Positions 1 through 64,000 of a stretch of 64,000 nt of DNA are shown piece by piece. The DNA is from Mucilaginibacter arboris (GTDB lineage: Bacteria > Bacteroidota > Bacteroidia > Sphingobacteriales > Sphingobacteriaceae). The DNA lies in the NCBI RefSeq assembly GCF_009754915.1, contig NZ_WPIK01000002.1:186001-250000 (forward strand). The letters are read 5' to 3'. The notes beneath the pieces were generated by a model. That model did not search any database, was not told the DNA's origin, and saw nothing but the letters and a program-made list of their open reading frames with translations. Both the position numbers and the translations under genes were made by a program. The stretch's first letter is position 1; every line of letters starts with the position of its first letter.

Positions 1-1
1 T

Positions 2-2647
2 TCCATAAAAAAATCTTTAAAAGCGGTTTTACATGCTGTTTTTATCGGTGTTTTTTTAGTGGCAAGTGCCAAAGCGCAAACTTCTTATGAGCTAAATTCC
101 GGCTGGAAATGTACCCAGGTTACTGAAGTTAAGGCAGATGGAATTGCCTTGTCCCAGCCAAATTCTGCTACCCAAAACTGGATGCCGGCCACCGTTCCCG
201 GAACAGTTTTAACCACGCTTCTGAACAATAAAAAAGTGCCCGATCCTTTTTACGGAATGAACAACGAGCGTATCAAGGACATCTATAATACAGGGCGAGA
301 TTATTATACCTATTGGTTTGTAAAGGATTTTGACGAAGCTGCACCAACAAATGGCCGTCAGGTTTATCTGAATTTCCGGGGAATTAATTACAGTGCCGAA
401 ATCTACCTGAACGGTAAAAAAGTAAACCCGAAAACGCATGTGGGCATGTTCTTGCGGGAATCTTACAACATCACTTCTTTTATCAATAAAAACGGAAAAA
501 ACCTTTTGGCGGTACTTGTTTACCCGCCAAACCCGGTTGGAAATCCGAACGGCGGACAAGGCGGCGACGGCCGGATTGCTAAAGGTGTTGGTTTGCAATA
601 TACTGCTGGCTGGGATTGGATCCAGCCAATGCGTGATCGTAATACCGGCATCTGGGATAAAGTTACAATTGAAAAAACCGGCGAAATCAACCTTAAAAAC
701 CCACATGTAATTACCCTGGTTCCTGGAGTTAGGAAGATTGCAGGAATACAGCAACCAGCAATTATCAAAGCCTCGGCAGAGCTGCAAAACCCAACAAATC
801 ATACGGTAAAAGGAGTATTACAATATGTGTTGGATGGCAGCACGGTTTCCAAATCGGTGGCCATTCAACCGCATACAACAACAGAAGTTTCGCTGGCAGA
901 TTTCAGCCTTAAAAATCCAAAGTTATGGTGGCCAAATGGTTACGGTCCGCAAAACTTGTACAACTTAAAAATGAGTTTTTTAGTTGGGGGAAGTGTTTCA
1001 GATCAGGAAAATGTTTCGGTTGGCGTAAGGGAAATTTCTTCGGAATGGAACACGGAAACGCATAGTCGGCAGATCAACGTAAATGGACAAAAAGTTTTTA
1101 TTAAAGGCGGCAACTGGATTATTTCGGATGCGATGCTTCGTTTTTCTGATGCCCGTTACGATGCGGAAGTTCATTTTCACCGCGATATGAACCTGAATTT
1201 AATACGGGTTTGGGGCGGTGCTTTGGTAGAACGGCCGGAATTTTATGCAGCCTGCGATAAATATGGCTTGCTGGTTTTCCAGGATTTCTGGATTTCGGGC
1301 GATGCAAACGGCAAATGGGTTGACCCGGCGAAAGCCGACGACCAATGGACACGCCGCAAATATCCGGACGATCATGCTTTGTACTTAAAATCCGTTTCCG
1401 ACCAGATCAAATTAGTTAGAAACCATGCTTCACTGGCCATCTGGTGCGGCGGAAACGAAATTACGCCCCCGGAAGATATTTTGCTGGCCGTTCGTGATAC
1501 GATCATGCCCAAACTGGATGGCACGCGCTGGTTTGTGGATTATTCCAACTCCGATAAAATGTCGTTAAACACAATGGGCGGCAATGGAGATGGCCCGTAC
1601 GGCATCCAGCCACTTTCTGCTTTTTGGGTAGATCGTACCTGGCCATTTAACTCCGAAGTTGGTTCAGTTGGTGTAAGTGATTATGAATCGCTGCAACGTT
1701 TCATTCCTGAAAAAAATATGGTTGCGCCGCAATATTCAGCCGAAAAGAAAAGCAGCAAAGTTGATTCTGTTTGGGATTATCATAAATATATCGGCTACGA
1801 TGCTTCCATAGACCCATACGGAAAAGCTGAAAGTGCAAAAGATTTTGCTGCGAAAGCACAATTGGTCAATTACGATCAATACCGCGCTTTGATGGAAGGT
1901 TTCAGTTCGCATATGTGGAGCTGGTACACAGGCACGATCATCTGGAAAACGCAAAACCCCTGGACGGCGATGCGCGGGCAGATGTACGATTATTACCTCG
2001 ACCCGAACGCTTGCTTGTACGGTTTGCATAGCGGAAGCGAACCTTTACATGTGATGTATAATCAATTTACCGGAATGGTTTCGGTGGTGAACAATACGTT
2101 CGAAACGAAGCGCGACCTGATGCTGACCGCAAGAACAATAGACATGAACGGTGCCGACAGTTTGCTTACACAGGTTTTTGTAGAAGCGCAGGCTTCATCC
2201 GTTAAGGGTTTTGTATCGCTAAAAAGAGTAGTGGAACGCCGGGCAAAAAGCAAAGGCGTATTTTTATGTCTGCAAATCTTTGACAAAAATAAAAATAAGC
2301 TGAGCGAAAACATCTACTGGCTGCCGGATGCAAATGGCAATCATTCGGGTTTGCAGAAACTGGCAGCTTCGCAATTGCAAACTTCCGCACAAAAATTAAA
2401 CAATGGCAAAATAGAAGTTACGTTAAGCAATCCGGCAAAAGCACCGATGGCTTTTTTTAACCGTTTATCATTAGTGGATGGTTCTACGCACAATCGGGTT
2501 TTGCCGGTTTTTTATTCGGATAACTATGTTTCCGTGCTTCCTGGCGAAACAAAAAAAATATTGGTAGAAAACGCATCAAAAATAAACAATCCGCAGCTTT
2601 CGGTAAGCGGCTGGAATTTGTCTGAACAATTTATTCATATCAACTAA
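2..2647 (+). CDS. GH2 beta-mannosidase, endo-beta-mannosidase-like (5' partial)
   Basis: This is a secreted GH2 enzyme, probably cleaving the Man-beta-1,4-GlcNAc bond of N-glycan cores. The frame is open to the first base of the window and the residues ahead of the first in-window start (GTG at 59) form a hydrophobic signal peptide ending in AKAQ, so the true start is upstream. Numbered from 59, the acid/base is E467 in WCGGNEITPPED and the nucleophile is E533 in FNSEVGSVG. The layout is an N-terminal jelly roll, an Ig-like domain, a TIM barrel (about 335-640) and C-terminal beta domains. The WxGGNE..PP motif resembles, from memory, plant mannosylglycoprotein endo-beta-mannosidase more than exo-beta-glucosaminidases. 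It ends 6 bp before the NagB-like gene, so the two are co-transcribed. The family is secure; endo versus exo action is inferred. Confidence 0.88.
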   Translation, partial: SIKKSLKAVLHAVFIGVFLVASAKAQTSYELNSGWKCTQVTEVKADGIALSQPNSATQNWMPATVPGTVLTTLLNNKKVPDPFYGMNNERIKDIYNTGRDYYTYWFVKDFDEAAPTNGRQVYLNFRGINYSAEIYLNGKKVNPKTHVGMFLRESYNITSFINKNGKNLLAVLVYPPNPVGNPNGGQGGDGRIAKGVGLQYTAGWDWIQPMRDRNTGIWDKVTIEKTGEINLKNPHVITLVPGVRKIAGIQQPAIIKASAELQNPTNHTVKGVLQYVLDGSTVSKSVAIQPHTTTEVSLADFSLKNPKLWWPNGYGPQNLYNLKMSFLVGGSVSDQENVSVGVREISSEWNTETHSRQINVNGQKVFIKGGNWIISDAMLRFSDARYDAEVHFHRDMNLNLIRVWGGALVERPEFYAACDKYGLLVFQDFWISGDANGKWVDPAKADDQWTRRKYPDDHALYLKSVSDQIKLVRNHASLAIWCGGNEITPPEDILLAVRDTIMPKLDGTRWFVDYSNSDKMSLNTMGGNGDGPYGIQPLSAFWVDRTWPFNSEVGSVGVSDYESLQRFIPEKNMVAPQYSAEKKSSKVDSVWDYHKYIGYDASIDPYGKAESAKDFAAKAQLVNYDQYRALMEGFSSHMWSWYTGTIIWKTQNPWTAMRGQMYDYYLDPNACLYGLHSGSEPLHVMYNQFTGMVSVVNNTFETKRDLMLTARTIDMNGADSLLTQVFVEAQASSVKGFVSLKRVVERRAKSKGVFLCLQIFDKNKNKLSENIYWLPDANGNHSGLQKLAASQLQTSAQKLNNGKIEVTLSNPAKAPMAFFNRLSLVDGSTHNRVLPVFYSDNYVSVLPGETKKILVENASKINNPQLSVSGWNLSEQFIHIN

Positions 2648-2653
2648 TATATT

Positions 2654-4573
2654 ATGGCCCGTTTAAATTTATTGGAAGAGACCAGGTACGAGAAGCTGCC
2701 GGTAACGGTTTATCCTGATGCTTCTTTTGCTTCTAAAAAAGTAGCGAAAAGGATCGCCAATCTGATCATCGCAAAAAATGAAAAAGGTGAAAAAACGATT
2801 TTAGGACTGGCAACCGGCGCTACGCCAATTAAAGTTTATGCCGAACTGATCCGGCTGCACCGCGAAGAAGGTTTGAGCTTTGAAAACGTGATTACCTTTA
2901 ACCTGGACGAATATTATCCGATGAAACCAGACGCGGCGCAGAGTTATGTGACGTTCATGAACGAAAACCTGTTCGACCATATCGACATCAAAAAGGAAAA
3001 TATCCATATTCCGGACGGAACGCTAAAACAGGAAAATGTGGCCGCTTTTTGTCTGGAATACGAAAAAAAGATCAGCAGTTATGGCGGCCTGGATTTACAG
3101 GTTTTAGGGATCGGCCGTACCGGGCATATCGGATTTAACGAACCGGGCTCGGCGCCAAACTCAGGAACAAGGTTGGTTACCTTAGATGATTTGACGAGAA
3201 GGGATGCTTCCCATGATTTTGGAGGAAAAGAAAATGTGCCGGTAAAGGCTATTACGATGGGTATCGGAACGATTTTTAAAGCACGGGAAATCATTTTGAT
3301 GGCCTGGAACTATAAAAAGGCATCGATCATCAAAAAAGCAGTGGAAGGGGAAATTTCTTCGGATGTTCCGGCCACTTACCTGCAGCTTTCAGAAAATGTA
3401 GAATTTGTGCTGGATGAAGAAGCAGCCGCAGAACTGACCCGTTTTAACACGCCTTGGCTGGTTAAAGATTGCGTATGGACAGACAAGCTGATCAAAAAAG
3501 CAGTGATCTGGCTGGCTGGTACGGTACAAAAACCGGTTTTAAAACTAACCGAAGAAGATTACAACAACCACGGTATGGCACAACTGGCTACAGAAAAAGG
3601 ACCGGTTTACAACATTAATATTGATATTTTTAACCAGGTACAGCATACCATTACCGGCTGGCCGGGCGGCAAACCAAATGCTGATGACAGCCAGCGGCCG
3701 GAGCGTGCCGAACCGGCAAAAAAACGGGTAATTGTATTTTCGCCGCACCCGGACGACGATGTGATTTCGGTTGGCGGGACTTTTATCCGTTTGGTTGACC
3801 AGGGGCATGATGTTCACGTAGCTTATCAAACTTCAGGCAACAACGCGGTTTGGGATGATGATGCCTTGCGTTTTGTGGAGTTTGCCATTGATTTTGCCAA
3901 AAGCCAGGGTGAAGAACCATCCAAACTGGAAGGATTGTATGACAGCATGCGCACTTTCTCCCAAAATAAACTACCTAACGAAGCTGACCCGCAGGAAATG
4001 AAAACGGTAAAAGGGCTGATCCGCAAAGGCGAAGCTATTGCCGGGGCACGTTTTGCCGGCGTTCCCGATGACCATATCCACTTTATGGACCTGCCTTTTT
4101 ATGACCGCTCTAAGGTTCAGAAAAACGTGAGCTATGAAGATGATATTCAGGAAACGATGAAATTACTTCGGGAAGTGCAGCCGCACCAGATCTTTGCTGC
4201 CGGGGATTTTGCCGATCCGCACGGCACACACAAAATCTGTTTCAATATTATGGTTGAAGCTTTAAAACGATTGAAAACTGAAGAGTGGACTAAAAACTGC
4301 TGGATCTGGCTGTACCGTGGGGCATGGCATGAGTTTGAAACGCATGAGATCGAAATGGCCGTTCCGCTTTCGCCGCAGGAAGTAATCCGCAAACGATTGG
4401 CTATTTACAAGCACCAGTCGCAAAAAGATTTACCGGTTTTCCCGGGCGATGATGCCAGGGAGTTCTGGGTGCGGGCAGAAGACCGCAACCGTGAAACAGC
4501 TTGTGCTTATGATAAGCTCGGCATGGCAGAATATGAAGCCATGGAAGCTTTTGTAAGGTATAGATTAGATTAA
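2654..4573 (+). CDS. NagB-like glucosamine-6-phosphate deaminase fused to PIG-L/LmbE domain
   Basis: A cytoplasmic two-domain protein of 639 residues. The N-terminal half is a NagB/6-phosphogluconolactonase fold with LATGATP near 55, NLDEYYPM (D85) and GIGRTGHIGFNEPG (H158, E163). The C-terminal half begins near 355 with the PIG-L/LmbE deacetylase motif SPHPDDD (H365, D367, D368). Where E. coli NagB has NDGH, with the ring-opening Asp, this protein has RTGH, so T156 replaces that Asp. Long fusions like this (about 640-660 residues) are known in Bacteroidota and annotated as NagB-like. Placement between an endo-beta-mannosidase-like gene and a sugar permease suggests handling of GlcNAc or GlcN phosphates. 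Whether deamination, N-deacetylation or both occur is not settled by sequence. No signal peptide is seen. Confidence 0.85.
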   Translation: MARLNLLEETRYEKLPVTVYPDASFASKKVAKRIANLIIAKNEKGEKTILGLATGATPIKVYAELIRLHREEGLSFENVITFNLDEYYPMKPDAAQSYVTFMNENLFDHIDIKKENIHIPDGTLKQENVAAFCLEYEKKISSYGGLDLQVLGIGRTGHIGFNEPGSAPNSGTRLVTLDDLTRRDASHDFGGKENVPVKAITMGIGTIFKAREIILMAWNYKKASIIKKAVEGEISSDVPATYLQLSENVEFVLDEEAAAELTRFNTPWLVKDCVWTDKLIKKAVIWLAGTVQKPVLKLTEEDYNNHGMAQLATEKGPVYNINIDIFNQVQHTITGWPGGKPNADDSQRPERAEPAKKRVIVFSPHPDDDVISVGGTFIRLVDQGHDVHVAYQTSGNNAVWDDDALRFVEFAIDFAKSQGEEPSKLEGLYDSMRTFSQNKLPNEADPQEMKTVKGLIRKGEAIAGARFAGVPDDHIHFMDLPFYDRSKVQKNVSYEDDIQETMKLLREVQPHQIFAAGDFADPHGTHKICFNIMVEALKRLKTEEWTKNCWIWLYRGAWHEFETHEIEMAVPLSPQEVIRKRLAIYKHQSQKDLPVFPGDDAREFWVRAEDRNRETACAYDKLGMAEYEAMEAFVRYRLD

Positions 4574-4604
4574 TACCGGTAAAAACAGTATTGAACAAAC
4601 CCGG

Positions 4605-4697
4605 CTGTTATTTCGACGATAGGAGAGATCTTCATCAAAGCGAAAGGGAAACCTTGTATTATTTGAAGAAGATTTCTCCCGGCGGTCGAAATGACAG
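4605..4697. repeat. Imperfect inverted repeat (dispersed Bacteroidota-type hairpin)
   Basis: The left arm 4605-4633 (CTGTTATTTCGAC...GAGATCTTC) pairs imperfectly with the right arm 4668-4697 (GAAGATTTCTCC...GTCGAAATGACAG). A short echo, GAAATGACAGC, follows. From memory, sequences like GTCATTTCGACC..GGGAGAAATCT are abundant between genes in Sphingobacteriales. It sits between the NagB-like gene and the MFS gene and may form an mRNA hairpin; no T-run follows. Confidence 0.6.
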
Positions 4698-4737
4698 CGA
4701 AAGTTGAAATGACAGCAGAAGGCATAATGAATTAGTA

Positions 4738-4761
4738 ATGCTTCTTTTATCAACCTAAAAA
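4738..4761. repeat. Solitary half of the ATGCTTCTTTTATCACC repeat
   Basis: A single half copy of the inverted-repeat family that fills later intergenic regions, here with one extra A (ATGCTTCTTTTATCAACC). No partner arm is seen before the MFS start 25 bp downstream. It is the only clear copy in the N-glycan block. Confidence 0.6.
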
Positions 4762-4785
4762 CAGTAAACCCTAACTCTTTTTAAA

Positions 4786-6111
4786 ATGACAAATGTTACC
4801 AGTCCGGCCTTAGCAGGAAGTATCAAGCCGGATAAAAGTTCTAATGCTATCCTGATCATCGGGGCCTTATTCTTCATTTTCGGTTTTGTAACCTGGATGA
4901 ACTCCGTTTTGATCCCTTACTTAAAGCTGGCCTGCGAGCTTAATAATTTTGAATCCTACCTGGTAGCATTTTCATTTTATATTTCTTACCTGGTGATGGC
5001 CATTCCATCCGCCTGGCTGCTGAAAAAAACAGGTTTTAAGAATGGTATGTCCGTTGGGCTGGCCATTATGGCCGTTGGTGCTTTAATTTTTATTCCGGCA
5101 GCTTTAAGCAGAACGTACATACTGTTTTTATTAGGCTTATTTGTTCAGGGAACGGGTTTGGCCGTTTTGCAAACGGCATCCAATCCCTACATTACTATTT
5201 TGGGACCGATAGAAAGCGCTGCCAAACGCATCAGTATTATGGGTATCTGCAATAAAATTGCGGGCGCTATTGCCCCGATTGTATTAGGGGCGATCACTTT
5301 AAAAGATGCAGACGGTTTAAAAGCAAGGTTAGTTTCGATGCCTGCAGCACAAAAAGTTACAGAGTTGAATGAACTGGCCCATCGCGTAATTACACCTTAT
5401 ATCGTTATTGTGATCATTCTGGTCATCCTGGCCATTCTGATCTCGTTTTCCACATTGCCCGAAATTGATACCGACCATGAAAATGAAAACGTTGCTGCTG
5501 CCAATACCGGTAAAACCAGCATCTTCCAGTTCCCGCATTTACTGCTGGGTGTGTTAACCTTGTTCTTATATGTTGGGGTAGAGGTTTTGGCCGGAGATTC
5601 GATCATCAGCTACGGAGCAAGCCAGGGCATTCCTTTATCTACGGCAAAATTCTTTACCACCTGTACTTTGCTTGGGATGACTATCGGTTATATCACCGGC
5701 ATTATTTGTATCCCGAAATATTTCAGGCAGGAAAAAGCGCTGAAAGTATCCGCTGTACTGGGCGTTATTTTTTCGCTGGTTGCTATTTTTACTACCGGAT
5801 ATATTTCCGTTCTGTTCATCGCCTTGCTTGGCCTGGCCAATTCATTATTGTGGCCCGCCATCTGGCCGCTGGCTATTGCCGGCCTGGGCAGGTTTACCAA
5901 AATTGGTTCTTCTTTTATGATCATGGCTATCGGCGGCGGCGCTTTGATCCCTTTGGCTTATGGCCGCCTGGCCGATATAGTTAACCCCAGCCATGCTTAC
6001 TGGATACTCGTCCCATGTTATTTGTTTATCTTGTTTTATGGGATAAAAGGCCATAAAATTGGTGTTTCACCTAATGTAAAAGTTGCTGATGTTTACCCGG
6101 TTTCAGAATAG
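4786..6111 (+). CDS. Sugar MFS transporter, FucP family
   Basis: An inner-membrane sugar:H+ symporter of 441 residues with about 12 hydrophobic segments. The first helix region carries FGFVTWMNSVLIPYL, typical of the FucP/glucose-galactose/NagP branch of the major facilitator superfamily. Helix-loop segments such as SFYISYLVMAIPSAWLLKK and LQTASNPYITILGP are family-typical. It lies 212 bp after the NagB-like gene and 23 bp before the GH125 gene. In this neighbourhood the cargo is probably GlcNAc or mannose released in the periplasm, as for NagP-type permeases; substrate is inferred from context only. Confidence 0.85.
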   Translation: MTNVTSPALAGSIKPDKSSNAILIIGALFFIFGFVTWMNSVLIPYLKLACELNNFESYLVAFSFYISYLVMAIPSAWLLKKTGFKNGMSVGLAIMAVGALIFIPAALSRTYILFLLGLFVQGTGLAVLQTASNPYITILGPIESAAKRISIMGICNKIAGAIAPIVLGAITLKDADGLKARLVSMPAAQKVTELNELAHRVITPYIVIVIILVILAILISFSTLPEIDTDHENENVAAANTGKTSIFQFPHLLLGVLTLFLYVGVEVLAGDSIISYGASQGIPLSTAKFFTTCTLLGMTIGYITGIICIPKYFRQEKALKVSAVLGVIFSLVAIFTTGYISVLFIALLGLANSLLWPAIWPLAIAGLGRFTKIGSSFMIMAIGGGALIPLAYGRLADIVNPSHAYWILVPCYLFILFYGIKGHKIGVSPNVKVADVYPVSE

Positions 6112-6134
6112 CCTGTCGTAATTTATTTTTTAGT

Positions 6135-7556
6135 ATGAAAAGAAGTACGTTTTTACAGCAGGCAGGTTTGTTATCTGCCGGATTGATATTTAATAAAAAC
6201 CTGTTTGCCTCTGGTATTGAATATAAGAGTTTAAGGCCGGCCTTAGCTAAAAGAAACTTTACCAGTAAGGCTGTTGAAGAGGCCATTGTACAGTTCAAAT
6301 CAAAAGTTAAAGACCCGGAACTGGGCTGGCTTTTTGAGAACTGCTTCCCGAACACCTTAGATACCACCGTTTTTTATGCCATAAAAGAAGCACGGCCGGA
6401 TACGTATGTGATCACCGGCGACATCGATGCCATGTGGCTGCGCGACAGTTGTGCCCAGGTTTGGCCTTATCTTCCTTTCGTTAAAAAAGACGAAAAGCTG
6501 CGGCAACTGATCGCCGGGGTGATCAACCGGCAAACGCATTGTGTTTTGGAAGACCCTTATGCCAATGCTTTTTATAAAGACGATACGAAGGTAAGCGAAT
6601 GGAAAAGTGACTATACCACGATGAAGCCCGGCATACATGAGCGTAAATTTGAAATCGATTCGCTTTGTTATCCCATCCGCCTGGCGCACCGTTACTGGAA
6701 AGAAACCGGCGATACCAAGCCTTTTGATGCAAATTGGAAAAAAGCAGTTGAACTGATCCTGCAAACGTTTAAAGAGCAGCAGCGCAAAACCAGCCGCGGC
6801 CCTTATCATTTCCAGCGCAATACCCATACCCCGACAGACACCCTTCCGATGGGCGGTTATGGTTTCCCGGTAAAACCAAACGGACTGATTTGCTCGATGT
6901 TCCGTCCTAGCGATGACGCTACGATCTATCCGTATCTGATTCCGTCCAACTTTTTTGCAGTCATCAGCCTAAAACAAGCTGCTGAAATAGTGGATGCTGT
7001 TTTTAAGGATGAAAAATTAACATTGGATTTAAAAAGTTTAGCTGAAGAGGTAGGAGACGCTTTGCAAAAACATGCTGTTGCAGAACATCCGGATTTTGGA
7101 AAGATCTATGCTTTTGAAGTAGATGGTTTTGGCAATAAAAGTTTAATGGACGATGCCAATATCCCAAGTTTGCTGGCGCTGCCTTATCTGGATGCGGTTT
7201 CGGTATCCGATCCGGTTTATCAGAACACGCGGAAATTTGTATTGTCTAACAGCAATCCGTTTTTTTACCGGGGAAAAACAGCAGAAGGCATAGGAGGGCC
7301 GCATGTAGGAAAAGACGGCATGATCTGGCCGCTCAGCATAATTGCACGCGGCTTAACGAGCACAAACGATGAGGAAATTAAACATTGCATCAGGATGCTG
7401 AAAGCGAACCATGCCGGCACAGGTTTTATGCACGAATCTTTTAACAAAGATAATCCGGCAGATTTTACAAGAAGCTGGTTTGCCTGGGCCAATACTATTT
7501 TTGGCGAGTTTTTGTGGGAAACCTATCAGCAAAAGCCACAGTTGCTCCATGTATAA
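6135..7556 (+). CDS. GH125 exo-alpha-1,6-mannosidase
   Basis: A metal-independent exo-alpha-1,6-mannosidase of the (alpha/alpha)6-barrel family GH125, 473 residues, the usual length. Recognisable blocks are FENCFPNTLDTTV near 60, TGDIDAMWLRDS (94-105), MGGYGFPVKPNGLICSMFRP near 240, SDDATIYPYLIPSNFF and the C-terminal TRSWFAWANTIFGEFLWE. The N-terminus (MKRSTFLQQAGLLSAGLIF) looks like an export signal, somewhat Tat-like but without a clean twin arginine. GH125 enzymes remove alpha-1,6-linked mannose from N-glycans, complementing GH92 and GH2 in this block. A strong terminator follows the stop codon. Confidence 0.9.
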   Translation: MKRSTFLQQAGLLSAGLIFNKNLFASGIEYKSLRPALAKRNFTSKAVEEAIVQFKSKVKDPELGWLFENCFPNTLDTTVFYAIKEARPDTYVITGDIDAMWLRDSCAQVWPYLPFVKKDEKLRQLIAGVINRQTHCVLEDPYANAFYKDDTKVSEWKSDYTTMKPGIHERKFEIDSLCYPIRLAHRYWKETGDTKPFDANWKKAVELILQTFKEQQRKTSRGPYHFQRNTHTPTDTLPMGGYGFPVKPNGLICSMFRPSDDATIYPYLIPSNFFAVISLKQAAEIVDAVFKDEKLTLDLKSLAEEVGDALQKHAVAEHPDFGKIYAFEVDGFGNKSLMDDANIPSLLALPYLDAVSVSDPVYQNTRKFVLSNSNPFFYRGKTAEGIGGPHVGKDGMIWPLSIIARGLTSTNDEEIKHCIRMLKANHAGTGFMHESFNKDNPADFTRSWFAWANTIFGEFLWETYQQKPQLLHV

Positions 7557-7561
7557 TTTAC

Positions 7562-7601
7562 CCTGGTAAAAGAAGCATGCTTCTTTTACCAGGCTTTTTT
7601 T
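7562..7601 (+). terminator. Intrinsic terminator made of a perfect 32-bp palindrome
   Basis: 7562-7593 is a perfect palindrome, CCTGGTAAAAGAAGC/ATGC-centred, giving a stem of at least 14 bp, followed by C and seven T (7595-7601). It starts 5 bp after the GH125 stop and should end the GH2-GH125 transcript. The stem sequence GGTAAAAGAAGCAT is the same as the inner arm of the repeat family found from 13 kb onward, but with the two halves joined back to back. Confidence 0.85.
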
Positions 7602-7664
7602 GTTGCGTTAAATTTTTCCGGTAGCTGAAGTGTTTTTTAACCGGTCATCAATATAAAACCTATT

Positions 7665-9962
7665 ATGAGAAAATATTTTTATAGAAAAACAACCTGTCTT
7701 ACGCTCCTTTTTTGCTCCGTGTTTTTTTATAAAACCCAGGCGCAGGAGGCAAATGCAAAATTTCCGCTGATCCCGTATCCAACCGCCTTAACGGCAGGCA
7801 CAGGCAGTTTTGTGATTACTGCAGAAACCCGGATCGTCTCGCCTAGTTCCCGCTTTACCAACGAAGCTTTGCAGCTGAATGCACTTTTGAAACAATATTT
7901 AGGCAAACCGCTAAAACAAGGCAAAGCGGGCCCGGCGCACCAGATCTTACTGCAATATGATGCCGGTATTGCTGCTCCGGAAGGTTACCGTTTAAATATT
8001 ACTGCTAACACGGTTATTTTAGCAGCAAAAGAAGCAGCGGGCATGTTCAGGGCGGTAGAAACGGTACGGCAATTGCTACCGGCGGATGAACGCAGCCAAA
8101 CGTTCCTCAAAAAAGTTTCGCTTCCGGCAGTCAGCATTACCGACCAGCCTGCTTATGCCTGGCGCGGCATGCACCTGGATGTTTCCCGGCACTTTTTTTC
8201 GGTTGATTATCTAAAAAAGTTTATCGACAGGCTGGCGCTGTACAAGTTCAATAAGTTTCATATCCATTTAACAGACGACCAGGGCTGGCGCATCGAAATC
8301 AAAAAATATCCGAAACTGACCGAAGAAGGCGCCTGGCGCACCTTTAACAGTCAGGATTCTGTTTGCATGGCACGTTCCAAAGACAATCCTGATTTTATCA
8401 TCGATCCAAAACACATCATCCAAAAAAACGGAAAAACGCTTTATGGCGGCTTTTATACCCAGCAGGAAATGAAAGCCGTGGTAGCTTATGCAGCGGCAAG
8501 GCACATCGATATCATCCCCGAAATTGATATGCCAGGCCACATGATGGCCGCCATCAATCTTTACCCTTTTTTAACCTGCAACGGCGAAAACAGGTGGGGA
8601 AAAGATTTTTCAACCCCGATTTGCCCAATCAATGAAAGTACTTACGAGTTTGCACAGAATGTTTTTACGGAGATTATGGACATCTTCCCAAGCAAATACA
8701 TTCACATTGGCGGTGATGAAGTTGACCGCACCGATTGGGAAAAATCAGACGTTTGCAGGGATTTTATGGCGAAAAACAACATGAAGACCACCGCCGAACT
8801 GCAAAGCTATTTTATCAACCGGATGGAAAAGTTCTTCAACTCTAAAGGAAGGAAACTGATCGGCTGGGACGAGATCCTGGAAGACGGTATTAGTTCTACT
8901 GCGATGGTAATGTACTGGCGCACCTGGGTTTCGACAGCGCCGGTAAAAGCGGCCAAAAACGGTAACCAGGTTGTGATGTCGCCCGGAAACCCGCTTTATT
9001 TTGATGCCCAGCCCAATCCGTATTCCATCTCCAATGTTTATCACTTCAACCCTATTCCAAAAGGTTTAACAGACAAAGAGGCACAAAATATTGTAGGTGC
9101 ACAGGCCAATACCTGGACGGAATGGATCCCAACGGAAAACCGCGCCGATTATATGGTTTTCCCCCGAATGACTGCCCTGGCAGAACGGTTATGGACCAAC
9201 AAGGACGAGTACGAAACGTATCTGCAGCGGTTAAAAATGAACTATCCGCGTTTAGATGCCTTGGGTGTACATTACCGTTTACCAGATATTGCAGGTTTGG
9301 TAGACCAGAACGTTTTTACCGACCAAGCGGTTTTAAACCCGGAGAAACCAATGCCAGATTTAACGCTTCGCTATACTACGGATGGAAGTTTGCCTGATCA
9401 AAATTCAACCCCGCTTAATGCTCCTTTTACCATCCAAAAATCAATGTTCATCCGGCTTGCCGCTTTTACACCAGCTGGAAGCCGCGGCGATATTTATAAC
9501 CTGCATTATACCAAACAAACCCTTGCCGAACCGGTAACTGCTTCTGTTAGCCCGGGGCTGCTTTGCAGTTATTATCCCGGCCCTTTTAAAAGCGCCAAAT
9601 TGATGGCTGGCAAAGCAAATGCTGTTTTTACCGTTGATAATATTGAAGTGCCAAAAGAAGCAAAGGCATCCAGTTTCGGCTTAAAATATCAGGGTTATCT
9701 TGATATTCCTGCGGATGGTATCTACACTTTTTATTTAACGTGTGATGATGGCGGCATCTTGCAGCTTGCAGGCAGGGAAGTAGTGGACAACGATGGCTGG
9801 CACAGTGCTATCGAAAAATCCGGACAAATAGCCGTAAAAAAAGGATTGCAGCCTCTTGCACTTGACTTTGTAGAAGGCGGCGGCGGTTATACCTTGAATT
9901 TGAAATATAGTGTAAATGGTTCTGCTCCGCAAAGCGTTCCGTCATCCTGGTTAAAACATTAA
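7665..9962 (+). CDS. GH20 beta-N-acetylhexosaminidase with PA14 domain
   Basis: A secreted exo-beta-hexosaminidase of 765 residues. It has a signal peptide ending at TQAQ, a GH20b domain (about 33-150), and a GH20 barrel starting at YAWRGMHLDVSRHFF with the catalytic pair D351-E352 in HIGGDEVDR. A chitobiase C-terminal-like domain follows (about 555-615, YTTDGSLPD). A C-terminal PA14 module (about 635-760) contains YTFYLTCDDGGILQLAGREVVDNDGW, likely for binding sugar. It would remove terminal beta-GlcNAc or GalNAc from N-glycan antennae or chitobiose. It opens a new unit after the terminator and precedes the GH92 gene by 107 bp. Confidence 0.93.
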   Translation: MRKYFYRKTTCLTLLFCSVFFYKTQAQEANAKFPLIPYPTALTAGTGSFVITAETRIVSPSSRFTNEALQLNALLKQYLGKPLKQGKAGPAHQILLQYDAGIAAPEGYRLNITANTVILAAKEAAGMFRAVETVRQLLPADERSQTFLKKVSLPAVSITDQPAYAWRGMHLDVSRHFFSVDYLKKFIDRLALYKFNKFHIHLTDDQGWRIEIKKYPKLTEEGAWRTFNSQDSVCMARSKDNPDFIIDPKHIIQKNGKTLYGGFYTQQEMKAVVAYAAARHIDIIPEIDMPGHMMAAINLYPFLTCNGENRWGKDFSTPICPINESTYEFAQNVFTEIMDIFPSKYIHIGGDEVDRTDWEKSDVCRDFMAKNNMKTTAELQSYFINRMEKFFNSKGRKLIGWDEILEDGISSTAMVMYWRTWVSTAPVKAAKNGNQVVMSPGNPLYFDAQPNPYSISNVYHFNPIPKGLTDKEAQNIVGAQANTWTEWIPTENRADYMVFPRMTALAERLWTNKDEYETYLQRLKMNYPRLDALGVHYRLPDIAGLVDQNVFTDQAVLNPEKPMPDLTLRYTTDGSLPDQNSTPLNAPFTIQKSMFIRLAAFTPAGSRGDIYNLHYTKQTLAEPVTASVSPGLLCSYYPGPFKSAKLMAGKANAVFTVDNIEVPKEAKASSFGLKYQGYLDIPADGIYTFYLTCDDGGILQLAGREVVDNDGWHSAIEKSGQIAVKKGLQPLALDFVEGGGGYTLNLKYSVNGSAPQSVPSSWLKH

Positions 9963-10007
9963 GCCTGTGAGAAGAACGCTTCTATTTTAGGCTGATAAAA
10001 ACAGCAT
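9962..10007. repeat. Degenerate hairpin and repeat trace
   Basis: 9962-9993 forms an imperfect hairpin (AGCCT..AGAAG aacg CTTCT..AGGCT). The overlapping TTTTAGGCTGATAAAAACAGCAT (9985-10007, given here in two parts: TTTTAGGCTGATAAAA and ACAGCAT) resembles the right arm TTTTAGGTGATAAAAGAAGCAT with a few changes. No T-run follows, so it is not a standard terminator. Confidence 0.35.
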
Positions 10008-10069
10008 CCGCTTTTGGCAAAACATATTATGAATTATGATTTTTCATCCATAAAAACAGCATTTGTACC

Positions 10070-12361
10070 ATGACTTTAAAACCGGTCCTGAATAAATTTT
10101 TACTGCTCTTAAGCGCTTGTATCATTTTTGCTGATGTAGGTTACTGCCAGCAAAAGCCTGTTCAAGTTATCAAAGAGCAACAGCAGGAAAACCTGTGCAA
10201 ATATGTTGATCCGTTTATCGGAACAGGTTTTCACGGGCATGTTTTTATGGGCGCCAATGTTCCTTTTGGTGCCGTGCAATTAGGCCCAAGCAATATTTCG
10301 CAGGGTTGGGACTGGTGCTCCGGTTATCATATTTCCGATTCTACCATAGTCGGTTTTCAGCATACCCATTTAAGCGGGACCGGAATAGGCGATCTGGGCG
10401 ATATTTCTTTGATGCCTACAACCGGACCCATCAAAACGATGAAAGGCAGTGCGAAAGATTTGCAAAGCGGTTATGTTTCGCTGTTCAGTCACCAGGATGA
10501 AACCGCCCGCCCAGGTTATTATGCCGTAAAATTAAAACGATATGATATTGCTGTAGAATTAACGGCGACTAAGCGTGTGGGCTTTCATCAGTACACATTC
10601 CCTAAAAGCGGCCAGTCGCATATTGTGATTGACCTGCAGGAAGGTTTGGGATGGGATAAGCCAACGGAAACCTCCATCAAACAGGTTAACGAAACCACAA
10701 TTACGGGTTACCGTTATTCCACCGGCTGGGCGAAAGACCAGCGCGTTTATTTTGCGGCCGTTTTTTCAAAACCGGTTAAAGATTTTTCGGTTTACGATGG
10801 TTTAGCTGCTAAAACAGGTACATCTTTAACAGGTGAAAAAGTAAAAGGCGTACTTACTTTCGCTACCAAGGAAGGTGAAAAAGTACTGGTAAAAGTAGGC
10901 ATCTCGCCGGTTAGTACCGAAAACGCGATGATGAACATCGGGGCAGAAATTCCCGGATGGAATTTTAACCAGGTTGTTGCGGCTGCAGGACAAGCCTGGA
11001 ATAAAGAGCTGCAAAAAGTGGAGATTAAAACATCCAGCGAAAAGCAAAAACGTATTTTTTATACGGCTTTGTACCACACGATGATCGCGCCGTCAATATT
11101 TAATGACTACAATGGCGATTATTGGGGCACCGATAAAAAAGTGCATGCAAAAGCAGCATTTACCAACTATACTACATTTTCTTTGTGGGATACTTACCGT
11201 GCTTTAAACCCGCTTTACACGCTTATCCAGCCAGAAAAAGTTAATGATATCATCAATACCATGCTTGCCATTTACCAGCAGCAGGGCAAGCTGCCGGTCT
11301 GGCATTTAATGGGGAATGAAACCAATACGATGGTAGGTTACAGTGCCGTACCTATTGTGGCCGATGCATATTTAAAAGGGTTTAAAGGCTTTGATGCGAA
11401 CCTGGCTTATGAAGCGGTGAAAGCCAGCGCGATGCGCAATGACGGCGGCTTAAATTATGTGAAAAAGCTGGGTTATATACCGGCAGACAGCCTGGTTGAA
11501 TCTGTGGCAATGGGTTTGGAATACAGTATTGATGACTGGGGAATTGCAGCAATGGCCAAAAAAATGGGAAAAGCGGCCGATTACCAATACTTCAGCAAAC
11601 GGTCGGAAAATTACCGCAACTATTTTGATCAGCAAACCAATTTTATGCGTGGAAGATTATCGGCAAGCGAATGGCGCACGCCTTTTAGTCCCTTCGAATC
11701 GCGACACCGACGTGATGACTATACCGAAGGGAACGGCTGGCAATACACCTGGCTCGTTCCGCAGGATGTAAAAGGATTGATTGCTTTACAAGGCGGCGAA
11801 AAGCTCTTCATTCAAAAACTCGATTCGCTGTTTATAGTTAAGGGAAGCTTGGGGAAAGAAGGATCGCCGGATATTTCCGGCCTGATCGGTCAATATGCAC
11901 ATGGCAATGAGCCATCGCACCATATTACTTACTTGTATAGTTATGCCGGGCAGCCCTGGAAAACAGCCGAGAAAGTACGTTTCATCATGGATAATTTTTA
12001 TACCGATCAGCCGGATGGCATTATCGGAAATGAAGATGTCGGGCAGATGTCGGCCTGGTATGTTTTGTCGTCCTTAGGGTTTTACCAGGTTAATCCGGCA
12101 AGCGGTGTTTACGTATTTGGCAGTCCGCTTTTTAACGAAGCCACCGTACAACTGGCAGCAGGTAAAAAGCTGCACATCATTGCTAAAAATAACGGCGCTA
12201 AAAACATTTATATCCAGAATGCTTCTTTTAACGGTAAAAAATATACACGTACATTTATCACTTACCAAGAGCTGGCGCAAGGCGGCCAGCTGGTGCTGCA
12301 AATGGGCAGCAAACCTAGTGCAAGCTGGGGCAGTTTGGCGAAGGACCGGCCGCAGCTATAA
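10070..12361 (+). CDS. GH92 alpha-mannosidase
   Basis: A calcium-dependent exo-alpha-mannosidase of family GH92, 763 residues. The signal peptide ends near YCQQ. The mature N-terminus has the family hallmark YVDPFIGTGFHGHVFMGANVPFGAVQLGP, followed by HTHLSGTGIGDLGD. The (alpha/alpha)6 barrel carries the candidate general acid E417 in MGNETNTM and the candidate base/metal region E655-D656 in GNEDVGQMSAWYVLSSLGFY. GH92 members mostly remove alpha-1,2- or alpha-1,3-linked mannose from high-mannose N-glycans; linkage cannot be read safely here. It is the last gene of the N-glycan block. Confidence 0.93.
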   Translation: MTLKPVLNKFLLLLSACIIFADVGYCQQKPVQVIKEQQQENLCKYVDPFIGTGFHGHVFMGANVPFGAVQLGPSNISQGWDWCSGYHISDSTIVGFQHTHLSGTGIGDLGDISLMPTTGPIKTMKGSAKDLQSGYVSLFSHQDETARPGYYAVKLKRYDIAVELTATKRVGFHQYTFPKSGQSHIVIDLQEGLGWDKPTETSIKQVNETTITGYRYSTGWAKDQRVYFAAVFSKPVKDFSVYDGLAAKTGTSLTGEKVKGVLTFATKEGEKVLVKVGISPVSTENAMMNIGAEIPGWNFNQVVAAAGQAWNKELQKVEIKTSSEKQKRIFYTALYHTMIAPSIFNDYNGDYWGTDKKVHAKAAFTNYTTFSLWDTYRALNPLYTLIQPEKVNDIINTMLAIYQQQGKLPVWHLMGNETNTMVGYSAVPIVADAYLKGFKGFDANLAYEAVKASAMRNDGGLNYVKKLGYIPADSLVESVAMGLEYSIDDWGIAAMAKKMGKAADYQYFSKRSENYRNYFDQQTNFMRGRLSASEWRTPFSPFESRHRRDDYTEGNGWQYTWLVPQDVKGLIALQGGEKLFIQKLDSLFIVKGSLGKEGSPDISGLIGQYAHGNEPSHHITYLYSYAGQPWKTAEKVRFIMDNFYTDQPDGIIGNEDVGQMSAWYVLSSLGFYQVNPASGVYVFGSPLFNEATVQLAAGKKLHIIAKNNGAKNIYIQNASFNGKKYTRTFITYQELAQGGQLVLQMGSKPSASWGSLAKDRPQL

Positions 12362-12568
12362 ATTAGATAAAAAGCTTTTTTAAGTTTGGCCGCTATTGCT
12401 TGTTTCTGTGCTAATGTTGGATAGATTAACAAATGTTAATCAATGATAATACTTACAATTCAGCTTAAAAGAAAGTGACTTAATAAGGGATTATTCAAAC
12501 CTTGAAATAATTTATAGCTATACTAATCCAATCCTGTAAAAGATTATAATATTAACGGTTATAGGTAA

Positions 12569-13162
12569 ATGAGTACTGACAGGCAAAACGATGAGATTTT
12601 ATTTGACCTTTTAAAACAAGGCCATATAGCTGCTTATAAAGAGATTTATGACCGTTATAAATCTATACTCTATATTCATGCCTATAAAATGCTGCAGGAT
12701 GAAGAAGAGGCGAAAGATGTGGTTCAGGAGGTTTTCATCATATTATGGAATAAACGCACAGAAATCAATTTAAAAACTTTTTTAGCGGCTTATTTATATA
12801 AAGCAGTAAAAAACCGCATCTTAGACCTGATTGCCAATAAAAAGGTGAGGTTAAAATATGAAGGTTCTTTGCAAAGCTTTCTGTTGCAGGGAGAGTGCTT
12901 AACTGATTATAATGTTAGGGAAAAAGAATTGCGTATCATCATTGAAAGAGAAATATCAAGCCTGCCAGCTAAAATGCGTACCGTATTTGAGCTAAGCAGA
13001 AAAGAACATCTGCCTTACAAACAGATAGCCCAAAGGTTAAATATTTCTGATAAAACGGTTAAAAAGCAAGTGAACAATGCCATAAAAATACTCCGGCTTA
13101 AATTAGGTTCACTTTTTATTCTGCTCCCCTTTATAGAAAAGTTGTTTAAACTTTTTAGCTGA
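12569..13162 (+). CDS. ECF RNA polymerase sigma factor
   Basis: A 197-residue extracytoplasmic-function sigma factor. Region 2 is visible in AYKEIYDRYKSILYIHAYKM and EEAKDVVQEVFIILWNKR, and region 4 in LPAKMRTVFELSRKEHLPYKQIAQ and NISDKTVKKQVNNAIKILR. It should activate the SusC/SusD locus starting at 15604 once released by the FecR-like anti-sigma at 14302. Unusually, 1.1 kb of repeats separates it from that FecR. Its last codons (KLFKLFS) are encoded by GTTGTTTAAACTTTTT (13141-13156), identical to the outer arm of the repeat family, so the C-terminus may have been rewritten by an insertion. Confidence 0.92.
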   Translation: MSTDRQNDEILFDLLKQGHIAAYKEIYDRYKSILYIHAYKMLQDEEEAKDVVQEVFIILWNKRTEINLKTFLAAYLYKAVKNRILDLIANKKVRLKYEGSLQSFLLQGECLTDYNVREKELRIIIEREISSLPAKMRTVFELSRKEHLPYKQIAQRLNISDKTVKKQVNNAIKILRLKLGSLFILLPFIEKLFKLFS

Positions 13163-13171
13163 AATCTTCTG

Positions 13172-13282
13172 ATGCTTCTTTTAGCACTATAAAATTAGCC
13201 TCGCCCTGCCCTCTCCAAAGGAGAGGGAGCTGCCGGTACAAAAGTTAATGGCTTGCAGATTTTTAGGTGATAAAAGAAGCAT
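13172..13282. repeat. Paired inverted-repeat element, type A core (copy 1)
   Basis: An element of 111 bp bounded by ATGCTTCTTTTA and the complementary TTTTTAGGTGATAAAAG-AAGCAT arm. The core holds the hairpin CCTCTCCAAAGGAGAGG and a GTACCGGCAG-type stretch. Its core is nearly identical to the element at 29292-29404 but in opposite orientation. Its left outer arm (GTTGTTTAAACTTTTT, 13141) overlaps the end of the sigma factor gene. Confidence 0.85.
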
Positions 13283-13365
13283 ATCAAACATCCTGAACAA
13301 AATTTAAACAAGCTTTTAATTAAGAAGTTGTTTAAACTTTTTTCCGGCCCTCTTTTTTAGGGTTG

Positions 13366-13564
13366 ATGCTTCTTTTATCACCTAAAAAATGTTAACCATT
13401 GTTTTTTTGATCGATTAAATGTAAACACCAATTTTTACCCGTTAAATCACTAAAGACCTATAAGGTTTTGAAAACCTTATAGGTCTTTAGTGATTTTGTG
13501 TTTGTTTTCCGGTACCAGTTCAACACGCTATAGATCTTCTATTTTTAGGTGATAAAAGAAGCAT
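13366..13564. repeat. Paired inverted-repeat element, type B core with nested palindrome
   Basis: An element of 199 bp with full 23-bp arms at 13366-13388 and 13542-13564. The type B core begins TGTTAACCATTGTTTTTTTG and contains AACACCAATTTTTACCCG. A 49-bp palindrome (13446-13494) is inserted in it. The outer arm GTTGTTTAAACTTTTT lies at 13327. Confidence 0.87.
13446..13494. repeat. Perfect palindrome with one-base centre, nested in a repeat
   Basis: Two 24-bp arms, ATCACTAAAGACCTATAAGG then TTTT and its complement, meet at a single G (13470). Shorter versions of the same palindrome occur at 51230-51260 and 56394-56430, each also inside a type B element. This points to a separate small mobile hairpin that targets or hitchhikes on the larger repeat. 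Confidence 0.85.
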
Positions 13565-13651
13565 ATCAAATATTTTGAACAAAATTTAAACAAGCTTTTA
13601 ATTTATGAAGTTGTTTAAACTTTTTTTTCTTGCCCTCTTTTTTTTGGGTCG

Positions 13652-13674
13652 ATGCTTCTTTTATCACCTAAAAA
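13652..13674. repeat. Solitary left arm of the repeat family
   Basis: A complete 23-bp arm (ATGCTTCTTTTATCACC plus TAAAAA) preceded by the outer arm GTTGTTTAAACTTTTTTTT (from 13610). No matching right arm follows; an unrelated inverted repeat starts about 70 bp downstream. It looks like a half element or one split by an insertion. Confidence 0.75.
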
Positions 13675-13746
13675 TGTTAGGGCCTGTTTAAATTTGATCC
13701 TTTGGTTTGATGCCCTTTGATGCCCTCATTTTTTAAATGTTTTTGG

Positions 13747-13953
13747 TTTTTTGGCTAAAGCCTGTTGCCGGTTATCCTTTATCCACGGCCTGAAGGCCGT
13801 GGCAACTGCATTTGGACCTGACTGGGCGTTCTGTCCGTACAAGGCCAATTCAGCATTAGTAAATAAAAATCTTTCGTAAAACCAAGCTTTAAAATTGCCA
13901 CGGCCTTTAGGCCGTGGGTTGCATAAACACAGGCAGCGGCTTTAGCCAAAAAA
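13747..13953. repeat. 207-bp inverted-repeat element with two GC-rich hairpins
   Basis: The ends are exact complements: TTTTTTGGCTAAAGCC (13747-13762) and GGCTTTAGCCAAAAAA (13938-13953). Just inside them are two 20-bp hairpins, CCACGGCCTGAAGGCCGTGG (13783-13802) and CCACGGCCTTTAGGCCGTGG (13898-13917), themselves arranged as inverted copies. It has no credible ORF. This is a different family from the ATGCTTC repeats and appears inserted into the array of those repeats; the form is MITE- or BIME-like. Confidence 0.75.
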
Positions 13954-14024
13954 GGGACACACAAAAATTACGGAATATATTTTAAACAAGCCCTGAATGA
14001 TTAGTTTTTGATTTTTTAGGTTTG

Positions 14025-14047
14025 ATGCTTCTTTTATCACCTGAAAA
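14025..14047. repeat. Solitary left arm of the repeat family
   Basis: ATGCTTCTTTTATCACC followed by TGAAAA. It lies 55 bp before the next full element and has no partner. Its left flank includes TTTAAACAAGCCC, the outer-arm motif. Confidence 0.65.
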
Positions 14048-14079
14048 TGCTGGTCATCGGGTTTTGATTTTTTGTGTTG

Positions 14080-14166
14080 ATGCTTCTTTTATCACCTAAA
14101 AATGTTAACCATGTTTTTTTGATTGATTAAATGCAAACACCAATTTTTACCCGGTAAAAGAAGCAT
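14080..14166. repeat. Paired inverted-repeat element, type B core without palindrome
   Basis: A compact 87-bp copy with left arm 14080-14102 and right arm ending GGTAAAAGAAGCAT at 14166. The core matches the 13366 and 56343 copies but lacks their nested palindrome, so it serves as the empty-site reference. GTTTAAACAAC at 14209-14219 marks the right outer arm, 83 bp before the FecR start. Confidence 0.85.
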
Positions 14167-14301
14167 CAGTATATCCAAGGATCTGTACAAATTTAAACGG
14201 GCCCTAAAGTTTAAACAACTTCTTATATAAAACTTATTTTTTCTACTACCAGCATCTCTTTTGTCCGTCATATCCCGAAAAGGTATCAATATCTTTTCTT
14301 T

Positions 14302-15462
14302 ATGAAGAACCAGGAAGCGAAAGCGTTATTAGAAAAATACAAATCAGGGAATATATCTGCTGAAGAGCAGGCCCGGTTAGACAGTTGGTACCTGTCGGAA
14401 GCAAAATCAAAACAAAGTACAGTGGATTATGATGCAATGGAAAGGCACCTGGATGCAATCTGGGCCAGCTTGCCAGTTCATCATCAACAGAAAACAGTTG
14501 TCGTTAAAAGTATATGGGGCAGATGGATGGCTGCTGCCGCCATCCTGATTGCACTTTCGGTAGGATTATATTTCTATGCCAACCGTAAATCCGAATATTA
14601 TGCATCCAATACAACCAATCATCCAAAACAGGAAATTACGCCTGGAGGAAATAAGGCAATTCTAATCTTAGCCGATGGATCTAAAATTGATTTGAATACT
14701 ACTTCAAATGGTGAGGTTGCTAAACAAGGAAGTTTAACAATTACCAAGGCCACAACTGGCCAACTGATCTATAAAACATTAGGCCCTAAAGGTAAGTATC
14801 CCCAAGGAACATTAGCTTTTAATACCGTTGAAACTCCAAAAGGAGGGCAATATGCAATAAACCTGCCCGACGGAACCAGGGTTTGGTTAAATGCAGCCTC
14901 ATCTTTAAAATTCCCTACACAATTTGCAAGTAATGAAAGGAGGGTAGAATTGACCGGAGAAGGCTATTTTGAAGTGGCAAAAGATAAAACCAAGCCCTTT
15001 AAAGTGGTTACAGATAAACAGGAAATTGAAGTATTAGGTACACATTTTAATGTAAACGCCTACACAGATGAAAATGCAATAAGAACAACCCTGCTGGAAG
15101 GCAGCGTAAAGATCACGGTAGGGCGTACAAACCAAACAGTTCAACAATCAGTGATACTTAAACCTGATCAGCAAAGCGCTTTAGGCCGATCAGGCATAAC
15201 TATAAAGGACGTGGATACAGAAGATGCCGTAGCCTGGAAAAATGGCTACTTCAATTTCAATGAGAATATTGAAAGTATCATGAAAAAATTATCCAGGTGG
15301 TACAATATAGAGGTTGTTTACGAGACCAGCAAAGACCCCGATTTGTTATTTGCCGGTAAGGTATCGCGCTTAAAAAGTATCAATTCTGTTTTAAATATTA
15401 TTGAAGCAACAGGAAACGTTCATTTCAGGATCGAAGGAAGGAGGGTAACGGTGATGAAATAA
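14302..15462 (+). CDS. FecR-family anti-sigma factor
   Basis: An inner-membrane anti-sigma factor of 386 residues. A cytoplasmic N-terminal anti-sigma region (1-70) precedes one transmembrane helix (about 74-92, AAAAILIALSVGLYFYA). The periplasmic FecR domain contains LPDGTRVWLNAASSLKFP and GEGYFEVAKDKTKPF, and a DUF4974-type C-terminal domain ends the protein. It should hold the sigma factor encoded at 12569 until the STN domain of the SusC at 15604 signals substrate binding. SusC follows after 141 bp. No second candidate sigma lies between. Confidence 0.92.
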   Translation: MKNQEAKALLEKYKSGNISAEEQARLDSWYLSEAKSKQSTVDYDAMERHLDAIWASLPVHHQQKTVVVKSIWGRWMAAAAILIALSVGLYFYANRKSEYYASNTTNHPKQEITPGGNKAILILADGSKIDLNTTSNGEVAKQGSLTITKATTGQLIYKTLGPKGKYPQGTLAFNTVETPKGGQYAINLPDGTRVWLNAASSLKFPTQFASNERRVELTGEGYFEVAKDKTKPFKVVTDKQEIEVLGTHFNVNAYTDENAIRTTLLEGSVKITVGRTNQTVQQSVILKPDQQSALGRSGITIKDVDTEDAVAWKNGYFNFNENIESIMKKLSRWYNIEVVYETSKDPDLLFAGKVSRLKSINSVLNIIEATGNVHFRIEGRRVTVMK

Positions 15463-15603
15463 GGATTACTTTTCCGGTTATCTGAAGAAACAAGGCCCCG
15501 ACTGCCATCAGGGCCCTGATCAGTATTTAGATTAAACCTTTCAATGCCTTTTATGCGGGGCAATTAAACTAACCAATACGTTAAACCTAAACATGCCAAA
15601 TGT

Positions 15604-18600
15604 ATGAATTTTTACAAGCTATTTTTATGCGGTAAAACCAACCGTATAAATAAAATCCTGTTCGTAATGAAACTCATTATAGTTATTTTAACCACAGCTA
15701 TATTGCAGGTAAGCGCCAGCAGTTTTGCTCAACGGGTAACTTTAAATGAAAAAAATGCCTCGATCAGTAAAATATTTAACCATATCAGGGAACAAACAGG
15801 ATATGATTTTTTTTACAACCTGAAACTGATCAAACAGGCCAAACCAGTATCTATTGATGTAAAAGATGCAGGTATAGATGAGGTGTTAAAAGCCTGTTTT
15901 CAGGGCCAGCCTTTTACTTATATCGTAAAAGAGAATGCAGTTATCATTAAAAACCGGGTTAAAGATTTATCGCAGGAAAGCGCTGCTGTTATACAAACGA
16001 TTACTGTTAGGGGTAGGGTATTAGATGAAAAAGGCCTTGGGCTGCCAGGGGCTACGGTAAAAGTAAAAGGAACTACACAGGGGACAGTTACAGACCAGAA
16101 CGGTGTTTTTAAATTAACCGATGTTGATGAAAATGCCATGTTGGTTGTATCCTTTATCGGATATAATCCTATAGAGGTCAAAGTAAACGATAAATTAGAA
16201 ATGACCATCACTTTATTACCGCACGCCAACTCTTTAAATGACGTTGTGGTAGTAGGTTTTGCTACTCAGAAGAAAATTGACCTTACCGGCGCAGTCGATC
16301 AGATTAGCGGTAAGGACTTACAAAACAGGCCATTAACAAATGTAGGGGACGCTTTGCAAGGCATGATGGCTAACCTTAACGTAACTACTAATTATGCCGG
16401 AGGAAGCCCTGACGCCACAAAAACCATAAACGTGCGCGGTTATACGGGTTTTAGCTCCTCCGGTGGTAATAACCTTGCCGGTCCGCTTATTCTTGTTGAT
16501 GGTGTAGAAACAAATATCAACAGCATCAATGTAAATGATATAGAAAGTATCAGTTTGTTAAAAGATGCTGCCTCTTCGGCCGCTTATGGCTCAAGGGCGC
16601 CTAATGGCGTTTTATTAATTACTACAAAGCAGGGTAAAAAAAATCAGCCCCTTAGGTTAAGTTATTCTAATAATTTTTCATACGCCCAGCCATTAAATGA
16701 ACCAACGATGGTGAATTCACTTGAATTTGCAAATACGATGGACGAGGCATATACCAATGCAGGTTTAGCGCCGCTGTTTACTGCTGATGCCCTTAAAAGG
16801 ATTAAAGCTTATATTCAGGATCCCCAAAACACCCCTACTAACGTTGCTGTTCCGGGCTCTGATGCTTATGCCCGGTATGACCCTGTATTTCCAAATTCAA
16901 ATAATGACTGGTTTAAAATTTATTTAAAAAAATGGTCTGCAAGCCAGCAGCATAACCTAAGTGTAGATGGCGGCAGTGATAAAATAACCTATTTTTTTGG
17001 GGTTGGCACTACAGATCATAACGGTTTGTATAATTACTTTAATGATAGTTATAAACGGGACAATTTCAGGGCAAATATTACTGCCGATGTTAATAAATAC
17101 GTTACCTTCAGCTTAAAAACCTCCTATTCGCAGGAAAACATTTATTCTCCTTATAACGGAGGAACAAGCACAGGCGGCGACTGGTTCCATCAACTGGCCA
17201 GAATATGGCCAACAGTAGCCTTAATTGATCCTAACGGTGGCTACGAATTTGCATCTTACGTGCATCAGATAGAACAAGGCGGTAGCAATACTAGCCGTAC
17301 CAACAATAGTCGGATAAGCGGTGATATTACCATTAAGCCATTGCCTGGCTGGAATATCACCGGTCATTATAATTATGATTACAACAATTACAACATCTTA
17401 TCCTCTGTTTTACCTTTTACCTATGCAGTACCGAGTAACCCTGAATTTCTTAGCACTACCATATCCTCTGTCAGCCAAACATACTCCGCTACCAATTATT
17501 ATAATTATAATCTTTTTAGCAGTTATGAGAAACAAATAGGGGGCCATTATTTTAAAGTATTGCTGGGCGAGCAGACGGAGAAGAAGACCTATTCCAATTT
17601 AACAGGAACAAACCAGTATTTGTATAGCATAACAGAACCATCACTTGCACTTACCAGTGGTACAACACCTTCTACCACAGATTTAGGTGGTTATAGCTGG
17701 GCTACAAACAGTATAATTGGCAGGATTAACTATAATTATAAAGAAAAGTACCTGGTTGAAGGCAATGCAAGCTATATGGGAACTTCCTTATTTCCTATTA
17801 ATACACGATATCATTTATTTACTTCAGCATCAGCAGGATGGAATGTTTCCAGGGAAGATTTTTTTAAACCTCTTTTAAAGGCTATAAATAATCTAAAATT
17901 CAGGGCTTCCTACGGAGGGCTGGGCGATATTTCCCAATTTCTTAACAGCGGAAATTATTACCCGTACCTCAGTAATTTGCGCACCGGATCATCTACAAGC
18001 AGCCAATGGATATTTACACCTGCAACCGGCGGACGTTTGCCTTATGTTGCCAACCCAAGCCAGTTGGTAAGCCCTACACTTACCTGGGCAAAGCCTTCGG
18101 AACTTGATTTGGGTGTAGATGTGGATTTCCTGACTGATTTTAGCGCTACTTTTGATTGGTACAATAAAAATATAACCGACCAGTTTGGCCCTCCAAATAC
18201 ATATCCTGCCCCGTTAGGGGTTACCCCGCCGACAGTAAACAGTGCTGCATCCAGAACTATCGGATGGGACATGACGGCCTCTTGGAAGCACCGTGTAGGT
18301 GAAGTAAATTTAATGGCAAGGGCAACCTTATCTCATTATGCCGGAAAAATAACTAAATATACCGGAAATCCTCAAAGCCTCATCACCCAGCCTTATGTAG
18401 GCGAACCAATGGGCGCTATATGGGGATTTAAAACGGTAGGTAAATTTCAGACTCAGGCACAAGTTAACAGTGCCCCAAGTCAAACTGCCATTAATGCCAC
18501 CGGTTATCTGCCTGGCGATATCCAGTATGCTGATCTTAACCACGACGGAAAGATCACTTATGGAAGTAATACTGTTAGCAATCCGGGCGACAGAACCATT

Positions 18601-19107
18601 ATCGGCAACAGCACCCCTAAGTACTTATATGGTTTTACTACCAGCGCTAACTGGAAAGGAATTGATCTCGTTGTCTTTATTCAAGGGCAGGGACATGCTG
18701 ATTATATGCCAAGTAACAATTATTTCTGGGGAATCACTTCAGAATACCAGAGTACGGTAACCCCGAAGTTAGCCGACAGGTGGTCGCCTACCAATCCTGA
18801 TGGTTATTTCCCACGAATAGATATTAATAATGGTGCAGGTAAAAATCAAATCCCCCAATCCGGATATTTGTTAAATGCGGCTTATACCCGGTTAAAAAAT
18901 GTTCAGTTAAGTTATACTATCCCGGATCAGCTTACCAAAAAATTCCATGTATATCAGCTTAGATTATATACAAGTATTGAAAATGCACTGACCTTTTCGG
19001 GCGCATTTGCACATCAGTATGTAGATCCCGAACTATTGCAGTCGGATGAAAAAATTTATCCTTTACAACGAACCTACTCTTTTGGTTTGCAAATGAATAT
19101 TAAATAA
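15604..19107 (+). CDS. SusC-like TonB-dependent receptor with STN domain
   Basis: An outer-membrane glycan importer of 1167 residues. After a signal peptide (ending near SSFAQ; an internal start at 15667 is possible) come a secretin/TonB N-terminal (STN) signalling domain (about 45-120), a carboxypeptidase-D-like repeat (VRGRVLDEKGLGLPGATVKV), a TonB box (DVVVVGFATQKK), a plug (LVDGVETNINSINVNDIESI) and a 22-strand barrel. The STN domain implies control by the FecR/ECF pair upstream. It is followed by SusD after 17 bp. A paralogue with the same layout lies at 59756. The substrate is not readable from sequence; the following genes suggest a fucosylated, sulfated glycan. Confidence 0.95.
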   Translation: MNFYKLFLCGKTNRINKILFVMKLIIVILTTAILQVSASSFAQRVTLNEKNASISKIFNHIREQTGYDFFYNLKLIKQAKPVSIDVKDAGIDEVLKACFQGQPFTYIVKENAVIIKNRVKDLSQESAAVIQTITVRGRVLDEKGLGLPGATVKVKGTTQGTVTDQNGVFKLTDVDENAMLVVSFIGYNPIEVKVNDKLEMTITLLPHANSLNDVVVVGFATQKKIDLTGAVDQISGKDLQNRPLTNVGDALQGMMANLNVTTNYAGGSPDATKTINVRGYTGFSSSGGNNLAGPLILVDGVETNINSINVNDIESISLLKDAASSAAYGSRAPNGVLLITTKQGKKNQPLRLSYSNNFSYAQPLNEPTMVNSLEFANTMDEAYTNAGLAPLFTADALKRIKAYIQDPQNTPTNVAVPGSDAYARYDPVFPNSNNDWFKIYLKKWSASQQHNLSVDGGSDKITYFFGVGTTDHNGLYNYFNDSYKRDNFRANITADVNKYVTFSLKTSYSQENIYSPYNGGTSTGGDWFHQLARIWPTVALIDPNGGYEFASYVHQIEQGGSNTSRTNNSRISGDITIKPLPGWNITGHYNYDYNNYNILSSVLPFTYAVPSNPEFLSTTISSVSQTYSATNYYNYNLFSSYEKQIGGHYFKVLLGEQTEKKTYSNLTGTNQYLYSITEPSLALTSGTTPSTTDLGGYSWATNSIIGRINYNYKEKYLVEGNASYMGTSLFPINTRYHLFTSASAGWNVSREDFFKPLLKAINNLKFRASYGGLGDISQFLNSGNYYPYLSNLRTGSSTSSQWIFTPATGGRLPYVANPSQLVSPTLTWAKPSELDLGVDVDFLTDFSATFDWYNKNITDQFGPPNTYPAPLGVTPPTVNSAASRTIGWDMTASWKHRVGEVNLMARATLSHYAGKITKYTGNPQSLITQPYVGEPMGAIWGFKTVGKFQTQAQVNSAPSQTAINATGYLPGDIQYADLNHDGKITYGSNTVSNPGDRTIIGNSTPKYLYGFTTSANWKGIDLVVFIQGQGHADYMPSNNYFWGITSEYQSTVTPKLADRWSPTNPDGYFPRIDINNGAGKNQIPQSGYLLNAAYTRLKNVQLSYTIPDQLTKKFHVYQLRLYTSIENALTFSGAFAHQYVDPELLQSDEKIYPLQRTYSFGLQMNIK

Positions 19108-19124
19108 TATTAAAGACTTGAGAT

Positions 19125-20897
19125 ATGAAACCGAGACAAATTGTATATCTGTATTCCATGATTTGCTTACTGGCAATTGCTTCCTGTAAAAAAAATGATT
19201 TGTTGAACCAATTGCCGCCAACTTCGCTTGCAGAAGCCTCTTACTGGCATACTACAAATGATTTACAGAATTACATGAATAATCTCTATGGCGTTGATGG
19301 TATTTTTCCTCATTACCTGGGTTATAATAACTTAGGCATCTATAGTGTTGATGACAATAGCGATAATATGGTGCCACAAACGGTTAATGCACGGTTAAAC
19401 GGCCAGTTAACAGTTGCAGGTAACGGTGGCTATGCGGATTGGACAAATATCCGTAATGTAAATTATTTCCTGGCGAATTATAAAAAAGTTACTGCATCGG
19501 CAAGCAGTGTTGCACCTTACCTTGGCGAAGCCTATTTTTTCAGGGCTATTTTGTATTTTCAGGCAGTTCAGAACCGTGGTGCTATGCCCTGGATAAATAA
19601 ACCCTTGGACCTTACCGATACGGCTTTGATAAATGCCCCAAGGCTTTCAAGAGATATAGTAGTAGATTCAATAGTAAATGATCTGAATAAAGCAATCGCC
19701 TATCTGCCAACTAAAAGCAGTGCCCAAACACAGCGTTTATATAAAGAATATGCGGAAGGATATAAAGCAAGGGTGTGTTTATATGAAGGTACTTGGGAGA
19801 AATATCATGCTGGTGATGTTTTTGGTGTTGCCGGCCAAAATGGCGCTAACTTTTTACAAATGGCCGCTGATGCCGCCAACCTGGTAATTACTTCAGGAAT
19901 TTATCAACTGGATAATGTAGGTGTACCTAACGGTTATTTTAATTTATTTAATCAAACAGACTATAGCAGTAGTAAAGAAATAATGTTTTGGGGCGCCTAT
20001 AACCAGCAGGCTAACATTACAACCGACTGGCAGAATTATTACCAGTTTGGTTCTTCCGGTACAAATTCTGATGGTATATCAAAAAGCTTAGTGGATGATT
20101 ATTTGTGTAATGATGGCAATCCGATCAGTATAAGTCGTAATTATCAGGGAGATGATTCGCTTGCGCATGTTTTAAAAAACCGGGACCCAAGATTAAGGCA
20201 AATCGTTTTCTTTTATGGCGATACGGTGATATCCAATATGCCAGGGGCTAATCCGATTAAAAGATTTACTTACCCCGCGCTCGTTTCCGGTACCCCATGT
20301 ACTACCGGTTATCAGATCAGAAAAGGGCTTAGTACAGATTTTTTTCAGGATGTTCATAATGGGCCAGGAGGTACAACAGGAACTATTTATATGCGTTATG
20401 CGGAGATCTTACTTACTTATGCAGAAGCGCGTGCAGAATTGGGTTTGATAAACCAAAATGACGTAGATATAACCATTAATAAACTAAGAGACCGGGTGAA
20501 AATGCCGCATTTAAATATAGGTAATATCATTCCTGATCCAAAATGGGCATTTCCGCAACTTTCTCCTGTTATTAATGAGGTCCGCCGCGAACGCCGCGTA
20601 GAATTAGCTTGCGAAGGTTACCGGCTTAATGATATATGCAGATGGGCTGCTGCACCTGTCCTTATTGTAGGCAAGCAACCTTTAGGCGCTATGGCAAAAC
20701 AATTTTTAACAGTTATTCCATCTCTCGTTGTTGGTAAGAATATATATGTTAACCCACAAGGTTACATTCAACCCTATACAAATGTAAGCAGCATGGCAAA
20801 CGGTTATAACTTTAATGTGAACAGGGATTACCTTTTGCCAATTACTTTGCAGGAAACAACAGTGAACCCTAAAATAAAACAAAACCCTGGTTGGTAA
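19125..20897 (+). CDS. SusD-like surface glycan-binding lipoprotein
   Basis: A 590-residue RagB/SusD family lipoprotein with a lipobox ending in C21 (LLAIASCKK). It shows the TPR-type N-terminal half (GEAYFFRAILYFQAVQNRG) and the SusD C-terminal signature, RRERRVELACEGYRLNDICRW and the terminal QNPGW. It caps the SusC barrel and captures oligosaccharides. It resembles the truncated SusD at 63316 (YEGTWEKYH versus YEATWEKYH), so the first and last Sus pairs of the window are paralogous systems. Confidence 0.95.
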   Translation: MKPRQIVYLYSMICLLAIASCKKNDLLNQLPPTSLAEASYWHTTNDLQNYMNNLYGVDGIFPHYLGYNNLGIYSVDDNSDNMVPQTVNARLNGQLTVAGNGGYADWTNIRNVNYFLANYKKVTASASSVAPYLGEAYFFRAILYFQAVQNRGAMPWINKPLDLTDTALINAPRLSRDIVVDSIVNDLNKAIAYLPTKSSAQTQRLYKEYAEGYKARVCLYEGTWEKYHAGDVFGVAGQNGANFLQMAADAANLVITSGIYQLDNVGVPNGYFNLFNQTDYSSSKEIMFWGAYNQQANITTDWQNYYQFGSSGTNSDGISKSLVDDYLCNDGNPISISRNYQGDDSLAHVLKNRDPRLRQIVFFYGDTVISNMPGANPIKRFTYPALVSGTPCTTGYQIRKGLSTDFFQDVHNGPGGTTGTIYMRYAEILLTYAEARAELGLINQNDVDITINKLRDRVKMPHLNIGNIIPDPKWAFPQLSPVINEVRRERRVELACEGYRLNDICRWAAAPVLIVGKQPLGAMAKQFLTVIPSLVVGKNIYVNPQGYIQPYTNVSSMANGYNFNVNRDYLLPITLQETTVNPKIKQNPGW

Positions 20898-20926
20898 TAG
20901 ATCAGCAACAGGTAATAAAGATGTTT

Positions 20927-20956
20927 AACAGCGCATCTATAGGATGCGCTGTTTTT
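20927..20956 (+). terminator. Intrinsic terminator after SusD
   Basis: An 11-bp stem (AACAGCGCATC pairing with GATGCGCTGTT) with a 5-nt loop runs into five T. It lies 29 bp after the SusD stop and 15 bp before the GH29 start, so GH29 is probably transcribed at a lower level or from its own start. Confidence 0.8.
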
Positions 20957-20970
20957 ATTAAATAGTGAGC

Positions 20971-22380
20971 ATGAAAAAAAGCTTTTACTATACACGGATA
21001 TTTAAATTTATCGCAGTATGGTTAATGTTGGCAGAAACTTCTTTAGCGCAGGTTAAAGAAGTTCCGAAACCAAATAACCGGCAATTAGCCTGGCAGCAAG
21101 CTGAATTTGGAGTGCTGCTCAGTTACGACCTTCATGTGTTTGATACAACAAGATACATTCAGGCAAGTAACAGGATTACGCCTATCGCTGATTATAATAT
21201 TTTTAACCCCAAACAACTGGATATGGAGCAATGGGTTAGGGCAGCAAAAGCTGCAGGTGCAAAATTTGCCGTGTTTACCGCTACGCACGAAACCGGTTTC
21301 GCCATGTTTCAATCTGATGTAAATCCATACAGTTTAAAAGCGCTAAAATGGAGAGATGGAAAGGCAGACCTGGTAAGGGAATTTGTTAATGCCTGCCGAA
21401 AATACGATATAAAACCAGGTATTTACCTGGGCATACGCTGGAACTCTTTTTTAGGGGTGCATGATTTTAAGGTTGATGGCGCAGGCGAAATGCAGAAACA
21501 GCGGCAAAAGTATTACAACACCATGGTGGAAGGAATGGTAAAAGAAATTTGTACAAAATATGGTCAGCTGTTTGAAATATGGTTTGATGGCGGGGCCAGC
21601 AGTCCCGAAAAAGGGGCACCGGATGTTTTACCCATCGTTAAAAAATATCAGCCGGATTGCTTGTTCTATCATAACGATCAATTAGCAGAAGCACGTTGGG
21701 GAGGTTCAGAAAGCGGAACTGTGGGTTATCCTTGTTGGGCAACTTTTCCTTATCATTTTACCGGAAGCGGTGAAAGTGCAATCCCCGGCATTTCGGCAAA
21801 TGGTTATGCTTTGTTAAAAAACGGAGATCCCGAAGGAAAGTATTGGGTGCCGGCAATGGCAGACGTTCCGTTAAGAGGCTATAACGGAAGACATGAATGG
21901 TTTTGGGAACCAGGCGACGAAAGCCATATATTTCCATTAAATAATTTGGTGGAAATGTATTACAAGTCGGTTGGAAGAAATGCTACACTAATTTTAGGCT
22001 TAACACCAGACAACAGAGGTTTATTACCTCAGGCAGATGTGCAGCGTTTAAAAGAATTTGGGACCGAGATAAAATGTCTTTTTGAAAACCCGATTGCAGA
22101 AAAATCCGGATCAGGTACATTGATCACCATAAAATTAGATAAACCTGTGGATATGGATCAGATCGTAATTGCTGAAGATATAACCCAAGGGGAAAGGATA
22201 CGCTCTTATGAGGTAGAAGCTAATTTAAGCGGCAAGTGGCAAAGCGTATGCAACGGCCAGTCTATAGGCAATAAAAGAATACAAACATTTAAAACGGTAA
22301 ACACCAATCAGATCAGGTTGAGGATCATCAAAAGCGATGCCCGGCCGGTTGTAAAACTGTTTCAGGTTTTTAAAATTTAA
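20971..22380 (+). CDS. GH29 alpha-L-fucosidase
   Basis: An exported fucosidase of 469 residues starting at ATG 20971; a GTG 6 bp upstream is less likely because the signal peptide begins MKKSFYYT and ends at SLAQ. The GH29 barrel shows FAVFTATHETGFAMF, KPGIYLGIRWNS and the nucleophile motif EIWFDGGASS with D206. The C-terminal 90 residues look like a galactose-binding (F5/8-type) beta domain. The compact form suggests the GH29-B type that favours alpha-1,3/1,4 fucose, but that is inference. It sits between SusCD and a sulfatase, consistent with a fucosylated sulfated glycan. Confidence 0.85.
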   Translation: MKKSFYYTRIFKFIAVWLMLAETSLAQVKEVPKPNNRQLAWQQAEFGVLLSYDLHVFDTTRYIQASNRITPIADYNIFNPKQLDMEQWVRAAKAAGAKFAVFTATHETGFAMFQSDVNPYSLKALKWRDGKADLVREFVNACRKYDIKPGIYLGIRWNSFLGVHDFKVDGAGEMQKQRQKYYNTMVEGMVKEICTKYGQLFEIWFDGGASSPEKGAPDVLPIVKKYQPDCLFYHNDQLAEARWGGSESGTVGYPCWATFPYHFTGSGESAIPGISANGYALLKNGDPEGKYWVPAMADVPLRGYNGRHEWFWEPGDESHIFPLNNLVEMYYKSVGRNATLILGLTPDNRGLLPQADVQRLKEFGTEIKCLFENPIAEKSGSGTLITIKLDKPVDMDQIVIAEDITQGERIRSYEVEANLSGKWQSVCNGQSIGNKRIQTFKTVNTNQIRLRIIKSDARPVVKLFQVFKI

Positions 22381-22381
22381 G

Positions 22382-22404
22382 ATGCTTCTTTTATCACCTA
22401 AAAA
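22382..22404. repeat. Solitary left arm of the repeat family
   Basis: A complete arm starting one base after the GH29 stop codon. It is followed by CTTGTTTAGATTTTG, the left outer arm of the full element at 22441. It may act as part of the 3' end of the GH29 message. Confidence 0.75.
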
Positions 22405-22440
22405 TTAAAGCTTGTTTAGATTTTGTTTAATCTGTTTCAC

Positions 22441-22535
22441 ATGCTTCTTTTATCACCTAAAAATTGATCCATTCACCTGTTTCTTTTATCCGCAGAAAAA
22501 ATAAAAAACGAATTTTATAACGATAAAAGAAGCAT
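22441..22535. repeat. Paired inverted-repeat element (95 bp)
   Basis: Left arm ATGCTTCTTTTATCACC at 22441 and right arm ATAACGATAAAAGAAGCAT ending 22535. The A/T-rich core is divergent. The element ends 36 bp before the sulfatase start codon, so it lies in the promoter or 5' leader. Confidence 0.83.
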
Positions 22536-22571
22536 GTATCCGGAAAATATGATCCTTAATTAGTAAACCAC

Positions 22572-24134
22572 ATGAAAACAATAATATTAAAAAGTGCTTT
22601 GGCTGCCTTTTTATCAGCAACAGCACTTACTTCTGTAAATGCCCAGCTCAAGTTGGAAGTGCAGCCTGCAAAGCCCAATATCATCGTATTTCTGGTGGAT
22701 GATATGGGCTGGCAGGATACTTCGGTTCCTTTTTGGGACAGTGTTACCAATGCCAACCGAAAATTTCATACCCCGAATATGGAGCAGTTTGCGGCAACTT
22801 CCATAAAATTTACCCAGGCTTATGCAAACTCCATTTGCACGCCATCCAGGGTAAGCCTTTTATCTGGAATGAATGCAGCCCGCCACCGGGTAACCAACTG
22901 GACGGCCTTTAAAGATAAACCGGTAGATTATAACGATGATAAATTAATGGTCCCGCAATGGAACGTTAATGGTTTATCGCCTGTGCCAGGCGACCCGAGA
23001 AGTGTGTATGTTACCACTTTGCCCCAGATCCTGAAAAACAATGGCTATTACACTATTCAATGCGGAAAGGCACACTTTGGCGCTTACGGAACAGTGGGTG
23101 CAGACCCTTTAAAGCTGGGTTTTGTAAAAAATATCGGCGGGAGCGCTGCCGGCAATCCGGCATCTTATTTAGCGGAAGATGATTTTGGCTATAATCCCGA
23201 AAAATTTATATTGCAGGCGGATATCCCAAATATGAAAAAGTACTGGCATACCAACACTTTTTTAACAGAAGATTTAACAAAAGAGGCCGAATTGGCCATG
23301 GATACAGCACAGATGAAAAAGAAACCTTTTTTTCTGTACATGGCCCATTATGCCGTGCACCTGCCATATAATGCCGATCAGCGCTTTGTGCAAAAATATC
23401 TTGATGAAGGGCTTACTAAACCTGAAGCCGCTTATGCTGCGCTTGTAGAAGGCATGGACAAAAGCCTGGGCGATTTGATGAAGTATTTAGATCAGCATAA
23501 CCTTACTCAAAACACGATCATTATCTTTATGTCAGACAATGGCGGGTTCTCTCATCCTCCCCGCCAGGGAAATGACAATACCCAAAATTACCCTTTGCGT
23601 GGCGGAAAGGGCTCGCTCTATGAAGGCGGTGTGCGGGAACCCATGATGGTGCGCTGGCCCGGGGTAACAAAGGCTGGCAGTATCTGTAAACAATATGTCC
23701 ATATCGAAGATTTTTATCCTACTTTAATAGAAATGGCCGACATTAAACGCTATCAAACCGTACAAACGGTAGATGGCGAAAGTATAGTCCCTTATTTAAA
23801 AAACCCCAAAAAAAGTGACCCTGAACGGGTGCTGGTCTGGAACTTTCCTAACAATTGGACAGGCGGAAACCTGGGCGATGACAATGCCTGGATGACATCC
23901 ATCAGGCAAGGCGATTGGAAACTGATTTATTTCGAAAAATACGGCAGGCTGGAACTGTACAACCTGCGGGATGATATTAAAGAGGCACATGACCTGGCAA
24001 AAAAACGTCCTGCGGAAACAAAATTATTAGCCAAGCTTTTAACCCAAAAATTAAAGCTTTATAATGCCCAGCTACCCGTTGATAAATTAACCGGAAAGCC
24101 TGTGCCCATGCCTGATGAAATTGTTGGCCTTTAA
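22572..24134 (+). CDS. Type I sulfatase (Cys-type)
   Basis: A periplasmic arylsulfatase-family enzyme of 520 residues with a signal peptide ending at VNAQ. Metal ligands appear in FLVDDMGWQD and SDNGGFSHP. The formylglycine site is C89 in ICTPSRVSLLSG, matching C-x-P-S-R, so it needs oxidation of this Cys. The FGE encoded at 24447 is the obvious maturase. It would desulfate a sugar of the glycan imported by the Sus system upstream. The S1 subfamily is not assigned. Confidence 0.92.
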   Translation: MKTIILKSALAAFLSATALTSVNAQLKLEVQPAKPNIIVFLVDDMGWQDTSVPFWDSVTNANRKFHTPNMEQFAATSIKFTQAYANSICTPSRVSLLSGMNAARHRVTNWTAFKDKPVDYNDDKLMVPQWNVNGLSPVPGDPRSVYVTTLPQILKNNGYYTIQCGKAHFGAYGTVGADPLKLGFVKNIGGSAAGNPASYLAEDDFGYNPEKFILQADIPNMKKYWHTNTFLTEDLTKEAELAMDTAQMKKKPFFLYMAHYAVHLPYNADQRFVQKYLDEGLTKPEAAYAALVEGMDKSLGDLMKYLDQHNLTQNTIIIFMSDNGGFSHPPRQGNDNTQNYPLRGGKGSLYEGGVREPMMVRWPGVTKAGSICKQYVHIEDFYPTLIEMADIKRYQTVQTVDGESIVPYLKNPKKSDPERVLVWNFPNNWTGGNLGDDNAWMTSIRQGDWKLIYFEKYGRLELYNLRDDIKEAHDLAKKRPAETKLLAKLLTQKLKLYNAQLPVDKLTGKPVPMPDEIVGL

Positions 24135-24210
24135 GGGGCAGGCAAGCTAATCTGCTAAAACCGAAAATCACCTTCCTGTAATATTCCGTCAGGCAGCTGG
24201 TTTGTTTAAT

Positions 24211-24296
24211 CCTCTTTTATCAATTTAAAAAAATACTTTCAGGGTTTGGATCTATATGAAATTTAAATACCAGATTTATGTTGATAAAAGAAGCAT
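24211..24296. repeat. Degenerate paired element
   Basis: A weak left arm (CCTCTTTTATCAATTTAAAA, 24211) faces a better right arm (TTATGTTGATAAAAGAAGCAT, given as TTATGTTGATAAAAG and AAGCAT, ending 24296). The right flank has ATATAAATTTAAACAGGCCC, the usual outer arm. The rest of the 312-bp gap 24135-24446 has no ORF or terminator that I can support. Confidence 0.6.
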
Positions 24297-24446
24297 TTTA
24301 GATTTTTTGATATAAATTTAAACAGGCCCTGAAGGGATAATATTGGTTTTTAAAAGAATGATATTAAATTTGAGCGTACAACGTGCAATTAATGCAACCC
24401 ACTCTCCCGGGCCTGGTGTAATATTAGTTCAATCCATATTTATAAA

Positions 24447-25589
24447 ATGAAATTCAAATTCTTATTAATCAGCCTTTTTGTACCGCTGCTGTTTTGTGGA
24501 TGTAAACAAAAAACTTCTACTGCAACTGCCCATGCCAACGTTTTACCGGCGTTATCAAAAAAGGCCATTTGTTGCGAATCGAATATTCCATCACGTTTTC
24601 CCTCCCTAAATAGTTCTAAAAATTCTGTAACACAGGCGCTCGGAACATCTTCTCATGCAGGGATGGTTTGGATCAGGCCGGGTATTTATATGATGGGAGG
24701 AGATAATAACCAGGCTGCGCCGGATGAGTTTCCTAAGCATAAAACTTCTGTAAAAGGTTTTTGGATGGATGAAACAGAAGTTACCAACGCCCAGTTTGCC
24801 AAATTTGTAGCGGCTACAGGTTACGTTACTACCGCAGAACGTAAGCCCGACTGGAATGAACTTAAAAAGCAATTGCCTCCCGGTACCCCGAAACCAGACG
24901 ACAGTGTACTGGTTGCCGCTTCGCTTGTGTTTGACCCACCAAACCATGCAGTTGACTTAAATGATTACAGCCACTGGTGGGCATGGAAAAAAGGGGCCGA
25001 CTGGAAGCACCCTCATGGACCGGGCAGCAGTATCAAAGGAAAAGATAATTACCCGGTTGTACACGTTTCCTGGTATGATGCGGTTGCCTATTGCAAGTGG
25101 GCAAACAAACGCCTGCCTACAGAAGCAGAATGGGAATGGGCAGCACGCGGCGGTTTGCAAAATAAGGTCTATCCATGGGGCAATGAGCAGGTTGATGCGG
25201 GTAAACCTAAAGCAAATACCTGGCAGGGGCATTTTCCTGACAAAAATACGATGAAGGATAAATTTTATAGCCTGGCGCCTGTTGCCTCTTTTGCTGCAAA
25301 CGGCTATGGCTTATATGATATGGCTGGCAATGTTTGGGAGTGGTGCTCCGATTATTACAATAACAAATATTATGAAAGTGTAGCCAGTGCAAACGGTGTT
25401 AAAAATCCGCAAGGGCCAGATAAAAGTTATGATCCTGAAGATCCTTACGCCAAAAAACGGGTAATAAGGGGAGGGTCTTTTTTATGTAATGATAGTTATT
25501 GCTCTGGTTACAGGGTATCCCGAAGGATGAAAAGTACAGAAGACAGCGGCATGGAGCACTTAGGTTTTAGATGTATCCAGGACAATTAG
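24447..25589 (+). CDS. Formylglycine-generating enzyme (SUMF1-type)
   Basis: A 380-residue FGE-sulfatase-domain protein with a lipoprotein-like signal (LLFCGCK). The domain starts at MVWIRPGIYMMGGDNNQAAPDE and contains MDETEVTNAQFAKFV, WYDAVAYCKWANKRLPTEAE and GNVWEWCSDYY. Both catalytic Cys of genuine FGEs are present: C347 and C352 in RGGSFLCNDSYCSGYRVSRR, aligning with human C336/C341. It should oxidise the C-x-P-S-R cysteine of the sulfatases here, probably after export. Many FGE-fold proteins lack this pair, so the maturase role is well supported. Confidence 0.9.
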   Translation: MKFKFLLISLFVPLLFCGCKQKTSTATAHANVLPALSKKAICCESNIPSRFPSLNSSKNSVTQALGTSSHAGMVWIRPGIYMMGGDNNQAAPDEFPKHKTSVKGFWMDETEVTNAQFAKFVAATGYVTTAERKPDWNELKKQLPPGTPKPDDSVLVAASLVFDPPNHAVDLNDYSHWWAWKKGADWKHPHGPGSSIKGKDNYPVVHVSWYDAVAYCKWANKRLPTEAEWEWAARGGLQNKVYPWGNEQVDAGKPKANTWQGHFPDKNTMKDKFYSLAPVASFAANGYGLYDMAGNVWEWCSDYYNNKYYESVASANGVKNPQGPDKSYDPEDPYAKKRVIRGGSFLCNDSYCSGYRVSRRMKSTEDSGMEHLGFRCIQDN

Positions 25590-25660
25590 TTTAATTAACC
25601 CAGGTTTTTGGGTTAGGTACTTGTTTAAACTTTTCCCGATCAACAACAATCAATTAGTTA

Positions 25661-25752
25661 ATGCTTCTTTTACCGGGTAAAACTGGTGTTGCATTTATTT
25701 AAACAGATCAAAAAGAAACGATGCTTAAATTTTTAGGTGATAAAAGAAGCAT
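25661..25752. repeat. Paired inverted-repeat element, type B core reversed
   Basis: Left arm ATGCTTCTTTTACCGGGTAA (25661) and a perfect right arm 25730-25752. The core ACTGGTGTTGCATTTATTT is the reverse complement of the type B core. GTTTAAACAACTTC at 25783 is the outer arm. The remainder of the gap 25590-25920 is A/T-rich with no other supportable feature. Confidence 0.8.
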
Positions 25753-25920
25753 CAGCCTAAAAAAAGAAAACCAGGAAAAAAGTTTAAACAACTTCATAGC
25801 TTACTGAAAGTAAAAAATAGAGATGTTAACCAATTATTACCCTTACTTAAACTAATTATTACCCTCTCCAATGGGTTTATCGATCTTAATTTCGTTTGAG
25901 TTTATACTATAAGACAGGTA

Positions 25921-27483
25921 ATGAACAAGCGTAAATTAAGTTTATTGTTAATTATTGCATTTTTTTTCATCACATTAAACAGCATTGGGCAAATTGTTTC
26001 TTCAAAAGAGGAAATATATAAAGCCGTAGCCCAATCGAAACCAGGCGATGAAATAAAAATTAATGACAGAGAATATAAAGATATTCAATTAATGGTTACC
26101 CGGTCGGGAAATACGGATAGGCCAATCATCATCAAAGCGTTAAACCCTGGTAAGGTATATTTTACCGGGGATGCCAAAGTTGAATTACGGGCGCAAAACA
26201 TTATTTTGGCCGGTATATGGTTTAAAGATGGAAACAGGGACGTTAATAAATGGAAATCGCACGGGCCCGGTTTGGTAGCAATTTATGGAAGTTATAACAG
26301 GGTTACTGAATGTGTTTTTGATTGTTTTGACGAGGCCAATTCAGCCTATATAACAACTTCATTGACCAAAGAGGGTAGTGTGCCACAGCATTGCCGCATT
26401 GACCATTGTGTATTTACAGATAAAATTACGTTTGATCAGGTTATCAACTTAAACAATACAGCGTCGGCAATAAAAGATGGCAGGCCTGGCGGACCACCGA
26501 TGTATCATCGGGTGGACCATTGTTTCTTTTCTAATCCCCAAAAACCGGGTAACGCTGGCGGCGCAATACGTATTGGTTATTATAGAAATGATATGGGCAG
26601 ATGCCTGGTTGATTCTAATCTGTTTCAACGCCAGGATTCTGAAGCCGAGATCATTACCAGTAAATCCCAGGAAAATGTTTATTATGCCAATACTTGCCTC
26701 GACTGCCAGGGAACAATGAATTTTCGGCACGGCGATCACCAGATAGCCATCAATAATTTTTATATAGGTAATGATACTAAATTCGGCTATGGCGGAATGT
26801 TTGTTTGGGGGAGCAAACATATTATTGCTTGTAATTATTTTGAACTGCCAGAAACAATTGATTCGCGGGGTAATGCAGCGTTGTATTTAAATCCTGGGCC
26901 GGAAAACTCAGAACATGCCCTGGCTTTTAACCTGATTATAGCCAATAATATCTTTAAAAACATCAATGGCTATGCTATCCATTTTAATCCGTTGTATCAG
27001 CGGAGGGTAGAATTTGCTGATCAGAATAAATTGAAAATGGAGCTTCCGCATGATCTGTTAATCAGCGGAAATATATTTTATCATGAAAATCGTTCTCAAT
27101 ATACTTTTTTTAAAGATGATTTTGCTATTTCCCAAAAGCAAGACTGGAAAAACAATTTTTTTTATGGCAGTGAACCAGGCATCCCTGCGGAAGATGGGCT
27201 AAAATCCACCAAATTCAAATTGGCCAAAAATGAATTCAATGGCGATGCTGCCAATTTAAAATCGATATACAAACCGTCGTTAATAAACGGAATTAAGTCG
27301 ATAGAAGGGATTGACCTGGATATTCAGCAATTGGTTGATGGCGGGATCAAAGGAAAACCACTTACCTGGAATGATGTCAGGCCAAACTGGTTGAAAGAAA
27401 TTCCTGGTACTTACGCACTTACAACTAAATTATCACCTTCGAGAGAAGTAAAATTTAAAGAAGTTATCAGCAGGGAACATTAA
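25921..27483 (+). CDS. PL6 polysaccharide lyase (chondroitinase B / alginate lyase family)
   Basis: A secreted right-handed beta-helix lyase of 520 residues, signal peptide ending near SIGQ. Conserved blocks are [17 protein letters not shown], holding the candidate Bronsted base K248, and [11 protein letters not shown], holding the candidate acid R269. The 21-residue spacing equals K250-R271 of chondroitinase B. Numerous N-x-F/HCVF turns follow beta-helix coils. PL6 acts on dermatan/chondroitin sulfate or alginate; with sulfatases, FGE and uronyl hydrolase in the window, a glycosaminoglycan-like substrate is the better guess. Repeat-rich gaps flank it on both sides. Confidence 0.88.
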
Positions 27484-27546
27484 CCGCCATACAATTCCCG
27501 GTAATATTTTTGGGAAACTGTTTAAATTTATATCAGGATGTTTGAT

Positions 27547-27569
27547 ATGCTTCTTTTATCACCTAAAAA
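27547..27569. repeat. Solitary left arm plus partial type A core
   Basis: A full left arm preceded by the outer arm CTGTTTAAATTTATATCAGG and followed by type A core (CTGCAAGGCCATTTGCTTTT, GTACCGGCAG). The right arm is missing; the core breaks off near 27610. This is a decayed copy downstream of the PL6 gene. Confidence 0.75.
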
Positions 27570-27714
27570 TCTGCAAGGCCATTTGCTTTTTGTACCGGCA
27601 GCAGGGCTGTAAAAAGATAATCATTATCCCTGGTAAGACTAATTTATCAGCCCAGGTATTCAACCTGTTCATTCATTTTTGTCGCTCATCCACTTAAAAC
27701 GATTAAATAATAGC

Positions 27715-29115
27715 ATGACTTTAATTAAATCAATCTCAGGTATCCGCGGTACAATTGGCGGTAATGCCGGTAAGGGTTTAACCCCGCCCGATATTATAAA
27801 ATACACAGCCGCTTTTGGCCAGCTCATTAAAACCACATCCGGAATCAGCAAAATAGTGGTCGGCCGCGATGCCCGCATTTCTGGCGATATGGTGCGTAAC
27901 TTGGTTGTTGGCACTTTGCAAAGTATCGGTATCGATGTTGTTGACCTCGGGTTATCCACCACGCCAACAGTAGAAATGGCCGTTGCCGAAGAGCAGGCAG
28001 GCGGAGGTATTATCTTAACAGCCAGCCACAATACAAAACAATGGAACGCACTGAAATTATTAAATGCCAAAGGCGAATTTATTAGTGGCGAAGAGGGTAT
28101 CAAAGTTTTAGAAATAGCGGAATCTGATGGCTTATCTTATTCAGACGTTAACCAATTGGGTAAAGTAACTTACTTTGATTCCTATATTGATTGGCACATC
28201 CAAAAAATATTGGCTTTGCCGCTTGTAAATGTACAGGCCATTAAAAATGCTGGTTTCAGCATTATTGTTGATGCTGTAAACTCTACCGGTGGTTTTGCTG
28301 TACCAGCTTTGCTGGAAGCTTTGGGTGTAACTCAAATAAACAAATTAAACTGCTTACCCGATGGTAATTTTCAGCATGACCCAGAGCCGCTGCCGGCTAA
28401 TTTAACCGGGCTTTCAAACGCAGTTAAACAACAAGGCGCTGATATGGGCATTGCCGTTGATCCGGATGTGGACAGGCTTTGCTTTGTTTGCGAAGACGGG
28501 TCCATGTTTGGCGAAGAATATACGTTAGTGGCGGTGGCGGATTACGTTTTAAGGTTTACGCCTGGTAATACAGTCTCTAACATGTCGTCAACCCGGGCTT
28601 TGCGTGATGTGACAGAAGCGGCGGGAATGGCCTATAGTGCATCAGCCGTAGGCGAAGTGAACGTAGTAACCAAAATGAAAGAAACAAATGCGGTTATTGG
28701 TGGCGAAGGCAACGGTGGTGTCATCTATCCGGAGTTGCATTATGGCCGGGATGCTTTAGTTGGGATAGCGCTTTTTTTAACACATCTGGCCAATCAAAAT
28801 AAAACTATCTCGCAATTAAGGGACAGCTATCCGCGATACTTCATAGCCAAAAACAAAATTGAGTTAGATGAAAACCTTGACCTGGATGGGCTTTTATCAG
28901 CAATAAGCAAACAATACAAACATCAGCCGCAAAATGTAACCGATGGTTTGAAAATTGAATTTGGTAAAGAGTGGGTGCACCTTCGCCGTTCCAATACCGA
29001 ACCTATTATCAGGATCTATGCCGAGTCATCGGATGAAGCATCAGCCAATAATCTTGCAGTTAAAATGATATCCGAATTGCAGGCAATGCTGCAACAATCA
29101 GAAAGCCAGCCATAA
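27715..29115 (+). CDS. glmM: Phosphoglucosamine mutase / phosphomannomutase family
   Basis: A cytoplasmic alpha-D-phosphohexomutase of 466 residues; ATG 27715 is chosen over a TTG 36 bp upstream. It has the phosphoserine loop TASHNTKQWNALK with S104, the metal loop DPDVDRL (D249, D251, D253), the sugar-specificity loop GEGNGGVIYP and the phosphate-binding RRSNTEPIIRIY. The loop and length favour GlmM (GlcN-6-P to GlcN-1-P) over phosphoglucomutase, but ManB activity cannot be excluded. It is not an expected PUL gene. It links amino-sugar release to cell-wall synthesis, or is a housekeeping gene caught between loci. Confidence 0.8.
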   Translation: MTLIKSISGIRGTIGGNAGKGLTPPDIIKYTAAFGQLIKTTSGISKIVVGRDARISGDMVRNLVVGTLQSIGIDVVDLGLSTTPTVEMAVAEEQAGGGIILTASHNTKQWNALKLLNAKGEFISGEEGIKVLEIAESDGLSYSDVNQLGKVTYFDSYIDWHIQKILALPLVNVQAIKNAGFSIIVDAVNSTGGFAVPALLEALGVTQINKLNCLPDGNFQHDPEPLPANLTGLSNAVKQQGADMGIAVDPDVDRLCFVCEDGSMFGEEYTLVAVADYVLRFTPGNTVSNMSSTRALRDVTEAAGMAYSASAVGEVNVVTKMKETNAVIGGEGNGGVIYPELHYGRDALVGIALFLTHLANQNKTISQLRDSYPRYFIAKNKIELDENLDLDGLLSAISKQYKHQPQNVTDGLKIEFGKEWVHLRRSNTEPIIRIYAESSDEASANNLAVKMISELQAMLQQSESQP

Positions 29116-29201
29116 AGGAAAGAATATTAATAACAGGCGGAACCTGCTATATCGGATCACACACTGTAGTTGAAATAATTGTAGCAGGTTAATGCCCAAC
29201 A

Positions 29202-29224
29202 TTTTTAGGTGATAAAAGAAGCAT
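29202..29224. repeat. Solitary right arm of the repeat family
   Basis: A perfect right arm (TTTTTAGGTGATAAAAG plus AAGCAT) 87 bp after the mutase stop with no left partner. Its right flank GCCTGTTTAAATG (about 29260) is the outer arm of the next element. Confidence 0.72.
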
Positions 29225-29291
29225 CAACTCAAAAAAAGTTTTCGTCAGCGTCTGAAAGCCTGTTTAAATGATGATGTTCAGAATATTTGAT

Positions 29292-29404
29292 ATGCTTCTT
29301 TTATCACCTAAAAATCTGCAAGCCATTAACTTTTGTACCGGCAGCTCCCTCTCCTCTGGAGAGGGCGGGGGGTGAGGCTAATTTTATAGTGATAAAAGAA
29401 GCAT
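29292..29404. repeat. Paired inverted-repeat element, type A core
   Basis: A 113-bp copy whose core (CTGCAAGCCATTAAC..GTACCGGCAGCTCC.. hairpin CTCTCCTCTGGAGAG ..GTGAGGC) is almost the exact reverse complement of 13172-13282. The right arm ends 29404 and the outer arm ATATAAATTTAAACAACTTC follows at 29419. It lies 150 bp upstream of the HTCS start, in its probable promoter region. The rest of 29116-29554 shows nothing else. Confidence 0.87.
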
Positions 29405-29554
29405 CAGGTTTTTTTCTGATATAAATTTAAACAACTTCTAATATAGAAATCAATTGTGGGTGATAAATGAAAATTCTTTTATGCCATTATGTACATAACA
29501 GTATAACTGTTAACTTTAGGGTTATAAGGATTTATAGTTGCCTGTTGTTAGTAA

Positions 29555-32500
29555 ATGAAAAAGTTTTTCATTCTTGTCATTTTACAGTTCATTTTGTTAA
29601 ACACTTCGTTTGGCCAGCTTTCGTTCGATCATATTTCCGTGTCAAACGGCCTTTCTCAAAGTACGGTATTATCTATCCTTAAAGATAGCCGCGGTTATAT
29701 GTGGTTTGGCACCCGCGACCGGCTAAACCGGTATGATGCACGCAACATCAAAATATACAATTATGATTACCGCGATACCACGAGCATAAGTTGCAGCGAT
29801 TACGTTTTCTTTGTTTTTGAAGACCGCGAAAAGCACTTGTGGATAGGTACTTCGAAAGGCCTTAACCGCTACATTCCCGAAAGCGATTCATTTGAACGCC
29901 TGATACACAAAGATAGTAACCCGAAAAGCCTTATGGGTAAAAATATCCGCTGTACTTACCAGGACAGGAGCGGCCGGATTTGGTTTGGGAGCGAAAGAGG
30001 CCTCAATATGCTCAGCTTTTCCTCATCCCGAAAGTTTACTCATTTTGTTAAAGCTACAGCGAACGGCCCTGGCCTTGCAGGTAACCAGATAGAAAGCTTA
30101 TTTGAGGACCGCGACGGCAATATGTGGGTTGGTACAAACGAAGGCCTTACCCTGATGAGCCTGAAGAACGGCCATTATGCTTTCAAAAATTTTATCAGCA
30201 GCAAAACCGACCCTAATGGCCTGGATGGAAATTTTGTACAGGCTATTGCACAGGATAGCCAGGGCAATATTTGCATAGGTACCCAAACAGGCGGCGTTAA
30301 TATTTTCGACCCTAAAACCCAGGCCTTCACTCATCTTAAACACGATCCTGCAAACAATAATTCCTTGATCAATAATGATATAAGGAAGATCGTAAACAGG
30401 AATGGCGTACTATGGATAGCCACCATGAACGGCTTAAACCTGTATGATGAAAGCAAAAAAGAGTTTAAACTTTACCAGCATGATATTGAGAGCCGCAATA
30501 GCCTGAGCGATAATTCTATTAAAGAAATTTATTTTGATAACAATGGTACGGCCTGGATCGGAACGATGTTCGGAGGGGTTAATATTATCCATCCTAATAC
30601 CATACCTTTTAATGTTTATCAGGCCAGTAAATATAAAAATAGCATTAGCGGCAACGTTGTAAGTACTATTATTGCAGATGCGAAACAAAATTTATGGATA
30701 GGCACCGAAGGCAACGGTTTAAATTATTATGACAAAACTAAACAGGTATTTAAACACTATATCAACGATCCGAGTGAAGAAGGCAGTATCCGCACCAATT
30801 TTATCAAGGCTATTTATCGGGATAAGGCAAATAACATTTGGGTAGGCTTGCACCAGGGCGGGTTAGAACTGTTTCAGCCATCTTCTGCTACTTTTAAACA
30901 TTATCGCCATAATGCCACCAATCCTTATTCCATCAGCAGCGATATTGTTAGTTGTATCTTGGAGGATAGCTTTAACCGGTTTTGGGTAGGTACTTCAAAA
31001 GGCCTCGATATTTTTGACAAGAAACAGCAGCAATTCCGCACCTATCTAAATAACCCGTCAACACATTTATATTTAAGCAATATAGCGATCAGATGTATTT
31101 ACGAGGACAGGCATCATCAAATATGGGTAGGTACGTCAGACGGACTTGGGATATTAAAACCCGGTGCAACCTCATTTAGCACTTTTAAAACAAGTGAAAG
31201 TGATGCAACCAGCTTAAAAGCTGGCTATATTAATTGTGTAAAAGAGGACAATGATGGTACAATTTGGGTAGGCTCTTTTCACGGTGGTTTAAGCAGATAT
31301 GACAATCTTAAGCAAACCTTCAGAACCTACAAAATAAAGGACGGCCTTCCCAGCGATAATGTGCTGAACATACAACCCGCCGATGGCAATTATTTATGGA
31401 TAAGTACCGATAACGGCCTTTCTAAATTTAACACCTTTACAGGGAGGTTTAAAAACTATAACGTTAAAGATGGCCTCCCTACAAACGAGTTTAACTACAA
31501 TTCATCATTTAAAGATGCCGACGGCAACCTGTACTTTGGCACCTACAACGGCCTGATTAGTTTTAGCCCGAAGCAAATTAAAGAAAATGTAATAGCCCCG
31601 CCGGTGCTGTTTACAAGCTTAAAATTGTTTAACCAGCCCGTAGGCATTGCAGATAAAACAAAGCTGCTACAAAAAGATATCAGCCTAACCCGTGAGATCA
31701 CTTTTACCCACGATCAAAACGTGTTCAGCTTAGATTTTACTGCCCTTAATTACGATAAGCCGGGCCGCAACCAGTATATGTACAAACTGCAAGGCTTCGA
31801 AAAAAACTGGAACTCTGTGAAGATACCCACAGCCACCTATACCAATTTGCCTGTCGGCGAATACGATTTCTTGGTAAAAAGCAGCAATAACGACGGCTTG
31901 TGGAGCAGCAGGGCTGCAAGTTTACACATCGTTATCCTTCCACCCATCTGGAAAACATGGTGGGCCTGTTGCTTTTATATTTTAAGCTTTGCGGGAATAC
32001 TTTTTCTGGTTATCCGATTCTTTAGGCGGCAAGCCCGGTTAGAGCGCGATTTGTATTACGAACACCTGAACTACGAGCGCCAGCAGGAAGTGCATCAGAT
32101 GAAACTCGACTTTTTTACCAAAGTATCACACGAAATCAGAACACCGCTAACCCTGATATTAACTCCCGTAGAAAAATTGATAGATGTTACCCTGGATAAT
32201 CCGTTAGTAGGCCGTCAACTTACTTATGTAAAACAAAATGCCGACCGTTTATTAAGGTTGGTGAACGAGCTTCTGGATTTTAGGAAGATTGAAACCGGGC
32301 ACCTGAAACTGCACGTATCCGGGCATGAAATCGTTAAATTTTGCCAGGATATCTTCTTTTCGTTTGAGCGTTTGAGCCTGGTGAAAAATATTAGTTATCA
32401 GTTTAAGCAGGAGATCGATGCTACAACCGTTTATTTCGATCCTGCCCAGTTTGAAAAAGTGTTGTTTAACATTTTATCTAACGCCTTTAAGTTCACACCT

Positions 32501-33661
32501 GTTGAAGGTACGGTTACTTTTTCGGTAAATGAGGATCAGGATTATGTGAACATCATTATATCCGATAATGGCCCTGGTATAGCAAAAGATGTACAGTTGC
32601 TGATCTTCGATAACTTTTACCAGGCCCAAAATAACACCACACCAGGTTGGGGTATCGGCTTGGCGTTAGTGAAAAATATTGTTGACCTGCACAAAGGAAA
32701 GGTTAGTGTTGAAAGCGAATTAGCTACGGATACCTGCCCGGGAAAAACTGTTTTTACCATTTCGCTGTTAAAAGGAAAAGCTCATTTTGATGCCAGTGAA
32801 TTGGACGATAGCCCTGCCGGGGATTACGCATTACAACAGCAGGTAAACACCCCGGCGTTAATGCCGCGGGCCGAAGACATAGAAGTGCCTAATACTCAAC
32901 AAAAGCAAACCGTTTTGTTAGTGGAAGATAATAACGAAGTAAGGGGTTTAATTAAAGAGTCGCTTGCAGGATTATATGTTATTCACGAAAGTACGAACGG
33001 CGCTCAAGGGTGGGAAGCAGCTTGCCAGATAATTCCCGATCTGATTATCAGCGATATAACCATGCCGGTTATGGATGGCCTTGAATTTTGCTCCAAAATA
33101 AAGGCCGACGAACGTACAAATCATATCCCGGTAATATTGCTTACCGCTAAAGCTACCTACGTTCATCAGGTTAACGGGCTTGAAACAGGGGCAGATGCCT
33201 ATATCACCAAGCCTTTTCGCATGCAAATGCTTGAGCTTACCATCCGTAACCTGATCATGACGCGGCAGTTTATGCGTAAAAAGTTTACCCAGCAGCTAAC
33301 CCTAATGCCCAAAAATAAGTTGATCGGATCCCCTGATGAGAAGTTTTTGAACAAGCTGATGGCCATTGTTGAAACCCACATGGAAGATTCTGAATTTGAT
33401 GTGGTTAAACTGACTAAAGAGATCGGAATGAGCCAGTCTATCCTGTATCGCAAGGTAAAAGCCTTAACCGATATGAATATTACTGATTTTATAAAATCGA
33501 CCAGGCTTAAACAGGCCGCCGCGCTGCTGGCCCAAAACAAATTAAGCATAGCCGAGGTAGCTTATGCCGTTGGCTTTAACGATCGTAAATACTTCAGCAA
33601 AGAGTTTAAAAAACAATTTGGCAAAACCCCGTCCGAATATATGGATCAGGTTGGCGCTTAA
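29555..33661 (+). CDS. Hybrid two-component system sensor/regulator (HTCS)
   Basis: A 1368-residue single-chain regulator. In order: signal peptide (1-20), two seven-bladed-propeller sets of Reg_prop repeats (GLSQSTVLSILKDSRGYMWF and many D.G.LW.GT blades, about 25-680), a Y_Y_Y domain (about 700-790), a transmembrane helix (about 800-825), histidine kinase (H859 in SHEIRTPL), HATPase, a receiver domain (from about 1117, D1167 in SDITMPVMDG) and an AraC-type DNA-binding domain (about 1270-1366). Such proteins sense a periplasmic oligosaccharide and switch on adjacent Sus operons. The likely targets are GH3-SusCD and the lyase operon from 34193 onward. Confidence 0.95.
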   Translation: MKKFFILVILQFILLNTSFGQLSFDHISVSNGLSQSTVLSILKDSRGYMWFGTRDRLNRYDARNIKIYNYDYRDTTSISCSDYVFFVFEDREKHLWIGTSKGLNRYIPESDSFERLIHKDSNPKSLMGKNIRCTYQDRSGRIWFGSERGLNMLSFSSSRKFTHFVKATANGPGLAGNQIESLFEDRDGNMWVGTNEGLTLMSLKNGHYAFKNFISSKTDPNGLDGNFVQAIAQDSQGNICIGTQTGGVNIFDPKTQAFTHLKHDPANNNSLINNDIRKIVNRNGVLWIATMNGLNLYDESKKEFKLYQHDIESRNSLSDNSIKEIYFDNNGTAWIGTMFGGVNIIHPNTIPFNVYQASKYKNSISGNVVSTIIADAKQNLWIGTEGNGLNYYDKTKQVFKHYINDPSEEGSIRTNFIKAIYRDKANNIWVGLHQGGLELFQPSSATFKHYRHNATNPYSISSDIVSCILEDSFNRFWVGTSKGLDIFDKKQQQFRTYLNNPSTHLYLSNIAIRCIYEDRHHQIWVGTSDGLGILKPGATSFSTFKTSESDATSLKAGYINCVKEDNDGTIWVGSFHGGLSRYDNLKQTFRTYKIKDGLPSDNVLNIQPADGNYLWISTDNGLSKFNTFTGRFKNYNVKDGLPTNEFNYNSSFKDADGNLYFGTYNGLISFSPKQIKENVIAPPVLFTSLKLFNQPVGIADKTKLLQKDISLTREITFTHDQNVFSLDFTALNYDKPGRNQYMYKLQGFEKNWNSVKIPTATYTNLPVGEYDFLVKSSNNDGLWSSRAASLHIVILPPIWKTWWACCFYILSFAGILFLVIRFFRRQARLERDLYYEHLNYERQQEVHQMKLDFFTKVSHEIRTPLTLILTPVEKLIDVTLDNPLVGRQLTYVKQNADRLLRLVNELLDFRKIETGHLKLHVSGHEIVKFCQDIFFSFERLSLVKNISYQFKQEIDATTVYFDPAQFEKVLFNILSNAFKFTPVEGTVTFSVNEDQDYVNIIISDNGPGIAKDVQLLIFDNFYQAQNNTTPGWGIGLALVKNIVDLHKGKVSVESELATDTCPGKTVFTISLLKGKAHFDASELDDSPAGDYALQQQVNTPALMPRAEDIEVPNTQQKQTVLLVEDNNEVRGLIKESLAGLYVIHESTNGAQGWEAACQIIPDLIISDITMPVMDGLEFCSKIKADERTNHIPVILLTAKATYVHQVNGLETGADAYITKPFRMQMLELTIRNLIMTRQFMRKKFTQQLTLMPKNKLIGSPDEKFLNKLMAIVETHMEDSEFDVVKLTKEIGMSQSILYRKVKALTDMNITDFIKSTRLKQAAALLAQNKLSIAEVAYAVGFNDRKYFSKEFKKQFGKTPSEYMDQVGA

Positions 33662-33884
33662 CTTCTTAAAGTCTAGTAAACCCTGCTGCCCGTTAACAAT
33701 AAAATAACGCTGCCTACAGGTGCAATTTATTTGTACCGATTTTTCACCCTAAAAAAGTTATTTTTTCGCCCCTTAAATTAAGGATGCAATCTCATATTCG
33801 CCTTTGCTACCGCAATTTAACGAGTACTATAAGAACCTGAATAAGTTTCTATCAGATCCTTCGATATTCTCAGGATTGGTCCTG

Positions 33885-33977
33885 ATGCTTCTTTTAGCAC
33901 TATAAAATTTGCATTGCCCTTGCTATCGGTATAAAAAACAAATGGCCTTGCAGATTTTTAGGTGATAAAAGAAGCAT
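33885..33977. repeat. Paired inverted-repeat element, short type A core, first of two
   Basis: A 93-bp copy: left arm ATGCTTCTTTTAGCACTATA, core with GCATTGCCCTTGCTATCGG, perfect right arm ending 33977. Its left flank (33843-33884, TCAGATCCTTCGATATTCTC) is the reverse complement of the right flank of the element at 43371. The stretch 33662-33842 between the HTCS stop and this flank holds no ORF or clear terminator. Confidence 0.87.
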
Positions 33978-34043
33978 CGAAAAAAGAAGCCGGTAAAATT
34001 TGAACAGGTTTAAACTTGTATAATCTATATCAAAAAAAACCTA

Positions 34044-34137
34044 ATGCTTCTTTTAGCACTATAAAATTTGCATTGCCCTTGCTGCCGTTACAAAAAGCAA
34101 ATGGGTCTTACAGATTTTTAGGTGATAAAAGAAGCAT
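34044..34137. repeat. Paired inverted-repeat element, second near-identical copy
   Basis: A 94-bp copy in the same orientation as 33885-33977, with the same core order and an identical right arm, 67 bp away. It ends 55 bp before the GH3 start. The two copies look like a recent tandem duplication. Confidence 0.87.
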
Positions 34138-34192
34138 CGAAAAAGATGCTGAACAAAATACAAGCTACTAAAACAAATATTTTATTAAAGAC

Positions 34193-36592
34193 ATGAAATT
34201 TACTACCCCCAACAAAAGTATATTACCGGGCATAGCCGTTTTGTTTTTAGTGCTTGTGGGCCTTTCGTTCAAAGCCGATCCTCCTATCTATAAGAAAGGG
34301 TGGATAGATCTGAATAAAAATGGCAAGAAAGATATTTATGAAGACCGCTCTCAACCTATCGATGCCCGGATAAACAATTTATTAAGTCAGATGACGCTGG
34401 AAGAAAAAACCTGCCAGCTTGCCACGCTATATGGTTATAAACGTATATTAAAAGACTCATTACCAACTTCTAATTGGAAAAATGAGATTTGGAAGGATGG
34501 CATAGCCAATATCGATGAGCATTTAAACGGCTTTGTTAAATGGGGCGTGATATCAAATTCGCCCTTGGTTACCGATATCCGCAAGCACATCTTGGCCATG
34601 AACCAAACCCAGCGCTTTTTTATTGAACAGACGCGCTTAGGAATTCCTGCCGATTTTACGAATGAAGGTATCCGGGGTGTGGAAGCGTACCAGTCAACCG
34701 GTTTCCCAACAGAACTAAACATGGGCATGACCTGGGATAAAGCCTTAGTACACCAGGAAGGTTTTATCACCGGTCAGGAAGGTAGGGCACTGGGTTATAC
34801 CAATATTTACGCACCCATATTAGATGTAGCCCGCGACCAGCGCTGGGGCCGGCTTGAAGAAGTTTATGGTGAAGACCCATATTTGGTTGCACGCTTGGGC
34901 GTTGAAATGGCTAAAGGGATGCAGCAAAACAACCAGGTAGCAGCTACCGCTAAGCACTTTGCCGTATATAGCGCCAACAAAGGCGCGCGAGAAGGTCTGG
35001 CACGTACCGATCCGCAGGTTGCACCGCGTGAGGTGGAGAACATCTTATTATATCCGTTTAAAAAAGTAATAAAAGAAGCGGATATAATGGGCATCATGAG
35101 TTCGTACAACGATTACGACGGCATACCCATTTCCGGCAGTGATTACTGGCTGATACAACGCCTTCGCACAGAATTCGGCTTTACAGGCTATGTAGTGAGC
35201 GATAGCGATGCCCTCGAATATTTATACAGCAAACATCATGTAGCAGCTAACTTAAAAGATGCGGTTTTACAGGCATTTATGGCAGGTATGAATGTGCGCA
35301 CCACGTTCAGCCCTCCCGATAGTATTATCCTTTATGCCAGGCAACTGGTTAAAGAGGGTAAATTGCCCATAGATACGGTTAACAATCGCGTACGCGATGT
35401 GCTGCGGGTTAAATTTAAAATAGGCTTGTTTGATCATCCTTATGTAGAAAATGTTGAAAACAGTGTTAAAGTAGTAAACAGCGCAGCAAACCGGGCAGTA
35501 GCTTTGCAGGCTTCTAAAGAGAGTATTGTATTGTTAAAAAATAAAGGCAATATTTTACCGATTCCAAAATCGAAAACCGTTGCCGTGATCGGCCCTAATG
35601 CTGTAAATGATAATTATGCACATACACATTATGGCCCGCTGGGCTCAAAAAGTGTAAATGTACTTCAGGGTATCCAAACCAAAATCGGCGCATCAAAAGT
35701 ACTATATTCATTAGGCTGTACTTTAGTTGATAAACACTGGCCAGAAAGCGAGATATTCCCGCAGGGCCCGGATGAAACAGAACAGGCTATGATAGATAGC
35801 GCGGTAGCAACAGCGCAACGTGCAGATATGGCCGTAGTAGTGCTTGGCGGAAATACCCAAACTGCCGGCGAAAATAAAAGCCGTACCAGTCTTGACCTTC
35901 CCGGACAACAGCTTGCGCTGGTTCAGGCCATTAAAGCAACCGGCAAGCCTGTGGTTGTAGTATTGATAGGATCGCAGCCCATAACCATTAACTGGATTGA
36001 CAAGAATGTGGATGGGATAATTTATGCCGGTTACCCCGGAATGCAGGGAGGCACAGCTTTAGCTGATGTTTTATTTGGCGATTATAACCCTGGTGGCAAG
36101 CTAACCTTAACTTTCCCTAAATCCGTCGGACAATTGCCGTTCAACTTCCCCACAAAACCAAATTCGGAAACAGATGAGGGCGAACTGGCAAAAATAAAAG
36201 GCCTTTTGTACCCGTTTGGATTTGGGTTGAGCTATACCACCTTTAGTTACAGCGACCTTAAAATAACGCCCGAAATACAAAACCTTGCCGGAAACGTAAC
36301 AGTATCCTTTAAAATAACAAACACAGGTAAAGTAGCAGGCGACGAGATACCGCAGCTCTACATCCGGGATGTTTTAAGTACGGTTACCACTTATGAAAAG
36401 GTGTTGAGGGGTTTTGACAGGATCAGCTTAAAACCTGGCGAAACAAAAGAAGTATCATTCACTATTGTACCCGACGATTTAAAGTTATATAACCGGAAGA
36501 TGGAACATGTTGTTGAGCCCGGAGACTTTAATGTGATGATTGGCTCATCATCCAGCGACATCAGGCTGAAGGGTAAATTTGAGATGAAATAA
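34193..36592 (+). CDS. GH3 glycoside hydrolase (beta-glycosidase)
   Basis: A three-domain GH3 enzyme of 799 residues: signal peptide or anchor (about 8-27), (alpha/beta)8 domain with the nucleophile D337 in GYVVSDSDALEYL, alpha/beta sandwich (about 440-660; VVVLGGNTQTAGENKSRTSL) and C-terminal fibronectin III-like domain (VSFKITNTGKVAGDEIPQLY). The N-terminal block SQPIDARINNLLSQMTLEEK with WKDGIANIDEHLN marks a recognisable Bacteroidota GH3 subgroup. Substrate is uncertain: beta-glucoside, xyloside or another exo-beta-linkage. It is the first gene after the HTCS and probably under its control. Confidence 0.92.
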   Translation: MKFTTPNKSILPGIAVLFLVLVGLSFKADPPIYKKGWIDLNKNGKKDIYEDRSQPIDARINNLLSQMTLEEKTCQLATLYGYKRILKDSLPTSNWKNEIWKDGIANIDEHLNGFVKWGVISNSPLVTDIRKHILAMNQTQRFFIEQTRLGIPADFTNEGIRGVEAYQSTGFPTELNMGMTWDKALVHQEGFITGQEGRALGYTNIYAPILDVARDQRWGRLEEVYGEDPYLVARLGVEMAKGMQQNNQVAATAKHFAVYSANKGAREGLARTDPQVAPREVENILLYPFKKVIKEADIMGIMSSYNDYDGIPISGSDYWLIQRLRTEFGFTGYVVSDSDALEYLYSKHHVAANLKDAVLQAFMAGMNVRTTFSPPDSIILYARQLVKEGKLPIDTVNNRVRDVLRVKFKIGLFDHPYVENVENSVKVVNSAANRAVALQASKESIVLLKNKGNILPIPKSKTVAVIGPNAVNDNYAHTHYGPLGSKSVNVLQGIQTKIGASKVLYSLGCTLVDKHWPESEIFPQGPDETEQAMIDSAVATAQRADMAVVVLGGNTQTAGENKSRTSLDLPGQQLALVQAIKATGKPVVVVLIGSQPITINWIDKNVDGIIYAGYPGMQGGTALADVLFGDYNPGGKLTLTFPKSVGQLPFNFPTKPNSETDEGELAKIKGLLYPFGFGLSYTTFSYSDLKITPEIQNLAGNVTVSFKITNTGKVAGDEIPQLYIRDVLSTVTTYEKVLRGFDRISLKPGETKEVSFTIVPDDLKLYNRKMEHVVEPGDFNVMIGSSSSDIRLKGKFEMK

Positions 36593-36867
36593 CGTTAAAA
36601 ACCGCAGATCAAGGGCGAAAAAACAGCACGCGACTAAATTTTACCCCTAATCATACCGATACGTTAACCCTATAAAACAACAAATAATTTCACATTAGCC
36701 TTATACCAATTTAACAAAAGATATGAAAAGAAAATTTACCCCGCATTATACAAAATACAGGGACAAATGCTAAGATAGAAAATAGAGTTTGCCTGCATTG
36801 GCCGGATCAGTCAGGCAATACATAAACTCAATCAGGGCCTGTTTAATTTTTGCCCGGTTTATTTTCT

Positions 36868-36957
36868 ATGCTTCTTTTACCACCTAAAAAACCTTGAATT
36901 TTTATACTTTTTATTAGACAGTATCTAAAACAAAATTTATAGGCATAAAAGAAGCAT
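36868..36957. repeat. Paired inverted-repeat element (90 bp)
   Basis: Left arm ATGCTTCTTTTACCACC at 36868 and right arm ATAGGCATAAAAGAAGCAT ending 36957. The left outer arm is GGGCCTGTTTAATTTTT (36836). The core is A/T-rich and diverged. The rest of the 453-bp gap 36593-37045 has only a 16-codon ORF (36723-36773), which I do not call. Confidence 0.8.
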
Positions 36958-37032
36958 GGTCAATTCCGCGGATAAAATATAAACATGCCATTGATGTGTA
37001 CTAATTAAAAATAGCAATTAACCAAAAAAACG

Positions 37033-37039
37033 AAAGGAG
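37033..37039 (+). promoter_or_regulatory. Strong Shine-Dalgarno before SusC
   Basis: AAAGGAG ends 6 bp before the ATG at 37046. Most genes in this window have no such site, as is usual in Bacteroidota, so this one stands out. It supports the chosen start. Confidence 0.6.
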
Positions 37040-37045
37040 TTTAAC

Positions 37046-40000
37046 ATGCCCTATCTCTACCCTAAGTATTTAAAAATATGCTGCGGAACAGCAGTTGCCG
37101 CTGTTTTCCTGGTGATGAGTTTATTATCTGTACAATCGTTCGGGCAAGCTAAAAGCCTGAAGATAACCGGTACGGTTATCGATTCGCACAAGCAGCCGCT
37201 TATCGGTGTTAACGTTAGAGTGAAAAATGGCCAGGCAGGCACCAGTACCGATGTCAATGGTAAATATGTAATCACTGTTCCTGATAATAAATCCACTCTG
37301 GTATTTAGCTACATAGGTTTTGTAACCCAGGAGCAATTGGTTGGCAGCAGAGCTGTCATAAATGTTGTCCTTGCAGAGCAATCATCAGGCCTTAATGAGG
37401 TTGTGGTAATCGGTTACGGAACCGCTAAGAAAAAGGACCTTACCGGTTCTGTAGCCCAGGTTTCTATACAAGACCTTAATAAAGCGCCGGTAATGTCAAT
37501 TGACCAGGCACTTGCAGGACGTGTTGCCGGTGTGCAGGTGAACTCATCAGACGGGCAGCCGGGTGCACCGGTAAATATTGTAATTCGGGGTGCGAACTCA
37601 ATTACACAAGACAATTCGCCATTATATGTGGTTGATGGATTTCCTATCGAAGGATTTAACTTAAATGTGTTTAACCCGCAGGATATCGAATCGATCGAAG
37701 TATTAAAGGATGCATCTTCAACAGCAATATATGGTGCAAGAGGAGCTAACGGTGTCATCATCATTACGACTAAAAAAGGCAAGGCTGGAAAAGCACAAAC
37801 TACGTTCACAACAACGCAAAGCTTTAATAATAATATAAAGACCATGCAGCTAATGAACGCTTACCAGTTTCTGCAGTACCAATTGGAGCGCGACCCAACT
37901 TTAGGCTCAAGTACGGCCTCAACACCTACTTATACTTATTTAACAGTACCTGGTAAAACGTTGAACGATTATAAAAACTATCCGGCTACCGATTGGCAGT
38001 CGCCTTTTTTTCGAACAGGCGATCTCAGGAATTATTCACTTGCCGTCCGAGGAGGGACCAAGGAAACACTTTATTCTGTCTCCGGTTCGGTTGATACGCA
38101 AGACGGAACTGTTATTGCCACCAGTTATAAACGTTACCAGGGAAGGATTACTTTAGATCAGTCGCTTAACGATAAGATAAAAGTAGGCATTAATGCCAAT
38201 TATGCCTATTTACTGCAGGCCGGCAATTCCCCCGCAACTTCAACCAATAGCGGCACAACAAATATACTATATAGCGTTTGGGGGTCCAGCCCGCTTGCCG
38301 CAATTACTGATAATCAGCCAATAGACCCTACTACCAGTTCTTCAAATGATTATAAGTTTAACCCGATTCTAAACCAGGAGAACATCGTGCGGAATGTTAA
38401 GACAAATAATTTAAACGTCAACGCCTATTTAACTTATACAATTGTTCCTAACCTGGTATTAAGGGTAACGGGAATCCTTAACAACAGCACGGTTAATAAT
38501 GAGAATTTTAATAACTCCAATACCTATTACGGCAGTCCGTTAACTAACCCGGGGCAAGCAAACGGGGTAAATGGTTCAATTTCCACAGGCAAAGTAAATA
38601 ATTGGGCAAACGAAAATACGCTAACCTATACCAGGACATTTAACAGCGTTCACAATTTCAATGTACTTGCAGGTTTTACAGAACAAGGCAACACCTCCAG
38701 CACCTATGGTTTTGGCGCTAACTTTTTACCAAATGAATCTCTGGGGATAAGCGGCCTGAATGAAGGGACTTTAAATCCATCTGCAACCCAGGCTATAAGT
38801 TCCTTATGGACGTCGGCTTCTTTTTTAAGCAGGATAGCCTATAATTATAATTCACTATACTATCTGACAGCTTCTTACCGGGCAGACGGCTCATCCAAAT
38901 TCAGCCCGCAAAATCACTGGAGTTATTTTCCTTCGGGAGCGTTAGCCTGGAGGTTTACTCAGGAAAAATTTCTGAAAGATAATAAGATCGTATCAGACGG
39001 AAAACTGAGGCTTAGCTATGGTAAAACAGGAAATAACCGGGTAGGCGACTTTTCCTACTTATCCACCACTACTGTTGCCCCGGCAAACAGTTATTCATTC
39101 AACAACGCTTATGTTTCCAGTATTATTCCGCTTACAGTGGGAAACCCAAACCTGAAATGGGAAACAACAGACCAGTACGACGCCGGGTTAGACCTGTCAT
39201 TTTTAAACAGCCGTGTTAGCCTGACTGCTGATGTTTACCGTAAAATAACTAAAAACCTGTTGCTCAATGCTACCTTGCCAACTTCAACTGGTTACAATAC
39301 CGCTTTTGAAAATATTGGCAGTGTTCAAAACCAGGGGCTTGAGCTTTCCATAAATACAACTAATATTACTTCGAGAGAATTTAAGTGGACCAGTAATTTT
39401 AACATTTCCTTTAATCAAAACAAGGTTTTGGCTTTGGCTAATAACCAGGAATCCCTCACTACTGCTATACCTTGGGACAATGGCTGGACGTCGATACCGT
39501 CTTATATAGCGAAGGTAGGACAGCCTTTAGGTTTAATGTATGGTTATCTTTACAATGGTATTTACCAGTACAGTGATTTTAACATTAGTTCTACAGGTAC
39601 TTATGTTTTAAAAGATAATGTTCCAACCAATGGTAATACCCGTACGAGCATTCAGCCCGGCGATATCAAATACAAAGATATTAATGGGGATGGTGTGGTC
39701 AATTCTTCTGATTATACAGTAATTGGCCGGTCACTGCCTATACATGTTGGTGGATTTAGCAATAACTTTACCTATAAAAACTTTGATCTGAATGTTTTCT
39801 TTCAATGGTCTTATGGCAATAACATCCAGGACGTAAACGAGTTTGTTTTCGACGGTAACGGATTGAACAAAGTGTACCTTGAACAATATGCAAGCTATGC
39901 TGATAGATGGTCGCCTACCAACCAGGGTTCCCCTAATTATCGCACCAACGGATATTTTGGCGGGGGATATTCGTCCAGAACGGTACAGGATGGTTCTTAC

Positions 40001-40234
40001 CTGAGGCTAAAGACCGCTTCTTTGGGTTATAATATTCCTAAAAAAATGTTAGCAAGGGTTAAAATCTCTTCCCTGAGAGTTTATGCTTCCGGGCAGAATT
40101 TATGGACCTGGACCAAATACACCGGCCTTGATCCGGAAGTGAGCACTTATAATTCCGCTCTCACGGGTGGCTTTGATTATAGTTCTTATCCGAGGCCCAG
40201 AACAATTGCTTTTGGCCTAAATGTAACTCTTTAA
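37046..40234 (+). CDS. SusC-like TonB-dependent receptor (no STN)
   Basis: An outer-membrane importer of 1062 residues with a signal peptide ending at SFGQ. A carboxypeptidase-D-like repeat (ITGTVIDSHKQPLIGVNVRV) comes directly after it, then a TonB box (EVVVIGYGTAKKKD), plug (LYVVDGFPIEGFNLNVFNPQ) and barrel ending in FGLNVTL. It lacks the STN domain of the other two SusC proteins, matching control by the HTCS rather than by a FecR/sigma pair. SusD follows 23 bp later. The glycan is inferred from the downstream lyase, uronyl hydrolase and hexosaminidase. Confidence 0.95.
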   Translation: MPYLYPKYLKICCGTAVAAVFLVMSLLSVQSFGQAKSLKITGTVIDSHKQPLIGVNVRVKNGQAGTSTDVNGKYVITVPDNKSTLVFSYIGFVTQEQLVGSRAVINVVLAEQSSGLNEVVVIGYGTAKKKDLTGSVAQVSIQDLNKAPVMSIDQALAGRVAGVQVNSSDGQPGAPVNIVIRGANSITQDNSPLYVVDGFPIEGFNLNVFNPQDIESIEVLKDASSTAIYGARGANGVIIITTKKGKAGKAQTTFTTTQSFNNNIKTMQLMNAYQFLQYQLERDPTLGSSTASTPTYTYLTVPGKTLNDYKNYPATDWQSPFFRTGDLRNYSLAVRGGTKETLYSVSGSVDTQDGTVIATSYKRYQGRITLDQSLNDKIKVGINANYAYLLQAGNSPATSTNSGTTNILYSVWGSSPLAAITDNQPIDPTTSSSNDYKFNPILNQENIVRNVKTNNLNVNAYLTYTIVPNLVLRVTGILNNSTVNNENFNNSNTYYGSPLTNPGQANGVNGSISTGKVNNWANENTLTYTRTFNSVHNFNVLAGFTEQGNTSSTYGFGANFLPNESLGISGLNEGTLNPSATQAISSLWTSASFLSRIAYNYNSLYYLTASYRADGSSKFSPQNHWSYFPSGALAWRFTQEKFLKDNKIVSDGKLRLSYGKTGNNRVGDFSYLSTTTVAPANSYSFNNAYVSSIIPLTVGNPNLKWETTDQYDAGLDLSFLNSRVSLTADVYRKITKNLLLNATLPTSTGYNTAFENIGSVQNQGLELSINTTNITSREFKWTSNFNISFNQNKVLALANNQESLTTAIPWDNGWTSIPSYIAKVGQPLGLMYGYLYNGIYQYSDFNISSTGTYVLKDNVPTNGNTRTSIQPGDIKYKDINGDGVVNSSDYTVIGRSLPIHVGGFSNNFTYKNFDLNVFFQWSYGNNIQDVNEFVFDGNGLNKVYLEQYASYADRWSPTNQGSPNYRTNGYFGGGYSSRTVQDGSYLRLKTASLGYNIPKKMLARVKISSLRVYASGQNLWTWTKYTGLDPEVSTYNSALTGGFDYSSYPRPRTIAFGLNVTL

Positions 40235-40257
40235 GGTTTGGAAATTAAGATTTAGAA

Positions 40258-42255
40258 ATGATCAATATGAAACGAATATTATTCATCCTGGTAACCATAC
40301 TAAGCATCAGTATGGTTTCATGTAAAAAATTTTTGGATACCGTTCCAACAGATTCCCTTGTACAATCGCAATACTATAATACCGAAGCCAAATTAAACCA
40401 AGCCCTGGCGGGCGTATATCAGCCTTTAAATACAGAAGGTATTTATGGTAACAATTTGTTCGATCAGCTTGGTGCCAGTACCGACGAGGGTTTTTACGCA
40501 AGGTCTGCAGTAACAACCGGTGTTGTGGCTTATAACTTTGATTATGGCAACAACGATATAAATAATTTCTGGACCCAGCTATATGTAGGTATAGAAAGAG
40601 CGAACATCCTGATCCAGAATATCAATATTGCGCCGATGGATGAAACCAAGCGCCAGGTAATATTAGGGGAGGCGCTGTTTTTAAGGGGTTATTATTACTT
40701 TCTTCTGGTAAGCAATTTTGGAGATGTTCCATTAAAAACAACGCCAACTGCATCTGTTACAGACGTAAACCTGCCTCGTACCGCGGCAAAGCAGGTATAT
40801 GCACAAATACTTGCAGATATGACTGCTGCTGAAGGTAAGGTAAGTTCTATTACTGCATTGGGTGGGGGCGGACATGTTTCTACCACAGCCGTTGAAGGTA
40901 TATTGGCCAGGGTTTGTTTAACCATGGCTGGTGCGCCACTTAACGATGCAAGCAAATATGCCGATGCTTTGGCCTGGGCCAAAAAGGTGCAGGCAGCAGG
41001 TGTTCATAGCCTGAACCCAAGTTATCGGCAAATATTTATCAACCTTACCCAGGACATTTATGACATTAAGGAAAGTATGTGGGAAGTTGAAAGTAAAGGG
41101 ACCGGTGCTGATGGGATGGGCAATGCTAACAGGTTAGGCAACACCAACGGGATTCAATACACAGCCAATAATAACCTCCCTGGCTACAGTTATGGATTTG
41201 TTAGTGCAACGGCTAAGTTATTCAATTTGTATCCGTCGGGAGACCTGCGCAGGGACTGGTCCATTGCACCCTACAGTTATAATGCTGCTACCACCCCCGT
41301 TTCCTATAATTATTTCACCGCTGCACAAATATATAACCGCAATGCCGGAAAATTCCGCAGGGAATATGAATTATCACCGCTTTTGAGTAAAAATATTACA
41401 CCTATTAACTTCCCGATTTTGCGCTACGCAGATGTTTTATTAATGCTGGCCGAGGCCGAGAACCAAATTAACGGGCCAACAGCTACAGCTTATGATGCCA
41501 TAAACCAGGTGAGAAGGCGTGGTTTTGGATTGAACCCTAAAACTCCGGTTGTTTCTGTATCAGTAGTGAGTAGCCTAACCTTGTCAACAAGTGGCAATAC
41601 AGGGTATCTTACTTCAGTTCCTAATATTCCGATTTCGTTTACAGGCGGCGGCGGCACAGGTGCTACAGGTATGGCAACCGTTTCTACCTCAACAGGTAAG
41701 GTTACCAGTATTGCTATCACCAATCCGGGCAGCGGCTATACCTCGGTACCAACAGCAATTATTGGTACGCCATGGGCTGCAAATACAGTTTACAATACAG
41801 GCACACAGGTGGTAAACGGTAACAATGTATATACGGTTACTACGGCAGGCACCTCAACAGCTACCGGACCAACGCAAACTTCCGGCCCATCTTCTGCTGC
41901 AGCAACAGGCGCTGTTTTTACTTATGCAGGTGTTAAAGCTACAGCTACGGTAACCATTGCTACTACTGCCGTCGATCTGGCAGGTTTGTCCCAGGCTTCG
42001 TTTTTTCAGGCCATCCAGGATGAGCGTGCGCGTGAACTTTGCTATGAAGCATTACGCAAGCCCGACCTTATCCGTTGGGGGATATGGGTAACAACCATGA
42101 ACAACCTGGCAGCCGATATAAAAGCTAACGCGGGTGCCACATTTGCTTATGCGGCATTGGCAGGCTCTAATATTAGCGGTCGGAATGTATTGTTCCCTAT
42201 ACCGGCTTCTGAGTTGTCTGTTAACAAACTCGCCACTCAGAACCCGGGATGGTAA
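40258..42255 (+). CDS. SusD-like lipoprotein with inserted Gly/Thr-rich domain
   Basis: A RagB/SusD lipoprotein of 665 residues (a second ATG at 40267 is equally plausible). The lipobox ends at C22 (SMVSCKK). The SusD framework is normal up to INQVRRRGFGLNPKTPV and resumes at VDLAGLSQASFFQAIQDERA to the terminal QNPGW. Between them about 140 residues (432-571) are inserted, rich in T, G, S and V. They include TNPGSGYTSVPTAIIG and a CBM5/12-like run PWAANTVYNTGTQVVNGNNV. This makes it longer than usual (about 500-600). The insertion may be an extra glycan-binding module on the extracellular face. Confidence 0.93.
   Translation: MINMKRILFILVTILSISMVSCKKFLDTVPTDSLVQSQYYNTEAKLNQALAGVYQPLNTEGIYGNNLFDQLGASTDEGFYARSAVTTGVVAYNFDYGNNDINNFWTQLYVGIERANILIQNINIAPMDETKRQVILGEALFLRGYYYFLLVSNFGDVPLKTTPTASVTDVNLPRTAAKQVYAQILADMTAAEGKVSSITALGGGGHVSTTAVEGILARVCLTMAGAPLNDASKYADALAWAKKVQAAGVHSLNPSYRQIFINLTQDIYDIKESMWEVESKGTGADGMGNANRLGNTNGIQYTANNNLPGYSYGFVSATAKLFNLYPSGDLRRDWSIAPYSYNAATTPVSYNYFTAAQIYNRNAGKFRREYELSPLLSKNITPINFPILRYADVLLMLAEAENQINGPTATAYDAINQVRRRGFGLNPKTPVVSVSVVSSLTLSTSGNTGYLTSVPNIPISFTGGGGTGATGMATVSTSTGKVTSIAITNPGSGYTSVPTAIIGTPWAANTVYNTGTQVVNGNNVYTVTTAGTSTATGPTQTSGPSSAAATGAVFTYAGVKATATVTIATTAVDLAGLSQASFFQAIQDERARELCYEALRKPDLIRWGIWVTTMNNLAADIKANAGATFAYAALAGSNISGRNVLFPIPASELSVNKLATQNPGW
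41551..41970 (+). other. Inserted domain within SusD
   Basis: This 420-bp in-frame segment encodes the insertion just before the conserved IQDERARELCYEALRKPDLIRW motif. It has two parts: a GSGYTSVPT-type beta turn, frequent in phage-tail and adhesin repeats, and a W..NTVYN.G..V..NNVYTV stretch like small chitin-binding modules. Low-complexity Thr/Ala-rich linkers flank the second part. The homology is by eye. Confidence 0.6.
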
Positions 42256-42292
42256 TTAATTGAATCAGCAGGAGATAACAAAACAAAAAAAT

Positions 42293-43300
42293 ATGCGATC
42301 TAAATATTTAATACTAACAATGCTTTTATTGGCTTGTGCGGCCTGCAATAAAAATGTAGCCGTAATGCCCGTGGCATTCGACGTTATCAGCGCCAAAAAT
42401 AGCGGAGTGGCAGCAACCGTTTTTTCTACTAAGGATACCGTTCAGTTTAATTTTACAGGTAACCCGGATGTGATCACCTATTTTTCAGGGGAAGCAGGCA
42501 AAAATTATGATTTCAGAAATCGGGTCAGTGCTGCGGGCATGCCGCAATTGCAGTTTAGTTCTATACTGGCCAACGGCACGCAACCCAGCTCATTATCATT
42601 ATTGGTTTCCTCTGATTTTAAAGGCGTAGTAGCGAATAATATTTACGGTGTGCTTACACGTGATACTGCAGCTACCAATGCCAACATAGCCGCCGCTGCC
42701 TGGACGGATATTACCAGCCGTGCAACGCTATCAACAGGCGGGACTACAGCAGTTCCTTCCGGTGTTATAAACCTGTCGGATCTTTCAACTGGTAAACCGG
42801 TTTATATTGCGTTTAAATATACTGCCGCTGCCGGAACCATCCAAAACAAATGGACTATTAGCGCCCTTTCCCTTAATAATGTGTTGGCTGATGGCACAAC
42901 CTATACCATCGCCAACTTAAATGCGCCAACAACAGCCTTCACTAATTATGGTAATACTACTTATGGGCCAGGTTGGGCAGTTTCTTACGATCCCAAAAAA
43001 AACGTGAACAATTATGCCTGGGTTTATACCGATAAAACATCTCTGGTAATAACAGGTGCTACAACTGCTGCAACAGCTACCGCACCTGCCGAGGCATGGG
43101 CCGTAATGGGGCCAATAGATTTAACACGTGTAACACCTGATGCGGGTGTTGGTATAAAATCCATTTCTGCAAGGCTGGCTTCTTATTCTTACAATTATAC
43201 TACGGCAGGCTCTTATAATGCAGTATTTGTGGCCTCAAACAATACTAACGATGGGTCGAATATGCTGGTTAAAAAAATACCACTAACCATCAAGCTATAA
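42293..43300 (+). CDS. DUF5017-like surface lipoprotein (SusE/F position)
   Basis: A 335-residue lipoprotein with lipobox ending C18 (LACAACNK); ATG 42293 is preferred over a TTG at 42260. The N-terminal part (FDVISAKNSGVAATVFSTKD..VQFNFTGNPDVITYFSGEAG) resembles DUF5017 and PKD-like beta domains, followed by a jelly-roll-like C-terminal half (WTISALSLNNVLADG..). Proteins in this slot are usually surface glycan-binding proteins (SGBPs). It begins 37 bp after the SusD stop. Binding specificity cannot be predicted. Confidence 0.75.
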   Translation: MRSKYLILTMLLLACAACNKNVAVMPVAFDVISAKNSGVAATVFSTKDTVQFNFTGNPDVITYFSGEAGKNYDFRNRVSAAGMPQLQFSSILANGTQPSSLSLLVSSDFKGVVANNIYGVLTRDTAATNANIAAAAWTDITSRATLSTGGTTAVPSGVINLSDLSTGKPVYIAFKYTAAAGTIQNKWTISALSLNNVLADGTTYTIANLNAPTTAFTNYGNTTYGPGWAVSYDPKKNVNNYAWVYTDKTSLVITGATTAATATAPAEAWAVMGPIDLTRVTPDAGVGIKSISARLASYSYNYTTAGSYNAVFVASNNTNDGSNMLVKKIPLTIKL

Positions 43301-43370
43301 TGAAAGAGGTGTTATTTACAGGGCAGCTAAGAATTAAGGGCTTGTTTAAATTTTATTCAGAATAGTTAGC

Positions 43371-43483
43371 ATGCTTCTTTTATCGCACAAAAAACTAAAT
43401 GGCTATTTGCTTTTTGTATTGGCAGCCCCCTCTCCTTGGGAGAGGGCGGGGTGAGGCTAATTTTATAGGTATAAAAGAAGCAT
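43371..43483. repeat. Paired inverted-repeat element, type A core
   Basis: A 113-bp copy with hairpin CCTCTCCTTGGGAGAGG and GGCGGGGTGAGGCTAATTTT in the core. Outer arms are complete: CTTGTTTAAATTTTATTCAG at 43341 and GATTTAAACAGGATC at 43521-43535. The whole 190-bp unit ends about 10 bp before the lyase start codon at 43544. Confidence 0.87.
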
Positions 43484-43543
43484 CAGCACCAATCCTGAGA
43501 ATATCGAAGGATCTGATGCAGATTTAAACAGGATCTACTAACA

Positions 43544-45481
43544 ATGAGAAGAAAAAATATTACAATACGCCTGGCAATATTGCTTGCCATTGCAAATGTA
43601 ACTGTTACTGTGGCCTCGGCAGGGGTACTGGACAGCATTGATCTTACCCGGAAAGTTGTGCCGCTTGTGCCTTTAGATATGGATAGGGTTGCTGAAGTGT
43701 CAAACATGCTGCCGCAAACACCAAAAGGCTTTGGCGATCCTTATCAAAATCGTTCCGTTTGGGATAAATTAGATCATAACCCTAAATACTCTCAGGTAAT
43801 TAAAGTAGCAGAAGGTTATTTAAACAAGCCTTTTCCGGCCTGGAGCGACGAACAATACCTTTTATATTTTACCAAAGGAACAAGGCCCGGGGGCGAGAAA
43901 ATGATGAAAGACAGGTTGAGTTGGCTGGCGCCCCTTGTTTGGGCAGAATGTCTGGAGAATAAAGGCCGCTTTGTGCCTACCATCCAAATGGTCTTGAATG
44001 AGCTGATCCATCAAAAGTCATGGTCGCTGCCAGCTCATGATAAAAATAAGCAAAATATCGAGGGCCGTAATTATACTGTTGATCTGGGTGCATCAGGTTT
44101 TGCCCAAAATGTGGCGCAAGCTGTTTACTTATTAAATGATAAACTAACGCCGGAGTTGCGTGCAGAGGTTTTGAGCCAAATGAACAAGCATGTTTTTACC
44201 CCGGTTTTAAGATCGGTAGCAACAGGAAATAAAGACAGCTACTGGTTAACGGTAACCAGCAACTGGAACTCCGTTTGCCTGGCAGGTGTTACCGGTGCAG
44301 CTTTAGCCATTATACCTGATAAACAGGAAAGGGCCAAGTTTGTAACAATTGCCGAAAGGTATTCTAAAAACAGCATAGCAGGGTTTACAGATGAAGGCTA
44401 TTGCACAGAAGGTCTGGGATATTACGATTACGGTTTCAGTAAGTATATTCTGCTTCGCGAAAGTATTTTACAGGCAACCAATCATGCGATTGATTTATTT
44501 GCCGATCCGAAAGTAAAACGGATAGCCCTGTATGCACCTAATCTTGAAATTATGAATGGTATTTATCCCACTATTGCCGATTGCCATGTAGGGATAAAAG
44601 CACCGGCCGCGATACTGTGGTATTGCAACCGCAATCTGGGTTTGGGGCTGAAAAAATATAATGACCTTACTTTTGCCGGAACCGCTAACCTTTGTGACGA
44701 TGTCATGCACGCCTTTCCTAATTCGGCTTCGGAAAGTAAAGTTGATGTAAACACGTCAAAATCAACATCCGGGCCACGCTCTTATTTTAAAGAAGCCGGG
44801 GTATTGATAGAACGTCCAATTACGGGTTCGCAAGCCATGATGGGTGCAGCATTAAAGGGCGGCAACAACAACGAGATCCATAATCATAATGATGTTGGTT
44901 CTTTTAGTATAACAGTTGGCGAAGAAATGCTGATGGGCGATCCGGGCGGGCCTTCTTTTTACACAGCAAAAACCTTTGGCCCTGAACGTTACACTTATAA
45001 ACTACTGGCATCTTATGGACACCCGGTACCATTAGTTGCAGGGCAAGAACAACACGAAGGGGCAAGCGCCCAAGCCAAAATATTAAATACCAAATTTACC
45101 GATAAGGAAGATCAGTTTATAATGGACATTTCCTCGGCATATACAGTGCCGGCTTTAAACAAACTTGTTCGGACATTTACCTATAACAGGGAAAAATTGG
45201 GTTACCTGACAGTAAAAGATGATTTTGAATTTAAAACCAGGCAAAGCTTTGAACTTGCGCTGATAACACGTGCCAAATGGAAACAGATTGCTCCAGATCA
45301 AATAGAGTTTGATGGTCAGAAACAAAAAATGATCGCAACGATCAAAACAAAAAACGGCTTCATTGTAAAATCTGAAACCATCGAAGAAAACGCACCTGCC
45401 TTTACCCGGTTAGGCCTTGTACTGCCTGCTGCAGAAGCAGGAACTGTTACTGTGGTTTTTACTCCAATTAAATCAAACTAA
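43544..45481 (+). CDS. Heparinase II/III-like polysaccharide lyase
   Basis: An exported lyase of 645 residues with a signal peptide (1-26). The N-terminal alpha/alpha toroid runs to about 390 (SNWNSVCLAGVTGAALAII, EGLGYYDYGFSKYILLRES). A beta-sandwich follows with the heparinase II/III signature NEIHNHNDVGSFSITVGEEM, which holds the conserved His/Asp cluster. Such enzymes cleave uronate-containing polymers (heparan, alginate, ulvan and others) by beta-elimination. The 3-bp spacing to the next gene and the nearby GH105 indicate a uronate glycan operon. The exact PL family is not assigned. Confidence 0.88.
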   Translation: MRRKNITIRLAILLAIANVTVTVASAGVLDSIDLTRKVVPLVPLDMDRVAEVSNMLPQTPKGFGDPYQNRSVWDKLDHNPKYSQVIKVAEGYLNKPFPAWSDEQYLLYFTKGTRPGGEKMMKDRLSWLAPLVWAECLENKGRFVPTIQMVLNELIHQKSWSLPAHDKNKQNIEGRNYTVDLGASGFAQNVAQAVYLLNDKLTPELRAEVLSQMNKHVFTPVLRSVATGNKDSYWLTVTSNWNSVCLAGVTGAALAIIPDKQERAKFVTIAERYSKNSIAGFTDEGYCTEGLGYYDYGFSKYILLRESILQATNHAIDLFADPKVKRIALYAPNLEIMNGIYPTIADCHVGIKAPAAILWYCNRNLGLGLKKYNDLTFAGTANLCDDVMHAFPNSASESKVDVNTSKSTSGPRSYFKEAGVLIERPITGSQAMMGAALKGGNNNEIHNHNDVGSFSITVGEEMLMGDPGGPSFYTAKTFGPERYTYKLLASYGHPVPLVAGQEQHEGASAQAKILNTKFTDKEDQFIMDISSAYTVPALNKLVRTFTYNREKLGYLTVKDDFEFKTRQSFELALITRAKWKQIAPDQIEFDGQKQKMIATIKTKNGFIVKSETIEENAPAFTRLGLVLPAAEAGTVTVVFTPIKSN

Positions 45482-45484
45482 TCC

Positions 45485-46351
45485 ATGAAGATACTTTTTA
45501 GATTTTTAGCGTTCGTTCTACTGATGTCAGCCGTATGCACAGGTCATGCCCAAAATGGGGGTGCGAAACACCAGTTTCAAGTGTACAGTTTTATTGTATA
45601 TGCCGGTTATACCGAAAACGGTACTATTGTTAAGGCTTCTCACCAGGAATTACAACAGTATCTTCGAGCCTACGGCTTTCAGGATTTAAATTTAATTTAC
45701 GAGCAGAAGATGCTTGATTATCCGGGCGGGGATAAGAAGAACGGGGTGCCAAATCCTGAACGCATACAGGCACTTGCACAGACAGCGCGTGTTTATCCTA
45801 ACACCCCGGTTTCGTTAGACTTGGAAGGCTGGGACAGATGGGATACCATCAAAACACCGTCAAGGATGATCGAGGTGATCAATGCGTTTAAAAAGACAAA
45901 TAAAGTATCAAAAATAGGTTTGTATGCCACCGTGCCGCCAAACACCTATGCCTATTCGGAAAATATCAGCCGGTTTGATAAGGTAAACAAGGCATATTCA
46001 GCGGTGGCCGCCTCGGTAGATTATTTTAGCCCATCCCTTTATAATTACGATACAGACACCGTTAACTGGAATAAGGCAGCAATTTATAACATCAATGCCT
46101 GTAAAAAATATAATTTTCCGGGTAAACCCATCCTTCCGTATATCACCCCGGAAGTGAACCATAAAGGGGTTAAAAGAATGCTTACCTACGATGAAATGAT
46201 GGGCCACTTGCAAATGTTGTACAGCTTAGGGGCTAAAGGTGTACTCCTATGGACAAGCAGTGGTATGCGTGATGAACAGGGGCAAAAGATATATGTGGAT
46301 ATAAATACAGGCTGGGCTAAAGCAGTCAAAGATTTTATAGCAAATCATTAA
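45485..46351 (+). CDS. Putative hyaluronidase-like (GH56-type) glycosidase
   Basis: A 288-residue exported protein (signal peptide ending GHAQ) without an obvious bacterial annotation. Two features recall GH56 hyaluronidases: VSLDLEGWDRW, with D112-x-E114-x-W like the catalytic D-W-E-x-W of HYAL1 and bee venom enzyme, and the C-terminal strand YSLGAKGVLLWTSSG (about 247-260), like their GAAGVVLWxS. SPSLYNYD sits where they have YPSIY. The sizes suit a TIM barrel. It is translationally linked to the lyase upstream (3 bp). An endo-hexosaminidase role in the same glycan is inferred; the homology is by eye only. Confidence 0.55.
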   Translation: MKILFRFLAFVLLMSAVCTGHAQNGGAKHQFQVYSFIVYAGYTENGTIVKASHQELQQYLRAYGFQDLNLIYEQKMLDYPGGDKKNGVPNPERIQALAQTARVYPNTPVSLDLEGWDRWDTIKTPSRMIEVINAFKKTNKVSKIGLYATVPPNTYAYSENISRFDKVNKAYSAVAASVDYFSPSLYNYDTDTVNWNKAAIYNINACKKYNFPGKPILPYITPEVNHKGVKRMLTYDEMMGHLQMLYSLGAKGVLLWTSSGMRDEQGQKIYVDINTGWAKAVKDFIANH

Positions 46352-46367
46352 TATACGTAAAAACCTG

Positions 46368-46484
46368 ATGCTTCTTTTAGCACCTAAAAATCATTAAACC
46401 TCATATGATTTTGCATGTGTACCTCCCTCTCCTGTGGAGAGGGCCGGGGTGAGGCTTAACAATTTATAGTGATAAAAGAAGCAT
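46368..46484. repeat. Paired inverted-repeat element, type A core
   Basis: A 117-bp copy with the hairpin CCCTCTCCTGTGGAGAGGG and CCGGGGTGAGGC in the core. It begins 16 bp after one stop codon and ends 45 bp before the GH105 start, so it occupies nearly the whole gap. Confidence 0.86.
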
Positions 46485-46529
46485 GTCCCCATATCCTTGG
46501 CCATTAAACTGGCTTTAATTAGCTTTCAG

Positions 46530-47657
46530 ATGAAAATAGTTTATAATTTAGTATTGATTTCCCTTTTATTTTTACCGGGTTTAACAAAGGCTTCCGGTTT
46601 AGAACCGACAGCACCTAAGGCAGACAGTACCTATAAACTCATGAAAAAGGTAGCTGACTGGCAATGGAATGAGTTGGAAACCAATGGCTGGAAAAACCCG
46701 AAAACGGATTGGACAAATGGTGTAATGTACACGGGGATGATGGCCTGGGCCAAAATTGCCAGCAATAACACTTACTATGATAAACTGCTTGACGTGGGTA
46801 AAAGCCTGGATTGGAAAATAGGCCCTAACCGCAGTTTTGCTGATGATTATTGTATCGCCCAAACTTATACGCAATTATACGGCATTTATAAAAATCCAAT
46901 ATATATTGCCGACTTTAAAAATATGGCCGATTCATTGGTTTCGGTGCCACATACAGAACCTTTATTATGGGTTAATAAGATACATCTGCGGGAATGGGCC
47001 TGGTGCGATGCTTTGTACATGGCCCCTGCGGCCCTGGTTAATTTAAGCAAAGTATCGCACGACAAAAAGTACATGGATACCGCCAGTAAACTTTGGTGGA
47101 AAACTAGCCAGTACCTTTATGACCAAGACGAGCATTTGTTTTTTAGGGACAGCCGTTATTTTACCCAAAAGGAAAAGAACGGTAAAAAGGTTTTTTGGAG
47201 CAGAGGTAATGGCTGGGCAATGGCCGGCCTTGTCAACTTGCTATCCAACATGCCTCAAAATTATCCTAACCGCAATAAGTTTATTGCCCAATTTAAGCAA
47301 ATGGCCGAAAAGATAGCTGCTTTACAACAAAGCGATGGCACCTGGCACGCCAGCCTGCTCGATCCGGATAGTTATCCATCCAAAGAAACCAGCGGTACCG
47401 GGCTGTTTTGTTATGCGCTGGCCTGGGGCGTTAATCAACAAATATTATCCTGCAACAAATATTGCCCGGTTATTAATAAGGCATGGGAGGCCTTGGCTTC
47501 TTCCGTACATCCCGATGGTAAACTGGGGTTTGTGCAGCCCATCGGTGCATCGCCGGATAAGGTAAGTTTTGACAATACCGAAGTTTATGGTGTTGGTGCG
47601 TTTTTACTGGCCGGTAGCCAAATATTGATCTTAGAGAAAAATAGGGCCCAGCAATAG
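46530..47657 (+). CDS. GH105/GH88 unsaturated uronyl hydrolase
   Basis: A 375-residue (alpha/alpha)6-barrel hydrolase; ATG 46530 gives a clean signal peptide, whereas TTG 46497 does not. The catalytic Asp candidate is D160 in WAWCDALYMAPAAL. Other GH105-type blocks are WSRGNGWAMAGLVNLL, SDGTWHASLLDPDSYP, TSGTGLFCYALAWG and the terminal YGVGAFLLAGSQIL. These enzymes remove the 4,5-unsaturated uronate left by lyases, so it acts directly after the lyase at 43544 (and perhaps the PL6). GH105 is favoured over GH88 by the RGNGWA motif. Confidence 0.88.
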   Translation: MKIVYNLVLISLLFLPGLTKASGLEPTAPKADSTYKLMKKVADWQWNELETNGWKNPKTDWTNGVMYTGMMAWAKIASNNTYYDKLLDVGKSLDWKIGPNRSFADDYCIAQTYTQLYGIYKNPIYIADFKNMADSLVSVPHTEPLLWVNKIHLREWAWCDALYMAPAALVNLSKVSHDKKYMDTASKLWWKTSQYLYDQDEHLFFRDSRYFTQKEKNGKKVFWSRGNGWAMAGLVNLLSNMPQNYPNRNKFIAQFKQMAEKIAALQQSDGTWHASLLDPDSYPSKETSGTGLFCYALAWGVNQQILSCNKYCPVINKAWEALASSVHPDGKLGFVQPIGASPDKVSFDNTEVYGVGAFLLAGSQILILEKNRAQQ

Positions 47658-47700
47658 CAGGTGTTTTAGAAGCTATATCAATGTATCAAGGTGATTTTAC

Positions 47701-47794
47701 ATGCTTCTTTTATCACCTAAAAAATAAAAAATATTTACGCTTTTTGTATTGGTACATCTTATAAAAACAAAATTTACAGGGATAAAAGAAGCAT
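47701..47794. repeat. Paired inverted-repeat element (94 bp)
   Basis: Left arm ATGCTTCTTTTATCACC at 47701, right arm ACAGGGATAAAAGAAGCAT ending 47794, outer arm ATATAAATTTAAACAGCC ending near 47827. The unit finishes about 10 bp before the GH20 start codon at 47838. Confidence 0.85.
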
Positions 47795-47837
47795 GATAAA
47801 TCAAGCGGATATAAATTTAAACAGCCTCCATAAATAT

Positions 47838-49460
47838 ATGATGAAAAAGTTTGTTTTAGTTTTGTTGGTGATGTTGGGTAACCGCTTAATTGCCCAGCAA
47901 TGCGCAATTATCCCTTTACCTGCCCACATCGAAACCGTAAGTGGTAGTTTTAAAATCAACAATTCTGTATCCATTGCTTACGCCAACAACATTTTGCAGA
48001 ACGAGGCGGGTTACCTGCAACAGCAATTGCTAAAGTACAGTGGTCTTGCATTAAGTATCCAGCAGTCAGCAAATACAGCGGCAATTCAACTTAATTTAAC
48101 TAAACCGGGCAAAAAGGTTGATGAAGCGGCATACTCGCTTGAAATAAAACCAACAGGGGCAAAAATTACTGCGGCAACACCTCAGGGCATTTTTTATGGG
48201 ATAACCTCATTGCTCCAATTGGTCCGTCTGGGCGAAGTGAAGAATAATACAGTTAGCATCAATTGTTTCAGCATAACCGACCAGCCACGTTATGCCTGGA
48301 GAGGTTTGTTGTTGGATGAATCGCGCCATTTCTGGGGTAAGCAAACGGTAAAGCAATTGTTAGACTGGATGGCATTTTACAAACTCAATAAATTTCATTG
48401 GCACCTAACCGATGAGCCCGGCTGGAGGATGCAGATCAAAGCTTATCCCTTGTTAACCCTGATAGGCGGAATTGGTAACTATAGCGATAAACTGGCGCCA
48501 GCCCAGTACTACAGCCAGGAAGATATTAAAGAGATTATTGCCTACGCCAAAGAGCGCTTTATTGAGGTGATACCAGAAGTTGATATGCCCGGCCATGCCA
48601 CCGCGGCAAACAGGGCCTATCCGGCGTTTAGCGGCGGCGGCTCCGCAAAATATTCGGATTTTACTTTTAATCCTGGTAAAGATAGCACCTATACCTATTT
48701 AACAAATATTTTAAGGGAAACCGACGCGCTATTTCCATCACAAATGATACACCTCGGTGGCGATGAAGTAAGTTTTGGTAACGAGAAATGGAAAACCAAC
48801 GCAGAGGTCCAAAAGCTTATGCAGGATAAAAAACTGCCCGGTTTGCTGGAGGTTGAACATTATTTTACCAAACGCATGGCAGATAGTTTATTTAAACTAA
48901 ACAATAAGGTTTTACTTTGGGACGAAGCCGCCGACAGCGATTTGCCCAAAGATAAAACCATTATTTTTTGGTGGAGACATGATAAAAAAGCGCAATTTAA
49001 AAAGGCACTTGATAAAGGTTATGACATCGTATTATGCCCGCGCATCCCTTTTTACTTTGATTTTGTGCAGGATACAACCCAGCACTTTGGCCGTAAATGG
49101 CAGGGTGATTATGTGCCTTTGGATAAGTTATACAACTTTACTACGGCTGATTTAGGCATAGCCAAAGTGCAGCAGAAACAAATATTAGGGGTACAGGCGG
49201 CACTCTGGACAGAGAATATTTCAACCGAAGCAAAATTACAGTATATGCTATTTCCGCGGATAACTGCCTTAGCCGAAACCAGCTGGGGCGCAGATGGCCA
49301 AAAGGATTTGCCCCGGTTTAAAGAGCGTGTAAAGTTGCAATTAAAATTGTACCAGCAGGATGGTTTATATTTTTACGACCCTTTTCATCCTAATCAAACA
49401 CCCGAACCTTTGTCGGCAAAAGAATTAGGACTACTTAAAGATCAAATGCAAAAACCATAA
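47838..49460 (+). CDS. GH20 beta-N-acetylhexosaminidase
   Basis: A secreted GH20 enzyme of 540 residues. An ATG at 47793 lies inside the repeat arm and gives a poor signal peptide, so 47838 (MMKKFVLVLLVMLG, cleavage near LIAQ) is chosen. A GH20b domain is followed by the barrel (YAWRGLLLDESRHFW) with catalytic D309-E310 in IHLGGDEVSFG. It lacks the C-terminal modules of the GH20 at 7665. In this operon it would trim beta-GlcNAc or GalNAc from the non-reducing end after the uronyl hydrolase has acted, giving alternating degradation of a hexosamine-uronate chain. Confidence 0.93.
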   Translation: MMKKFVLVLLVMLGNRLIAQQCAIIPLPAHIETVSGSFKINNSVSIAYANNILQNEAGYLQQQLLKYSGLALSIQQSANTAAIQLNLTKPGKKVDEAAYSLEIKPTGAKITAATPQGIFYGITSLLQLVRLGEVKNNTVSINCFSITDQPRYAWRGLLLDESRHFWGKQTVKQLLDWMAFYKLNKFHWHLTDEPGWRMQIKAYPLLTLIGGIGNYSDKLAPAQYYSQEDIKEIIAYAKERFIEVIPEVDMPGHATAANRAYPAFSGGGSAKYSDFTFNPGKDSTYTYLTNILRETDALFPSQMIHLGGDEVSFGNEKWKTNAEVQKLMQDKKLPGLLEVEHYFTKRMADSLFKLNNKVLLWDEAADSDLPKDKTIIFWWRHDKKAQFKKALDKGYDIVLCPRIPFYFDFVQDTTQHFGRKWQGDYVPLDKLYNFTTADLGIAKVQQKQILGVQAALWTENISTEAKLQYMLFPRITALAETSWGADGQKDLPRFKERVKLQLKLYQQDGLYFYDPFHPNQTPEPLSAKELGLLKDQMQKP

Positions 49461-49625
49461 ATGTCAATATTCACGCTAATTAAAGCGGTAAACTTTGGAA
49501 AACCAGGAGTAAAAATATTTTTAGCAATTGACGATATTCCTTGTACAGGCTTTTAAACAAAATGTAAGGTTGATGCGGTTAATTTACCAAAAAATATACA
49601 GCAGAATTTTAAATACAAGAATAAT

Positions 49626-50957
49626 ATGAAAAGGAAAATGATTTGTTTTTTGGCCATTCTTTTTTGGGTAACCAAATTGATGGCTCAGCAAAAACCCAAT
49701 ATCGTTTTTATTTTATCTGACGATGCCGGCTACGCCGATTTTAGTTTCATGACCGACCACTTGGTTCCGACACCGAATATTGACGAAATAGCTAAACATG
49801 GCATCAAATTTACTGATGCCCATGTTAGCGCAGCCGTTTGCTGTCCTTCCAGGGCTGGCTTGTTAACAGGTATCAACCAAGCTGAATTCGGTCATGTTTA
49901 CAATTATGTTCAGGGCGTAAAATATAATATACCGAAAGAGGAATTTGGGATCCCTTTAAGTCAAAAACTAATAGGTGATTATTTAAGGCCTTTAGGTTAT
50001 AAAACTGCAATTATTGGGAAATGGCATGAAGGGTTTGCCGAAAAATTTCAGCCCCAAAATCGTGGGTTTGACTATGCCTGGGGATTTTTATGGGGCAGCA
50101 GCCCTTATTTTACGGGTAAGGCCAAACTGGTTTTAGAAGACGGCGTTTCCGTTCCGGCTGATTCCATTCCTTATATGACAGATGCTATCGGCAATCAAAC
50201 AATAAAGTTTATTGAAAAGAACCATCAACAGCCATTTTTTGTATATGCAGCTTTTAACTGTCCGCATACACCTATGCAGGCCAAGCCAGAAGTGCTGGCA
50301 AAATTCAGATCAAAATTTAAAACCGAAGGCAGGGCATTAAATGCGGCTATGACTTACACACTGGATGAAAATGTAGGTAAGATAATAGCAAAGCTCAAAG
50401 AATTAAACCTGTTTGATAATACTTTGATCGTTTTTACCAATGATAACGGCGGGCAAACTGTAGAAAGTTTTGCGGATAATTATCCCTTACGCGGCAGGAA
50501 AGGCGACATTTATGAAGGCGGCATCCGTGTGCCCATGGCGATGATGTGGAAAGGACATATTCCGGAAGGTATTGTTTGTGATAAAGTAGTATCTACGCTT
50601 GATCTGATCCCAACCTTTTTATATGCCGCACAAAACAAACAGGTGCAACCGCAATTAGATGGTATAAGTTTGCTTCCTGTTGGTGGGTTAAAGCATCCAA
50701 AAATGGATAAAAGAATTAGTTATTGGTTTTTGGGCCACGGTATCGGGGCTATTAGACAAGGTGACTGGAAATTGATCTCGCTGCCGAACAAGGCCCCCGA
50801 ATTGTATAACTTAAGGAACGATATTGCCGAAAAGCAGAATTTATACTCAGAAGGGAATAAGCTATCTCAGTCACTCCTAAAACAATATAATGACTGGAAA
50901 GCAAAACTGCCTCCTCCCCTTTGGATGTCCGAAAAACCTGTAAACGACAATAATTAA
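49626..50957 (+). CDS. Type I sulfatase (Cys-type)
   Basis: A periplasmic sulfatase of 443 residues with signal peptide ending LMAQ. The metal site is visible in FILSDDAGYADFS and TNDNGGQT. The formylglycine Cys is C72 in VCCPSRAGLLTG. It follows GH20 after 165 bp of A/T-rich DNA without a repeat element, the only gap of comparable size in this part of the window that lacks one. It probably removes sulfate from a GlcNAc/GalNAc or uronate residue; the subfamily is not assigned. Confidence 0.92.
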   Translation: MKRKMICFLAILFWVTKLMAQQKPNIVFILSDDAGYADFSFMTDHLVPTPNIDEIAKHGIKFTDAHVSAAVCCPSRAGLLTGINQAEFGHVYNYVQGVKYNIPKEEFGIPLSQKLIGDYLRPLGYKTAIIGKWHEGFAEKFQPQNRGFDYAWGFLWGSSPYFTGKAKLVLEDGVSVPADSIPYMTDAIGNQTIKFIEKNHQQPFFVYAAFNCPHTPMQAKPEVLAKFRSKFKTEGRALNAAMTYTLDENVGKIIAKLKELNLFDNTLIVFTNDNGGQTVESFADNYPLRGRKGDIYEGGIRVPMAMMWKGHIPEGIVCDKVVSTLDLIPTFLYAAQNKQVQPQLDGISLLPVGGLKHPKMDKRISYWFLGHGIGAIRQGDWKLISLPNKAPELYNLRNDIAEKQNLYSEGNKLSQSLLKQYNDWKAKLPPPLWMSEKPVNDNN

Positions 50958-51035
50958 ATTAATAAATCGGGTAAATAGCTTTAAAATAGAAACATCACCA
51001 TAGAAACTGCTTAAGCTTATATCACAAAAAACCTA

Positions 51036-51060
51036 ATGCTTCTTTTAGCACTATAAAATT
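51036..51060. repeat. Solitary left arm
   Basis: ATGCTTCTTTTAGCACTATA plus AAATT, with the same left flank (TATATCACAAAAAACCTA) as the element at 34044, but no right arm. It lies in the 465-bp gap 50958-51422, which is otherwise filled by the element described next. Confidence 0.72.
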
Positions 51061-51119
51061 GGGGTTAAAACTTAGTACAATTAAAAAATACTATTGCCTA
51101 TAGATTTTTATATGATGAG

Positions 51120-51331
51120 GTTGTTTAAACTTTTTGGTACCCATTTAAATTTGGTCCTTCGGCATGCCCAGGTTTGGTGCCCATGCTTCTTTTATCGGGT
51201 AAAATTGGTGTTTACATTTAATCACTTAAGACCTATAAGGTTTTCAAAACCTTATAGGTCAGTTGGTGATTTTTAGGTGATAAAAGAAGCATCGGTCCCA
51301 AAAAAGAGGGCCGAAAAAAAGTTTAAACAAC
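51120..51331. repeat. Complete composite element with outer arms and nested palindrome
   Basis: The clearest full-length copy, about 212 bp. The outer arms GTTGTTTAAAC (51120) and GTTTAAACAAC (51321-51331) are exact complements. The inner arms are 51183-51199 (ATGCTTCTTTTATCGGG) and 51270-51292. The reversed type B core holds the palindrome GACCTATAAGGTTTTC-centred at 51230-51260. The left flank module 51120-51182 is the reverse complement of 56472-56533. Confidence 0.87.
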
Positions 51332-51334
51332 TTA

Positions 51335-51348
51335 GATAAAAGAAGCAT
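51335..51348. repeat. Truncated right arm
   Basis: GATAAAAGAAGCAT immediately after the composite element, followed by ATCAAATACTTCGAACAG, a flank also seen after the elements at 13172 and 13366. It is probably the remnant of an older copy interrupted by the 51120-51331 element. Confidence 0.6.
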
Positions 51349-51422
51349 ATCAAATACTTCGAACAGAATCTAAAAAGTTTTAGAAGATAAGCACACAAAT
51401 AATACGTTAAAGACATAGTAGA

Positions 51423-52898
51423 ATGAAACTGAGAAATATATCTGCGATTATTTTTACACTAACTGTTATCGTAACCATAGCCGCGTTCGTCAATCCTAAA
51501 AAGAAGAAAGTTGTGGCCGAAAAGAAACATCCCAACATATTGATCATCCTGGTCGACCAGTTTCGCGGGCAGGCATTGGGATTTGAGGGGAAAGAACCGG
51601 TGATAACGCCAAATTTAGATCTGCTTGCCAAAAATAGTTATGTCGGGTTGCAAATGATAGCCAATTACCCGGTTTGTTCTCCCTCCAGGGCGATGCTGAT
51701 GACAGGGAAGTATCCGCTTAAAAACCACGTTTACGGTAACGTAAATTCTAATACGGCCCCTTATGGCGTTGAACTTCCTGCCGGTATCACTTGCTGGTCC
51801 GACGTATTAAAGGCCAATGGTTACGATAATGGTTATATCGGCAAATGGCATCTTGATTCGCCACACAAACCCTATATCCCCACTTATAATAACGAAGGCG
51901 CGGTGGCCTGGAATGAATGGACCCCGCCCGACCGCAGGCATGGTTTTGATTATTGGTATGCCTACGGCACTTATGACCATCACCTAAAACCCATGTATTG
52001 GGACACCAAGGCCAGCCGCGATAATTTTCATTACGAAAACGAGTGGGGGCCGCAGCACGAAGCAACCAAAGCACTTGAGTTTTTAAGAAATGATAACAAT
52101 AGCTATCGTGATAAAAATAAACCTTTTGCTTTAGTGGTATCCATGAACCCGCCACATTCGGATTACGAAAGTGTTCCGCAGGAATATGTTGATCTATACA
52201 AGAATGTTCCTATGGCAACCTTATTAAAAGACCCTAATATTCCGCCTGCAGGAACTCCTATGGGTGATGAATACCGCAAAAACGTAAAATACTATTATGC
52301 CTGTATCACTGGGGTTGACACACAGGCTGGCCGCATTTTGAATTATCTGAAACAAAGCAAACTCGACGACAATACCATCGTAATATTTATGGCCGACCAT
52401 GGCAATTGCCTTGGCAAGCATGATGAAATTTCAAAAAACAATATCTATGAAGAGTCATTACGGATCCCATTTATCGTTCAATGGAAAGGACACATCAAGC
52501 CTAAAATGGATAACGTTGCGTTGATGAATGTTCCGGATATTTACCCTACTTTGTTAGGTTTAGCTGGGTTAAATAACAAAATCCCCGGTGATCTGGATGG
52601 CAGCAGCATGGCATCCTATATCACTAATGGTCAGGGTAAACTGGGTAACGAACAATATCTTTTAGGTGCAGTGGTCCCGCCCAATACCAATACGGGTTTT
52701 AGGGGGATAAGAACCTTAAAATATAAGTTAGCTTATGTTAGAAAAAATAAGGTGCTGACCTCCTATCTGTTCGACTTAAAAAATGACCCATTTGAGTTAA
52801 ATAATATTTATGCTGAGAACGACAGCATCGTTAAAAGGTTAAGGCCATCTTTGCAAGAATGGTTAAAAAAAACCAATGATAAGTTTTTGCTGCCCTGA
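51423..52898 (+). CDS. Type I sulfatase (Cys-type)
   Basis: A 491-residue sulfatase with an N-terminal signal or anchor helix (about 7-25) followed by a Lys-rich stretch. The metal-binding start is ILIILVDQFRGQALG, with Gln in place of the second Asp seen in the other sulfatases here. The formylglycine Cys is C85 in VCSPSRAMLMTGKYP. A second metal block is IFMADHGNCLGKHDE, where DHGN replaces DNGG. These differences suggest another S1 subfamily and thus a different sulfate position. It ends 16 bp before the CBM9-like gene. Confidence 0.92.
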   Translation: MKLRNISAIIFTLTVIVTIAAFVNPKKKKVVAEKKHPNILIILVDQFRGQALGFEGKEPVITPNLDLLAKNSYVGLQMIANYPVCSPSRAMLMTGKYPLKNHVYGNVNSNTAPYGVELPAGITCWSDVLKANGYDNGYIGKWHLDSPHKPYIPTYNNEGAVAWNEWTPPDRRHGFDYWYAYGTYDHHLKPMYWDTKASRDNFHYENEWGPQHEATKALEFLRNDNNSYRDKNKPFALVVSMNPPHSDYESVPQEYVDLYKNVPMATLLKDPNIPPAGTPMGDEYRKNVKYYYACITGVDTQAGRILNYLKQSKLDDNTIVIFMADHGNCLGKHDEISKNNIYEESLRIPFIVQWKGHIKPKMDNVALMNVPDIYPTLLGLAGLNNKIPGDLDGSSMASYITNGQGKLGNEQYLLGAVVPPNTNTGFRGIRTLKYKLAYVRKNKVLTSYLFDLKNDPFELNNIYAENDSIVKRLRPSLQEWLKKTNDKFLLP

Positions 52899-52914
52899 TC
52901 CTTTTTCTTATCCA

Positions 52915-53583
52915 ATGAAACAACTAAAAATACCTTTTTTGTCATCGCTGAACACTGATTTCAGCTTGGATCACATCGATTTGCAGTTGAATAAATTACC
53001 ACCGCAAAGCCTTGATTATTTATTATGGAGCGAGGGTTCGTATAAACCTGAAGTTTGTTTCCGGATTGGCCACAACAATACTTGTATATTTTTAAAATTT
53101 ACCGTGATGGAAGATCACCTGCGGATGGTTTACAATCAAATCAACGATCCCGTTTACAAGGATAGTTGCGTGGAGTTTTTTATCGGCATCGAAAATGATA
53201 GTAATTATTATAACCTGGAATTTAATTGTGCGGGTACTTGTTCTGTTGGCTATGGCAGCAATAAATTTGATAGAAAAGAACTACCTTCTGATATTATTGC
53301 AAACATTGCAACACAAACTAAATTGTGGCGCTTAAATGGTGATTTTTCTTATTGCTGGGAAATAACGCTGATGATCCCGGTAACTATTTTCATCCATCAC
53401 CCGGATGTTAATTTGAATGGCCTTGACTGCCGTGTCAATTTTTTTAAATGCGGCGATGATTTACCGCAACCGCATTTTTTAGCCTGGAATAAAGTGGGAT
53501 CAGAAAAACCCAACTTTCATTTGTCCGAGTTTTTTGGAAAGGCCTTGTTTCTGGCAGAACAGGAAACGTTATTGCCAAATTAG
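52915..53583 (+). CDS. CBM9-like carbohydrate-binding protein without signal peptide
   Basis: A 222-residue protein resembling the 'carbohydrate-binding family 9-like' group (VEFFIGIENDSNYYNLEFNCAGTCSVGYG, WEITLMIP, CRVNFFKCGDD, HFLAWNKVG). An ATG at 52876 overlaps the sulfatase; ATG 52915 is chosen. No export signal is seen with either start, so it may be cytoplasmic, which is odd for a glycan-binding domain. It closes the HTCS-side operon. Its role is unknown. Confidence 0.75.
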   Translation: MKQLKIPFLSSLNTDFSLDHIDLQLNKLPPQSLDYLLWSEGSYKPEVCFRIGHNNTCIFLKFTVMEDHLRMVYNQINDPVYKDSCVEFFIGIENDSNYYNLEFNCAGTCSVGYGSNKFDRKELPSDIIANIATQTKLWRLNGDFSYCWEITLMIPVTIFIHHPDVNLNGLDCRVNFFKCGDDLPQPHFLAWNKVGSEKPNFHLSEFFGKALFLAEQETLLPN

Positions 53584-53669
53584 TCTGCCTGTAAAGTATC
53601 GCCATAAAATGATTTGGTACAAGGATATTTCTGACTTAACTGTTTAAGTTTATCTCGGAAAAAATGCTG

Positions 53670-53757
53670 ATGCTTCTTTTAGCACTATAAAATCTGCATT
53701 TACTCTTTACTTTCAATACAAACAGCCTTGCCCATTTTTAGGTGATAAAAGAAGCAT
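53670..53757. repeat. Paired inverted-repeat element (88 bp)
   Basis: Left arm ATGCTTCTTTTAGCACTATA at 53670 and a near-perfect right arm ending 53757; short type A core (GCATTTACTCTTTAC..CAGCCTTGCCC). The rest of the 451-bp gap 53584-54034 upstream of the second sigma factor is A/T-rich with no other feature I can support. Confidence 0.84.
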
Positions 53758-54034
53758 CTCAAATTCGGACATGATTAAACCGGCTTTAAGCCTGGCTGTT
53801 AAATTCCTTATTAAAAGTATTAAAAATTAAATTTAAGTACTACTGCCGCCCTGGTTAACCGTCATTATTTTTTTAATAACGCCTAAATCTGAAGATGAAA
53901 ATATCAGTTGCATCATTTGCACAGGGTTAATTAAAAATGAAACGCCAGTTGGGTTACAATTAAATGAGGCGTTTTGATATTTTGACTATAGGTATTTAAC
54001 AAGCTGTATATGATTTAATATTAGCTGAATTTTG

Positions 54035-54598
54035 ATGACTGTACTGGATAAACGTACCGATATTGAATTAACGAAACTATTGAAGTCGGGGGACCATATT
54101 GCCTTTACAGAGCTTTACCATCGCTATTGGAAACTTTTATTAGGCATTGCATACCATTATACCAAAGACAAACCTGTGGCCGAAGAAGTTGTTCAGGAAG
54201 TGTTTGTGGGTATATGGAACCGAAGGGAACTGATAGAAATACAGTCTTTTAAAGCCTATATGGCCACGGCAGTTAAGTTTTCTGTTTTTAAATATATCCA
54301 CCGGGAAGCACACAGGAAATTATTGGCCGAAACGCAATATCAGCAGGAAACCGTTTCTATGGACGATAAACTGATCGAATCCCGTTTTTTGCAAGAATAC
54401 ATTAACGGAATTGTGGAACAGTTGCCCGACAAATGCAAACTGGTGTTCAAATACAGCAGGCAGCAAGGAAAAAGCACCTCCGAAATTGCCAGCCAGATGG
54501 GCATTGCCGAAAAAACAGTTGAAGCGCACCTTACCAAAGGGCTAAAAACACTTAAAGCGGCCCTTAAAAGTTCGGGCATCCTGTTCTTTGTGTTGTAG
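54035..54598 (+). CDS. ECF RNA polymerase sigma factor
   Basis: A 187-residue ECF sigma factor; ATG 54035 is preferred to the adjacent TTG. Region 2 spans AFTELYHRYWKLLLGIAYHY and PVAEEVVQEVFVGIWNRR; region 4 spans LPDKCKLVFKYSRQQGKSTS and MGIAEKTVEAHLTKGLKTLK. The probable partner anti-sigma is the FecR at 58283, but an inverted GH27 gene and a sulfatase lie between them. It should drive the STN-SusC/SusD pair starting at 59756. Confidence 0.92.
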   Translation: MTVLDKRTDIELTKLLKSGDHIAFTELYHRYWKLLLGIAYHYTKDKPVAEEVVQEVFVGIWNRRELIEIQSFKAYMATAVKFSVFKYIHREAHRKLLAETQYQQETVSMDDKLIESRFLQEYINGIVEQLPDKCKLVFKYSRQQGKSTSEIASQMGIAEKTVEAHLTKGLKTLKAALKSSGILFFVL

Positions 54599-54639
54599 TG
54601 CATCACCTTTACTATCTTCTCCCATAAACCTAAAATGCA

Positions 54640-54732
54640 ATGCTTCTTTTATCGGCAAAAAATCAGTGTTTAGATTGATAATTGATAAAAAAGCGTAAGG
54701 CCGCCTGTTTTTTTAGGTGATAAAAGAAGCAT
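54640..54732. repeat. Paired inverted-repeat element (93 bp)
   Basis: Left arm ATGCTTCTTTTATCGGC at 54640, perfect right arm 54710-54732. It lies between the convergent sigma factor (+) and GH27 (-) genes, so here it is in a 3' region for both. No other terminator is seen in 54599-54900. Confidence 0.83.
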
Positions 54733-54900
54733 GGAAGATAAGTAGGCAACGATTGCAGCAGCATTAAAAGTTGTTACTGCAAAGATGATATTACCCTTTG
54801 GTGCCAGGTTGATGTTACAAATAAAAACTAAAAGCAAAATCCGCCGGTGCGTGCCGGTTTTACTTCTAAAGTGATGGTAATTTTATCAATTTCTGGATGA

Positions 54901-56079
54901 TTAATCGGCTTTTAGAACAATGATGCCATGTTTAGGTAGCGTAAATTGTTTAATTCCCCCTGCCTTTCCAAGTTTTTTATGAAGCCACAGGTCTCTTAAT
55001 TTGCTTTTGGTACTAATACCTATTTTTTCGGCGTTAAAGTTAAAAATTACCTCTTTTTCGCCCCGGTTCATAATAGCGATAGCTTTTGATTTGCCATGAT
55101 CAGCGCCTAATGGCTTAACCCAAACTTCTATAGGCTTATCGGTTAAAACTTTGTAGGCTTGCTTAAAACCGGTATCCTGATTTAAGGCGATCAGCTCTTT
55201 ATTGGTCAAGATTTCAATGGTTTGTTTAGACATGCTACGCAAATCGTTGCCTGCCAGTAAGGGTGAATTTAACATGCACCACATAGAGAAATGCGTTTTA
55301 TCCTCATCATAGCTCATCCCTCTGCCTACCTGCAGCATATCCATATCATTGTAATGGCCGGGCGACGAATATTTCGCCAAATCAGTATCGATATCGATAA
55401 TTTTTAGAATGGATCCAAAATCAGCACTGATATCACCTGATATGCGCCATGAATCTGCTTTATTGATCACCCACTTTCCGGGAAACTGCCAGCGGCAAAC
55501 GTTAAAAACGATGTTGCTGTCGATACCCTTGACCGCGTTTATGATTGGCATATAAGTATTTTCCTCGTCCAGCTTCATCTTTTCTGCGCCGCACCAGTCC
55601 ACCTTCAAAAAATCGAACCCCCATTCTTTAAAGAATAGGTTACAATCTTGCGGAACATGACCATAAATACCGGAGCCTATGCCGTTTTTGTCCTTATCAT
55701 AAATGGAGCCGCAGGTATTTTTACCCGCATCGGTATAAATACCTGCTTTCAGCTTTTTGCTATGGATATAATCGACCAACAATTTCATACCTGATGGGAA
55801 TTTTGCTTTGTTTACAAACAGTTTTCCCGAAGCATCCCTGCCACCAAAATAGCCATCATCAATATTGATAAAACGATAGCCGGCTTTATATAATCCCGAA
55901 GCAATCATTGCGTCGGCTTGTTCACGTATCATTTTTTCATCGATATTGACACGGAAATTGTTCCAGCTGCTCCAACCCATGATCGGTGCTTTTTTCTGCT
56001 GTGCACACAAAAATGAGTTCGAAATGCACAATAAGATGAACAGTATTAATACCGACTTTAATGGAATGGCAAAATTCAT
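54901..56079 (-). CDS. GH27 alpha-galactosidase
   Basis: A 392-residue exported GH27 enzyme, the only - strand gene of the window. The signal peptide ends at FLCAQ. The barrel opens with APIMGWSSWNNFRVNIDE, and INIDDGYFGG follows. The nucleophile is D161 in FLKVDWCGA and the acid/base is D216 in WRISGDI. An all-beta C-terminal domain completes it. It cleaves terminal alpha-galactose, or alpha-GalNAc in some members. Its inverted orientation between the sigma factor and the rest of that locus suggests insertion or a local inversion. Repeat elements lie on both sides. Confidence 0.93.
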   Translation of the reverse strand: MNFAIPLKSVLILFILLCISNSFLCAQQKKAPIMGWSSWNNFRVNIDEKMIREQADAMIASGLYKAGYRFINIDDGYFGGRDASGKLFVNKAKFPSGMKLLVDYIHSKKLKAGIYTDAGKNTCGSIYDKDKNGIGSGIYGHVPQDCNLFFKEWGFDFLKVDWCGAEKMKLDEENTYMPIINAVKGIDSNIVFNVCRWQFPGKWVINKADSWRISGDISADFGSILKIIDIDTDLAKYSSPGHYNDMDMLQVGRGMSYDEDKTHFSMWCMLNSPLLAGNDLRSMSKQTIEILTNKELIALNQDTGFKQAYKVLTDKPIEVWVKPLGADHGKSKAIAIMNRGEKEVIFNFNAEKIGISTKSKLRDLWLHKKLGKAGGIKQFTLPKHGIIVLKAD

Positions 56080-56245
56080 AATTGGTTATTAAAGTTAAAT
56101 TTTTCAGTTTTCAAATATATAACCTTTAACCGATGGGCCACCTGTATAACCCTGCCATTTGAAATTACTTATTGCCCGTACAGGATAAGCTGTTAGGAAG
56201 AGAATATTTCCTTTCAGATCGCATCTTGACAAAAAATTATAACGA

Positions 56246-56533
56246 AGTTGTTTGAACTTTTTTTTCTGCTCCTCTTTTTTAGGGCCGATGCTTCTTTTAT
56301 CACCTAAAAATGTTGGTCCTTAGGTTTTGTTTTTATGGGCCGGTGCTTCTTTTATCACCTAAAAAATGTTGACCATTGTTTTTTTGATCCACTAAAGACC
56401 TATAAGGTTTTCAAAACCTTATAGGTCTTTGATTAAATGTAAACACCAATTTTATCCGGTAAAAGAAGCATGGGCACCAAACCTGGGCATGCTGGAGGAC
56501 CAAATTGAAATGGGTACCAAAAAGTTTAAACAA
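56246..56533. repeat. Composite repeat cluster: solitary arm plus full element
   Basis: Bounded by GTTGTTTGAACTTTTTTTT (56247) and AAAGTTTAAACAACC (to about 56533). It contains a solitary left arm (56288-56310), a full element (56343-56471, first base changed to G) with a type B core, and the nested palindrome 56394-56430. The remaining parts of the gap 56080-56673 are A/T-rich; 56536-56673 should hold the sulfatase promoter but no motif is certain. Confidence 0.84.
56394..56430. repeat. Nested 37-bp palindrome
   Basis: AAAGACCTATAAGGTTTT meets its complement at a single C (56412). It interrupts the type B core between TTTTTTTGATC and GATTAAATG, which are contiguous (TTTTTTTGATTGATTAAATG) in the element at 14080. 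Confidence 0.85.
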
Positions 56534-56673
56534 CCTCAACATCTGCTTAGCGTTTTGTCAAAAAAATAAAAAAATATTTAACCCGACTAAGGGTAAACCC
56601 TGCCTTTAGGGTACAATATGTCAATTGTGGTCAAAACACAATAACCTCAATTGAGAAGAAGCCTAAAAACAAC

Positions 56674-58239
56674 ATGATGAGAATAACCAAAACCTTGTTT
56701 AACAATAGTTTAAGATCTGCCTTTTTTGGCGTCTTGTTTTTTGTCCATTTAGCTGAGGCTGATGCACAGCAAAAGGCACAAACCGCAAAAAGGCCTAATA
56801 TCGTGATCATCATTTCTGATGACCACGCCTACCAGGCTATCAGCGCCTACGGCAGCAAGCTGATGCAAACACCCAATATAGACCGTATTGCCAAAGGTGG
56901 TGTTACGTTTAACAAAGCTTACGTTACCAATTCTATTTGCGGGCCCAGCAGGGCCGTAATCCTTACCGGGAAGTACAGCAACAAAAATGGGTTTAAGGAT
57001 AATGAAAATTCCAGGTTCAACGGCGATCAGGACTCTTTCATCAAACAGTTGAAAGCATCCGGATACCTTACCGCCTGGATCGGGAAATGGCACCTGGAAA
57101 GCCAGCCACAGGGCTTTGATTACTGGGAGATACTTCCCGGCCAGGGCAGTTATTACAATCCTGATTTTTTAACAATGGACGGCGGTAAAAAGAAAGTGGA
57201 GGGTTATGTTTCTAACATTGTGGAGGATGAGACGGAAAGCTGGCTGGACAAACGCGATAAAAGCAAGCCTTTTTGCCTGGTGATCGGCCACAAAGCCACC
57301 CACCGCACCTGGCTGCCGGATACTTGCGATATGGGCAGGTTTGACAAAACAACCTTCCCTTTGCCGCATGATTTCTATGACAATTATGCCAACCGGATAG
57401 CTGCCCAGCAGCAGGAAATGAGCATTGCTAAAGATATGCAAATGGGCTACGACCTGAAAATGCTGCAGCCAGGCGAAGAAGAAGGCACAATAAACCGGAT
57501 GAATGCCGCCCAACGACAAAAATTTGATGCCTATTACAAACCGATCCAGGCAGACTTGAAAGCCAGGCACTTATCCGGGAACGCTTTAGCAGAGTGGAAA
57601 TACCAGCGTTACATGCGCGATTACCTGAGCACGGCCACATCCCTGGACCGCAATATCGGCCGTACCCTGGATTATCTGGATAAGAACCACTTAACAGAAA
57701 ACACGATCGTGATCTATATGTCTGATCAGGGTTTTTATTTAGGCGAGCATGGCTGGTTCGACAAGCGGTGGATGTATGAAGAATCCTTCAGGACACCGAT
57801 GGTAATGCGTTATCCCGGTGTGATCAAACCCGAAACCAAGTCTGAGGATTTTGTGATGAACGTTGATATTGCGCCTACCATGCTGGATGCGGCTAAAGTG
57901 GCCATTCCAAAAGACATGCAGGGCGAATCTATGCTGCCCTTGTTCAATAACAAAAAAGCCAAAGGCCGCGATGAAATGTATTATCATTATTATGAAAATG
58001 GAGAACATGCGGTTTCCCCTCAGTTTGGTGTCAGGACCAAACGGTATAAGCTCATCCGTTTCTATAAAAGGGTGAACAACTGGGAGTTGTACGACCTGCA
58101 AAACGACAAAGGAGAGATGAACAACCTGTATGGCAAAAAGGGCTACGAAAAGATCACGGCAGAACTGAAAAACGAATTGAACAAGCAGATCGACAAGTAC
58201 CAGGATGACGATGCAAAACTTGTTTTAACCCAGAAATAA
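56674..58239 (+). CDS. Type I sulfatase (Cys-type)
   Basis: A 521-residue periplasmic sulfatase with signal peptide ending at ADAQ. Metal ligands are in VIIISDDHAYQAIS and IVIYMSDQGFYLGEHGW. The formylglycine Cys is C89 in SICGPSRAVILTGKYS. The SDDHAYQAIS/SDQGFYLGEHGW pattern and length recall S1 families such as iduronate- or heparan-type sulfatases, but no subfamily is claimed. It is the first + strand gene after the inverted GH27 and precedes FecR by 43 bp. Confidence 0.92.
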   Translation: MMRITKTLFNNSLRSAFFGVLFFVHLAEADAQQKAQTAKRPNIVIIISDDHAYQAISAYGSKLMQTPNIDRIAKGGVTFNKAYVTNSICGPSRAVILTGKYSNKNGFKDNENSRFNGDQDSFIKQLKASGYLTAWIGKWHLESQPQGFDYWEILPGQGSYYNPDFLTMDGGKKKVEGYVSNIVEDETESWLDKRDKSKPFCLVIGHKATHRTWLPDTCDMGRFDKTTFPLPHDFYDNYANRIAAQQQEMSIAKDMQMGYDLKMLQPGEEEGTINRMNAAQRQKFDAYYKPIQADLKARHLSGNALAEWKYQRYMRDYLSTATSLDRNIGRTLDYLDKNHLTENTIVIYMSDQGFYLGEHGWFDKRWMYEESFRTPMVMRYPGVIKPETKSEDFVMNVDIAPTMLDAAKVAIPKDMQGESMLPLFNNKKAKGRDEMYYHYYENGEHAVSPQFGVRTKRYKLIRFYKRVNNWELYDLQNDKGEMNNLYGKKGYEKITAELKNELNKQIDKYQDDDAKLVLTQK

Positions 58240-58282
58240 AAGCATTTCAAGATCATCTTTACCTCTTTTCTGGAAAAAGCGC

Positions 58283-59494
58283 ATGCAACAAAAAGAAATA
58301 AATTCCTTAATTCAAAAATACCTGCACCATACAGCGTCTGCCAAAGAGCGTGAACGTTTGCTGGAGTGGTATAGGTCATCCTCTTTAGAGGAAGTAGAAT
58401 GGCTGGCAGATGAACCGGATGAGGAAGATTTGGTAAAGGCAAGGATGTATAACCATATCCGGCAGCAAACTTTCTCTGCAGAAAAGCCACCTGTGGTTTC
58501 GAAAGCTTATTTCAAACTGCAGTGGCTACAGCTGGCTGCTGCCGTGCTTCTGGTTACGCTGTTTATAAGTATTTTTTTGTTCTTCAGCAACAGCAACAAC
58601 CGTTTTCAGGCTGTCATCGGCAAAAAGCACAGGAGCATTATTGCGCCTGGTACCAACAAAGCTGTTCTTACGCTTGCAGATGGTTCAGAAATAGACCTTG
58701 ACGTTTCCCGTTCCGGGCCAATTGCCAGGCAATCCAATATCTCTATCACCAAAACCACAGCAGGCGAAATAATTTATACTGCTCAAAACCCTAATCCAAA
58801 AACTGCAGGCAATACATCAGTTTTTAACACCATCACAACGCCAAGGGGCGGAAAGTTCAAAATAGAACTGCCAGATGGCACAAAAGTATGGCTAAACGCT
58901 GCTTCGTCCTTAAAATATCCAACCCAGTTTACAAGGAAGGAGCGAAAGGTTGAACTATCGGGCGAAGGCTATTTTGAGGTAGCAAAAAATAAAGCAATAC
59001 CTTTTAAAGTTACCACGGCTTCTTCTTTAAAAAGCGGGGCCGGACAGGAGATCGAAGTTCTCGGCACGCATTTCAACATCAACGCTTACGCAGATGAAGG
59101 AGCTGTTAAAACCACTTTGCTGGAAGGAAGTGTCCGTGTCAGGCCAACAGGACCTAAAATAAGCGCTAACGGTTCTGGTGAGGTAGTGCTTAAACCAGGC
59201 CAGCAATCTGTACTGAAAGCACAAGCTCTGGTGGTTGAAAATGCAGACACAGAAGAAACATTGGCCTGGAAGAACGGAAACTTTATTTTTAATAATGAGG
59301 CGTTGAAGTCGGTCATGTCTAAAATATCCAGGTGGTACGATGTGGATGTTTTTTATGAAAAGGATTTTAACAACATCAGGATAGGCGGTTCTATTTCCCA
59401 GGAGAAGGACCTGTCTGCGGTGCTGGACCTTTTGCAATTGACCAGAAAAGTAAAATTCAAGACCGAAGGAAGGAGGGTTACCGTTATGCCGTAA
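58283..59494 (+). CDS. FecR-family anti-sigma factor
   Basis: A 403-residue anti-sigma factor: cytoplasmic N-terminal region, one transmembrane helix (about 81-101), periplasmic FecR domain (LPDGTKVWLNAASSLKYP, GEGYFEVAKNKAIPF) and a DUF4974-like end (FNNEALKSVMSKISRWYDVD). It is clearly paralogous to the FecR at 14302 along its length. It should pair with the sigma factor at 54035 and receive the signal from the STN domain of the SusC at 59756. Confidence 0.92.
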   Translation: MQQKEINSLIQKYLHHTASAKERERLLEWYRSSSLEEVEWLADEPDEEDLVKARMYNHIRQQTFSAEKPPVVSKAYFKLQWLQLAAAVLLVTLFISIFLFFSNSNNRFQAVIGKKHRSIIAPGTNKAVLTLADGSEIDLDVSRSGPIARQSNISITKTTAGEIIYTAQNPNPKTAGNTSVFNTITTPRGGKFKIELPDGTKVWLNAASSLKYPTQFTRKERKVELSGEGYFEVAKNKAIPFKVTTASSLKSGAGQEIEVLGTHFNINAYADEGAVKTTLLEGSVRVRPTGPKISANGSGEVVLKPGQQSVLKAQALVVENADTEETLAWKNGNFIFNNEALKSVMSKISRWYDVDVFYEKDFNNIRIGGSISQEKDLSAVLDLLQLTRKVKFKTEGRRVTVMP

Positions 59495-59550
59495 TTCTAC
59501 TTTAGCCGGATCTGTTCAGAAGTCCTTCAATTATTACCCGGTATTTTTTG

Positions 59551-59638
59551 ATGCTTCTTTTATCACCCAAAAATCATTAAACTTTCTATAGGTTTTTGAG
59601 TGTATGCAACGCTGATTTTTATGCGATAAAAGAAGCAT
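59551..59638. repeat. Paired inverted-repeat element (88 bp)
   Basis: Left arm ATGCTTCTTTTATCACC at 59551, right arm TTATGCGATAAAAGAAGCAT ending 59638. It sits between FecR and its SusC, the position that at the first locus (15463-15603) has no element. Confidence 0.84.
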
Positions 59639-59755
59639 GCTTTTTCTTGGCGCTTCTGTCATCTGCAATATTCTTTGTACTGCACAAGGATTATTGATCC
59701 ACCACAATTTTTTAATACAGAATATACCATCACTCTAAACCTAAACAATCTATGT

Positions 59756-62700
59756 ATGAAAATTTACAACTTTAAATCATCCGGAGGTTCCTGTACGGTA
59801 CATAAAATCCTGCTGGCCATGAAACTGATCTTTTTACTGATGTTTACCGCTCTTTTACAGGCCCAGGCCGTTAGCCTGGCGCAGGGAAAGATCACGTTAT
59901 CCGCAAAAAACGAACCGCTCGAAAAGGTTTTGAAGCAGATAAGAAAGCAGAGTGGGTTCGACCTGGTCTTTATCTCTACGGATATTGAACGCGCAAAACC
60001 GGTAACCATAAACGTAAAAGAAGAGACATTAGAGAATACCTTAAAACAATGTTTTCTGGATCAGCCTTTTGAGTTTTCCATACAATCAAAAGCTATTGTC
60101 GTGCAGGAAAAGCGCGTGCAGGGCCTCCTTAAAAATATTCAGAATATCTTAATGGATATCCGTGGTAAAGTGGTTGACGAAAGCGGCCTGGGATTGCCCG
60201 GGGCTTCGGTTAAAGTTAAAGGAACTGCTACAGGTACGATGACAGATGCAAATGGCAGGTTCAGTTTTAAAGGGATTGATGAAAATGCTGTTCTGGTAGT
60301 TTCGTTTTTAAGTTACGAAACGCAGGAAGTGAAGGCTGCTGCTAAATCTGAAATGGTTATTAAATTGAAGGCGAAATCAGGCAGTTTAAACGAAATTGTT
60401 GTGGTTGGCTATGGAACGCAGAAGAAAGAAAATTTAACCGGGGCGGTTTCTGTAGTTAAAGGCAGTGACCTGGAGAACAGGCCTGTAGTTAACGTCACCC
60501 AAAGTTTACAAGGATTGGTGCCTGGCTTAAATGTAAATGTAGGCGGCAATACCAAGCCGGGCCAAAGTTTTAACTTAAATGTTCGCGGCACGGCCAATTT
60601 AAGCGGAAGCGATAGCCCTTATGTATTGGTTGATGGCCTGGAAATGTCGCTGGCAGATGTAAACCCCAATGATATTGAGTCAATTTCTGTATTAAAAGAT
60701 GCTTCTGCAGCAGCAATATATGGAGCAAGGGCGGCTTATGGGGTTATTTTGGTAACCACTAAAAAAGGCAGTGCAGATAAAATGTCTTTAAACTACTCTG
60801 GCAATGTAGGTTTAACTTCTCCTGTTAAACTGCCGGATATGGCAAACTCACTTGAATTTGCCAACTATTTTAACGCTGCCACCTTCAATGCTTTGGGCAC
60901 GAAGCAATATTCAGACGATAAACTCGCGTTATTGGCTAAATATATAAATGACCCAACCGGTATGTCCATCTTTCCTGAGGTAAACAGTAACAACTATTCC
61001 AATTGGGAAAATAGCTCAAATGGGGTAGCCAATACCAACTGGTTTAAACTCCATTATAAACCATTTGCTGTAAGGCAGGACCATAACCTGAGCATGAGCG
61101 GGGGCAGTAACCAGGTACAATATTACATTTCGGGCGGTTATTATAACGAAGGGGGAAGTTTGAGGTATGCCGATATCAATTACGACAGGTATAACCTCAA
61201 CGCAAAAGTAACTTCGCAATTAGCCAAATGGATCAAAGTAAAAGCAAACACTAAATACACAACCTCAAAAAACGTTACACCTCTTGCAGGCTTTGAAAAC
61301 TTGTTCTTTCATAATCTGGCCCGTATGCGCCCGAATGTTTCTCCTTATGATTTGAATGGCAACTGGTCTGAACAATCGATGGTCCCGTATCTTCAGTCGG
61401 GCTCAAAAGCGCAAAATAACAATACAACGCTGGCTTTACTGACCGGATTAGAGCTTGAGCCCGTAAAAAAATGGAAGATATTTATGGACCTGAACCTCAG
61501 GCAACAGAGCAACGAGTCGTCTTCCCTGAAACTTCCAGGCACCATTTATGGTATCGACGGAACTCCGATAGCGGTGAACAGATCAGAATATAACATCCCG
61601 ATAAAAGGAAGCTATGGCAGAACGATGGAGAAGGTTACTTACCTTTCACCCAATATTTATACCAATTACGCCTACTCGATACAGCAAAAGCACAACTTTG
61701 ATCTAACTGTTGGATACCAGCAGGAATCAAACCAATACAGCAGCCTTACTGCCAACGCACAGGACCTGATCAGTGCCAACCGCCCGGGCATCTCCTTGTC
61801 TACCGGCGCTCAAACCATTGCCGAATCGCGTACGCATTGGGCCACAATGGGTGCATTTGGCAGGCTTACCTATAATTACAAGAGTAAATACTTGCTGGAA
61901 ATGAATGGGCGTTATGACGGGTCATCGAGGTTCGCAGCAGGTTCCAGGTGGGGTTTCTTTCCTTCGTTCTCGGCAGGGTATAACCTGGCGCAAGAGAAGT
62001 TTATGCAGGATAAGGTTTCCTGGATCGATGAGTTGAAAATAAGGGGTTCTTATGGCTTTCTGGGAAACCAATCCGGCGCAGGTTTATATTCTTATTCTGA
62101 AAACATGAATGTATCTACACCCGGTATAGGTACCGGCCCCAGATATTACTTTGGAAGTGGGAGGGAAGCCAATATATATGCCCCTGGCGCTTTTAACCCT
62201 TTCGTTACCTGGGAAAAAGTGGAGAATACTGATTTCGGTTTAGATATGTCTGCATTTAAGGGCCGCCTTAATTTAACTTTGGATGTTTACCAAAGAAATA
62301 CCCGCGACATGTTAGGTCCTACGCTTGATATCGCAGATATGTATGGAACAACCCCTCCGGTAAGCAATAATGCAGATTTACGCAACCGCGGCTGGGAAAT
62401 TTCCTTAAATTGGAGAGGAAACATTAGTGAAAAGATCACTTATACGATCGGTGGTTTGCTTGCTGATTCTAAATCAATCGTTACTAAATATCAAAACCCA
62501 ACCAAATCTAATCCTACAGCTACCTGGTATGAAGGGAAGACCGTAGGTGAAATATGGGGTTACCGAACCTCCGGATTAATTCAGAATGCAGCGGATGCGG
62601 CAGCATATAATAAGTTAGACCGTTCTTACCTGACCTCCATAGCATGGGTTCCCGGAGATGTGGCTTACCGCGACTTAAACGGGGACAATAAAATTAACCG

Positions 62701-63304
62701 TGGCGCCAATAAGGTTGGCGATATGGGCGATTTAACCATTATTGGCAATTCAACGCCCAGATACCTTTACTCCTTAAACGGCTCTTTAAGCTGGAAAGGT
62801 TTATCAATGTACATGTTGTGGCAAGGCGTAGGCAAAAGGGATTTTGCGCCACAGCTTGGAGATGCCTATTTTTGGGGTTCCGGAGCCTTAGCTCAGGTAA
62901 CTGTGTTTAAACAGCACCTGGATTACTGGACGCCAGCTAACCCAAATGCTTATTATCCAAATCCTTATGCCTCGCCAGTAGGGTCTATCAATAGTTATAT
63001 TAACAAAACGCAGCAAATTTCTGACAGGTATCTTCAGGATGCATCTTATTTAAGATTGAAAAATTTTACTTTAAGCTATAACCTTCCTCTTGCCCTCATC
63101 AGCAGAATGAAACTCAAAAAGGTGAATGTTTTTCTTACCGGGGAGAATTTGCTAACCTTTACCAAGCTGGCTAAAATGCTTGATCCTGAAACGCTTGCTA
63201 CCGTTTCAGACCAAAATAACAACCTGCTGACTCCAAGCGCCGATGCTGGTAAAATCTATCCGTTAAGTAAAGTTTATTCCATCGGACTTAATATAGGCCT
63301 TTAA
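59756..63304 (+). CDS. SusC-like TonB-dependent receptor with STN domain
   Basis: An outer-membrane importer of 1182 residues. The start ATG 59756 (MKIYNF) aligns with the start of the paralogue at 15604 (MNFYKL); a TTG at 59675 gives an unlikely leader. Signal peptide (to about VSLAQ), STN domain (KITLSAKNEPLEKVLKQIRK), carboxypeptidase-D-like repeat (DIRGKVVDESGLGLPGASVK), TonB box (EIVVVGYGTQKKE), plug (YVLVDGLEMSLADVNPNDIE) and barrel follow. Regulation by FecR at 58283 is expected. The SusD partner starts 11 bp downstream. Confidence 0.95.
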   Translation: MKIYNFKSSGGSCTVHKILLAMKLIFLLMFTALLQAQAVSLAQGKITLSAKNEPLEKVLKQIRKQSGFDLVFISTDIERAKPVTINVKEETLENTLKQCFLDQPFEFSIQSKAIVVQEKRVQGLLKNIQNILMDIRGKVVDESGLGLPGASVKVKGTATGTMTDANGRFSFKGIDENAVLVVSFLSYETQEVKAAAKSEMVIKLKAKSGSLNEIVVVGYGTQKKENLTGAVSVVKGSDLENRPVVNVTQSLQGLVPGLNVNVGGNTKPGQSFNLNVRGTANLSGSDSPYVLVDGLEMSLADVNPNDIESISVLKDASAAAIYGARAAYGVILVTTKKGSADKMSLNYSGNVGLTSPVKLPDMANSLEFANYFNAATFNALGTKQYSDDKLALLAKYINDPTGMSIFPEVNSNNYSNWENSSNGVANTNWFKLHYKPFAVRQDHNLSMSGGSNQVQYYISGGYYNEGGSLRYADINYDRYNLNAKVTSQLAKWIKVKANTKYTTSKNVTPLAGFENLFFHNLARMRPNVSPYDLNGNWSEQSMVPYLQSGSKAQNNNTTLALLTGLELEPVKKWKIFMDLNLRQQSNESSSLKLPGTIYGIDGTPIAVNRSEYNIPIKGSYGRTMEKVTYLSPNIYTNYAYSIQQKHNFDLTVGYQQESNQYSSLTANAQDLISANRPGISLSTGAQTIAESRTHWATMGAFGRLTYNYKSKYLLEMNGRYDGSSRFAAGSRWGFFPSFSAGYNLAQEKFMQDKVSWIDELKIRGSYGFLGNQSGAGLYSYSENMNVSTPGIGTGPRYYFGSGREANIYAPGAFNPFVTWEKVENTDFGLDMSAFKGRLNLTLDVYQRNTRDMLGPTLDIADMYGTTPPVSNNADLRNRGWEISLNWRGNISEKITYTIGGLLADSKSIVTKYQNPTKSNPTATWYEGKTVGEIWGYRTSGLIQNAADAAAYNKLDRSYLTSIAWVPGDVAYRDLNGDNKINRGANKVGDMGDLTIIGNSTPRYLYSLNGSLSWKGLSMYMLWQGVGKRDFAPQLGDAYFWGSGALAQVTVFKQHLDYWTPANPNAYYPNPYASPVGSINSYINKTQQISDRYLQDASYLRLKNFTLSYNLPLALISRMKLKKVNVFLTGENLLTFTKLAKMLDPETLATVSDQNNNLLTPSADAGKIYPLSKVYSIGLNIGL

Positions 63305-63315
63305 AATATCAGTAT

Positions 63316-64000
63316 ATGAAACACTTATTAAAAATATGGTTTTTGGCTGCATTAGTGCTGACCATCGTATCCTGCAAAAAGGATTTTTTAGACCAGCCGC
63401 CGCTGGATGTTCTATCTACGGCAGGTAATCTGTCCTCTACCAATGAACTCAGGCTCTATGTCAATCAGTTTTACGAACAACTTCCGGGGCAGCCAGGGGT
63501 TACAGGCGGGGCAGGTATTGCTTTTGACGATGCTAACAGCGATAACATGATCTTCACGAATGTGAACACCAGGCTTAATGGTGGCTTAGCCTTGAGCAAC
63601 GCTACAGCTATCAGTGAATATACGGTCATCAGAAGTATAAATTATTTCCTGGAAAATTATAAGCACGCCACAGGCGATCAAACGCTGATCAATCAATACC
63701 TGGGCGAGGCTAAGTTCTTCAGGGCATATTTTTATTTTAACCTGGTAAAAAAGTATGGACCGGTAACCTGGGTAAACCATGTGCTTACCGCTGATCAGGA
63801 AATGACCCAGGTGCCAAGGGATTCCCGCCTTTTGGTGATAGATTCTGTACTGGCCGATCTGGATAGGGCGGTAACTTTGCTTCCTGCAGTTAGCAACAGT
63901 GCAACCATGCGGGTACATAAGGATGTTGCCTTAACTTTAAAATCAAGAGTGGCTTTATACGAAGCAACCTGGGAAAAATACCATAAAGCCAAAGGAGACC
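63316..64000 (+). CDS. SusD-like lipoprotein (3' partial)
   Basis: An open frame of 228 codons running off the window end. It begins MKHLLKIWFLAALVLTIVSC, with the lipobox Cys at 20, then KKDFLDQPPLDVLSTAG. It carries the SusD N-terminal features SDNMIFTNVNTRLNGG, RSINYFLENYKHA and YLGEAKFFRAYFYFNLVKKY, and ends inside YEATWEKYHKAKGD. It matches the SusD at 19125 (NYFLANYKK, YEGTWEKYH). The C-terminal half, including the ligand-binding part, lies outside. Confidence 0.93.
   Translation, partial: MKHLLKIWFLAALVLTIVSCKKDFLDQPPLDVLSTAGNLSSTNELRLYVNQFYEQLPGQPGVTGGAGIAFDDANSDNMIFTNVNTRLNGGLALSNATAISEYTVIRSINYFLENYKHATGDQTLINQYLGEAKFFRAYFYFNLVKKYGPVTWVNHVLTADQEMTQVPRDSRLLVIDSVLADLDRAVTLLPAVSNSATMRVHKDVALTLKSRVALYEATWEKYHKAKGD

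Follow-up and report, generated by a model that had tools for sequence, protein, structure and literature searches.

Why is the ECF sigma factor gene of this locus separated from its fecR by 1,139 bp, and what fills the space between them? The two genes lie in a window of 64,000 nucleotides of Mucilaginibacter arboris DNA, in which open reading frames were called by a simple script (ATG to stop, longest first) and not by a gene finder. Among 64 other sigma-fecR pairs the gap has a median of 109 bp and a maximum of 418; these pairs were drawn from 74 loci by one common script, and loci with no recognisable pair were not counted. The spacing here is abnormal, as the preliminary description of this DNA had held in saying that the genes are split by about 1.1 kb of repeats.

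The gap holds three stacked units, each laid out as O-I-loop-I'-O', where the outer arm O is GAAGTTGTTTAAACTTTTTT and the inner arm I is GATGCTTCTTTTATCACCTAAAAAT. Also present are two further half elements, a palindrome of 53 bp and an inverted repeat of 207 bp (Table 1). The three full elements, the two half elements and the 207-bp repeat had been described before, at 13163-14301, and all were located; only the left limit needs correction, the first unit starting at about 13138, within the sigma gene. With up to 3 mismatches allowed, the window contains 31 matches to the 19-mer inner arm, where 100 shuffles gave none, and 19 to the O arm against 3.3 expected. There are 11 other copies of the unit C type, recognised by the REP207 mark, in stretches of the same genome. 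The centre of the 53-bp palindrome also has matches in genomes of other genera and families. No Rfam match at gathering score was found in the window.

Table 1 Features of the sigma-fecR locus and other copies of the ATGCTTCTTTTA core in the window (positions within the window).
Feature	Position	Strand	Remarks
ECF sigma factor gene	12569..13162	+	Pfam sigma r2/r4
FecR anti-sigma gene	14302..15462	+	Pfam FecR, FecR_C
MITE-like unit A	13138..13315 (approximate ends)	+	O-I-loop-I'-O'; right outer arm degenerate
MITE-like unit B	13324..13597 (approximate ends)	+	53-bp palindrome in loop; right outer arm degenerate
MITE-like unit C (616 bp)	~13607..14222	+	Two good outer arms; holds the 207-bp inverted repeat plus two additional inner arms
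Core 1	13172..13183	+	
Core 2	13271..13282	-	
Core 3	13366..13377	+	
Core 4	13553..13564	-	
Core 5	13652..13663	+	
Core 6	14025..14036	+	Half element
Core 7	14080..14091	+	Half element; forms a 55-bp direct repeat with core 6
Core 8	14155..14166	-	
53-bp palindrome	13444..13496	.	Near-perfect; terminator-like on + strand
207-bp inverted repeat	13747..13953	.	Two CCACGGCCT..AGGCCGTGG palindromes
Isolated core in coding sequence	12219..12230	+	The only exact core of the window that is wholly genic
Tight inverted core pair	7567..7588	.	Just after gene ending at 7556; terminator-like position
Two inverted core pairs	33885..34137	.	81-82 bp spacing; intergenic; typical of the window
Inverted core pair	54640..54732	.	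Directly 3' of the window's second ECF sigma gene (54035-54598)

The overlap with the sigma gene affects its product. Its final seven codons, AAG TTG TTT AAA CTT TTT AGC (KLFKLFS), and the stop codon lie within or adjoin the O arm, and the proposal that they originate from the repeat arm is supported. The preliminary description had placed them there, and had named repeat-free orthologous sigma factors with the same ending as evidence that would count against it; KLFKLFS ends none of the 26 related sigma factors with a readable C-terminus (37 non-self loci tried). The best matches of the sigma factor in two other members of the genus have E values of 1.2e-20 and 1.3e-32, and neither genome has a close ortholog. 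A reading frame of at least 100 codons enters only 1 of 70 element ends, so the sigma tail is an unusual case, and the idea that element arms are general donors of gene ends was rejected.

As a family the elements behave as MITEs. They have terminal inverted repeats and a target duplication of fixed length, 3-bp duplications being found at 22 of 35 dispersed copies (control 9.2%). They also resemble MITEs in being short, non-coding and present in many copies, and differ from them in that their loops hold other palindromes and a genus-wide word. Copies of the O arm number 110, 17 and 11 in genomes of the genus and 0 in 3 other genomes. Unit C of the gap is one of 13 copies at which no 3-bp duplication was seen. 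By extension from the family, the gap would consist of stacked elements of MITE type (a family with outer arm GAAGTTGTTTAAAC and target duplications of 3 bp) that presumably amplified mainly in this genome, and one arm of which now appears to provide the last codons of sigma.

It had also been suggested that the accumulated hairpins reduce read-through from sigma into fecR and so shift the sigma/anti-sigma ratio. The RNA fold of the gap is far more stable than those of shuffles (z of -13.2 and -8.3), and at 13447-13493 there is a terminator-like stem of 20 bp followed by a T-rich tail, TTTTGTGTTT, which is not a clean run. Lower read-through is plausible because of these two features, and we regard it as possible but doubtful. 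Terminator matches in the gap number 4 against 1.5 expected, three of the four being registers of one stem. Promoter-like sites are at chance level in a sigma-70 scan, a model that does not cover Bacteroidota promoters. Such a local effect is compatible with the explanation of the inner arm given below.

The gap itself is not the main story, and the interpretation put forward in the preliminary description is, as a whole, partly supported. The elements are mobile repeats with a dispersed distribution, and the signal in their inner arm occurs throughout the genus. No non-simple 12-mer is commoner than its core, ATGCTTCTTTTA, in the unbiased sequence sampled, which holds 168 copies in 397 kb (contig C1) and 111 in 400 kb, where base composition predicts 0.09. 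There are 1,947 copies in this genome and 2,114 and 1,118 in two other members of the genus; the reversed pattern, as a control, gives 0-1 per strand in the three. Outside the genus there are at most 10 copies in each of 148 other genomes of the family, and at most 14 per genome in a phylum sample of 197 others (5 shared with the family survey). We propose that this word probably works as a DNA uptake sequence (DUS/USS) in the genus, the inner arm of the elements being one carrier of it. A search for other dialects in relatives, in 40 kb each of 17 genomes and 20 kb of one more (G006), gave none, and the one case of a high word outside the genus, in G020, was dismissed as a local tandem array. 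Two viral contigs each contain one match of the 17-mer.

Genic copies account for 63 of the 168 in C1 and 33 of the 111 in the 400 kb. Synonymous-codon shuffles give means of only 3.1 (maximum 6) and 1.0 (maximum 4), by which codon usage was rejected as the source of the word. The genic copies of C1 use several frames and are divided between sense (30) and antisense (33); selection on protein or mRNA therefore does not explain them, and selection at the protein level was rejected. Some observations weigh against uptake: the intergenic density in C1 is about 11 times the genic density, many intergenic copies sit inside repeated hairpin elements, and only 1 of the 46 exact cores in the window is wholly genic.

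The two strands carry similar numbers of copies, 982 and 965 in this genome and 1055/1059 and 598/520 in the other two members, and within C1 the 50-kb bins show a roughly even mix of orientations. A Chi-like recombination or nuclease-stop site would be dense, dispersed and genus-specific, as the word is. Chi sites are short and G-rich, however, whereas this word is long and AT-rich with an A-tract, shows no strand bias and is common in inverted pairs. We consider such a site highly implausible, and a Chi or other strand-oriented site was rejected on strand balance, counted by strand genome-wide and in bins of one contig. Uptake words might be evenly spaced, and it counts against uptake that the spacing of these copies does not differ significantly from random in that direction. 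The signal has a density of about 0.65 copies per kb in the two sampled genomes, or about one every 2 kb.

Copies favour the 3' ends of genes (median 19 bp), and inverted pairs, some with short loops, are common after genes. One pair is retained in all three species although the loops differ. All this would suit an ordinary terminator hairpin that had been copied to the ends of genes and of which the word was one arm. That explanation is nevertheless very improbable, since more than a third of copies are genic and in both orientations, 122 of the 168 in C1 have no exact partner within 200 bp, and known uptake words also form terminator pairs (PMC3630211), so that this would be a secondary use.

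The signal extends beyond its core. The consensus is AT[G/A]CT(TC or GT)TTTTA, then YCRSC, one free base and AAAAAT, and the extension with its A-tract is common to all four main variants; few single substitutions of the core, and only certain ones, are tolerated. At 41 orthologous core sites (one counted twice, being present in two alignments; 106 kb at 80% identity), 20 are identical, 19 substituted and 2 gapped, where random 12-column windows are identical in 11.7% of cases. Identity is 0.89 in the core against 0.72-0.74 in the flanks, values that refer to alignable sequence only and may overstate conservation. For 65 sites of the four variants in this genome, 36 are identical, 12 hold another family word, 15 are lost by substitution and 2 are gapped. 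Each of the three species has family words at two sites within comEC. From species to species the word thus changes in place, by substitution, and the idea that genic copies are insertions was rejected, the orthologous alignments being gap-free.

These data bear on the simplest account, that MITEs or hairpins spread the word as their inner arm and left isolated copies as remnants. MITEs with 3-bp duplications do bear it, and repeated pairs account for many intergenic copies. Yet no O-I element is present in the 397 kb with its 168 copies, the genic share is as given above, a gap was seen at just two orthologous sites, and the four variants differ by point changes while sharing one extension. 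Mobile repeats alone are a quite improbable explanation.

The known DUS/USS systems rely on type IV pili, and ComP, the receptor of Neisseria, works on a pilus. Here a pilus assembly gene is absent, unlike in Neisseria: a search for the PilC family PF00482 found none in 3 of 3 genus members. ComEC and DprA are present and prove nothing, because they are near-universal. PF18942, a domain of a Riemerella transformation protein, is absent from the genus, and PF00482, PF03772, PF18942, PF12836 and PF02481 gave no genus-specific receptor candidate.

The missing pilus gene favours instead a binding site for a protein, specific to the genus, that organises or segregates the chromosome (a nucleoid protein, condensin loader or occlusion factor); selection on chromosome architecture would then maintain the word. 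So do some 2,000 copies chromosome-wide on both strands, with a conserved core and A-tract and no reading-frame constraint. The parS, matS, KOPS and SlmA sites are fewer, or are strand- or region-biased, unlike the balanced orientation in C1, and the excess of inverted pairs at 3' gene ends and the switching of variants at orthologous sites suit uptake words better. We consider this alternative unlikely.

The uptake sequence remains our preferred reading. As in DUS/USS systems, the word is over-represented, is genic in several frames and both orientations, forms inverted pairs at gene ends, has an extended consensus with biased mismatch tolerance, and is substituted in place and conserved in alignable regions. 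We infer a competence system whose DNA-binding protein, at the surface or in the periplasm, would prefer DNA bearing the word; through molecular drive, transformation with self-DNA would then propagate the word and keep it in place, mobile elements included. The chances seem even that this is a Bacteroidota system of its own, in which a pilus-independent machine would recognise several interchangeable words per genome, and MITEs would bring the word to accessory regions with few genic copies, such as this window, so tagging accessory loci for sharing.

In open-licence PMC papers we found no convincing printed case of an uptake word in Bacteroidota, nor one for Sphingobacteriaceae, nor this 12-mer as a signal; its letters do occur in three unrelated papers. 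Sequence-tagged uptake is described in the sources consulted only for Pasteurellaceae and Neisseriaceae. If our reading is true, a separate origin in Bacteroidota without a PilC gene would mean that recognition of self-DNA evolves with other machinery, and a defined ligand of 12-25 bp would give a direct handle on a Bacteroidota DNA receptor. A practical trial in the genetics of these bacteria suggests itself too: adding the word to transforming DNA. If it is no uptake word, a genus-specific signal of about 2,000 copies needs another explanation, likewise unreported in those papers.

A close parallel within the phylum is Riemerella (Flavobacteriaceae), in which natural transformation proceeds without pilus homologs and novel machinery has been proposed (PMC8459023); R. 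columbina favours its own DNA (PMC7965970). The k-mers reported there are AT-rich simple words such as AAAAATAAAA (301 against 56 expected), their function left open by the authors, and include nothing comparable to a 12-mer some 1,900 times above what base composition predicts. The USS of Haemophilus influenzae (Pasteurellaceae) has a 29-bp consensus, aAAGTGCGGTnrwttttnnnnnnrwtttw, and resembles our signal in its non-palindromic core with downstream AT-rich stretches; it too has no orientation bias, and its single mismatches are unevenly tolerated (PMC1939737). Its sequence is unrelated, and the present candidate belongs to a Bacteroidota genus without PF00482 PilC. The genic share is lower here, 38% in C1 against 65% of USS in ORFs; for the DUS of N. 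gonorrhoeae it is 35% (PMC1939737). The DUS and dialects of Neisseriaceae are alike in their thousands of copies per genome, related variants and inverted pairs, which there serve as terminators (PMC3630211), but the word is another one, and here four variants share one genome and swap at orthologous sites.

The preliminary description held that an ECF sigma gene and its fecR are separated by stacked repeats. Pfam matches bear out both genes, and their spacing is indeed abnormal, at 1,139 bp compared to a median of 109 and a maximum of 418 bp in the 64 other pairs that the same script found among 74 loci. The composition described for the gap also stands: there are three units of outer arm, inner arm, loop and inverted arms (O-I-loop-I'-O'), two extra I arms and a 207-bp inverted repeat. 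A 53-bp palindrome is present as well. The two extra I arms constitute a 55-bp direct repeat. As had been proposed, the final seven codons of the sigma gene fall within an O arm, and the resulting ending, KLFKLFS, is present in none of 26 readable related C-termini (37 non-self loci tried). The C-termini of related sigma factors are variable in general, and an effect of this tail on the protein is therefore unlikely. The stack is predicted to fold strongly (z -13.2 and -8.3) and contains a terminator-like stem, so that the hairpins may reduce read-through from sigma to fecR.

The centre of the 53-bp palindrome also matches genomes of other genera and families, and is thus a palindromic repeat that is shared widely. 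Part of the unit A loop likewise matches several genomes of other genera. Elsewhere, ten inner arms form an array whose period matches that of the gap's two half elements. The second ECF sigma gene of the window also has an inverted core pair downstream, and two other genes lie between it and a FecR-like gene.

Positions and sequences of the features (window coordinates unless a locus, L, is given; G, genome)
Feature	Position	Sequence or remark
ECF sigma gene	12569-13162	
fecR	14302-15462	
Unit A	~13138-13315	
Unit B	~13324-13597	
Unit C	13607-14222	
Outer arm O		GAAGTTGTTTAAACTTTTTT (gap units)
Inner arm I		GATGCTTCTTTTATCACCTAAAAAT (gap units)
Unit A loop, matching stretch	13189-13232	CCCTCTCCAAAGGAGAGGG; G015, G027, G029, G037
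53-bp palindrome	13444-13496	centre CTATAAGGTTTTGAAAACCTTATAG; G012, G014, G019, G031, G033
Second ECF sigma gene	54035-54598	
Inverted core pair	54640-54732	
FecR-like gene	58283	region 54035-59494
Inner-arm array	L151 4223-4740	~55-bp spacing
Locus of the protein upstream of comEC	L229 5824-9996	also L230, L231
66-bp tandem repeat	L236 741-1863	G020; AGGGCAATAACA

The O-I elements are MITE-like (miniature inverted-repeat transposable elements), and their amplification is mainly in the M. arboris lineage. A survey of 61 stretches of this genome (the window and 60 loci picked around listed matches of element DNA and core pattern) found 35 units with paired outer arms, 22 of them with identical 3-bp flanks, against 9.2% agreement for randomly matched flanks. 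Allowing two mismatches, the O arm has 110 copies in M. arboris, 17 and 11 in two other genus members, and none in three other family genomes. Unit C has no 3-bp duplication at its flanks, for which nesting or stacking of copies could be the reason. A close ortholog of this sigma gene is absent from both genus relatives, and so there is no empty site for comparison.

The I-arm 23-mer (up to two mismatches) has 448, 323 and 204 copies in three genus members and none in 38 other genomes; many of them stand alone, and their flanks are unrelated. The commonest non-simple 12-mer of unbiased sequence (the whole 397-kb M. arboris contig C1 and 400 kb of the second genome sampled) is the core of this arm, ATGCTTCTTTTA, with 168 and 111 copies respectively, where base composition predicts about 0.09. 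Whole-genome totals in the three genus members are 1,947, 2,114 and 1,118, near-equally split between strands, as against 0-10 in each of 148 other family genomes and 0-14 in each of 197 other phylum-sample genomes (five of these being among the 148). A genome of another genus carries a 66-bp tandem repeat of 18 copies.

Isolated cores share an extension in which YCRSC occupies +12 to +16 and AAAAAT(T) occupies +18 to +24. Few single-base variants are common, ATACTTCTTTTA foremost; ATGCTGTTTTTA and ATACTGTTTTTA are likewise common, and intermediates rare. All four main words carry the identical extension. This family numbers 274 sites in the 397 kb (118 genic), 251 in the 400 kb (104 genic) and 54 in the window (5 genic), and 56 of the 274 lie in inverted pairs less than 120 bp apart.

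The core is more than an element arm: C1 contains no O-I element, yet 63 of its 168 cores are wholly genic (15 are at gene edges and 90 intergenic). Synonymous-codon shuffling of C1 genes gives a mean of 3.1 cores and a maximum of 6, compared to 64 as counted by the shuffle script within gene sequences. Of the genic cores, 30 lie in sense and 33 in antisense orientation, and they are read in several frames (e.g. ASF, KEA, KRS, MLL). For intergenic C1 cores, a 3' gene end is nearest in 73 of 104, at a median of 19 bp. Only one of 46 window cores is wholly genic (probability of so few at the C1 rate, 0.0009), most being within intergenic inverted pairs. The window encodes a SusC/TonB-type receptor, and looks like accessory gene clusters for polysaccharide use.

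The core word evolves in place. Over 106 kb aligned with the second genome (80% identity), 20 of 41 exact M. arboris cores (one counted twice, being present in two alignments) are identical, compared to 11.7% of random 12-column windows, although conservation may be overstated because the counts cover alignable sequence only. A further 19 are changed by substitution and two by gaps. Identity is 0.89 in the core, 0.83 in the A-tract and 0.72-0.74 in the flanks. Among 65 M. arboris sites of the four-variant family, 36 are identical, 12 carry a different word of the family, 15 have been lost through substitution and two are gapped. Two sites inside comEC hold family words in all three species, and one intergenic inverted pair at this locus keeps both arms with an altered loop. 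At the remaining sites of this locus, one or both relatives show loss, change or no alignment.

On the basis of this analysis, we consider it rather probable that the core is an uptake word, read by a putative pilus-independent receptor. The main rival is that it is the site of a chromosome-organising protein. ComEC, HHH_3 proteins and DprA are present in the genus, none of them specific. Immediately before comEC, and in the same orientation, the three genus members encode a 682-residue protein, 78-81% identical among them and with no Pfam match, which is a possible ComEC partner in DNA uptake. Large frames near comEC in other genomes have HHH_3 (e.g. G003 C54).

Within the Bacteroidota, the part of one study of Riemerella that deals with k-mer counts gives AT-rich simple words only (PMC7965970), and Riemerella is described as transforming without pilus homologs, hence the proposal of a novel machine (PMC8459023). 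The present genus is similarly without the pilus feature examined, the PilC family being absent, as is PF18942, a domain of one Riemerella factor. Because this feature is missing, we do not claim membership among DNA uptake sequences or uptake signal sequences, but suggest that the core behaves like them. It resembles those described (PMC1939737, PMC3630211) in its extreme number, occurrence on both strands, genic copies, core with a tail rich in A and T, uneven tolerance of mismatches, inverted pairs downstream of genes and change by substitution.

Follow-up and report, generated by a model that had tools for sequence, protein, structure and literature searches.

IS5-type MITEs in Mucilaginibacter arboris carry convergent pairs of a genus-specific motif that resembles a DNA uptake sequence

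The repeated units described here are MITEs, non-autonomous members of the IS5 family whose insertion duplicated 3 bp of the target. Their inner arms are copies of a 12-bp motif, strongly over-represented and specific to the genus, that is followed by an A/T tract. The explanation that accounts for both, and that we consider probable, is that these IS5-type MITEs carry a motif that acts as DNA uptake sequences (DUS/USS) do. The units were found in a stretch of 64,000 nucleotides from Mucilaginibacter arboris, referred to throughout as the window, and were followed into the rest of the genome and into two sister species (G001 and G002).

Structure of the elements

A preliminary description of this DNA had noted that the 63-bp left flank of the element at 51183 is the reverse complement of the right flank of the element at 56343, and this holds: 51120-51182 and the reverse complement of 56472-56534 are identical at 60 of 63 bases, where shuffled queries reach at most 31, and repeat search lengthens the match to 113 nt at 95% identity. 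It had further proposed a unit of about 190-290 bp bounded by GTTTAAAC, a sequence that occurs 14 times in the window vs 24 times in 359 kb of contig C1. The unit does extend to GTTTAAAC, but genomic copies are about 210-340 bp long and the family-1 edge sits 4 bp farther out, with GARG preceding TTGTTTAAAC. It is TTGTTTAAAC or its complement that marks the outer edge in copies A and B (Table 1) and in further copies, and both ends of copies A and B are GARGTTGTTTAAACTTTT, forming imperfect TIRs.

Exact 3-bp target-site duplications (TSDs) border both of these copies. The check for such duplications outside the family-1 edges, named in the preliminary description, was extended to 31 genomic copies, and the flanks of 24 match over exactly 3 bp where 3.6 are expected (mispaired rate 0.117); at k=4 or more there is no match. 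The suggestion that flank and core modules had been shuffled would fit insofar as copies differ and a flank can be common to otherwise different elements, but the main change is the gain or loss of motif-bearing internal stretches, which yields forms of 217, ~281 and ~331 bp. Column identity in the 31-copy alignment is 99.6% for the motif, 96.4% for the TIRs and 89.6% for the rest, such that the best-conserved part of the MITE is its convergent motif pairs.

A single edge across all copies had also been claimed, and this did not survive, as some paired-arm elements lack the GTTTAAAC edge and at least one further class of TIRs, resembling GGGCCTGTTTAAAT, is present. Likewise, 33843-33884 does mirror 43484-43525 (37/42 identical), but the pair belongs to other elements, whose ends are GGGCTTGTTTAAAT-like or degenerate rather than GTTTAAAC.

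Table 1. Positions of MITEs, motif copies and related features in the window
Feature	Position	Strand	Evidence or remark
IS5-type MITE family 1, copy A, 218 bp	51117..51334	.	TIR GAGGTTGTTTAAACTTTTTG / AAAAAAGTTTAAACAACTTA; exact 3-bp TSD
TSD GAT of copy A	51114-51116 + 51335-51337		exact 3 bp
Uptake-signal-like motif ATGCTTCTTTTA, copy A	51183..51194	+	motif match; invariant column block, 31-copy alignment
Central palindrome GACCTATAAGGTTTTCAAAACCTTATAGGTC, copy A	51230..51260	.	common to 13442-13485 and 56384-56427 (repeat family D16)
Uptake-signal-like motif, convergent partner, copy A	51281..51292	-	motif match; 31-copy alignment
Motif copy upstream of copy A	51036..51047	+	motif match
Further motif copy immediately outside copy A	51337..51348	-	motif match
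IS5-type MITE family 1, copy B, 294 bp, orientation opposite to copy A	56244..56537	.	TIRs and exact 3-bp TSD
TSD AAC of copy B	56241-56243 + 56538-56540		exact 3 bp
Uptake-signal-like motif, copy B	56288..56299	+	motif match
Second motif of copy B, GTGCTTCTTTTA, within extra internal stretch	56343..56354	+	repeat comparison
Central palindrome, copy B	56397..56427	.	repeat comparison
Motif, convergent partner, copy B	56460..56471	-	motif match
Family-1-like copy, decayed or short, 179 bp, without 3-bp TSD	25617..25795	.	
Motif pairs and ends of family-1 type, clustered; contains a nested element of ~314 bp at about 13680-13993	13138..14222	.	
Other paired-motif element, ends GGGCTTGTTTAAATTTT / CAGATTTAAACAGGATC	43338..43535	.	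right flank 43484-43525 mirrors 33843-33884
Flank common to 43484-43525	33843..33884	.	37/42
Head-to-head motif pair TAAAAGAAGCATGCTTCTTTTA, then T-run	7566..7589	.	terminator-like hairpin

IS5-family relatives and spread

The MITEs are 200-340 bp long and non-coding, with no transposase inside. They are classed as IS5-type because the two sister species possess IS5-family elements of ~930 bp with the same ends, and it is there that parents with the same 16-bp end were found; no intact IS5 parent element was found in the M. arboris genome itself. In G001:C174 and in G002:C6, GAGGTTGTTTAAACTT ends enclose IS5 transposases (DUF4096 and DDE_Tnp_1), and the G001 protein passes the cut-off for NF033580 transpos_IS5_3. 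An intact 3-bp TSD is missing from both of these sister-species copies, and the exact 11-bp motif core is absent from them. The MITEs are far more numerous in M. arboris than in its sisters: exact 16-bp MITE ends number 71 in this genome, 5 in G001, 0 in G002 and 0 in three other genera. For one related element (C1:74608-74761, TSD AAA), G002 has the empty site. A transposase of the IS5 type, like those found with these ends in the sister species, probably mobilises the MITEs in trans. With TIR ends as in an IS5-family transposase element, a 3-bp TSD and 200-340 bp of non-coding DNA, they resemble IS5-family MITEs whose parents are of the DUF4096 / transpos_IS5_3 type, but they differ in holding convergent pairs of the host's abundant motif, which are conserved better than the TIRs.

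A genus-specific motif

The 23-bp inner arms had been described as internal to the unit, which they are, but they are not private to the element: they represent a genome-wide motif of more than 2,200 copies, mostly solitary and many within genes. Its core is ATGCTTCTTTTA-YC-N3-(A/T)5-6, and the 4.16-Mb genome contains 1139+1084 copies, vs 5+1 for the reversed control and about 200-fold above order-3 Markov expectation. It is equally common in both sister species and at background level in 22 other genomes and in the other Sphingobacteriaceae genera examined. The 14-mer dialect pattern occurs 2087, 2467 and 1616 times in the three genomes of the genus and 0-12 times in 58 other genomes of the family. 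An own-dialect search, thinly sampled with 20-kb pieces from 19 other genera, yielded no comparable 9-mer; its single outlier is probably due to tandem-type repeats.

The motif statistics were drawn from the 359-kb stretch of C1, from the window and from a sample of loci. Most copies on C1 are solitary, on both strands, and 90 of 189 lie inside ORFs, in several frames and with unrelated flanks; 38 of those 90 are in sense orientation, and the strand split in sampled contigs (99/90 and 65/66) shows no bias. The motif is about tenfold denser in intergenic DNA than in genes. In the window nearly all copies are in intergenic repeats, and the genes of this one region contain 2 coding copies where 15.6 are expected (P=2e-5). 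For 40-60 kb of the window, where copies A and B lie, the sister species yielded no orthologous region and hence no empty sites for these two copies; we infer from this that the region was recently acquired.

Conservation of the motif is strong. Positions +19/+20 are A/T in 97-100% of copies, even within genes and in all three species. Of the coding sites that could be aligned, 18/20 and 38/53 have the motif unchanged, vs 13% and 12.5% for background 11-mers, and the differences at orthologous sites in the sisters are mostly core substitutions, with few indels. The dialects ATGCTGTTTTTA, ATACTTCTTTTA and ATACTGTTTTTA are about 60-70x over expectation, most of the remaining single changes are almost absent, and switching between dialects shows a TC/GT dinucleotide dependence. 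At the protein level, the motif-encoded tripeptides KEA, LLL, KRS and ASF occur at about twice their usual frequency, and KEA is coded by AAAGAAGCA in 46/65 cases vs 7/38 elsewhere; part of the conservation in coding sequence could reflect the encoded amino acids.

Relation to DNA uptake sequences

Over-representation, spread through coding sequence, conservation, dialects, the tripeptide shift and depletion from window genes together are what marks out a DNA uptake sequence. In the Haemophilus-type USS of Pasteurellaceae, an A/T tract lies downstream of the core. The motif shares with that USS the short core followed by such a tract, more than 1,000 copies on both strands including genes, strong conservation and dialect types. 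As a putative uptake sequence it differs in sequence (ATGCTTCTTTTA here vs AAGTGCGGT), phylum and the type IV pilus ATPase, none being found here. Neisseria, too, has small TIR-bounded MITEs within a genome rich in uptake sequences, the Correia elements, whose definition is not known to include an internal pair of uptake sequences. The DUS of Neisseria is unrelated in sequence and is recognised by ComP, a minor pilin of its type IV pili; no such system was identified here. The Neisseria DUS is similar in its dialects, conservation above its surroundings, inverted pairs that act as terminators, spacing of 1.5-2.3 kb and rarity in acquired genes (PMC2397512).

According to a 2025 paper, uptake sequences are known only in Neisseriaceae and Pasteurellaceae, both of them families of Proteobacteria. 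The known systems depend on type IV pili, whereas no PilB/T2SSE extension ATPase scores above cut-off in this genus. ComEC is present in the genome, in a neighbourhood of housekeeping genes only, with no recognisable uptake operon. We view the missing PilB/T2SSE as a gap and not a refutation, because Riemerella, also of the Bacteroidota, transforms with the help of ComEC, DprA and proteins of the outer membrane, and the screen matches listed include no gene for a type IV pilus. Riemerella columbina prefers its own DNA, though without a convincing motif (PMC7965970), and a literature search on the motif letters and on Bacteroidota uptake sequences returned nothing else of relevance.

In the mechanism envisioned, a putative cell-surface receptor would prefer motif-bearing DNA, and transformation followed by recombination would keep and spread the motif (molecular drive). 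MITEs with convergent motif pairs would gain by riding on transformation, and they would seed acquired regions, such as the window's polysaccharide-utilisation locus, with the tag. We regard as evenly balanced the fuller proposition that DNA uptake signals arose independently a third time here, and for the first time in Bacteroidota, in a system that apparently does without the extension ATPase of a type IV pilus, and that the MITEs, by carrying convergent signal pairs, spread by both transposition and transformation.

Alternative explanations

The motif might instead be the binding site of an intracellular DNA-organising or recombination protein (a nucleoid factor or a Chi-like hotspot) that is selected at thousands of sites, and its even genome-wide spread, conservation and A/T tract would also suit a DNA-bending protein. 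We consider this unlikely, given that the motif is depleted in window genes and that TC/GT dialect switching and restriction to one genus are more like uptake sequences; a Chi-like site in particular was rejected, as such sites would not be expected to lack strand and gene-orientation bias. A transcription or RNA element, such as a terminator or UTR signal with incidental copies in genes, would explain why certain head-to-head pairs fold into hairpins that have T-runs and why density is so much greater between genes. Terminator use is not exclusive to this explanation, however, because Neisseria DUS pairs serve the same purpose (PMC2397512), and most C1 copies are solitary, in either orientation to genes and in both senses within ORFs. 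An RNA family was rejected, there being no Rfam match at gathering score in the window, and the explanation as a whole appears quite improbable.

That all copies derive from transposition, whether as solo remnants or targets of MITEs or as REP/REPIN sequences spread by a Y1 transposase, is very improbable. The placement of window copies in intergenic repeats would fit, and, as in REP/REPIN systems with RAYT, the genome has Y1_Tnp genes (two in M. arboris) and short repeats in the thousands, a part of them arranged as inverted pairs. Against this, half of the C1 copies lie within ORFs, orthologous sister sites are mostly gapless and change mainly by core substitution, and the autonomous IS5 copies lack the exact motif; Y1_Tnp genes are equally frequent in genera that lack the motif, and a RAYT/REP origin was rejected on account of this independent distribution. 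Finally, one could suppose an ordinary MITE family and a genus-specific compositional oddity with no function. The MITE part is indeed ordinary, but the excess over the Markov expectation, the conservation against a 12-13% background and the fixed A/T tract render this scarcely credible.

Significance

If the uptake-sequence reading is true, recognition of self-DNA has arisen three times or more and can do without type IV pili. A defined sequence of ~24 bp can now be tested for self-DNA preference in Bacteroidota, and MITEs loaded with such a signal would connect transposition with transformation.

Element anatomy and mobility

It had been claimed in the preliminary description that the outer flanks of these elements mirror one another, that the real unit is about 190-290 bp with the 23-bp arms internal, and that modules have been shuffled; this account of MITE anatomy is largely correct, and ordinary in kind. 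When 56472-56534 is reverse-complemented, it is identical to the 63-bp flank at 51120-51182 in 60 of 63 positions (best shuffled query, 31), and a repeat search lengthened the mirrored stretch between these family-1 (IS5-type) copies to 113 nt at 95%; 33843-33884 and 43484-43525 likewise agree at 37 of 42 positions. The proposed outer edge, TTGTTTAAAC, holds for the 51120/56472 pair and fails for 33843/43484.

With copy A as BLAST query, 135 matches were found in the window's own genome (G000); 37 neighbourhoods were retrieved, and spelling the end as GARGTTGTTTAAACTTTT made 31 delimitable. Target-site duplications, the check that had been proposed, were found outside these ends: flanks are identical over exactly 3 bases in 24 of the 31 (mispaired flanks, 11.7%), with no match of 4 or more bases in this set, and the MITEs have transposed with a 3-bp duplication. 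Most copies measure ~210-340 bp, longer forms carrying additional internal stretches, each with one more inner motif copy, and just inside the TIR the two ends are unlike (GGTACC at one, TTCTGGCC-like at the other). Since G000 has 71 copies of the exact 16-bp end, the sister species G001 has 5, and the sister G002 and three other genera have none, the family probably expanded recently in the G000 species.

Both sisters have IS5-family genes (DUF4096 + DDE_Tnp_1) bounded by GAGGTTGTTTAAACTT ends, in elements of 933 bp (G001, whose protein scores above the cut-off of NCBIfam transpos_IS5_3) and about 930 bp (G002, where a stop breaks the gene's start); neither retains an intact 3-bp duplication or contains an exact 11-bp inner motif copy. 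An IS5-type transposase such as these would move the family-1 MITEs. A G000 IS5 element with the related end GAAACTGTTTAAAT adjoins a family-1 MITE. At a composite site, a family-1 MITE that has lost one end is fused to an IS5 element whose frameshifted transposase is split into two ORFs; the flanking 15-bp duplication, TTACTTTTATATAAA, suggests a rearrangement between two adjacent insertions.

Locations of repeats and related genes (window positions unless prefixed)
Feature	Location	Flanks
Copy A	51117-51334	GAT on each side
Copy B	56244-56537	AAC on each side
MITE/IS5 composite	G000:C3:132564-133730 (L114 1564-2730)	
154-bp element	C1:74608-74761	AAA on either side
Third repeat	13680-13993; L095 675-987; L111 470-796; L125 1297-1610; L029 12853-13168	
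CCCTCTCC...GGAGAGGG modules	29347-29407; 43426-43486; 46427-46487; 13169-13232	
Y1 transposase genes (G000)	C56:196866-197207; C83:25658-25879	

A related 154-bp element has GGGCCTGTTTAA.. ends and a single motif pair; in G002 the site is empty, with one AAA. A third repeat type (about 314-327 bp, TTAGGGCCTGTTTAAA-like ends), mostly without the uptake-like motif, is at some sites inserted inside family-1 elements, and GC-rich CCCTCTCC...GGAGAGGG modules, common to different element types, lie between the motif pairs of several elements. Another genus of the family has dense GGCTTCGAC / CAGCCTGAC repeats (L065, G005:C7:60001-80000; 34-35 copies in 20 kb).

The inner arm as a genome-wide motif

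The interest of the finding resides in the inner arm, not in MITE anatomy. TGCTTCTTTTA occurs 1139+1084 times in G000 (reversed control, 5+1), 1169+1175 times in G001 and 728+635 times in G002, and only at background level in 22 other genomes; a dialect-tolerant 14-mer is found 2087, 2467 and 1616 times in these three members of the genus, as against 0-12 times in each of 58 further genomes from the family. Spacing is about 2.3 kb, and the sampled contigs show no strand bias. A Sphingobacteriaceae MAG from lichen (Lobaria) likewise has the head-to-head motif pair. Among 2.9 million viral contigs one alone matched the extended motif exactly (IMGVR_UViG_3300034990_000013, L090, position 1651); the match may be coincidental, or the contig may belong to a phage of the genus.

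In 359 kb of G000 contig C1, 90 of 189 copies fall within ORFs, on either strand and in several frames, never the frame that would place a stop codon in the gene. Flanks are unconserved outside about -2 to +23, and in genes and intergenic DNA of all three species alike about 90% of copies have G/C at position +12 and 94-100% have A/T at +18 to +20. Across MITE copies, column identity is 99.6% in the two cores, 96.4% in the TIRs and 89.6% elsewhere.

When C1 was aligned to syntenic sister DNA (about 80% identity), the core was unchanged at 18/20 coding and 7/12 intergenic sites in G001 and at 38/53 coding and 14/29 intergenic sites in G002, compared with 12.5-14.8% of background 11-mers; remaining sites mostly carry one or two substitutions, with few indels. 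The variant spectrum is a dialect pattern: ATGCTGTTTTTA, ATACTTCTTTTA and ATACTGTTTTTA are in excess, the TT form modestly so, the intermediate GC form is about as expected, and variants altered at positions 4, 5 or 8-11 are all but absent. The motif-encoded tripeptides KEA, LLL, KRS and ASF are about twice as common in C1 as in other-genera samples, KEA being spelled AAAGAAGCA in 46/65 cases versus 7/38.

The window is a polysaccharide-utilisation region (sulfatases, SusC/SusD, GH20, alpha-galactosidase), and for its 40-60 kb part the search of G001 and G002 found repeat matches only and no orthologous region. Its ORFs contain 2 copies of the motif against an expectation of 15.6 (P=2e-5), and its intergenic DNA is crowded with MITE-borne pairs.

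A possible uptake signal

This genus-specific pattern is well explained only by a sequence-biased process acting genome-wide. That process would be biased uptake of DNA with subsequent recombination. The two distinct Y1 transposases of G000 (by profile coverage, one IS200-like and one RAYT-like) were rejected as the motif's source because neither gene's distribution across genera follows it. Haemophilus USS have a core and A/T-tract layout, and the motif is arranged similarly. Neisseria DUS are reported to be conserved above their surroundings, to serve as terminators in inverted pairs, to lie about 1.5 kb apart and to be rare in acquired genes (PMC2397512); the properties of the motif match these, its own spacing of 2.3 kb included.

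ComEC is present, and no PilB-type ATPase matched above cut-off in the genus, while several relatives have one. Uptake without a pilus is plausible in Bacteroidota, given that Riemerella can be transformed, with ComEC, DprA, an HHH protein and outer-membrane proteins taking part (PMC8459023), and that R. columbina favours its own DNA (PMC7965970). The motif resembles DUS/USS and probably works likewise, which is not a claim of class membership. The arm is probably a self-recognition motif of DUS/USS type, with the MITEs as its carriers, in a phylum where none has so far been known.
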